From a virus: 27,323 nt of DNA. A program made the position numbers and the translations under genes. The number at the start of each line of letters is the position of its first letter. Position 1 is the stretch's first letter. Location of the stretch: positions 1 to 27,323 of IMG/VR virus record IMGVR_UViG_3300021963_000537, one strand, 5' to 3'. The notes beneath the pieces were generated by a model. It saw nothing but the letters and a program-made list of their open reading frames with translations, was not told the DNA's origin and ran no database searches. Shown one piece after another: positions 1 to 27,323 of this stretch.

Positions 1-58
1 GTACTGGCCGTATGCGTGTGAATAGATTTTTGACCGCCCCCACGTGCAGGGAAGGCAA

Positions 59-1276
59 CTACTTTTTCTTGGATGCGCGGCGCTGCGCGCGGTTGGCCTG
101 AACAGGTGCGCCTGGTCGCTTGCGCTCGGTCATGAACTTGATGAGCGGCTTCCATGAGGCCTCATACAACTTGGTCTGGTCGTATCGCCACATCTCGGCG
201 GCAACCGCCCCCCTGTCTACCCGCCCTGCCTTCGTCTCTTCATAGACTTGATGCAGCGCAGCGGTAATGGCAGGCACGTTCGGGATGGCGAAGAACGATG
301 CTTGGTACTCGTCCCACACTCGCTGAACTGGAACCTTCACGCCGTGAGCGCCAACAAGTTCAGCCTGCGCGCTGAAGTCCGAGACGATGATTGGCGTGCC
401 ACATGCTTGGCTCTCAACCGCAGGGATGCCGAAGCCTTCGCCCATCGAGGTCAGGAGTTGCACGTCAGCGGCTGAATACATCGCGGCGATGGCGTCCTGC
501 GGGATGCCGTTGCGGAAGTGTGCTGGGTGTGGATAACGAACGCGCTGCGGGTCAATGCCCAAGTGCGCCATCAGGCGCGGAAGGTTCACGCCTTCGCTGT
601 GTCCGTTTGGCTCTGTGTGAATCATCCACTGGACGTCTGGTCGGTCGTGCATGAACTTCGCCATTGCGTCAGCCATCTCGCCGAACGCCTTGCGGATTGG
701 AATGCGGCCACGATTTGCTGCATTGGTCACAACGAGGAACGCATCTTCTGGCACTCCCATTGCGGCACGAGCAGCCTTGCCCTTGTCGTTGAAGATGGTC
801 AGGTCAATGCCATGCGGGATGTAGGTGATGTTCTCGCGTGCGACATCAGCCTCAAGCAGCATCCGCTCACCGAAGCGGCTCATGGCAATGGCGTGATGAC
901 CACCATCCTTCAGGAACTTGGCAACCATCGGTGGGGCTGGTGCATGGTCAACCGGCGTCCAGCATGCGAGGTTCATCTCGTTGAATCCCTGCACGCCAAC
1001 GAGCGGCCAGAGGTCAAACAGCACCACGCCGAAGCCAGGCTCTTCTCCAATCCAGCCACGCATGTTGTCTGGCGCAGCGTCAATCGAGTAGCGCATCAAG
1101 CCTTCAGGGAAGATGGGGTGACCGAAGGTGCAGTTCATTGCGACGGCTGCGCCGTGGTTCGCGCTGATAGCAACCTGATGTCCGTCGGCAACCATCTGGT
1201 GCACGACCTGTGCGGTCTGCATGCCGTAGCCCGAAGGGATGTGGCAAGCGTTGGAATACCAAGCAATGCGGCTCAT
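59..1276 (-). CDS. GT4-like glycosyltransferase
   Basis: This 405-aa protein looks like a complete GT-B fold glycosyltransferase of the GT4 (glycosyl transferase group 1) type. The N-terminal Rossmann half has the typical glycine loop SGYG at residues 15-18. The C-terminal half has the nucleotide-sugar E-x7-E signature in GEGFGIPAVE (E280 and E288), followed by ACGTPII. The tail is very basic (NRAQRRASKKK). The start is an ATG preceded by AGGAGAGGAC, 16 nt after the HNH gene. The sugar donor and acceptor cannot be read from sequence. Phage enzymes of this type modify DNA bases or virion proteins; the nearby methyltransferase makes glycan or virion modification a reasonable guess. It is the last gene in the direction of transcription; the remaining 58 nt hold no gene. 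Confidence 0.88.
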   Translation of the reverse strand: MSRIAWYSNACHIPSGYGMQTAQVVHQMVADGHQVAISANHGAAVAMNCTFGHPIFPEGLMRYSIDAAPDNMRGWIGEEPGFGVVLFDLWPLVGVQGFNEMNLACWTPVDHAPAPPMVAKFLKDGGHHAIAMSRFGERMLLEADVARENITYIPHGIDLTIFNDKGKAARAAMGVPEDAFLVVTNAANRGRIPIRKAFGEMADAMAKFMHDRPDVQWMIHTEPNGHSEGVNLPRLMAHLGIDPQRVRYPHPAHFRNGIPQDAIAAMYSAADVQLLTSMGEGFGIPAVESQACGTPIIVSDFSAQAELVGAHGVKVPVQRVWDEYQASFFAIPNVPAITAALHQVYEETKAGRVDRGAVAAEMWRYDQTKLYEASWKPLIKFMTERKRPGAPVQANRAQRRASKKK

Positions 1277-1292
1277 GTCCTCTCCTCTGCTC

Positions 1293-1604
1293 CTACTTGT
1301 GCGCGGTCAGGCGACCGTGGCAACCTCTGCATAGTACCCGAAGCCGATGCTCTGGCGCTAGTAGCGGACCGCCCTTGCTCAGCGGGTCAAGGTGGTCCAC
1401 GGTCAGGTCAGTGGTCTTGCCGCATACCTCGCACCACGGACGCTTGCTGCGAATCTGGCTGCTGAGTTTCTTCCAGGCGGGGTCAAGGTATGGGTTTGGT
1501 CTGCCTTCCTTCCATCGCGCCTGCGCCGCAGCTCGATGCTGCTGGCATCGGTTGCCCACCATCGTGAGCGTGCCGCAGTCAAGGCACGGACGCTGAAAGG
1601 TCAC
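1293..1604 (-). CDS. HNH endonuclease
   Basis: A 103-aa HNH (His-Me finger) nuclease. It has an N-terminal CLDC pair (residues 7-10), a CEVC knuckle (58-61), the catalytic segment VDHLDPLSKGG (69-79) and a closing CRGCH (92-96), giving two zinc-binding CxxC pairs around the active site. The start is GTG in a GTGA overlap with the stop of the upstream gene. In many HK97-like phages a small HNH protein is encoded beside the terminase genes and assists genome packaging. If this genome circularises, only the glycosyltransferase separates this gene from the small terminase, so a packaging role is possible; a free-standing homing nuclease is the alternative. Confidence 0.88.
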   Translation of the reverse strand: MTFQRPCLDCGTLTMVGNRCQQHRAAAQARWKEGRPNPYLDPAWKKLSSQIRSKRPWCEVCGKTTDLTVDHLDPLSKGGPLLAPEHRLRVLCRGCHGRLTAHK

Positions 1605-2005
1605 GCCTTCGGGAACTCAGGAAGGCTGAGCAGTGGCGCGATGATTCCAGCAAGGTGTTCAGTCATGCGCTCAGTTGCGTCGGTGTATTGCGGCTCATAG
1701 ACGGCCCATGCGACCTTGCCGAGTGCCTCTTCAAGATTCTCCACCACGCGGTCGGTGCGGCACGTCACGAGGTGCAGGAGTTCGTGGGTCAGGATGAGGC
1801 GCTGCTTTTCTGGCTCCTGCCTCCAGAAGTCATGAGCCACGCGAAGGTCAGCCGTCTGGTTCTGGCTGTGCGGGTCAATGTCTGCCCAGGCATCTACGTC
1901 GGAAGCATCCTTCACGACGTTCAACTTCCAGTCGGCAACGCCAAGAGCAGACTGCGACTCGATGAGCCAGTCCTCCAGAAGCGTCCACTTGTCTGGCTTT
2001 GCCAT
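1601..2005 (-). CDS. HExxH putative metallopeptidase
   Basis: A 134-aa protein with HELLH at residues 74-78 (zinc ligands H74 and H78, catalytic E75), and a downstream acidic helix ending TERMTEH that could give the third ligand. The first 60 residues show no signal peptide or membrane segment, so it should act in the cytoplasm. I chose the ATG at 2005 because GGAGGACGG lies directly before it; the frame remains open further upstream but without a good ribosome site. The substrate is unknown. Proteins of this size with one HExxH motif occur as phage 'putative metallopeptidase' genes, and catalytic activity is inferred from the motif only. It overlaps the HNH gene by 4 nt. Confidence 0.72.
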   Translation of the reverse strand: MAKPDKWTLLEDWLIESQSALGVADWKLNVVKDASDVDAWADIDPHSQNQTADLRVAHDFWRQEPEKQRLILTHELLHLVTCRTDRVVENLEEALGKVAWAVYEPQYTDATERMTEHLAGIIAPLLSLPEFPKA

Positions 2006-2033
2006 CCGTCCTCCAGTCCTCAGCGGTAAGTAG

Positions 2034-2084
2034 GCCTGCCGATGGGAGGACTCCACCGGCAGGCGGGAGCCACCCAGAGGTGGC
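2034..2084 (-). promoter_or_regulatory. two tandem stem-loops in leader
   Basis: The 99-nt gap between the methyltransferase and the metallopeptidase genes holds two inverted repeats. At 2069-2084, GCCACC and GGTGGC enclose a 4-nt loop. At 2034-2064, GCCTGCCGGTGG pairs with CCATCGGCAGGC (one G-T wobble) around a 7-nt loop. Neither is followed by a T-run, so they are not textbook intrinsic terminators. They would sit in the 5' leader of the metallopeptidase-HNH-glycosyltransferase transcript. A TTGACA at 2108-2103 overlaps the methyltransferase stop, but no convincing -10 follows it. Confidence 0.5.
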
Positions 2085-2104
2085 GCGTCGGGAAGTCTAG
2101 CGTG

Positions 2105-2674
2105 TCAAGGCTTGACCCAGACTGTGACGTAGCCTCGCACAATAGGCTGAACGCCCATCTTGGCAAGCCAATCACGCACGAAGCGGTGCTTGCCGTGCTG
2201 CTCGGTCACGCAGTCATCCACAGCAATCAGGCACCCTGAAGGTAGGCGAGCGTAGACCGACGCGAGTTCGGCAAGGTGATGGGTTGGCGAGTCAATGGTC
2301 TCCGTCAGGTCAAACGAGTCTAGATACAGGAAGTCAATCGTCTCTGGCTTGACCATCGTGCGAAGCCCGACCACCGAGTCCACGCATGCCACCTTGAAGT
2401 GCTGAACCTGTGCAGCTGCGGCTCGGCAACTGGAGTCGTTGACGTCCATGCTCAAGCCGGTGCCGCCCACCTTGTTGAGCAGCCAGTCCCAGACCAGCGT
2501 GCTTTGTCCATCTCCTGCCCAGTTGTCTATCTGGCGAGCGCATCCTGTCTCAACGATGTTTACAGGACGGCCACGCGCAATCAGGTCAGCAACGATGGCG
2601 CGGAACGGATACCAGCGGCGCGTGTTCTCAAGATGCTTGGAGAACTCGGCGTCAAAGTCTGCGAGCGTAATCAC
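2105..2674 (-). CDS. class I SAM-dependent methyltransferase
   Basis: A 189-aa Rossmann-type methyltransferase. The SAM-binding motif I is NIVETGCARQ, followed by the acidic end of strand 2 (SMDVND). The motif IV region is FLYLDSFD, and IAVDDC follows strand 5. The pattern resembles Methyltransf_24-type enzymes, which often act on small molecules or sugars; it has no DPPY or NPPY motif, so N6-adenine or N4-cytosine DNA methylation is unlikely. The start is GTG in a GTGA overlap with the upstream gene (the frame extends nine codons further). The acceptor is unknown; co-expression with the glycosyltransferase about 1 kb downstream suggests glycan modification. Confidence 0.75.
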   Translation of the reverse strand: MITLADFDAEFSKHLENTRRWYPFRAIVADLIARGRPVNIVETGCARQIDNWAGDGQSTLVWDWLLNKVGGTGLSMDVNDSSCRAAAAQVQHFKVACVDSVVGLRTMVKPETIDFLYLDSFDLTETIDSPTHHLAELASVYARLPSGCLIAVDDCVTEQHGKHRFVRDWLAKMGVQPIVRGYVTVWVKP

Positions 2675-3306
2675 GAGACCTTGTAAGTGTAGGTGCCGCA
2701 TGAGACGCGGAAGACCATGCCATTGACTTCCTTCATGCGGTCATCCACGCCGCCGACCAATCCGCAGAGTTGGCAGATGGCGAGCCAGTCTTGGTCAACC
2801 GCGAGTGAGTCAAAGTTGTTTGGGTACTTCTTGCGTGCCTCCTCCTCGTCAAGATTCTCCTCGACCATGACGCACTGCCCAATGGTGATGTTGTTCTGCT
2901 CCCAGCGCAGCGCGTGTCCAAGCGTCTCCTGCGATAGCACCGAGGCGTTGTGCATGGCGGAGCCGCGCCATCCAGAGCGGTTGAACTCGACATGTTCTTT
3001 GGTCTGACCGCCGAGCCGCTTGATTGTGCGTTGCGTCAGTTTCTTGTGTTCCTTCTTGCGATGTGGTCGCTGCATCTCAATGAGCCGCCAGCCATCGTCA
3101 GCGACTGGACCAAAGAGCGAGATGAAGCGTTGCTCAACTTCCTCTGGCACTCGCCGCTCCTCGGCGACGTAGGCGTAGCAGCTTCGTCGACTAATCTCCA
3201 ACGCGTCAGCCAGCGCCTCAACGCGGCCTCGCGGTGTCTTGGTGGGGAAGGCGTTCTTGGCAACGATGCGAAGCCATGCGCCGGTGATTGAGCGAACTGT
3301 GGTCAT
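2671..3306 (-). CDS. HTH-containing protein of unknown function
   Basis: A 211-aa protein that I do not recognise as a named family. Residues about 25-65 (RVEALADALEISRRSCYAYV) read as a helix-turn-helix, followed by a basic linker rich in K/R (about 80-105). The C-terminal half has a CQLCG pair and a terminal beta-rich segment. The ATG start is preceded by GGAGGACGG, the same ribosome site as the metallopeptidase gene at 2005. This suggests independent translation after the 11-nt gap from the RlpA-like gene. A DNA-binding regulatory role is plausible but inferred only from the HTH-like segment. Confidence 0.6.
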   Translation of the reverse strand: MTTVRSITGAWLRIVAKNAFPTKTPRGRVEALADALEISRRSCYAYVAEERRVPEEVEQRFISLFGPVADDGWRLIEMQRPHRKKEHKKLTQRTIKRLGGQTKEHVEFNRSGWRGSAMHNASVLSQETLGHALRWEQNNITIGQCVMVEENLDEEEARKKYPNNFDSLAVDQDWLAICQLCGLVGGVDDRMKEVNGMVFRVSCGTYTYKVS

Positions 3307-3317
3307 CCGTCCTCCTT

Positions 3318-3731
3318 CTATCTGCCTGGAACTATCTCCTCGATTATGACCTCAACGACTCCAAGATGCAAGCCTCTCAGCGCAGAGAACGCCCACGGAG
3401 ATAGGTCAATGCTCCGACTGCGCGCCGTCCACGGCTTCTTCAGGTCAGCCTTGCATCTAGCGCAGTGGTCTACGACCAGCACGATGACGCATCGGCTGCG
3501 CTCGTCAGCGCGGCAGACCTTGATGGCGTATGGGTCATCGCCCCACTTGTAGCTGCCGACTGCGGCGTAGAACTTGACGCCTGCGCGGGTGTACCAAGTG
3601 GACTGCTTGCCCTTCGGGTGATAGGTCGCGTTGTACCACGACGCAATGCCGCGCTGCGGAATCCCATGCTCGGTTCTTACTCCGACGCTTGGATGGATGG
3701 CGAGCAAGACCGCGAGCAGGAATGCGACTAT
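3318..3731 (-). CDS. secreted RlpA-like double-psi beta-barrel protein
   Basis: A protein of about 137 aa. A hydrophobic N-terminus (IVAFLLAVLLAIHPSVG) looks like a signal peptide. It is followed by an RlpA/expansin-like double-psi beta-barrel: GIASWYNA, then YAIKVC, then VIVLVVDHCARC and IDLSPWAF. Family members bind or cleave peptidoglycan at division sites. No ATG, GTG or TTG sits at the natural N-terminus. An ATA codon at 3731-3729 overlaps the previous stop as ATAG and has GGAG eight nt upstream; the next candidate is TTG at 3707, which would shorten the signal peptide. It is encoded among DNA-metabolism genes, not in the lysis cassette. Exported cell-wall remodelling is inferred; lytic activity is not shown. 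Confidence 0.68.
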   Translation of the reverse strand: MVAFLLAVLLAIHPSVGVRTEHGIPQRGIASWYNATYHPKGKQSTWYTRAGVKFYAAVGSYKWGDDPYAIKVCRADERSRCVIVLVVDHCARCKADLKKPWTARSRSIDLSPWAFSALRGLHLGVVEVIIEEIVPGR

Positions 3732-3799
3732 TCGCTCGTCTCCGCGAGATACCAGACCACCGCGATGATGACCACCATCGCAATGAGTCCGACAATCAC
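3728..3799 (-). CDS. 23-aa predicted membrane peptide
   Basis: This very short ORF begins with GTG in a GTGA overlap with the Hjc-like gene, whose final codons supply GAGGAGG as ribosome site. It encodes about 16 hydrophobic residues (IVGLIAMVVIIAVVWYL) followed by AETSE. This is a single membrane helix with a short acidic end. It fills the space exactly up to the RlpA-like gene and follows the overlap pattern of the operon, which supports it as real. Function is unknown; it could be a partner of the exported RlpA-like protein or only a translational coupler. Confidence 0.5.
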   Translation of the reverse strand: MIVGLIAMVVIIAVVWYLAETSE

Positions 3800-4173
3800 A
3801 GAGCCTCCTCAGTCTCAGTGGTGCCGAAGAAGTCCACGAACTCCTCCAAGTCAAACACAATCAGTGCGCGGCGCTTTGTCCCAGCGCCTGGCGAATCTCC
3901 CAAGACCACCGCACGCAGCTTCTCGTAGCGGAACGGAACCTTTCGGAGCCAGCCGTCAATGCGCTCAGGGTATGAGCCGCCTACCTTGCACTGAACGTCG
4001 TAGATACCAGTCGCCACATCAGTCGGGCCACCAGCCCAGCCAATGCGCTTGCCGTTGAGCCGGTCAGCGACCTCGCGCTCAAAGGCATTGCCTCGATTGC
4101 GTGCGTTCTTGCCACGCCGACTCTTGGCAGGGTCAATCTGCTTCTTGATGGCTTCGTCCTTGAAGTGTCCCAT
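3796..4173 (-). CDS. Hjc-like Holliday junction resolvase (PD-(D/E)XK)
   Basis: A 125-aa protein with a PD-(D/E)XK layout like archaeal-type Hjc resolvases and related phage nucleases. It has a basic RRGKNARNRGNAFEREVADR segment carrying the helix-1 glutamate (E32 or E34), then D52 in GGPTDVA, D59 in IYDVQCK and K63 of the QxK motif. It would resolve branched DNA in the cytoplasm, either during recombination-dependent replication or before packaging. The start ATG overlaps the upstream stop as TGATG. Together with the Rad52-like, exonuclease and endonuclease VII-like genes it completes a recombination set. The exact substrate, resolvase or another structure-specific nuclease, is not certain. 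Confidence 0.7.
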   Translation of the reverse strand: MGHFKDEAIKKQIDPAKSRRGKNARNRGNAFEREVADRLNGKRIGWAGGPTDVATGIYDVQCKVGGSYPERIDGWLRKVPFRYEKLRAVVLGDSPGAGTKRRALIVFDLEEFVDFFGTTETEEAL

Positions 4174-4460
4174 CAGCGAAGTCTAGCCAATACTGCCCAA
4201 CCGCCGTCGCTCAGCGTGAATCGGCTCTCCTGAACTTCCATAATGCCGTGCTTGATGAGGTCAAGGTTCGTCTTGCGATTGCCGATGCCTTCGTACAGAA
4301 AGAACCATCCGTCTGGCGCAATGGCGTCAGCGAATCGCTGGCTCAAGATGCACCACGCGCGGCCAGTGACTCCAGGCTCTTCGCACCATGCGTCAGCGCC
4401 TTCCTGAATGGCGACAACCTTGTCGTCAAGGAATGGTGCGGCTCGCTCGATTCGGCTCAC
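4173..4460 (-). CDS. hypothetical protein
   Basis: A 95-aa protein that I do not recognise. The GTG start overlaps the previous stop as GTGA; the open frame runs further upstream but would overlap the previous gene completely. The C-terminal half (GNRKTNLDLIKHGIMEVQES, then FTLSDGGWAVLAR) reads like a small winged-helix or DNA-binding fold, and two cysteines occur near residues 27 and 38. There is no signal peptide or membrane segment. The operon position suggests a role in DNA metabolism or host takeover, without specific support. Confidence 0.5.
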   Translation of the reverse strand: MSRIERAAPFLDDKVVAIQEGADAWCEEPGVTGRAWCILSQRFADAIAPDGWFFLYEGIGNRKTNLDLIKHGIMEVQESRFTLSDGGWAVLARLR

Positions 4461-4642
4461 TTGACGCAGCTCCTGTGATACCAAGCGAATCGGCTGTTGC
4501 GCTTGTTCGCCACAAAGGTGATGACCTTGACTCGCCACGCCTCCTTCAGCGTGTTGAGGTCGCCATCGCATGCGGCGCACTTGGTCGCGGCAAAGACCGG
4601 TGCCTTGCTCGGTCCACCTCGCTGCGTTTTTACTGCTGCCAC
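4457..4642 (-). CDS. small zinc-finger protein
   Basis: A 61-aa basic protein. CAAC (residues about 22-25) and a C-terminal HRSC provide a possible C-x2-C...H-x2-C zinc site, reminiscent of the PARP-type finger layout. The GTG start lies 10 nt inside the preceding membrane-protein gene in another frame, so translation is coupled. No catalytic residues are visible. A nucleic-acid or protein-binding role is inferred from the zinc pattern. Confidence 0.5.
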   Translation of the reverse strand: MAAVKTQRGGPSKAPVFAATKCAACDGDLNTLKEAWRVKVITFVANKRNSRFAWYHRSCVK

Positions 4643-4812
4643 ATCGTGCTCCTTGCAATCCAGACCACGGTGGCAAGTGCCACCATCAGGTAGATGGTAG
4701 CGGCTGCGCCGCCTCCTGCCTTGCTCACCTTCGGCAGACTAGCCGCGATGAGGAAGGCGAGCATGAGGTTGAGCGACGCAATCAGCACGCCGATGGAATC
4801 CCAACCGTTCAT
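4630..4812 (-). CDS. small two-helix membrane protein
   Basis: A 60-aa protein with two hydrophobic stretches, about residues 7-26 (IGVLIASLNLMLAFLIAASL) and 37-54 (ATIYLMVALATVVWIA), separated by a glycine-rich basic loop. It should be an inner-membrane hairpin. The ATG start overlaps the upstream stop as ATGA. It lies far from the lysis cassette, so a holin role is not the first reading, though small two-helix proteins do include holins. Function is unknown. Confidence 0.6.
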   Translation of the reverse strand: MNGWDSIGVLIASLNLMLAFLIAASLPKVSKAGGGAAATIYLMVALATVVWIARSTMWQQ

Positions 4813-5003
4813 CGGTCGTGCCTGTTCAGGATTCGGACGAGGTTCTCGGTTGCCTTCTCGACCGCCTCCTGAACGGTCGCGCCCTTGTAGGACATCTCGC
4901 CGTCCTCGTCATCGAGTATGACGTGCCACTCCTCGCCAACCTTGATGGCCTCCGCGAATCGGAAGCCAGCCTGCGCTGCGAGAATCTCCAACTCCTTGAA
5001 CAT
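4809..5003 (-). CDS. hypothetical acidic protein
   Basis: A 64-aa protein, unrecognised. It has an alpha-beta-beta-alpha outline: a first helix (FKELEILAAQAGFRFAEAI), two strands (EWHVILDDEDGEMSY) and a C-terminal helix (ATVQEAVEKATENLVRILNR), like many small phage proteins. The ATG at 5003 overlaps the kinase stop as TGATG, with GGAGG four nt upstream; a GTG three nt earlier is an equal alternative. The function cannot be inferred. Confidence 0.55.
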   Translation of the reverse strand: MFKELEILAAQAGFRFAEAIKVGEEWHVILDDEDGEMSYKGATVQEAVEKATENLVRILNRHDR

Positions 5004-5560
5004 CACTCCTCCTGCATTGCGTCGGTGATGACGCGGTAGGCGTCCTCAGGCGACAGGTTGCTGGTGTCAAGTGTGAGGTCTGCATAGGCATCTGTCCAGC
5101 CCCTCTCGGTGATGTCGTCAGCCCCGACCAGTTCGCCGCCGCGACGAGCTGCCCTGACCTCTGCCGAGGCAGTCAGGCGAACCACGAAGATGGTCGGCTC
5201 CACGAGCTTCAGATACGCCACCTCAGCGTCCAGGCGCACGTCCTCGACCACGACGCCGTAGTCGTGGCGCCGAATCTCGGCGTAGTCCTGCTCCCATACT
5301 CTGAGCCAGAACTTAGTGTCCACCTTTCGGAGTCCAGCGCCAATCTCCTGAAGCAACTCCCTGCCGGTGACCATCTCATCTCCACCAATGCGGCTCACTG
5401 GGAACCGCTCCTCCTTGCTGAGGCTCGGATAGGCGAGGTTCGCCACATGCTTGATGGCGTCGGCAATGCCATGCCGCTGGTAGCCACGATGCTCCTCAAA
5501 GAGCGAGGCGATGGTGGACTTGCCACTGCCCTGCGGCCCTAGTAGCGCGATGCTTCTCAT
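5003..5560 (-). CDS. deoxynucleoside monophosphate kinase
   Basis: A 185-aa P-loop kinase. The Walker A motif is GPQGSGKST at residues 8-16; a substrate/lid region with several arginines follows, and VVVEDVR (about 108-114) supplies the acidic strand. Its size and layout match phage dNMP kinases of the T4 gene 1/T5 type, which phosphorylate deoxynucleoside monophosphates to raise the dNTP supply. The start ATG overlaps the upstream stop by 4 nt. It is the only nucleotide-metabolism enzyme that I see. An adenylate-kinase-like or other small-substrate kinase is the alternative. Confidence 0.75.
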   Translation of the reverse strand: MRSIALLGPQGSGKSTIASLFEEHRGYQRHGIADAIKHVANLAYPSLSKEERFPVSRIGGDEMVTGRELLQEIGAGLRKVDTKFWLRVWEQDYAEIRRHDYGVVVEDVRLDAEVAYLKLVEPTIFVVRLTASAEVRAARRGGELVGADDITERGWTDAYADLTLDTSNLSPEDAYRVITDAMQEE

Positions 5561-5919
5561 GCTGCCTCCACTGCTGCATACCAGTCTCGGATGCGTTGCT
5601 TGAAGCCCTCAAGGTCGCACGGCTCAGTCATCCATGTGCCGTTGCGGATGACGGTGAGCTGCTCGATGACGAGATGCGTGCCTTCGTTCCAGCCTGTGGC
5701 AACGAACACCTTGAAGCCAGACTTCTTGCTCAATGCCTCCAAGAGAATCTTCTGCCCTCCAGAGATTTGCTCCTCCGGCTTCTTGAACTCGCCAAAGAGA
5801 AACCTCCCTCTCCTCTCAAAGATAAAGTCCACGTTGCTTGGCATCACCTTCGGCTTATCTGGAATGACTCCCTCAAGGTCGGCAAAGTCAATGTGCGGAG
5901 CCGCTCCGTTTCTCATCAT
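5557..5919 (-). CDS. PD-(D/E)XK nuclease-like protein
   Basis: A 120-aa protein. PSNVDFIFERRGRFLFGEFK carries a D (about residue 31) followed by ExK (E44, K46) on consecutive strands. A glutamine in the next helix (SGGQKILLEAL) completes a PD-(D/E)XK-like nuclease core. The rest is short and helical. The start is the first of two ATG codons, overlapping the upstream stop as ATGA. It may cut or trim DNA in replication or recombination. The similarity is at motif level only, so an inactive or different fold is possible. Confidence 0.55.
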   Translation of the reverse strand: MMRNGAAPHIDFADLEGVIPDKPKVMPSNVDFIFERRGRFLFGEFKKPEEQISGGQKILLEALSKKSGFKVFVATGWNEGTHLVIEQLTVIRNGTWMTEPCDLEGFKQRIRDWYAAVEAA

Positions 5920-6359
5920 GCTTTGGCTCCTCTCGCAATAATCTCGCCAACTGACAACACGCCTCGCGCTTTAGTAAGAGTCTGCTCTTCTCTTATCTTC
6001 TCTTCTCTTCTCTTCTCTAGTGCGTGACCGAACCGTGACATAGGCTCTTTTTGAGCGCGAGCGCGTTGCTGTCGCTGAGCCGACGTCGGGTCGACTTGCC
6101 ATCGAGACCAGTTCGAGACGGTCACGAGACCGCTCTGAGACACCTCTAGCAAGCCCTCGGCAATCAGTCGAGGCACTGCCCTTCCGAGGCGTGGCCCGAT
6201 GACCGTTGCAAGGTGCGCCCGGTCGCGGAACTCGCCACCTTTCCGCATCTCCTTCGCCACCTCAAGGATGGTGATGAACGCGCGGAACTGCGTGTCGGTC
6301 AAGCTGCTGATGACCGCATCCTTGTGCGCCTGTGCTGACCACTTAATCCAAAGATTCAT
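5916..6359 (-). CDS. winged-helix replication-type protein
   Basis: A 147-aa protein. The N-terminal 100 residues (MNLWIKW..., then LTDTQFRAFITILEVAKE, a glycine turn, HLATVIG and GLLEVSQSGLVTVSNW) have the outline of the winged-helix N-domain of phage replisome organisers and DnaD-like initiators. The C-terminal part is a charged helix EKRREEKIREEQ followed by a short tail, and the usual helicase-loader domain is missing. It is therefore either a minimal initiator or a regulator. The ATG lies just after the endonuclease VII-like gene. The charged helix is encoded by a striking purine repeat, described separately. With no polymerase or helicase nearby, it would recruit host replication proteins. 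Confidence 0.6.
   Translation of the reverse strand: MNLWIKWSAQAHKDAVISSLTDTQFRAFITILEVAKEMRKGGEFRDRAHLATVIGPRLGRAVPRLIAEGLLEVSQSGLVTVSNWSRWQVDPTSAQRQQRARAQKEPMSRFGHALEKRREEKIREEQTLTKARGVLSVGEIIARGAKA
5985..6018. repeat. purine-rich AGAGA short tandem repeat
   Basis: About seven tandem 5-nt units lie here. On the minus strand they read AGAGA, with one AGATA and a final AGAGC variant. The tract lies inside the winged-helix replication gene and encodes the Glu/Lys/Arg-rich helix. On the plus strand it is a pure pyrimidine tract (TCTTC units). Length change by slippage would shift the reading frame, because the unit is 5 nt. Confidence 0.8.
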
Positions 6360-6360
6360 T

Positions 6361-6717
6361 TCAGTCCTCCTCCTGTCCTAGATAAGCCTGAACGACAGAA
6401 TCCAGCCGTCGCAGGTGCTTGTAATACTTAAGACCCTTGTTGCAGAACGCGCATAAGATTCCGCGAACTTTGCCGCTCGTGTGGCTGTGGTCGATGTTTG
6501 CCTGATAAGGCTCCGAGAGCCGAATCTCGCGACCGCAGATTGCACAACCGCCAGATTGCCGACGCAGCATTTCCTCGGCCTCGTACACGGAGATTTTGTA
6601 GTGATTCAACCGACTGCGGAGATTCCTGAGTGCTTTCTCCTCTGGGGTCTCCTTCGCCCGCACTACTTCGTTTCTAGCAGCCTGTGGCGTCCGTAGAAGT
6701 TGTCTTCGGCGTCCCAT
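6361..6717 (-). CDS. endonuclease VII-like HNH nuclease
   Basis: A 118-aa protein with the recombination endonuclease VII pattern: CAIC (residues 58-61), the His-Me finger IDHSHTSGKVRG (75-86) and the second zinc pair with its following segment in CAFCNKGL. The N-terminal 50 residues are basic and helical. The start is ATG in a TGATG overlap with the Rad52-like gene. T4 endonuclease VII cuts Holliday junctions and other branches before packaging. Small relatives in actinophages are often annotated this way, although many are probably simple nickases. A second, longer relative lies on the other side of the Rad52-like gene. Confidence 0.82.
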   Translation of the reverse strand: MGRRRQLLRTPQAARNEVVRAKETPEEKALRNLRSRLNHYKISVYEAEEMLRRQSGGCAICGREIRLSEPYQANIDHSHTSGKVRGILCAFCNKGLKYYKHLRRLDSVVQAYLGQEED

Positions 6718-7439
6718 CAGAACGGCAACTCTTCGAGGCTCTCCTCTGGCACCAACTTCGGTGCTGCAGGAGCCTGCTTCGCCACAAACTCGCGGCTCGG
6801 CTTGTCCTTGCACCAGCCGCCGTCAGGCGTCTTGTGAGACGCAGCCCAGAAGGGGTTGTAGGGCTTGCCGGTCCCCTTGCTCACGCCGCCTGGCTTCAGC
6901 GTCCAGAGTTCACCGTGGCTGCATGTCTCCCCGCCGACGTTCTCGGCAAAGAGCATTGCAGCCTTCGCTGCGAGGATGGCGTCATCCGTTGCTGCTCCAG
7001 ACCCCTCCGTAGAATCAACGGAGAGGGGTGTAGGAGCCACGGAGAGGCGCGGAACCCTCCCAAGTGGTACTGGGACACCCTTCTCTGGTGAATAGAGGCT
7101 CCTGCCCACTCCTAGCTGCGCGGCGCACCTGCGGAGCGCATCACTGGCCGCTGACTTCAGCGGCTCGTCATCCTGTGCCGAGTTCGGGTAGCCGAAGTCC
7201 TGTCGGATGGTTGTCTTCCCACCGATGACCACTGCCAGCGAACCATGCACGACGTTGCGTGCGCCGTCCGCGACCTTCACCTCAAACTGCCAGCACTCAA
7301 TGCCGAGGACGTCATCTAGCCGCTGCGCGACTGCTCGCGCATCTGCGTAAGTGAACGTCATGCCGGCACGCCCTGGGCGATGCTTCAAGTCCTTCTCCTC
7401 GAACGGAGCGAGTAGTGCTGCTGCGATGTCCTTGCTCAC
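6717..7439 (-). CDS. Rad52-like single-strand annealing protein
   Basis: A 240-aa protein matching the Rad52/Rad22 N-terminal annealing core. It starts LLAPFEEKDLKHR, then TFTYADARAVAQRLDDVLG (about 28-46) and the second half GSLAVVIGG...DFGYPNS...SAASDALRRCAAQLG (66-110), the conserved end of the DNA-binding domain. A linker follows, then a small C/H-rich region (C173, H175, C210) around VSKGTGKPYNPF. The last residues EESLEELPF are an acidic tip ending Pro-Phe, like the SSB C-terminus. The GTG start overlaps the upstream stop as GTGA. With the YqaJ-type exonuclease next door it forms a two-component recombinase: exonuclease makes the strand, Rad52-like protein anneals it. Confidence 0.82.
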   Translation of the reverse strand: MSKDIAAALLAPFEEKDLKHRPGRAGMTFTYADARAVAQRLDDVLGIECWQFEVKVADGARNVVHGSLAVVIGGKTTIRQDFGYPNSAQDDEPLKSAASDALRRCAAQLGVGRSLYSPEKGVPVPLGRVPRLSVAPTPLSVDSTEGSGAATDDAILAAKAAMLFAENVGGETCSHGELWTLKPGGVSKGTGKPYNPFWAASHKTPDGGWCKDKPSREFVAKQAPAAPKLVPEESLEELPF

Positions 7440-7864
7440 TTTGTTGCTCCCATCTGCGGCGATGTCGCCGCGCTGAACTCCAACGCCCATGCGATGAAGT
7501 CTCTGTGCTTTTCCACTACGCCGAGCCAGCGGTTGTGATTCCTGCAAAGCGCGCCCCTGACGCACTTCCCGCAAGAGCGCAACTTGACTGGACAGCACTG
7601 GTGATTGTGGTCAATCTCCAGAGGTCCTCCGTGTCCCTCTCCTGGGTAATAGCATCCAGCTGCAAGAATCTCTTGCACGCGCTCGATGCTGATTGAATAC
7701 CGCCTCGCCCTGTCCTCACCGCTGCTAACCCTGCGGCGAGAATAGGCTGCAAGGTATTCCCTCCTGTCGCGTCGCTGCGCGCGATGGATGCCGCATAGGA
7801 CCTGCCCCTCCTTCTCCTTCCTGACAGGTCCACCGCACTCGGTGCAGGTGAGGGCCTTGCTCAT
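7436..7864 (-). CDS. endonuclease VII-like nuclease with extra zinc pairs
   Basis: A 142-aa protein. An N-terminal CTEC and later CGIH form a first zinc site (residues 7-27). A basic arginine-rich helix follows, then the endonuclease VII His-Me finger LEIDHNHQCC (82-91) and the closing RGALCRNHNRWLG (103-115). It starts with ATG in an ATGA overlap with the exonuclease gene. It probably nicks or resolves branched DNA, as known for T4 endonuclease VII, but the small size and missing dimerisation region leave the substrate open. It sits between the exonuclease and the annealing protein. Confidence 0.83.
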   Translation of the reverse strand: MSKALTCTECGGPVRKEKEGQVLCGIHRAQRRDRREYLAAYSRRRVSSGEDRARRYSISIERVQEILAAGCYYPGEGHGGPLEIDHNHQCCPVKLRSCGKCVRGALCRNHNRWLGVVEKHRDFIAWALEFSAATSPQMGATK

Positions 7865-8817
7865 AGTCCCTCCTCTGTTCTAAACCTAAAGACTCGTGCG
7901 CCTGCTTTCTCTTGGGTGAGGCGCTTGACCGCTTCGGCGTAGGTCTCTGGCGCGACTGCGTGCAGAGTCTCTGCAACTTTCTCCCAGTCCGTCTTGACCG
8001 TTGCCTTGTTCTGCTTCCAGGTGGCTGACCACCCTTGACCAACGATGCCGACCTTCTCGCCGATGGACTCCTTGAGACCAATGGCGAGGTTCTGAAGTTC
8101 TTGGTCAAGCAACCGCGACTCGTACTGCTTCTCAGCGTAGAGCGCCGCGAGCCGGTCCAGCGAGGTGTCAGCCTGCGCGTACTCTTCGCTGGTCTGCGGC
8201 ACGACCTGCGCCAGCGCGTCGCTGTCCTCGCCCTGCAAGGTTGGCGGCGTCTGGGTTGCAAGTGCGTTGCGGAACTCCACTGCCTTCGCGTAGAGCTGCG
8301 TCTGATAGTTCACGTCAGCCTCAACCCGCTCGATGCGGAAGATGAGACCACCGAGCAGGACCGCGATGTCGCACCACGGTGCGCCAGTCACGAACATCTG
8401 CCACTGCACCTGCGCGACCACCTCTGGCGGCACAGGGTGCAGACTCCAGCGCGGTGAGGTACTGGTCTTGATTTCCACCAAGCCGTCCTCGCCAACGATG
8501 GTGCGGTCGAGTGACGCCATCGCCCACGGCATCTCCTTGAGCCGGACAATGCCGTTGCTGCGACGCAGCTCGCGGCCAGTCTCCATCTCGTAGAACTCAG
8601 CCACTGCGTTCTCCAGCAGGATTCCGCGAACGGCGGCTGGACCTACTGGGTCTGGCGTGTACTTCCCCAACTTCTCAGCCCAGAGTTGGTACGGCGTCTT
8701 GTATGGATTCAGCCCCGCGATGACCGAGACGTCGGTCGCCGTGATGCCGTCAGCCCGAAGTGCGAACCACTCAGGACTGCGCTGCTCTGCCTTGACGAAC
8801 TCGTACTGCTTGCTCAC
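7861..8817 (-). CDS. YqaJ-type viral recombinase exonuclease
   Basis: A 318-aa alkaline-exonuclease-like protein of the lambda-exonuclease/YqaJ PD-(D/E)XK family. The N-terminal SPEWFALRADGITATD and AGLNPY (residues 14-38) are the family hallmark. RGILLENAVAEFYE (64-77) carries the helix-1 glutamate, and D104 with E115-x-K117 (VEIKTS) gives the metal site. QVQWQMFVTG follows, and a long helical C-terminus ends the protein. It would degrade one strand of double-stranded DNA to feed the Rad52-like annealing protein. The start is GTG in a GTGA overlap with the FmdB-like gene; GGAGGG precedes it, and the frame extends 32 codons further without support. Confidence 0.88.
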   Translation of the reverse strand: MSKQYEFVKAEQRSPEWFALRADGITATDVSVIAGLNPYKTPYQLWAEKLGKYTPDPVGPAAVRGILLENAVAEFYEMETGRELRRSNGIVRLKEMPWAMASLDRTIVGEDGLVEIKTSTSPRWSLHPVPPEVVAQVQWQMFVTGAPWCDIAVLLGGLIFRIERVEADVNYQTQLYAKAVEFRNALATQTPPTLQGEDSDALAQVVPQTSEEYAQADTSLDRLAALYAEKQYESRLLDQELQNLAIGLKESIGEKVGIVGQGWSATWKQNKATVKTDWEKVAETLHAVAPETYAEAVKRLTQEKAGARVFRFRTEEGL

Positions 8818-9005
8818 TTGCCCTCCTTCTTTGCTCTGTCCTTCTTGGCGAAGCCTTCGCCCTTGTAAACCACCGCCGCCGGCGTGTAGACCATCCGCAT
8901 CCAGCGGCCGCACTTCTCGCAGCGCGGGTTGTAGACGTTCTGAATCGAGTGCGTGTGTTCTTCTCGGTGTCCGCAGTCTCCGCAGCGGTACTCGTAGACA
9001 GGCAT
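8814..9005 (-). CDS. FmdB-like zinc-ribbon protein
   Basis: A 63-aa protein. MPVYEYRCGDCGH is the typical opening of FmdB-type single zinc ribbons; the second pair is CEKCG (residues 29-33), followed by MRMVYTPAAVVYKGEGF. The C-terminus is lysine-rich. The ATG at 9005 overlaps the previous stop as TGATG and gives the expected family N-terminus; a start four codons earlier is less likely. Proteins of this kind bind zinc and are often called regulators, but their biochemical role is not settled. Confidence 0.78.
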   Translation of the reverse strand: MPVYEYRCGDCGHREEHTHSIQNVYNPRCEKCGRWMRMVYTPAAVVYKGEGFAKKDRAKKEGK

Positions 9006-9166
9006 CAGCCGAGCCACGCCAGCAGGAACACTAGGAACGCAAAGCCCCAGAGTCCGACTGCAATGTCCATCCAGCCTTGTGCGCGCCGCTGCTCTTCAGC
9101 AATGCGGTCGCTCTTGATTGCGATGCGCGTGTACGTCTTCGGTGAGTTGCTGTAGTCGAGTTTCAT
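9005..9166 (-). CDS. 53-aa single-pass membrane protein
   Basis: A 53-aa ORF with an N-terminal charged part (MKLDYSNSPKTYTR, then SDRIAEEQRRAQ) and one C-terminal membrane helix (IAVGLWGFAFLVFLLAWL). The ATG start overlaps the preceding small ORF as ATGA, and its TGA overlaps the start of the FmdB-like gene as TGATG. These exact junctions support it as a true gene. The predicted topology is cytoplasmic N-terminus with a membrane anchor. Function is unknown. Confidence 0.6.
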   Translation of the reverse strand: MKLDYSNSPKTYTRIAIKSDRIAEEQRRAQGWMDIAVGLWGFAFLVFLLAWLG

Positions 9167-9249
9167 GACATGCTCCCCAGTGCCAGCATCAGCACCATGC
9201 CTGCGATGAACGTTGCGACTGCGAGTGAGTCCAGAATCATTGCCTTCAC
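9163..9249 (-). CDS. 28-aa membrane peptide
   Basis: A very short ORF of 28 residues, almost entirely one hydrophobic helix (ILDSLAVATFIAGMVLMLAL). The GTG start overlaps the upstream stop as GTGA, and its TGA overlaps the next ATG as ATGA, so it fits the coupled gene chain without a gap. No function can be assigned. It is one of three tiny membrane proteins on the early side of the genome. Confidence 0.5.
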   Translation of the reverse strand: MKAMILDSLAVATFIAGMVLMLALGSMS

Positions 9250-9458
9250 TTTGCTTCCTCCTTCACTTGGTATGACGCCGCAATCTCAGCCCACGTTGCA
9301 ATCACTGGCAACTGCGATGGGCGCGGCTCTTTCTTCGGACGAACGCCCAACTCAAAGATGAGCGATGGGAGTTCGGTCGAGTTAGGGTCGCCCACCACGA
9401 AGGTGGCGTGACCCTTGCGCTCGCTGCGATTGACCCAGCCGTGCGTCTGGCTCATCAG
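9246..9458 (-). CDS. hypothetical protein
   Basis: A 70-aa protein, unrecognised. The N-terminus is polar (MSQTHGWVNRSERKGHATFV), the middle carries beta-type segments (LPSLIFELGVRPKKEP) and the C-terminus a helix (IATWAEIAASYQVKEE). The ATG at 9458 overlaps the previous stop as ATGA; the longer open frame upstream would duplicate the zinc-ribbon gene in another frame. No catalytic motif, cysteine pair or membrane segment is present. Confidence 0.55.
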   Translation of the reverse strand: MMSQTHGWVNRSERKGHATFVVGDPNSTELPSLIFELGVRPKKEPRPSQLPVIATWAEIAASYQVKEEAK

Positions 9459-9649
9459 CGCATCTCCACTGCGAGGATGTCGAGGGCTGGTACGCCAGCG
9501 ACACCGGTGGAGGTGTAGTCGTGCGCGAAGCACTTCTCGCAATAGAACGAGAAGCACTCTTGGTGGCACGAGCGCATCGCGGTGACCTTCTCTCGGTTTC
9601 CGCACTTGGAGCATGAGACCTGTAGCTTCTTGAGTTCTGCCTTTGTCAT
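9455..9649 (-). CDS. small zinc-ribbon protein, first gene after promoter
   Basis: A 64-aa protein with a C-x2-C pair (CSKC, about residues 13-16), a CHQEC segment, and CEKC (about 37-40), enough for one or two zinc sites. It has no membrane part. The ATG follows GAGGAGGAAACG, one of the strongest ribosome sites in the window. It is the first gene after the best promoter, so it is probably made early and abundantly. A role as a nucleic-acid-binding or host-interacting protein is an inference. Confidence 0.65.
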   Translation of the reverse strand: MTKAELKKLQVSCSKCGNREKVTAMRSCHQECFSFYCEKCFAHDYTSTGVAGVPALDILAVEMR

Positions 9650-9703
9650 CGTTTCCTCCTCTTATCGGCCCTGCCGTCTGGCTGGGTTCCTCCCGATGTC
9701 ACG

Positions 9704-9733
9704 ATGGTAAGGCGTGACGTCACGGCTTGTCAA
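9704..9733 (-). promoter_or_regulatory. sigma70-type promoter
   Basis: On the minus strand, TTGACA (9733-9728, perfect -35) is followed by an 18-nt spacer and TACCAT (9709-9704, TAnnnT-type -10). Transcription would start near 9697 and give a leader of about 48 nt before the zinc-ribbon ATG at 9649. It is in the largest gap on the early side and directly after a strong stem-loop, which supports a transcription-unit boundary. Confidence 0.68.
9713..9724. promoter_or_regulatory. 12-bp palindrome in promoter spacer (possible operator)
   Basis: CGTGACGTCACG is a perfect 12-bp palindrome lying entirely between the -35 and -10 hexamers. A protein bound there would block RNA polymerase. A half-site GTCACG (plus strand, 9698-9703) lies at the predicted transcription start. 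The binding protein is unknown; the HTH-like proteins encoded at 11029-11238 and 2671-3306 are candidates by position only. Confidence 0.5.
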
Positions 9734-9755
9734 GCGGCTATTTTGGGAGGGTAGT

Positions 9756-9785
9756 CCCCCTGGCTGGAGGAGGTCAGCCAGGGGG
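9756..9785 (-). terminator. 11-bp GC-rich stem-loop (probable terminator)
   Basis: CCCCCTGGCTG and CAGCCAGGGGG form an 11-bp perfect stem with an 8-nt loop. It begins inside the last codons of the small zinc-finger gene and ends just upstream of the promoter. There is no T-run after it on the minus strand, so it may need a factor, or it may work as a 3'-end stabiliser. Its place between the end of one gene group and the start of the next supports a terminator role. Confidence 0.55.
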
Positions 9786-10007
9786 GTCGCTGGCAGGGCC
9801 AGCGTAGTCATCGTCCTCGTCCTCCAGCAGCTCCAGCACGACCTCGATGCAGAAGCCGCAGATAGCATAGGACAGGACCGCTGAATAATCGGCTGTCAGG
9901 GAGACCTCCTGCTCGGCAAACTTCCAGACCCGACGCCGCTCCCCGCAAGGGGTGCAGGTGCCGTATTTGTCTGGCGTTGGAGCAGGAGGCCCCGACAGGA
10001 ACGGCAC
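9774..10007 (-). CDS. small zinc-finger acidic protein
   Basis: A 77-aa protein. CTPC (residues about 18-21) and CGFC (about 50-53) form a C-x2-C...C-x2-C zinc site around a helix. The C-terminus is very acidic (LEDEDDD), followed by a Pro/Gly tail. The GTG start overlaps the metallophosphoesterase stop as TAGTG. Its stop codon lies inside the strong stem-loop. A charged tail with a zinc ribbon suggests protein or nucleic-acid contact, but the function is unknown. Confidence 0.55.
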   Translation of the reverse strand: MPFLSGPPAPTPDKYGTCTPCGERRRVWKFAEQEVSLTADYSAVLSYAICGFCIEVVLELLEDEDDDYAGPASDPPG

Positions 10008-11032
10008 TAGCGGAGCCTGACGAGGTACTCCGCTGAGACTTCGCCTTGAGCATCAAAGAACTGAAGCCACTGCCCTGGCTCGCCGGACGCGCCGACGACC
10101 TCCTGAGCGAAGCGGTTGCTCGACTCAAGCGATGGACTGCACCACGTCGTGATTTTCCCGTCAGCCAAGACGAGGCGCGCTGGCTGGTGCCAGTGTCCAA
10201 ACCAGAGATAGTCAAACGGCGCGACGCTCAAGCGCCAGCCGCTCGCCTTCTTTGCCACGCCGTACCACGGCATGCCAAGCCCACCTCGGAACTGGTCGCC
10301 GTGGACAATCATGCCGACCTTGCCGCCTGGCAGTTGAAGCGTGTCGTACCAGTGCCGACCACCGAGGGTCATGCTCTCCTTCCACTGCACGCGCTTCTCG
10401 CTCGCCACGAGCTGCCGCGCGATGTTGTAGAGAATCGCGTCGCTGTTGCTCTCTGGAGAGTGGTCTGAGAAGCGTCCGAGTCTGCCGTGGTTGCCGATGG
10501 CGCCGTACACCTCGACCTGCGGGAAGAGTGCGGCCATCGCTCGCACGAATTGCGCGAGCATCTCCGCTCCCTTGAAGATTTGGACGTACAGACCGCCAGC
10601 CTCAACCTCGTAGGCTTGCCCAGGGAAGATGTTGCCGTCTGACTCCACGAGGTCGCCAGTGAGCAGAATCTTCACCGTGTCCACAGGGTGGTCCAGCCGC
10701 TGAATTTCCACAACCCGCTTGACCTTCTGGGCCAGCAACTCGATGCGCTTCTGCGCCACGTCAATGTCGTAGTCAGCGCTCTTCTTGCCCAACTGCCAGT
10801 CGCTCAGTTGCACCACTGCAACCTCGCGCTTGCCCTTGCGCTTGTCCGGCTTCGGTGCTGGCACGGCTGGAATCTTCATCCCGACCGCCGCATCCTTCGC
10901 AGCCCGATAGACCGCCTCGACCAGTTCCTGCGTCTGTCGGTCCTTCTTGGCGAGTGTTCGCAGCGCCCGATTGTGCGCCGCCTTGAGTTCGGTCAGTTCG
11001 TCCTGCTCGTTGAACTCCTTGAAGTCGTTCAT
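10007..11032 (-). CDS. calcineurin-like metallophosphoesterase
   Basis: A 341-aa phosphoesterase. The first 45 residues look like a coiled coil. The metal-binding motifs then occur in family order: LSDWQLG (motif I, D78), GDLVES (126-131), GNHGR (180-184), HGD (244-246) and GHWH (279-282). The usual D-x-H of motif I is D-W-Q here, so one metal ligand differs. Phage relatives resemble SbcD/Mre11-type nucleases or DNA phosphatases. The ATG at 11032 is preceded by AGGAGG and overlaps the upstream stop as ATGA; a longer frame begins seven codons earlier. A DNA end-processing role fits the recombination genes downstream, but is inferred. Confidence 0.78.
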   Translation of the reverse strand: MNDFKEFNEQDELTELKAAHNRALRTLAKKDRQTQELVEAVYRAAKDAAVGMKIPAVPAPKPDKRKGKREVAVVQLSDWQLGKKSADYDIDVAQKRIELLAQKVKRVVEIQRLDHPVDTVKILLTGDLVESDGNIFPGQAYEVEAGGLYVQIFKGAEMLAQFVRAMAALFPQVEVYGAIGNHGRLGRFSDHSPESNSDAILYNIARQLVASEKRVQWKESMTLGGRHWYDTLQLPGGKVGMIVHGDQFRGGLGMPWYGVAKKASGWRLSVAPFDYLWFGHWHQPARLVLADGKITTWCSPSLESSNRFAQEVVGASGEPGQWLQFFDAQGEVSAEYLVRLR

Positions 11033-11238
11033 GATTCCCTCCTGCAATAGCACTCGCCTCTGCGGTGCCGCTTCACGGTCTCAATGCCTACATCAACCTG
11101 CTTCTTGTCGAGCCATCGCCAGATTGACGAGGTTGCGACCTCAGGCGCCTTCAGAGCAGCACGAAGTTGCTCTAGGTCCTCCGCTGGTAGCGGAGGCGCG
11201 AACATCGCGCAGCGCGGACCCCTTCTGACTTTCTCCAT
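11029..11238 (-). CDS. small HTH-like DNA-binding protein
   Basis: A 69-aa protein. The segment LRAALKAPEVATSSIWRWLDKKQVDVGIETVKRH reads as a helix-turn-helix, followed by the Cys/Arg tail HRRGECYCRRES. Similar short HTH proteins ending in HRRGxCxC occur in actinophages, to my recollection. The ATG follows GGGGGAGGATT in the only gap of this region, so it opens the early gene group. A regulatory role is an inference from fold and position. Confidence 0.6.
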   Translation of the reverse strand: MEKVRRGPRCAMFAPPLPAEDLEQLRAALKAPEVATSSIWRWLDKKQVDVGIETVKRHRRGECYCRRES

Positions 11239-11307
11239 AATCCTCCCCCTAAGTGGCGCAGCTGCACACCACGCAGCCAGAGTGAAGTTGTCTCAGTCTC
11301 TTGTCAA
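11239..11307 (-). promoter_or_regulatory. possible weak promoter region
   Basis: The 65-nt gap between the holin gene and the HTH gene starts with TTGACA (11307-11302), which overlaps the holin stop codon. It shares the 10-mer GCTTGACAAG with the promoter at 9733. At 16-18 nt spacing no good -10 appears (CACTCT is the nearest), so any activity would be weak or need an activator. A strong ribosome site lies at the end of the gap. Confidence 0.35.
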
Positions 11308-11633
11308 GCCCCTAATTTGGCGCGATAGACGGCGGCTTCTACGGCGTTGCCGATGGCCTCTTCGTCTAGTTTGATGCCACGCTTGGCGCACTCGCTTCGG
11401 ACGAGCGCCAGCGCAGCCTGCTTCTTCTCTTCGCCAGCCTTGCTCGCTAGGGTCTGGTTGATGCTCGCCACGGTTGCGGCGGCAATCTTCTCCAGCATGG
11501 CGTATTGCTCGCGGCTCACGTTCGCCTGAATCAACTTGATGACCTCGTTGGCGAGGTAGCCGAGCGCGCCGATGACGACCGGCACGAGTCCGACGATGAG
11601 TGCGTTCAGAAGGTCGTTGATGATTGGGTCCAT
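11304..11633 (-). CDS. LLH-type holin
   Basis: A 109-aa protein with one N-terminal membrane segment (LLNALIVGLVPVVIGALGYLA, about residues 8-28). A long amphipathic helical region follows (VIKLIQANVSREQYAMLEKI, then repeated Ala/Lys) with a basic C-terminus. This is the layout of the LLH family of phage holins from Gram-positive hosts. It would form membrane lesions that let the endolysin reach the wall. The ATG follows TAGGAGCAAG, whose first bases are the stop of the peptidase gene. Its place directly after the C39-like peptidase and XhlA-like genes supports the call. Confidence 0.75.
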   Translation of the reverse strand: MDPIINDLLNALIVGLVPVVIGALGYLANEVIKLIQANVSREQYAMLEKIAAATVASINQTLASKAGEEKKQAALALVRSECAKRGIKLDEEAIGNAVEAAVYRAKLGA

Positions 11634-11640
11634 CTTGCTC

Positions 11641-12207
11641 CTACTTTCTGTGAATCAGAATCATTGCAGGCGGGGTTGGGAACCCAGCCTCGCCCTTCGA
11701 GTCTCGGAGGGTCTTGACTTCAGCAGCCGTGGCAGAGCGTCCTGGCTTGCCTTCCTGCATCGTCGGACAAGCATAGACCCAGCCGTCGTTCTCCCAGACG
11801 AGCACGATGTAGTGGCCGTAGGTGGCAAGCGGCTGCTTCTTCCAATAGTCGCGCTGCCACTTGGAGCGCAGATGCTCAGGCACGACCTTCTGGCTGGCTT
11901 GGATGTTGAGAATCAGTGCAGCGCCGTTCTTGAGCTGATTGCTGACCTCGCTCCAGTCGTACGCGACGCGGGAATGCAAGCCGAGAATCTTGCCTGCCTT
12001 TGCCAACTGGACGGCGCTCGTACCCTCTGCGCCGGTCGGCGTGTCTACTCGACCAGCATCAGCACACGCCTTGTGTGCCTGCTTCGTGGTGGTCGGAAGT
12101 CCGAGGAAGGTCGCGCAGGTGGCGAGGCTTGCAGGTCCGCAGTCATCCATTGCCTTCACGCCGAGGCGCTCAGCGAGTCCGAGCTGCGAGCGGACGATGA
12201 GGCTCAT
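11641..12207 (-). CDS. C39-like cysteine peptidase, probable endolysin
   Basis: A 188-aa protein with a papain-like C39-type layout. The nucleophile is C23 in MDDCGPASLAT and the histidine is H132 in YGHYIVLV. The third residue (Asp or Asn, usually in a D-P turn after the next strand) is replaced by YACPT, so it is not obvious. No signal peptide is seen, as expected for an endolysin released by a holin. It sits between two small membrane proteins in the lysis cassette and overlaps the XhlA-like gene by 4 nt. It probably cuts peptidoglycan cross-bridges. A virion-associated peptidase is the alternative. Confidence 0.68.
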   Translation of the reverse strand: MSLIVRSQLGLAERLGVKAMDDCGPASLATCATFLGLPTTTKQAHKACADAGRVDTPTGAEGTSAVQLAKAGKILGLHSRVAYDWSEVSNQLKNGAALILNIQASQKVVPEHLRSKWQRDYWKKQPLATYGHYIVLVWENDGWVYACPTMQEGKPGRSATAAEVKTLRDSKGEAGFPTPPAMILIHRK

Positions 12208-12401
12208 CGCTGCCCTTGCAGCCAGGCGAGCAAGCCGCCGAGACCAGAGACTCCTAGTAGCGCGATGATGAACTTGGCAAGCCTGAAGGCGCCACGAGTC
12301 TCAGCCAACTCGAGTTTGATGACGTTGACATCCTTCTGAATCTCCTTGAGTTTCTCAAGGATTTCGTCTGCCTCGGCTTTGCTGATTGCTCGTGCTGGCA
12401 T
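12204..12401 (-). CDS. XhlA-like membrane protein
   Basis: A 65-aa protein. An amphipathic helix or coiled coil (SKAEADEILEKLKEIQKDVN, then LELAETRGAFR) precedes one membrane segment (LAKFIIALLGVSGLGGLLAWL) and a short basic end. This matches the haemolysin XhlA pattern, in which the protein helps the holin to open the membrane. The ATG overlaps the previous stop as TAATG, and the gene is coupled to the C39-like peptidase. Confidence 0.7.
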   Translation of the reverse strand: MPARAISKAEADEILEKLKEIQKDVNVIKLELAETRGAFRLAKFIIALLGVSGLGGLLAWLQGQR

Positions 12402-12673
12402 TAGATTTCAGGCTCCGGCTGCGGCTCAGGCAGAGGCTCTGGCTGAGGCTCTGGTGCTGGCTCTGGTTCTGGCTGGATTGGTGGCAAGAACCCTTGCTCG
12501 GAATCATACACGCCGCCAATCCATAGTGGAACACCGTCTGGAATTGGAACAATGACCACGGCCCCGAAAAGCACAAAGTAGTCATTCAGGATTTGCTGCT
12601 GCTGTTGCTCAGAGAGTTCACCAACAATGACCTGAACTACGACTGACTGCTCGCTTAAAAAGGCATAACGCAT
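12401..12673 (-). CDS. small Pro/Glu-tailed protein after the fibre gene
   Basis: A 90-aa protein. Residues 1-65 form a compact beta-type domain (YAFLSEQSVVVQVIVG, a QQQQQ run, IPDGVPLWIGGVYD). The last 22 residues are Pro-Glu repeats of the PEP/PQ type. Small proteins with a G-V-Y-D segment and a proline-rich end are common after tail-fibre genes, as virion-associated or fibre-assembly proteins; that is the best guess here. ATG follows AGGAGG. It sits between the glycine-rich fibre and the lysis genes. Confidence 0.55.
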   Translation of the reverse strand: MRYAFLSEQSVVVQVIVGELSEQQQQQILNDYFVLFGAVVIVPIPDGVPLWIGGVYDSEQGFLPPIQPEPEPAPEPQPEPLPEPQPEPEI

Positions 12674-12682
12674 CAGAACCTC

Positions 12683-14311
12683 CTATGCGACATAGACAAT
12701 GCAGACGAAGCATCCGCTTCCGCCATCGCCGCCAGCGCCGCTTCTCGTCGTACCACCAGTTTGCCCAGCGGAGGCCCCGCCGCCACCACCACCCGCACCA
12801 GAGTTGGCTCCAGCGGTTCCGCCAGAACCTGCAGTGATGTTCTGGCTGGTTGCCCTACCGCCAGCGCCACCACCACCACCACCGCCTGCCCCGCCGTTGC
12901 TGGCTGCGATTGCTGCGCCAGTGTATGAAGTAGAGACCATTCCACCCGCTCCGCCTCCTCCGCTAATCCCAGCAACGCCACCAGTCCCAGCCGTTCCGGT
13001 GTTGTTGTTCGCAGTTCCTCCATTGCTACCAGCTGCTGGATTCAATGCTCCGAAGAATGGAATGTTGCTAAAGCCAATGAGCGTTGAGTCTGTTCCATTT
13101 GTTGCAGTTGTAATAAGAGTTCCGTTACCGTTATAAACGGCAGAGTTTCCTCCGCTCTTACCGGGGAAACTATCCGTAGGGAATCCTCCAACTGCTGAGC
13201 CGCCGATGCCGCCAGTTCCGCCTCCACCTGTGTTCGAGCCTCCAGTCGATGAACTTCCAGCTACGCCACCAGAACCGCCGTAGGCAACTACGAGTGTGCC
13301 GAAACTTGAAGCGCCACCGTCAGACCCATTGACGCCGTTGCTGTTAGAGACGCTTGTTCCTCCAGAGCCACCAGCGCCAACGCCAATCGTGATACTTGCA
13401 GAGCCAGAAACATCAACTCCCTTTGCCCAGACATAAGCAGCGCCACCTCCACCGCCACCGCCTCTGGTCGTATAGGTTGCAGATGTTCCCTTGTATTGCG
13501 CCCCACTCGCTCCGCCTCCGCCTCCGCCCATTGCAAGCACATCAACCTTTGTGACACCAGCCGGAACAGTCCAAGTCCCGCTACTGGTAAATGTGTCAAC
13601 TCGTTGCTGCACCGCAGGCGCTGTGACTGTCGTCACTAGCAAAACGCTCTTGATAAGAACGCCGCAGGTAGCAGTCACTGCTGCTGTAGTCGAGAACAGG
13701 AACTCAAGGTCCACATAACGCGCTGATGCACTAACTGCAGTTCCGCTATATGTCGCTCCGTAGATTGCGCTCCAGGTTCCAGTATCAAATACGGTTCCAA
13801 TGAATGTCGTCCCAAGAGCCGTATCGTTTGACGAGTAATATGTTGCGGAGAGCTTCAGATTCCATTGAGTTGAGACCGCAGCTGTGCCAAACTTGCTCAA
13901 TACGGCATAGGCCTTCTGCTGAAGCCCAAGATTATCGTCGTTCAACAGATATGAGCGCGTTTTCAGGCTCAATGTTGAACTTGTTGCGGCAGTTCCAGGG
14001 TTGATTTTTACTGCCCACGTCTGAGTTGTGTCATCAAATACAGTCGTTGCGGTGATTTGGTCGTCGCTCAGATTTTCAATTGTCCAGTACGGCAAGTCAT
14101 TTGAGTTAGCAACAATCGGCAGTGATGGGTCTGGAGGGGTGAGATTGAAGTTCGCATTGGCAATGCCGTATAGAGCCTGAGTTAAGGGCGCGATTCCCAA
14201 TGGCGAAGCGTTATATGCCGTATCAGAACTAATAATAGAATTACCGAGGCCGTCAATAACACCGCCTCGATTGTCCGCCTGAAAGCCGCCGTCTGAGCCA
14301 ATCGTTGCCAT
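12683..14311 (-). CDS. glycine-rich tail fibre / receptor-binding protein
   Basis: A 542-aa protein in three parts. The N-terminal 60 residues probably attach to the tail tip. Residues about 61-230 are beta-rich and read like a jelly-roll or carbohydrate-binding module. From about 240, SSGTWTVPAGVTKVDVLA introduces a long low-complexity glycine region (about 261-532, many GGGGGG runs with single Ser, Ala, Asn and Thr), closing with GCFVCIVYVA. The entry motif is that of glycine-rich domains in phage fibres and adhesins, where glycine runs can pack as polyglycine-II helices and the loops contact the host. The ATG overlaps the hub gene stop as TAATG. Host recognition is inferred. Confidence 0.75.
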   Translation of the reverse strand: MATIGSDGGFQADNRGGVIDGLGNSIISSDTAYNASPLGIAPLTQALYGIANANFNLTPPDPSLPIVANSNDLPYWTIENLSDDQITATTVFDDTTQTWAVKINPGTAATSSTLSLKTRSYLLNDDNLGLQQKAYAVLSKFGTAAVSTQWNLKLSATYYSSNDTALGTTFIGTVFDTGTWSAIYGATYSGTAVSASARYVDLEFLFSTTAAVTATCGVLIKSVLLVTTVTAPAVQQRVDTFTSSGTWTVPAGVTKVDVLAMGGGGGGASGAQYKGTSATYTTRGGGGGGGAAYVWAKGVDVSGSASITIGVGAGGSGGTSVSNSNGVNGSDGGASSFGTLVVAYGGSGGVAGSSSTGGSNTGGGGTGGIGGSAVGGFPTDSFPGKSGGNSAVYNGNGTLITTATNGTDSTLIGFSNIPFFGALNPAAGSNGGTANNNTGTAGTGGVAGISGGGGAGGMVSTSYTGAAIAASNGGAGGGGGGGAGGRATSQNITAGSGGTAGANSGAGGGGGGASAGQTGGTTRSGAGGDGGSGCFVCIVYVA

Positions 14312-16383
14312 TATTTTTTCCTCTTCACAATGTCAACAAGGCTCGTTGGATTCCGCCTGTTTGCGGTAATCGTAATCTCTTGAAGATATGAGCCTGGACT
14401 GAGGCGCCATTCTACTTGCTCAACCCTGAAGTTTCCGCTCAGATTGAGCGCAGCGCATGACACGTTAACCCATTGACCAGGTGCCCATCTCGGCTGAAGT
14501 GAGAATGATGAGCCTGGGGTCTCATAATATCCAGCAGAGAAGCCGTATTGGTTATGAGCTGCTTTCCCAGCACCACGAAGCGTAAATGTAATTGTTTGCA
14601 ACTGCACGCTCTGCTCGAGGAAATATGCCTTTGCTGCCCTCTGGATGGCGCCGGTTGCGTCACGAGTTGATGTTGGGTAATCAACAACGCCATCTAGGAT
14701 TGGGGCTCCTCGTCGCTCTGTATACCCAGCATCAAGATAGGTTGCAACCTTTGATGCGCCGATTCCAGAGTCAGCACTAATATTGAATAGCGCGCTCTTA
14801 GTCGTATTGTGGTCGTATGCGACCTCAAGTCTGTATGGATAGATTGTTGCAGCAGCGCTAGTTGTATCTGGATTTGCTGTACCGCTGGTAATTATCTTGT
14901 ATGGCGCATCAGGTTTGCTTGGAGCGCTGTCTGGGTTTACTTTTTTGTAATACAGTTTTCGGTCAAGCCCAATCCAGTATCTCCTGACTGCACCATCTTG
15001 ACCCGCGTAGCACTCAACGAGACCGTCTAGGATTGACCGAAGAGAGCCAGAAGGAATCGTGACGCCAATATTGTTTGCACTAGTGCTTCCAGCGCCGCTA
15101 ATTTCAGATGCAGTTGACGTATCGAACATTCTCTGGAGCACTGGGTCATCACCCTTATATTGGTGAACAGTGCGTAGAGCTGCGGTTGCTGCAGCATCCT
15201 CTGATACCCCTCCAGCCACAGTAAAGTTTTGCTGTGCTGCTGTTCCGCCAGTTGGTATTGCCCTTGCAACGCCCTTGACTGTTCCCTTCGTCACAACAGT
15301 CTGAGCATTGACCAAGACGCTTGCCATCGTAATTTCGATGACAGTTGACGAGCGAACAGTCATAGAGGAGCCAGAGAAAGACCCATAAAGCAGCGACGTG
15401 AAGTTTGGAGTTGAGCCAGTAAAGCCGCTCAGAATAACTGGGTCTCCCGACGACAAGTTATGCGCTGATGAGAATGTCAATACAACAATCTGCTTGCTAT
15501 TAGTCTTTAGGGCCGCGGTGGACGGTGTTAGTGCGTTATTTCCCGTTCCTGCAGTGCCGGCACTTGTGTAGGTAAACGTGTTAGTTGATGGAACCGTTGC
15601 AATAGTGAACGTTCCATTCATATTTCCACCGCCGCCAATTATTCCTTTTATTTGTACCTGCTGACCAACTCCATATCCATGAGCCGTTGACGTTGTTACC
15701 GTGACCGTTGAGCCAGAACGAACAGCACCTCCAGTTCTAATTCCGACCTCAGCAATTGGCTTTCCGATAACAACAATCTTGTCTAGCAGTGCATTTACGT
15801 CGTTGACAGAAACGTCAAGGATGCTTCCTAGTCCAGAATCAGTTAATCGTGCATTGACACTTGCGAGGAAACCAATGAAATACAAGTCTGTGTCAGCAGG
15901 AAGGCTCCCAGTGGATTTGAGATACAAGCGAACGCGTGCCTGGTCTGGCAAGCCTTGCCACCACGGACCTGCTGCTGGAGTTTGGTCTTGAGCAACGGTA
16001 AATCCAAACGTGCTTGAATTGCCATCTCCAGACGAGCTCATGGTGATGCTCTCGAGCGGAACATATGCGGCGTTAGGCTTATCTGCACTCGCGATATCTA
16101 TTACAGGGGAAAAAAGGTCCCTTGAGACAACCGCCGAGCCAGATGTGGCTGTCCCCGCAGTTCCTGTTCCGGCAACAGTGAAGGTTGTGCCGCTCGTGAC
16201 GGTTAATGAATAGACCCCATTCATTGAGGTTCCAGCAGAACCAGTGAATCCTTCAAGTTGAACGTATGTGCCAGTCACGAGACCATGTGCTGCGCTGGTT
16301 GTCACAGTAATCGTTGAGCCAGAGCGCACTGCTTTATCTACTGCAGGTGCGTCAATCCACAGTTGAAATGGAGCGGTTGCCAT
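14311..16383 (-). CDS. tail hub/tip protein with FCCH-like repeats
   Basis: A 690-aa minor tail protein. Three copies of a small beta-module are visible at residues about 18-88, 220-286 and 297-371. The first two share AVRSGSTITVTTSAAHG (or a close variant) followed by MNG and TFT; the third is more diverged (LTFSSAHNLSSGDPVILSG). They resemble the FCCH-like domain of E1 enzymes. Between repeats 1 and 2 lies a Dit/hub-like segment (ARVRLYLKS, DLYFIGFL, LDVSVND), and the C-terminal 300 residues look like a baseplate hub (YRLEVAYDHN, FRVEQVEWRLSPGSYLQEI). No separate Dit gene is present, so this protein may do both jobs. It starts directly after the tape measure stop. Confidence 0.7.
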   Translation of the reverse strand: MATAPFQLWIDAPAVDKAVRSGSTITVTTSAAHGLVTGTYVQLEGFTGSAGTSMNGVYSLTVTSGTTFTVAGTGTAGTATSGSAVVSRDLFSPVIDIASADKPNAAYVPLESITMSSSGDGNSSTFGFTVAQDQTPAAGPWWQGLPDQARVRLYLKSTGSLPADTDLYFIGFLASVNARLTDSGLGSILDVSVNDVNALLDKIVVIGKPIAEVGIRTGGAVRSGSTVTVTTSTAHGYGVGQQVQIKGIIGGGGNMNGTFTIATVPSTNTFTYTSAGTAGTGNNALTPSTAALKTNSKQIVVLTFSSAHNLSSGDPVILSGFTGSTPNFTSLLYGSFSGSSMTVRSSTVIEITMASVLVNAQTVVTKGTVKGVARAIPTGGTAAQQNFTVAGGVSEDAAATAALRTVHQYKGDDPVLQRMFDTSTASEISGAGSTSANNIGVTIPSGSLRSILDGLVECYAGQDGAVRRYWIGLDRKLYYKKVNPDSAPSKPDAPYKIITSGTANPDTTSAAATIYPYRLEVAYDHNTTKSALFNISADSGIGASKVATYLDAGYTERRGAPILDGVVDYPTSTRDATGAIQRAAKAYFLEQSVQLQTITFTLRGAGKAAHNQYGFSAGYYETPGSSFSLQPRWAPGQWVNVSCAALNLSGNFRVEQVEWRLSPGSYLQEITITANRRNPTSLVDIVKRKK

Positions 16384-17550
16384 TTAACGACCGCCTGTTC
16401 TAGTTCCTGTTGACGATGAGACGCCCTGTCCGTAGCGGTAGGACAACTGGCTCTGAGCCTGCGTTCCAATGGTCAGGCTCACTGGAGCCATGCCAAAAGA
16501 ACTCTGGAAGCCAGGTGTGGTGGTGCGTCCTGGACCAGCCATTGGCGTTGCTCCATATGAGGTGACGTATCCTGGACCGCCCTTTGGAAGATTCTTGCCA
16601 AAGTCTCCAATGCTCTGAATGATTTTGAGCCCTGCGACAATCGCGTCCACAACCACCTTGATTGCCTGAAGTGCCAACTTCAGCGGGGTGAGCGCAAGCG
16701 TCAGAAGGTTGATTGAGCCTTCGCCGCTATCAAAGATTGCAAACAACTCACCGACTGAATCAACGAGCGGTCGGATGTAATTGTCAACGAGGTCGCTCAC
16801 GATTGGACCGAGGTCAGCCATCAACTGCTCAAAGGCTGGCAGCGCGGTTTCAGTGATGAACACCAGCGCCTCGTTGACCATCGGCAGCAACTTCGCGCCG
16901 AATGACTCGATTGCTTCGTTGAAGCGAATCTGGGCTGCAGCGAACTTGCCGCTCGTGCTGTTGGCGACCTCCTCGGCTACGCCGAGATACTTCTCATCAG
17001 CGGCACGCAGAATGTCCTTGAGTTTTGCGCCCTTCTCGACTTCAATGCCGAGTGCAGCGAGTCCGCGCGTGCTGCCCTGGGCGCCACGTCCAAGCGCCAT
17101 CATGACGCTGCTCAAGTCCTTGCCGGTTGCCGCTGCAATGTTGGCTGCGACCGCATTGGCACGCAGCAAGTTCTCCTGATTCTTGAAGAAACGGCTGCCA
17201 ATTTCTAGCCCGGAGCGCACCTCATCGTCGGTGAATCCGAGGCGAGCCATCGCCTTGATTTGCTCGTCAATCTTCGGAGTAAGTTGGTCCATCTCATAGC
17301 CACGCGCCTTGAGCGCGGCATTGAGCCGAATCGTGGCCTTCTCGTCCTCCGCTGCCGCCTTGATTGCATCAAAGGCAAAGGCTGCTAGTGCTGCACCAGC
17401 TGCAAGCGCAGCTGCGCCAATGGCCTTGAACGCGGTGCCAGCGACGCTCTTGAGTTTGCCCATCGCGCCGCCGACCTTGCCGAGCGGTCCAGTTGCGGCG
17501 TCCTTAGCCTTGATGACGAAGTTAGCGGAGCGGTCAGAGCCAAAAGCCAT
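16384..17550 (-). CDS. tape measure protein
   Basis: A 388-aa protein, short for the family. The N-terminus (residues 15-65) is alanine/glycine-rich and hydrophobic (AFKAIGAAALAAGAALAAFA). A helical region follows with NAALKARGYEMDQLTPKID and GRGAQGSTRGLAALGIE, the usual tape-measure hallmark (GLAALGI), then further helices and membrane-type segments near 265-320. The C-terminus is Gly/Ser/Thr-rich. Tape measure length sets tail length; at about 0.15 nm per residue this would be near 60 nm. The ATG overlaps the gp10-like stop as TGATG. Confidence 0.85.
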   Translation of the reverse strand: MAFGSDRSANFVIKAKDAATGPLGKVGGAMGKLKSVAGTAFKAIGAAALAAGAALAAFAFDAIKAAAEDEKATIRLNAALKARGYEMDQLTPKIDEQIKAMARLGFTDDEVRSGLEIGSRFFKNQENLLRANAVAANIAAATGKDLSSVMMALGRGAQGSTRGLAALGIEVEKGAKLKDILRAADEKYLGVAEEVANSTSGKFAAAQIRFNEAIESFGAKLLPMVNEALVFITETALPAFEQLMADLGPIVSDLVDNYIRPLVDSVGELFAIFDSGEGSINLLTLALTPLKLALQAIKVVVDAIVAGLKIIQSIGDFGKNLPKGGPGYVTSYGATPMAGPGRTTTPGFQSSFGMAPVSLTIGTQAQSQLSYRYGQGVSSSTGTRTGGR

Positions 17551-18062
17551 CAGCGTTGATTCCCTCTCCTGAACTTCAGGATGGTGGCGCGGAAGGCGCC
17601 GTCATTGAGGAACTTCTCCGTAGTCGCAGAGAAGGCTTCCATTGCTCGCTCGATTGTACCTGGGCGCTTGACCGTATCCGTCACGAATGGGCGCGCAGCG
17701 ACTGGACGAACAGGAACCGAGCCTGAGTTAGTTCGGCGCACGGCTCCACGACCAGCCACAACAAACCAGCCGTAGAAGACGCCAGAGCGTCCACCTTTGA
17801 TTCCGACCACTGCGCCTGGCTTGTTGAATCGCACGCCACGCGCCTTGACGTTCTTCTGCAACTTGCCTGGGTTCTCGGTCGTATCGCCGCGAGGCGCAGC
17901 CTGCTTCATCGGCTTGAGCATCGTGCGCGCTGCGTTCAGCGCAGCGAAGGACTGCATGCGCTTGAAGCCGCTTGGATTGCTGGCTTGGTAGAACCCGATG
18001 CGGAGGTCATCAAAGTTCTTGTCGGTCTTGATTTGAAGGACGAGCGAATCGTTAGCGGCCAT
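17550..18062 (-). CDS. HK97 gp10-like tail-completion protein
   Basis: A 170-aa protein matching the HK97 gp10-like pattern: helix RTMLKPMKQAAPRGDT, then GKLQKNVKARGV, FYGWFVVAGR and the C-terminal RPVAARPFVTDTV with a following helix. Such proteins sit at the head-tail junction or tail end. In most genomes this gene lies before the tail tube gene; here it is between the chaperone frames and the tape measure. The start ATG lies 11 nt inside the downstream chaperone frame. Confidence 0.7.
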   Translation of the reverse strand: MAANDSLVLQIKTDKNFDDLRIGFYQASNPSGFKRMQSFAALNAARTMLKPMKQAAPRGDTTENPGKLQKNVKARGVRFNKPGAVVGIKGGRSGVFYGWFVVAGRGAVRRTNSGSVPVRPVAARPFVTDTVKRPGTIERAMEAFSATTEKFLNDGAFRATILKFRRGNQR

Positions 18063-18527
18063 GATTCTCCTTCGGCTGAAGGTCTCCCATCAGGGTCAGT
18101 GTACGGATGAAGTCTTCTGCATCCCACTCCAAAACCTCATGCGGTGGGATGTGGAACTCCTTGCCGATGAGATGCGCTGCGATGAGCGGGTGCGGCACCA
18201 GTGAACGACCCGCCGCCAGCCGCTGGGCGTCGAGTCTTATCGAGGGGGGAGTGCTGCTACTGCATCGCTCCACTTCGTGATTGCGTCAGAGAGCGCGTCC
18301 ATCGGTGCATCTAGCACCTGCTTCGCCGGCTCGCCGTTCTCGTCAAGGAAGTTGTGCTTTACGACAAGTCGCTCAAGTGCGTTGAGTGCTCGCTCTACGC
18401 TGCCGCTTTGCAGCTCGATGAAGATGCGAGCAGGAACGCCCTCTGCCTTCATGGTCGCAATCCAGCCGTCAAACGGCGCGGACAGCGCGATGTCTACGGT
18501 GCGGAACTGTGGCTTGCTCTGGCTCAT
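18052..18527 (-). CDS. tail assembly chaperone, -1 frameshift fusion (G-T type)
   Basis: Ribosomes that slip back by one base at CCCCCCT (18249-18243) near the end of the short chaperone frame would continue into the open frame that ends at 18052. The product would be 158 aa: 95 residues of the short protein plus 63 of the second frame (begins SIRLDAQRL, ends QPKENHGR). In lambda-like phages both the short (G) and fused (GT) forms are needed for tail assembly on the tape measure. The second frame lacks a convincing start of its own (only a GTG at 18273 without a clear ribosome site). Confidence 0.7.
18237..18527 (-). CDS. tail assembly chaperone, short form (G type)
   Basis: A 96-aa protein directly after the tail tube gene and before the tape measure. 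This is the fixed place of tail assembly chaperones. The N-terminus is beta-type and polar, then APFDGWIATMKAEGVPARIF and a helix (GSVERALNALERLVVKH) follow. Lambda gpG-like proteins are of similar size. The ATG follows AGAAGGAGGAGGCTAG. It ends two codons after the slippery heptamer, so most ribosomes would make this form. Confidence 0.75.
   Translation of the reverse strand: MSQSKPQFRTVDIALSAPFDGWIATMKAEGVPARIFIELQSGSVERALNALERLVVKHNFLDENGEPAKQVLDAPMDALSDAITKWSDAVAALPPR
18243..18249 (-). promoter_or_regulatory. -1 slippery heptamer CCCCCCT
   Basis: The zero frame reads CTC CCC CCT CGA TAA, so C-CCC-CCT fits the X-XXY-YYZ rule for -1 slippage. The stop codon lies two codons downstream. The next 45 nt are GC-rich and could fold, but I did not model a specific structure. 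Confidence 0.68.
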
Positions 18528-18560
18528 CTAGCCTCCTCCTTCTCTGCTACTAGGTTGAAC

Positions 18561-19568
18561 TTACGGCAGCGCCGCCAAGTCGCTATTCACGAGAATGCGA
18601 AGGCTCTTTGCGCTCACCGTGTCGTAGACCAGCGTGCCGGTGACGGCCATCGTGGTCAGTCCGTCTTCAGCTCCAGCCATCTCCTGCACTTCGGTCGGCA
18701 CAATCATCGCCATGATGTGTGCGCTGTAGGTGCCGTTGCTCCACGACAGGCGCACGCCCTTCGGCGTCGCTGCGCGGTAGGCGTCGTACCAGGTGCTGAC
18801 TGCCGAAGCGGTCGAGGAGACCGTCATCGTCAGCGTGCCGCTGAATGGGTTGCTTTCGCTGTGCGTGCTGAAGGTCGTCGTGCCTGCGAGGTACGACTGG
18901 CGCGTGATGCCTGCGTTGAAGTCAAGGCTGAAGTCGAGCAGGTACTCGTATGCCGTTCCGTCAGCCGTGCCTGGGAAGGATGAGCCGTGCTGGAAGGCGT
19001 TCCAGAGGCGTCCCGCCATGAACGGTGAAGTCGGCGTTCCTTCTGCAAGCGTCGCGCTGTTCTTCGCAATGTTCTGCGCGAAGAGGTTGGCGCTCAAGTT
19101 CGTGAGTCCGCTGCGGTCTGCTGCAATCGTGATTGACTCAGCGAGGCAATAGTTCGCAACGTACTGCTGCTGCCCATCGGTTGCGACGAGCGAGTAGGAC
19201 GTTGGGTTGTTTGCTGCCGTCATCGAGTAGTCGTAGTCCCACTCGTATGGCGCAGCCGTACCCGCTGGTGCATCCGTTCGGGTCATTGAGAGCCAGATTG
19301 GAAGTTCCCCCACGCTCACCGCAGGAACGGTGGCGCTCAGGGTTGGCTCAATGGAGACGATGGTGCCGGTGCTGCCGATGAGCGGGTTGCGGAGTGCAAC
19401 GGAGCGCTCGGCGCCGAGTTCAATCGTGACGCCATCGGAGATGACGCCAGTTGGCGTGACGAGCAGCTTGCGGCCGCCAGAGGTAAGCGTTGGAATCGTT
19501 CCAGGCGTCGCTTCCTTGAAGGCGACGAGTTTGCTGAACAGGACGTTGCCTGCGGATGCGGCTGGCAT
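18561..19568 (-). CDS. major tail tube protein
   Basis: A 335-aa beta-rich protein. The N-terminus (GNVLFSKLVAFKEATPGT) and the repeated pattern of strands fit long-tail siphovirus tail tube proteins, as does the C-terminal LTTMAVTGTLVYDTVS. Its location between the head-tail connector genes and the chaperones is the standard place. Residues about 230-270 (FSGTLTMTVSSTASAVSTWY) suggest a second domain, larger than the core tube fold. The ATG overlaps the previous stop as TAATG. It would polymerise as rings around the tape measure. Confidence 0.8.
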   Translation of the reverse strand: MPAASAGNVLFSKLVAFKEATPGTIPTLTSGGRKLLVTPTGVISDGVTIELGAERSVALRNPLIGSTGTIVSIEPTLSATVPAVSVGELPIWLSMTRTDAPAGTAAPYEWDYDYSMTAANNPTSYSLVATDGQQQYVANYCLAESITIAADRSGLTNLSANLFAQNIAKNSATLAEGTPTSPFMAGRLWNAFQHGSSFPGTADGTAYEYLLDFSLDFNAGITRQSYLAGTTTFSTHSESNPFSGTLTMTVSSTASAVSTWYDAYRAATPKGVRLSWSNGTYSAHIMAMIVPTEVQEMAGAEDGLTTMAVTGTLVYDTVSAKSLRILVNSDLAALP

Positions 19569-19789
19569 TATTCGGTCTCCTTGTCGTCTTCAGCCGCTGG
19601 TGCGGCACTTGCTGGTTTGGCGATTCCTGCCGCAATCCACGCTTGCGCGAGTGCTGCGGGTGCGCTGATTGTAGACCCATCGAGCGGCAATCCTCCGACG
19701 AACTCTCCTTGTGGAAGAGAGCCAGCGACGTACTGCACGTCAATGTGGCTGATGACTGGGTACGAGATTGGCTTCTTCAGGCTAGGCAC
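19568..19789 (-). CDS. small protein before tail tube gene
   Basis: A 73-aa protein if translation starts at the GTG at 19789, which overlaps the previous stop by 8 nt; a TTG at 19822 is an alternative. The N-terminal half has beta-type segments (ISYPVISHIDVQYVAGSL). The middle is a short helix (APAALAQAWIAAGIA), followed by an Ala/Pro and acidic tail. I do not recognise the family. The position between tail terminator and tube suggests a tail accessory role. Confidence 0.5.
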   Translation of the reverse strand: MPSLKKPISYPVISHIDVQYVAGSLPQGEFVGGLPLDGSTISAPAALAQAWIAAGIAKPASAAPAAEDDKETE

Positions 19790-20225
19790 TCGTCGCAATC
19801 GCCTCCACGCTTGCCACTTCAATCGTTGCCGAGATGGTGAGGTAGTCCTGGTCTGCCCATGTGTCGGTGCCGATAGCAGTCGAGACCACGCTCGCCTGCG
19901 CCACGGCGTCTGTGCCGTCTAGCGTCACGCCGTCAATGAGGCTGTCGCGCAGCCATGTGCGCCACGCCATCAGGTCGGCATACTTGCGACCGAGGTCTGC
20001 CTGTGGCTGAATGTAGATAGTCGCGTTGATGGTCAGCGTGACCTGACGATTACTCGCGCCGTATGCCACCGTGTCGTCGCCTGGAACGAGGACGCACGCT
20101 GGCACCACTGCCAGATTGTCCGGCGGGAAGGTGTGAACCGTCCGAAGCGTGTAGCCAGTTGGAGCCGACTTCGCACTGAGGTGCGCGGCCAGCCCAGCGA
20201 GAATCGTGGCGTCGTTGAAGCTCAC
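19782..20225 (-). CDS. tail terminator-like protein
   Basis: A 147-aa protein. Order and size match the tail terminator or neck protein located before the tube gene in HK97/lambda-type phages. It starts with a helix (DATILAGLAAHLSAKSAP), then an alternating beta pattern (VVPACVLVPGDD, QVTLTINATIYIQP), a helix (KYADLMAWRTWLRDSL) and a final beta strand (YLTISATIEVASV). This helix-beta layout resembles lambda gpU/SPP1 gp17-type proteins. The GTG start overlaps the connector stop as GTGA. Confidence 0.65.
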   Translation of the reverse strand: MSFNDATILAGLAAHLSAKSAPTGYTLRTVHTFPPDNLAVVPACVLVPGDDTVAYGASNRQVTLTINATIYIQPQADLGRKYADLMAWRTWLRDSLIDGVTLDGTDAVAQASVVSTAIGTDTWADQDYLTISATIEVASVEAIATSA

Positions 20226-20827
20226 CGAGCCAGACCTGCGCGCGTGCGGTACTGCTCAAGCAAGATGCGCGACTCTGGATGCAGCGCGCTGACCTGTCGC
20301 AAGATGCCGCCGAGGTCCTGTGAGCCAATCACGCCGAACGGCGAAGTGCGCGAGGACCAGACTGCTCCTGCTTGGATGATTGCCGCCTGCTTGACTGCGC
20401 TTGGCACTGCGGGCCATCCAAAGACGCCAATGACCTTCACGCCGCGATAGACGTTCTTCGGGAAGTTCTTTGGCCATGTGACGCTCACCTCGATGCTCGT
20501 GTACGGCCAGCCGTCCAGCGCATTGTTCGCCGGTGCAAACACGTAGTCGGTGTTCGCAACCCACGTCGTCTCGTAGGTGCCGTCACCGTTGTCATCGGTG
20601 GTCAGCGAGGAGACGCTCACAAGGTCATCGGTCAAGACGTACTGGAAGTCCTGCGCCGTGTAGTAGCGCGTCTGCGACGCGGTGCCAAAGCCCGCTGGTC
20701 GGTCGGTGTAGTTGTCAATCAGCGCGTCGGTTGCATCAAGCACCGACTGAAGCGCGGTATCGTCGGTTGTGTCGGCAGTGCCGATTCCGATGGCGCTCTT
20801 GAACTCTGCGAGGGTTGCGTAGGACAT
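20222..20827 (-). CDS. head-tail connector (HK97 gp6-like)
   Basis: A 201-aa protein. The N-terminus MSYATLAEFKSAIG, followed by DDTALQSVLDATDALIDNYT, is typical for gp6/gp15-type head-tail connectors. The middle contains a beta region and VTWPKNFPKNVYRGVKVI, then AVKQAAIIQAGAVWSSRTSPFGV. It would form a ring below the portal. The ATG starts directly after the upstream stop. Confidence 0.78.
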   Translation of the reverse strand: MSYATLAEFKSAIGIGTADTTDDTALQSVLDATDALIDNYTDRPAGFGTASQTRYYTAQDFQYVLTDDLVSVSSLTTDDNGDGTYETTWVANTDYVFAPANNALDGWPYTSIEVSVTWPKNFPKNVYRGVKVIGVFGWPAVPSAVKQAAIIQAGAVWSSRTSPFGVIGSQDLGGILRQVSALHPESRILLEQYRTRAGLAR

Positions 20828-21106
20828 CTAGATGCCTCCGATTTGTAGGACGCTCACTTTGTCACCAGGGTTGGTGGCGATAGCATACAACTGCACCCGC
20901 TCAGGAACGAGCATCGTGATTGGCAAACCCTTGTGCAAGATGTAGCCGTTGTTCACGGTCACGTTCGCGCCTCCGACGTAGATGGTCGAGCTACCACCAG
21001 CCTCTGCGTATAGGTGGAAGGTTGAAGAACCGACGAGTCCCTCGCCAAGCGGGGTTGCCGCTGTGCCGATGGTGACCTGCCTCTGGCTGATGCGCTGCTC
21101 GCTCAT
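20828..21106 (-). CDS. small beta-rich virion-type protein
   Basis: A 92-aa protein of about ten predicted strands. The core STIYVGGANVTVNNGY, then PITMLVPERVQLYAIA and SVLQIGG, looks like a small phage domain often encoded between capsid and connector genes or added to head-fibre proteins. It could decorate or stabilise the capsid. The ATG overlaps the preceding 55-aa ORF as ATGA. Assignment rests on position and fold impression only. Confidence 0.58.
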   Translation of the reverse strand: MSEQRISQRQVTIGTAATPLGEGLVGSSTFHLYAEAGGSSTIYVGGANVTVNNGYILHKGLPITMLVPERVQLYAIATNPGDKVSVLQIGGI

Positions 21107-21270
21107 TCGCTTTTCCCCTTTTCCCGCCCTCTGAGCGGCTCTCTGGTCAGGGTGGCTGTATTGCCACGCCTTGAGACTATAGCGCGCTCTACGTGGCTCC
21201 TAGATGGCTCTGCGTTGATTCTACGAGCACCCCTGCGAGCCAGTTCCTTGAGCTTCTTGAAGATATCCAT
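21103..21270 (-). CDS. 55-aa basic ORF after capsid gene
   Basis: A short ORF: MDIFKKLKELARRGARRINA at the start and REPLRGREKGKSE at the end, with 13 arginines and 7 lysines in 55 residues. The ATG follows GGGAGGGTTC, and its TGA overlaps the next ATG as ATGA, so it has both a ribosome site and coupling. It starts just after the UUCG hairpin. No function is known; a basic N-terminal helix could contact nucleic acid. Confidence 0.55.
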   Translation of the reverse strand: MDIFKKLKELARRGARRINAEPSRSHVERAIVSRRGNTATLTREPLRGREKGKSE

Positions 21271-21290
21271 GAACCCTCCCACTAATGCAA

Positions 21291-21320
21291 CAGGGAGCCG
21301 AGCCGAAGCCCGACTCCCTG
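21291..21320 (-). terminator. 13-bp UUCG hairpin after the capsid gene
   Basis: Minus-strand CAGGGAGTCGGGC pairs with GCTCGGCTCCCTG (two G-T wobbles) around a TTCG loop closed by C-G, the very stable cUUCGg tetraloop. It lies 22 nt after the capsid stop. Only a weak T-stretch follows, so it may terminate partly or protect the abundant capsid mRNA end. Confidence 0.72.
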
Positions 21321-21342
21321 CCGCTACCTAACGTCTAAACGA

Positions 21343-22497
21343 TTAGACGTTGGCTGACTGGTACGACTTCACTGCTGAAGCCTGTGCAAGTCCGGTCGCG
21401 CCTCGAACCTCAACCTTGTACGAGACAAGGCCAGTGTTCCAAGCGTACTCGCGGCTCACGTCCACGCGGACGCCACCGACGAGTGCCGTGTAAATCTGCC
21501 CGAGGTCACCGAACAGGATTGCGCCTGCGGTGTTGTCGGTCAGGTCAATCAACGCTGCGCTGTAGATAGGCGCGCCCAACAGTCGGTCAGGAGCGTTGCT
21601 ATCGCCTGCGCGGAAGATTGGCTGCCCGTAGGTATCTACGAGACCCGTCACAACGCCGAGCGTCGTGTCGTTCATCAACCAACCCGCCTTAGGAGCGCGT
21701 CGGTAGACCTGGTTCACAGAAGCCTTGAGCTTGGCGAGGTCGGTGTAGGTCGGATTGACCGACGCCGTGCCAACGCCTGTTGCGCCAACGTTCGCGGCCG
21801 CAGCAATCGCGGTACCAGCGAAGGAACCGTGAGCAACTGCAACTTCAGCGCCGCACTTGTCGGCAATCATGCCGGCGAGGTCGAACACTGCATCTTCCAC
21901 AAGCTCTTCCGAGACCTGGATGATGGTCGCGTACTTGATTGGGGTGAGGGACAGCGCGCTGAGCGTTCCGTCTGACTCACCGATTGTTCCAGCTTCAGCA
22001 ACTGAACCAGCGGTTCCAAGCGCCGTGACGCGTGGGAACTGGATGTTGTTGCCGGTCGCCGTGCGAACCACGGTGACGATGCCTGGGTCAAGGAATGGGT
22101 TGAACTGAGCGGCCACTACGTTCACGCGGTCGGCGATGGAAACTGGGTTCCCAAGTCCGGTTGCGCGGGTCACATCGCGGTACTCAAAGGTCTTGCCGCC
22201 GCCATTGCGCCCAAGAGCGCGCAGTTCGGCAACTTCGTCGTCAGACTTCTCAGCCTTCGGAGCGATGACTGAAGCGAACTCGGCGCGAACTGCATCAGCG
22301 GCGCTGCGCGCCTCTGCTGCCGACTTCTCGCTGCGAATCGCCTCAGCGATTACACCAGCCTCGGCTGTAAGAGCCTCGAACTGCTGCTTCTTGTCGCCCT
22401 CAAGGGCGACGCCCGACTCAGCCGCTTCAGCGACGATGCTCGTCGCCTGCGTGAGCAGGTTTGCACGTGTCTCGTGCAGCTTCTTGATGTCTGCCAT
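21343..22497 (-). CDS. HK97-fold major capsid protein
   Basis: A 384-aa protein of the HK97 phage major capsid family. Residues 1-75 form a charged coiled coil (KKLHETRANLLTQATSIVAE onwards), the delta domain that acts as a built-in scaffold and is normally removed by the prohead protease. The core begins near GNPVSIADRVNVV. The middle shows IKYATIIQVSEELVEDAVFD and the end GGVRVDVSREYAWNTG, both typical of the A and P domains. It has a strong ribosome site (AAAGGAGTCTGACCAAA before ATG). The 112 nt in front of it contain no clear gene; I see no strong promoter there. Confidence 0.9.
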   Translation of the reverse strand: MADIKKLHETRANLLTQATSIVAEAAESGVALEGDKKQQFEALTAEAGVIAEAIRSEKSAAEARSAADAVRAEFASVIAPKAEKSDDEVAELRALGRNGGGKTFEYRDVTRATGLGNPVSIADRVNVVAAQFNPFLDPGIVTVVRTATGNNIQFPRVTALGTAGSVAEAGTIGESDGTLSALSLTPIKYATIIQVSEELVEDAVFDLAGMIADKCGAEVAVAHGSFAGTAIAAAANVGATGVGTASVNPTYTDLAKLKASVNQVYRRAPKAGWLMNDTTLGVVTGLVDTYGQPIFRAGDSNAPDRLLGAPIYSAALIDLTDNTAGAILFGDLGQIYTALVGGVRVDVSREYAWNTGLVSYKVEVRGATGLAQASAVKSYQSANV

Positions 22498-22609
22498 TTT
22501 GGTCAGACTCCTTTCTTATTCTGGTTTTCCACAATGTTGCGGCTCGCCTAGCGGGATGGTCTTGCGTGGGCTTGCGTACTTAGCGCAGCGGGACGCGACC
22601 TCGTGGCTG

Positions 22610-24109
22610 TTAGAGCGATTCAGACTCCATGCGCGCAAGCACGAGCCGAGCCTCTGCGATTGAAGGGTCAATCGCTTCGGACTTTGGCGCGAGTTTCTCA
22701 CGCACGGTGTCAATCACCTCGACGTCCTCAGCCGTCAGCGGGGTCGCTGACTTGATGGACTCGATGGCTGAGATGAGGCGGTCGCCGTCCACGCCCATGC
22801 GCGAGGCAACCTTGCGAACGCTGGTCAAGCCAAGCGTTGCTGGGTAGGCAGGTGTCTGCCCGGCGGAGAGGACTGAGACCTCAAAGAGATTGACTTCGCG
22901 CAGCGTGCGCGTGTCCTCATCCCACTCGTCGCCGTTCTTTGGAATCGTGAAGCCGAAGGACATGCCCATCGCACGAGCCTCGTGCGTCAGCTTGGAGATG
23001 ACGCCTGCAGCATCTGGGTCGGCTGGGTCGAGGCGAGCCTCAACCTTCAAGCCGCGCTCGTCTTCGGTCAGCGCGAGGCGGCCGCTTGCGGTGGTCGCAA
23101 GTGCGCGTGTCTCGTCATGCCCGAACAGGAAGGAGACAATCTTCTTGCCGTCTGCAACGCGGGAGAGCGTGCGACGGAAGGCGCCTGGAGCGATGACCTC
23201 GGTGAACGGAAGTCCAGCCGAAGGTGCGCCGAAGAGCGCGGCGTAGCCGACAAAGGTCTTCTGTCCGTCTTCGCCTTCGGTCACGGTGAAGTCGCCCATT
23301 GGAAGAGCGCGTGTCTCAAGTTCCTTCACGTCAAACCTCTCTTCAGTTTCTAGTGGCGCGAGTACGCCATCTGCCCATTGTAGAACCCTGTCTGTGCCGT
23401 TCTCTGCTGTGGGGTCTACGCCCCAAAGATAGGCGGCAACTGCGCCTGGTCCTGGGAAGTTGTCATCCTGTGGATTGCTGTTGCGCGGTACGCCTTCCCA
23501 ATCGCCACGGTGTCGCAGAATCCATGCGCGCATGCGCGTGACCTTCTCGTCCTCGACTTGTCCAGCGCGCAACTGGCGCGCTTCCTCAACCGTCTCTGGC
23601 TGCAAGCCGTCACCGGCAAAGCCGTTGTCGAAGTAGGTGATGCCCTTCGCGGCTGCCATCTGGATGTATTCAGGCACGTCAATCAAGACGCGCATCTCGT
23701 CGTCGCTCTCCTCGTCATCAACGGTCAGCGCCATCGCTTCGTCTGGCGTGTAGGCGAGGATACCCATGCCCTCGGCCGCGTCGCGTGCCTCGGCGTCGTT
23801 GTCTACGAGGAAGGCAATCTCGTCGCCGTACTCTTCCTGCAACTTGGAATACTTGTATGCCTTGAACGCTTCGTTCACGGCTGGATTGCTCTCGCCAAAG
23901 TCCTGAAGGTGGATTTCCTTGTACGGCACGAGGTTCTCATTGAGCCATCGCTCAGTCTCGGCAAGGCGTGAGATTGGTCGAGCAGAAACCACGATGACCT
24001 CCGCGCCGAAGTCGTTGGCTTGACTCTTGAGCCAGTCAATGTATGGCTGATTCGGCGTGTCGCCGCTGGTCGTCAGCGTGCCGTCAATGTCGGTGATGAT
24101 GTAGCTCAC
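22610..24109 (-). CDS. HAD phosphatase - HK97 prohead protease fusion
   Basis: A 499-aa protein in three parts. Residues 1-125 are a HAD-type phosphatase: DIDGT (D7 and D9), VSARP with S42, and FLVDND (D103, D105), like the phosphatase domain of polynucleotide kinases. Residues about 150-260 hold a helical module (GITYFDNGFAGDGLQPETVE, RMRAWILRHR, then PGPGAVAAYLWG). I recall similar modules fused to phage peptidases. Residues about 265-435 are the U35 prohead protease with H331 (FGHDETRAL) and S384 (GMSFGF). The GTG start overlaps the portal stop as GTGA. An internal start before the protease is possible. The protease would cut the capsid delta domain; the phosphatase target is unknown. Confidence 0.85.
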   Translation of the reverse strand: MSYIITDIDGTLTTSGDTPNQPYIDWLKSQANDFGAEVIVVSARPISRLAETERWLNENLVPYKEIHLQDFGESNPAVNEAFKAYKYSKLQEEYGDEIAFLVDNDAEARDAAEGMGILAYTPDEAMALTVDDEESDDEMRVLIDVPEYIQMAAAKGITYFDNGFAGDGLQPETVEEARQLRAGQVEDEKVTRMRAWILRHRGDWEGVPRNSNPQDDNFPGPGAVAAYLWGVDPTAENGTDRVLQWADGVLAPLETEERFDVKELETRALPMGDFTVTEGEDGQKTFVGYAALFGAPSAGLPFTEVIAPGAFRRTLSRVADGKKIVSFLFGHDETRALATTASGRLALTEDERGLKVEARLDPADPDAAGVISKLTHEARAMGMSFGFTIPKNGDEWDEDTRTLREVNLFEVSVLSAGQTPAYPATLGLTSVRKVASRMGVDGDRLISAIESIKSATPLTAEDVEVIDTVREKLAPKSEAIDPSIAEARLVLARMESESL

Positions 24110-25293
24110 TGCGGCGGCTCCTGTCCGAGCGTGCCGATGTTGAGCGGCTTCCAGTATTCGTTGCCGCCATCAACCGGCGAGCGGTCTTCAAGTGCGCGCA
24201 CCTCGTTCACGTTGAGGAATCCATTGTTCAGCGCGGTGCTGTAGGAGTTGTATCGCTCCTGCGTCGTGGCGCGGAGCAGTCCGTCAAGCGTGAACTTGAG
24301 GAAGGTCTGCTGACTGCCTGGCACGAGTCGCTGGAACGCAGCCTCAAGTCGCGCGATGAGTGGGCCGAGTCCGAGTCGCAGCCACTCAATGCCAATCAAC
24401 TCGACAGAGGCGTATGACGTGTTGCCGCCTGGGTACTGGAGCATGTGCAGCGGCACGCCGTAGATGCGCGCGATGGCTTCCACGCCGTAGTGCATCGTCT
24501 CCACCAACTGCAGGTCGCTGATTTTCATGCCGAGTTGCTGATAGTCAGCGCCACCGGTGAGGACCGCTACGCGCCACGCCTTCTCCACACCTTCGTGTCG
24601 TCGGCTGAATCCAGAGCGAAGGCTCTCTGCCTGCTCTTGCGTCAACTCGCCTGGAACCTTGACCACGCCGCCGAGCGTCGTGCCGTTCTGGTAGAACTTC
24701 GCGCTGAAGATTTGCGTCGCGCTTGCGAGTCCGAGCGTCACTGCGTGATGCTCAACTGGGGAGAGTCCGCGATGGTTCTCTCCTGTTGCAAAGAGCGGGA
24801 TGTGGACAATCTCTTCTGCCGTCAGGACGACGTGACCCTCGCGAGTCTCCACGTGATAGAGCGGCTCGCCGAACTCGCCTGTCTTGATTTCTACTTTGTT
24901 CGGGTCAAGGACTCGCGTCTCAATCACATTGTCGGATGAGTCGCGCAGGCAGAGGATGAACGCATTGCCGTCAATGAGCAGGCTGGTCACCACTCGATGC
25001 TTGAAGTCAAAGGACGTGTAGTTCGGGTTGTTTGGGATTGGCGTGTCCATCCAGCGCGGTCGCGGTCGGTATGGTCGGCGCGTTCCGTCAATGCGGATGT
25101 AGGTGTCCCACGGCATGCCGGCAACGGTGTCGGCGTAGAGCTTCACGGCGGCATAGACGGCGCCGATGCTGGTTGCGTTCTCCTCGGTGACTCGGACGCC
25201 AGCGTAGTTGGGGTCTGGCGAGAACCATTGCCCACCGATTGTTCGCTCTTCTGGTTTTTGTTCGCGTCCGAGGATGCGGTCAAGTAGGCCCAT
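24106..25293 (-). CDS. HK97-type portal protein
   Basis: A 395-aa portal of the HK97 family. Typical segments are the start MGLLDRILGR, then SIGAVYAAVKLYADTVAGMP (44-63), FKHRVVTSLLIDGNAF, the stretch LSPVEHHAVTLGLASATQ and the C-terminal ERYNSYSTALNNGFLNVNEV. It forms the dodecameric ring through which DNA is packaged and the tail attached. The ATG follows GGAGAACA eight nt after the large terminase stop. No truncation is visible. Confidence 0.9.
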   Translation of the reverse strand: MGLLDRILGREQKPEERTIGGQWFSPDPNYAGVRVTEENATSIGAVYAAVKLYADTVAGMPWDTYIRIDGTRRPYRPRPRWMDTPIPNNPNYTSFDFKHRVVTSLLIDGNAFILCLRDSSDNVIETRVLDPNKVEIKTGEFGEPLYHVETREGHVVLTAEEIVHIPLFATGENHRGLSPVEHHAVTLGLASATQIFSAKFYQNGTTLGGVVKVPGELTQEQAESLRSGFSRRHEGVEKAWRVAVLTGGADYQQLGMKISDLQLVETMHYGVEAIARIYGVPLHMLQYPGGNTSYASVELIGIEWLRLGLGPLIARLEAAFQRLVPGSQQTFLKFTLDGLLRATTQERYNSYSTALNNGFLNVNEVRALEDRSPVDGGNEYWKPLNIGTLGQEPPQ

Positions 25294-25301
25294 TGTTCTC
25301 C

Positions 25302-26924
25302 CTATAACTCAATCCACTTCACTTCGGCTCGCGGCTTCGGCGCTGGAGCATTGCCAAGTGTACCCGCTCGGCTGTGTGCCATGAGCGCAGCGACCAGAAG
25401 GTCAATGCGCTTGAGCGAGGTCTTGCTCTCCTTGCGAATCATAAGCCCATTGCGCGAGTAATACGGCGTCGCATTGGCTGCGTGTCTTGCGAGGCTTGGG
25501 TCCCCATTGTGCTTGACGCGGCCATTGACAACGGCATCATAGAACGCAGCGGTGGCTGGAACCATCCGGCTTGGCGTCTGTGGAAACTCCACGACAGGCA
25601 GACCCATCTGCTGCCACGCCTCCATTGACCGCTGCCAGCGGAATGGGTCGCAGACAATCTCGCGCACATTGAACGCCTTGCAGATGTCCAGCATCTTTGC
25701 CTCGACCTCTTCCACCGGCACGCGCCAGTTCAGTTCTGCATCGAGCGGTCGCTCCCAGTGTCCGAGTACGAAGAACGCCTTGTCTGCCACGCGGCACGCG
25801 ACGATGGCAGTTGAGTCGTTGCTGAACGAGCCGTCAAAGCCGAGGACAATCTCTTCCTCCTTGTTCAGCGCAATCTGGTCATCCTTGCAGGCGTCCCATG
25901 TGCCAGTCGGCAGGAAGGCTTGCGAGCTGCTGACCCATTGGTTCAGGCGCTTCGTTCGGAACTCTGCCTCTGGCGTTCGCTTCTTGGCAGAGAGCAAGTC
26001 CTCAAGCGACAGGATGGCAGGGTCGCTCAAGAGTCCTGGGTTCGCTTCGCTCCACTTGGAGTCGTCAAGGTAGGCGTCGTCGGCTGCTTCCCACCACGCC
26101 ATGCCGAGCGTCGGGTCATCGTTCTCGCCAGCGATGCGACGGCGTGCCAACTGGTAGAGCGTGTAGGCGATGGAGTCCGAGCCAGTCGAGTCCATGCGCT
26201 GTCCTGCGGTCGTGATGGCAACGAAGAGCGGCGAGCGGCGTGCGCCCATTGAGAGCGAGAGGACGTCAAAGAGTTCACGGCTCGGCCATGCTGCCAACTC
26301 GTCCGCGATGACCAGCGAGGCGCTGAGTCCTTCCTTTGTGAAGGCTTCGGACGAGAGCGCCTTGTAGACCGTGCCAGTCCCCTTGAACTCCATCGCATCG
26401 CGGTAGAGCTTGATTTGCTCGCCCAGTTCTGGACTCATCTCAACGGCTCGTCTGGCGTGGCTCATGACCAACTTGGCTTGGTCGCGGTCGGCTGCGGCTG
26501 AGTAGATTTCGCCACCCTTGTCGCCATAGAGTCCGAAGAAGAGTGGCAGGGTAGAGGCGAGCGCCGTCTTGCCGTTCTTGCGCGCAATGCCTGTTAGGAA
26601 GAAGCGGTGCGTGAAGGTGCCGTCCTCCTTGCGTGCCAGCATCCTGCGGAGCAGGCGCCTCTGCCAGATTCGGAATTGGAGCGGCTCGCCAGACGCACCG
26701 GCGATGGAGTCTTTGGCGATGGGTACGAGGTCCTCAGCGAAGTCGGCAACGATGTCGCCCAGGCTGCGAGTGAGGTCAGCGTTGGCGACTGGCGTCAGCC
26801 AGCGCGGTGGCCACCCTTCTGCTGCATCCGTTCGCGGTACTTGTCTATGCGGCTCTGGCTCTCCACCATCGCGATGCCCAACTTGGCTCGGTCGGCTGGA
26901 GTCAGTCCGAGGTGATTCATCCAC
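25302..26924 (-). CDS. terminase large subunit
   Basis: A 540-aa packaging motor. The N-terminal ATPase has a Walker A variant in LTGIARKNGKT (110-120) and Walker B in VIADE (205-209). The C-terminal nuclease has aspartates in GFDGSFS (D364), CDPF (D426) and RIDLLVAA (D508). The part RWLTPVANADL near residue 41 and EFRTKRLNQWVSS are typical for terminases of actinobacterial phages. The only regular start before the conserved PPRWLTP is the GTG at 26924, with AGGAG eleven nt upstream. This makes a 130-nt overlap with the small subunit gene. The protein cuts concatemers and pumps DNA into the portal. Confidence 0.9.
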   Translation of the reverse strand: MDESPRTDSSRPSQVGHRDGGEPEPHRQVPRTDAAEGWPPRWLTPVANADLTRSLGDIVADFAEDLVPIAKDSIAGASGEPLQFRIWQRRLLRRMLARKEDGTFTHRFFLTGIARKNGKTALASTLPLFFGLYGDKGGEIYSAAADRDQAKLVMSHARRAVEMSPELGEQIKLYRDAMEFKGTGTVYKALSSEAFTKEGLSASLVIADELAAWPSRELFDVLSLSMGARRSPLFVAITTAGQRMDSTGSDSIAYTLYQLARRRIAGENDDPTLGMAWWEAADDAYLDDSKWSEANPGLLSDPAILSLEDLLSAKKRTPEAEFRTKRLNQWVSSSQAFLPTGTWDACKDDQIALNKEEEIVLGFDGSFSNDSTAIVACRVADKAFFVLGHWERPLDAELNWRVPVEEVEAKMLDICKAFNVREIVCDPFRWQRSMEAWQQMGLPVVEFPQTPSRMVPATAAFYDAVVNGRVKHNGDPSLARHAANATPYYSRNGLMIRKESKTSLKRIDLLVAALMAHSRAGTLGNAPAPKPRAEVKWIEL

Positions 26925-27283
26925 TTCCGAATACTCTCCTCTGCGCTTGTCCTCATGCCCACTGCTGGGTGAGCGTAAGCATAGCCCTTGTCGGTGTAGA
27001 GGACTGGGCCGTCGGTGGCGAGGCGAGCCTCAAGCCCAGCGAGGAACTCGATGTCCTTGACGAGCATGGTCAGCGCGTCTCGGTCGCTCACCGCAATCCA
27101 GGCGCCGGCATAATCAACAATCCGCTGCCAAGCCTCGGTCGCAATCGGTCCCAAACCGTCAGGCACGCCAAGTTCGGAGGCTCGTGGCAGGCTGCCTGCG
27201 AGCTGCACAACAACAGCACGAGACGGCTTCAACGTCCCGCGCTTCGCTTTGATTTCGTTTGGAGTCTTTGCTGGTCCTGGCAT
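26795..27283 (-). CDS. P27-type terminase small subunit
   Basis: A 162-aa protein of the P27 small terminase family. Its start MPGPAKTPNEIKAKRGTLKP, the central AWQRIVDYAGAWIAVSDRDA and the C-terminal IRKWMNHLGLTPADRAKLGI are all characteristic. It recognises the packaging site (cos or pac) and loads the large subunit. The ATG follows AGGGGGACTTT, 40 nt from the window end. It overlaps the large subunit frame by 130 nt, so the two are co-translated. Confidence 0.87.
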   Translation of the reverse strand: MPGPAKTPNEIKAKRGTLKPSRAVVVQLAGSLPRASELGVPDGLGPIATEAWQRIVDYAGAWIAVSDRDALTMLVKDIEFLAGLEARLATDGPVLYTDKGYAYAHPAVGMRTSAEESIRKWMNHLGLTPADRAKLGIAMVESQSRIDKYRERMQQKGGHRAG

Positions 27284-27323
27284 AAAGTCCCCCTAGCCTA
27301 ACCCACACCTCTGTGCGTAGCAC

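Follow-up and report, generated by a model that had tools for sequence, protein, structure and literature searches.

A HAD phosphatase module and a prohead protease share one reading frame

A gene of 499 amino acids lies on the minus strand at positions 22610-24109 of the window (the whole stretch of viral DNA analysed here, 27,323 nucleotides), with its stop codon at 22610-22612, and encodes a HAD phosphatase, a middle module and a Peptidase_S78 prohead protease. The start codon is a GTG, which is part of the sequence GTGA that forms a 4-base overlap with the stop of the portal protein gene directly upstream (24106-25293, minus strand), and a likely Shine-Dalgarno-like ribosome-binding site, AGGAG (24118-24122, minus strand), was recognised by sequence inspection 8 bases 5' of the start. 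Translation of the fusion gene is probably coupled to that of the portal gene. The major capsid protein gene (Phage_capsid; 21343-22497, minus strand) lies directly downstream, and the gene order is small and large terminase subunits, portal, fusion and HK97-type capsid protein. A preliminary description of this DNA had claimed one unbroken frame here, and the open reading frame is present. Every motif named in it (DIDGT, VSAR, FLVDND, H331 and S384) was found, with the catalytic residues invariant in 27 full-length relatives, and its layout of a HAD phosphatase, a helical middle module and a U35 protease is borne out by Pfam, PHROGs, AlphaFold2 and the relatives. Searching PDB sequences with the whole 499-aa protein returned chance matches only. 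A separate protease translated from an internal start at M139 was considered and judged unlikely; this Met is replaced by V, I or A in relatives.

The HAD phosphatase module covers residues 1-125 (23735-24109, minus strand) and was delimited with PHROGs, AlphaFold2 and Foldseek. Its conservation was counted over 84 distinct HAD modules located in S78 reading frames. Motif I is D7-I8-D9 (24083-24091, minus strand), in which D7 and D9 are kept in all 83 modules with data; motif II is S42 (23984-23986, minus strand; S or T in 84/84); motif III is K83 (23861-23863, minus strand; 84/84); and motif IV is D103 of VDND (23801-23803, minus strand; 83/84, the remaining one having Glu). R44, T52 and R109 are likewise kept in all 84. 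The AlphaFold2 model of this part has a pLDDT of 91.5, and its best PDB folds in Foldseek are T4 polynucleotide kinase/phosphatase, Pnkp1, lipin/Pah and the LNS2 domain of Nir2. The PHROGs polynucleotide kinase family phrog_415 matches residues 16-152 (E 2e-11), and the HAD families of Pfam stay under their cut-offs when the single window sequence is the query. Motifs I-IV (DxD, S/T, K, D) on a Rossmann-like fold place the module in the HAD phosphatase superfamily, and since the catalytic residues are practically invariant across the 84 distinct modules, the fused phosphatase is very probably active.

An acidic linker (residues 126-138; 23696-23734, minus strand), which has low model confidence, joins the HAD module to a helical middle module (residues 139-252; 23354-23695, minus strand) that is also found in the protease of Pontimonas phage phiPsal1. 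The Peptidase_S78 domain follows at residues 263-430 (22820-23323, minus strand), with the invariant catalytic residues His331 (23117-23119, minus strand) and Ser384 (22958-22960, minus strand). Pfam Peptidase_S78 matches residues 278-425 with an E-value of 1.5e-28 and 100.4 bits against a curated cut-off of 21, and the head maturation protease family phrog_80 matches the protein in PHROGs with an E-value of 3e-32. The score above the cut-off, the two invariant catalytic residues and the position between the portal and HK97-type capsid genes all identify this part as an S78 protease. In the full-length AlphaFold2 model, the HAD forms one body and the helical middle module another, with low-confidence linkers at residues 130-140 and 254-272; the alignment behind this model is shallow and its protease part is poor (pLDDT 68.5, pTM 0.32), and the model was used for the linkers only. 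The median dN/dS is 0.19 for the HAD module, compared with 0.48 for the acidic linker (the highest in the gene), 0.18 for the middle module and 0.11 for the protease.

The fusion recurs unbroken in independent contigs

Scanning IMG/VR with the full protein recovered about 40 full-length fusions with 65-99% identity. With the HAD part alone as query, 80 loci were fetched, and all complete genes among them run into the protease, with the exception of L106. In all, about 70 other public contigs carry an unbroken HAD/S78 fusion. The preliminary description had named a frameshift or assembly join between residues 130 and 260 as what would undo its proposal, and this is excluded by the complete genes at the 80 HAD loci, which (L106 apart) continue into the protease. 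The probability that a frameshift, an assembly join or a chance alignment explains the fusion is thus practically nil, as the same fusion occurs in many independent contigs and is under purifying selection at the codon level. One near HAD alone stops short of the protease: L106 (4001-4279), which has a stop at codon 94 in one contig.

In genome contigs scanned for prophages, the fusion alignment as query gave nothing in a first scan, and a second scan gave only S78 relatives without a HAD, the nearest being in a Microbacteriaceae metagenome-assembled genome. No HAD/S78 fusion was found in 200 Microbacteriaceae genomes.

The N-terminus is exchanged between close relatives

About 40 further loci share residues 119/139-499 of the window protein at 85-89% identity and have a different N-terminus. 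This alternative consists of a Cys-containing module of about 50 amino acids, which we label CGWA, followed by a CGNC...CNAW module weakly resembling HiPIP. The cultured Pontimonas phage phiPsal1 has the CGWA-CGNC form, and because its protease matches phrog_80 from the first residue, CGWA-CGNC may be the more frequent state in this protease family.

The exchange is sharp at the nucleotide level. Ahead of the swap, the contigs L032 (with the HAD) and L068 (with CGWA-CGNC) are 91-98% identical across most of 1.1 kb; identity drops to 34-56% across the HAD stretch and is back at 94-98% from about 100 bases beyond the swap. The pairs L010/L056 and L022/L078 show the same sharp swap. In four sets, identical S78 domains carry differing N-termini, and a tree of the S78 domains requires at least 10 changes between HAD and no HAD, although this is a quick tree in which many forks are weakly supported. 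A HAD relocated to another gene was searched for in 12 contigs that have the other N-terminus and include two of 29-30 kb; no match was obtained, while 11 of 11 positive controls were detected. Mixed forms also occur, namely CGWA-HAD (L136 and L144) and HAD-CGNC (the L115 group), and in L142 the HAD sits directly on the S78 domain with the middle module absent. As far as sequence comparison can tell, the HAD fusion is one state of an exchangeable string of N-terminal modules on phrog_80-type proteases. Matches to Arthrobacter korravirus upstream of the protease were weak alignments across the end of the portal gene and were not used.

Module strings in distant relatives

Distant HADs were found by scanning with the phiPsal1 protease and then with the HADs so recovered. 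HADs about 30% identical to that of the window sit at varying places in the N-terminal strings of distant S78 proteases, and the same strings hold Tudor-like Hva1, DUF3721, DUF5824 and ferritin/Dps-like modules. In the phrog_80 proteases of L040-L080 and L167-L246, the number and order of modules vary (CGWA, CGNC/HiPIP-like, DUF5824, DUF3721, Hva1 Tudor-like and helical middle), with weak to moderate Pfam support for these N-terminal modules. A HAD plus a ferritin/Dps-like domain (Pfam Ferritin E 1e-11 to 1e-15) precedes the S78 domain in L289 (4409-4830), L310 and L406, all on the plus strand. In L094 (4001-5842) and L095, an insertion of about 115 amino acids of no recognised kind separates the protease domain from the C-terminal tail that is conserved in the HAD fusion. 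Structural matches to the HAD in BFVD include other prohead proteases as well as three proteins that bear the name XkdF, and these names suggest that the HAD may also be fused to an XkdF-type protease. PF14550, looked for in 200 genomes, matched twice.

L318 (3788-5467, plus strand) has a CGWA-HAD-middle string and a GHDQLTHG linker, followed by a C-terminal part that has no S78 match. By eye this part is ADP-ribosyltransferase-like, and comparison with families and the PDB gave no match. The next gene (5470-6504, plus strand) has the same GHDQLTHG linker and a HEWGH metallopeptidase-like motif. The presence of the string on a non-S78 part indicates that the N-terminal string can detach from the protease, and a purely protease-related role for the string is hard to reconcile with L318.

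Possible substrates of the phosphatase

The preliminary description had proposed that the phosphatase could act on DNA ends during packaging. In this reading, which we regard as rather unlikely, DNA (or RNA) ends would be cleaned or repaired by the HAD module, acting as a polynucleotide 3'-phosphatase either during packaging or following injection. The phosphatase domains of PNKP are sequence and fold relatives of the HAD module, and the proposal holds to the extent that fold and motif class match them. A distant relative in L318 even exceeds the Pfam HAD_PNKP cut-off (38.4 against 27.6 bits), and a theme of genome protection would be in keeping with the ferritin/Dps modules that some of these proteases carry. 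The HAD of the window itself scores 15-19.6 bits against the same cut-off, and Acid_phosphat_B and LNS2/lipin folds match it just as well; as families, PNKP and acid-phosphatase-B are both near to the fused HADs.

In T4 Pnk, polynucleotide binding is aided by the region that follows motif II, and true PNKs have a MR..G...RKD-like pattern there. An alignment with a stand-alone relative in L292 and mycobacteriophage LeBron gp74 showed that the fused HADs do not conserve the substrate-binding region between motifs II and III of true PNKs, nor, within it, the Arg that follows the conserved Met, and that they have no insertion after motif I. It is for these two reasons that DNA-end processing, although possible, is not favoured by the sequence. 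In addition, neither Pfam nor PHROGs gave a match to a P-loop kinase domain in the window protein, so that it does not qualify as a bifunctional polynucleotide kinase, and no kinase or ligase partner was present among the window genes scanned. LeBron gp74 and T4 Pnk thus have HAD motifs and a fold in common with the window HAD, which differs from them in being without a kinase domain, in its unconserved PNK-type substrate-binding region and in its fusion to a protease. The substrate may be a phosphomonoester, possibly one derived from a nucleotide or nucleic acid.

A candidate route into the prohead

A single frame, joined modules, a conserved active site, purifying selection and N-terminal exchange against a fixed protease and fixed flanks are established at the level of sequence. 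It seems fairly probable that this prohead protease carries an exchangeable and catalytically competent HAD phosphatase at its N-terminus as prohead cargo. Since the HAD is made in the head operon, its product is plausibly inside the prohead; a prohead protease can do its work only once inside the prohead, and an attached HAD would be loaded along with it. The T4 prohead takes in 72 copies of its protease, of which 3 remain (PMC9026906). The internal proteins and Alt of T4 are head cargo that the prohead protease processes and that is ejected together with the DNA (PMC9026906), and DarA of P1 is cut by the P1 protease Pro and ejected with the DNA (PMC12810830). By analogy with these T4 internal proteins and DarA, the flexible linkers would be cut while the protease degrades both itself and the scaffold, and the phosphatase so freed would act in the head or be ejected with the DNA. 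Removal of the HAD through self-cleavage, which had also been suggested beforehand, is plausible on this analogy. Alternatively, the phosphatase might act before assembly. The likeness to T4 and P1 is an analogy confined to protease processing and co-ejection, and their cargo consists of separate proteins, unlike a HAD on the protease chain itself.

Against the cargo reading, the HAD is dispensable, as relatives without it are common. That it is one of several swappable add-ons suggests that the protease may ferry other enzymes into the growing head. A broader form of the cargo reading is conceivable, if somewhat doubtful: in this phage group, the protease N-terminus would be a general carrier site where close relatives swap enzymes and binding modules (HAD phosphatase, ferritin/Dps, Fe-S-like, Tudor-like and others) that are loaded into the head along with the protease and delivered or used there.

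The fusion within the head operon could merely set expression, with the HAD working late in the cytoplasm of the infected cell as a nucleotide or metabolite phosphatase whose synthesis is coupled to that of the head proteins. This explanation has a minor but real chance of being correct: the active site would be conserved wherever the enzyme works, coupled translation with the portal gene is probable, and stand-alone HAD relatives are known. Were expression all that mattered, however, the absence of any separate gene among the near HADs fetched would be unexpected, and the protease stays attached through the exchange, with L318 as the one exception found. Modules of many unrelated folds take the same place, which would also fit a HAD fold that serves as a structural bead of a scaffold-like N-terminus with its chemistry irrelevant; this is very unlikely, as a spacer does not need motif residues that are practically invariant at about 30% overall identity. 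Lastly, the modules might be anti-defence or superinfection-exclusion effectors that are exchanged fast in an arms race, and the exchange between near-identical phages would agree with such a role, which we nevertheless consider unlikely. Counting against it, we know of no defence target for a HAD phosphatase of this kind. In its favour, head proteins of T4 and P1 are anti-restriction factors (PMC9026906, PMC12810830).

Relation to known proteins

The phiPsal1 protein AUV61415 (S78/U35, phrog_80) resembles the window protein in its S78 domain with the conserved His and Ser, in its helical middle module and in its placement between the portal and major capsid genes, and differs from it, as does most of the phrog_80 profile, in having the Cys-rich CGWA and the HiPIP-like CGNC where the window has the HAD. 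The closest structural match in BFVD is A0A6J5R419 (BFVD/UniProt; uncultured Caudovirales phage, 501 aa), whose HAD is 66% identical with a TM-score of 0.97. It apparently has the architecture of the window protein and was already deposited, annotated only as 'Prohead protease', the name under which such proteins are already stored in UniProt-derived structure libraries.

No description of a HAD/prohead-protease fusion was found in the open-access literature, with subscription papers and preprints lying outside the search, and proteases are absent from the main text of a survey of phage domain shuffling (PMC10684548). The preliminary description knew of no established family with this pair; its account is incomplete in that the fusion is no isolated pair and is common in environmental contigs, as one arrangement among several. 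The label 'prohead protease' conceals a second enzyme in many records. Prohead proteases are usually viewed as single-purpose, self-destroying enzymes; here, complete enzyme modules appear to come and go on near-identical proteases, and the phosphatase is apparently kept catalytically intact. If it is true that the modules enter the head, they would offer a natural route for loading enzymes into capsids, and the roles of unexplained head-borne enzymes would become testable.

Host and other genes of the window

Outside viral contigs, the Microbacteriaceae metagenome-assembled genome contains the nearest relatives, and the nearest isolate phage infects Pontimonas; an actinobacterial host is likely. 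A small gene of about 90 amino acids is alike by eye in three phages (window 20828-21106, minus strand; L002 3536-3805; L318 3543-3809). Its place differs: the window has it behind the capsid gene, in phiPsal1 it immediately precedes the gene for the protease, and in L318 it precedes the HAD gene. The window also holds, on the minus strand and in a small genome, two endonuclease VII-like genes (6361-6813 and 7436-7864) and one HNH gene (1293-1604), which is near the contig end and adjoins a group 1 glycosyltransferase gene (59-1276).
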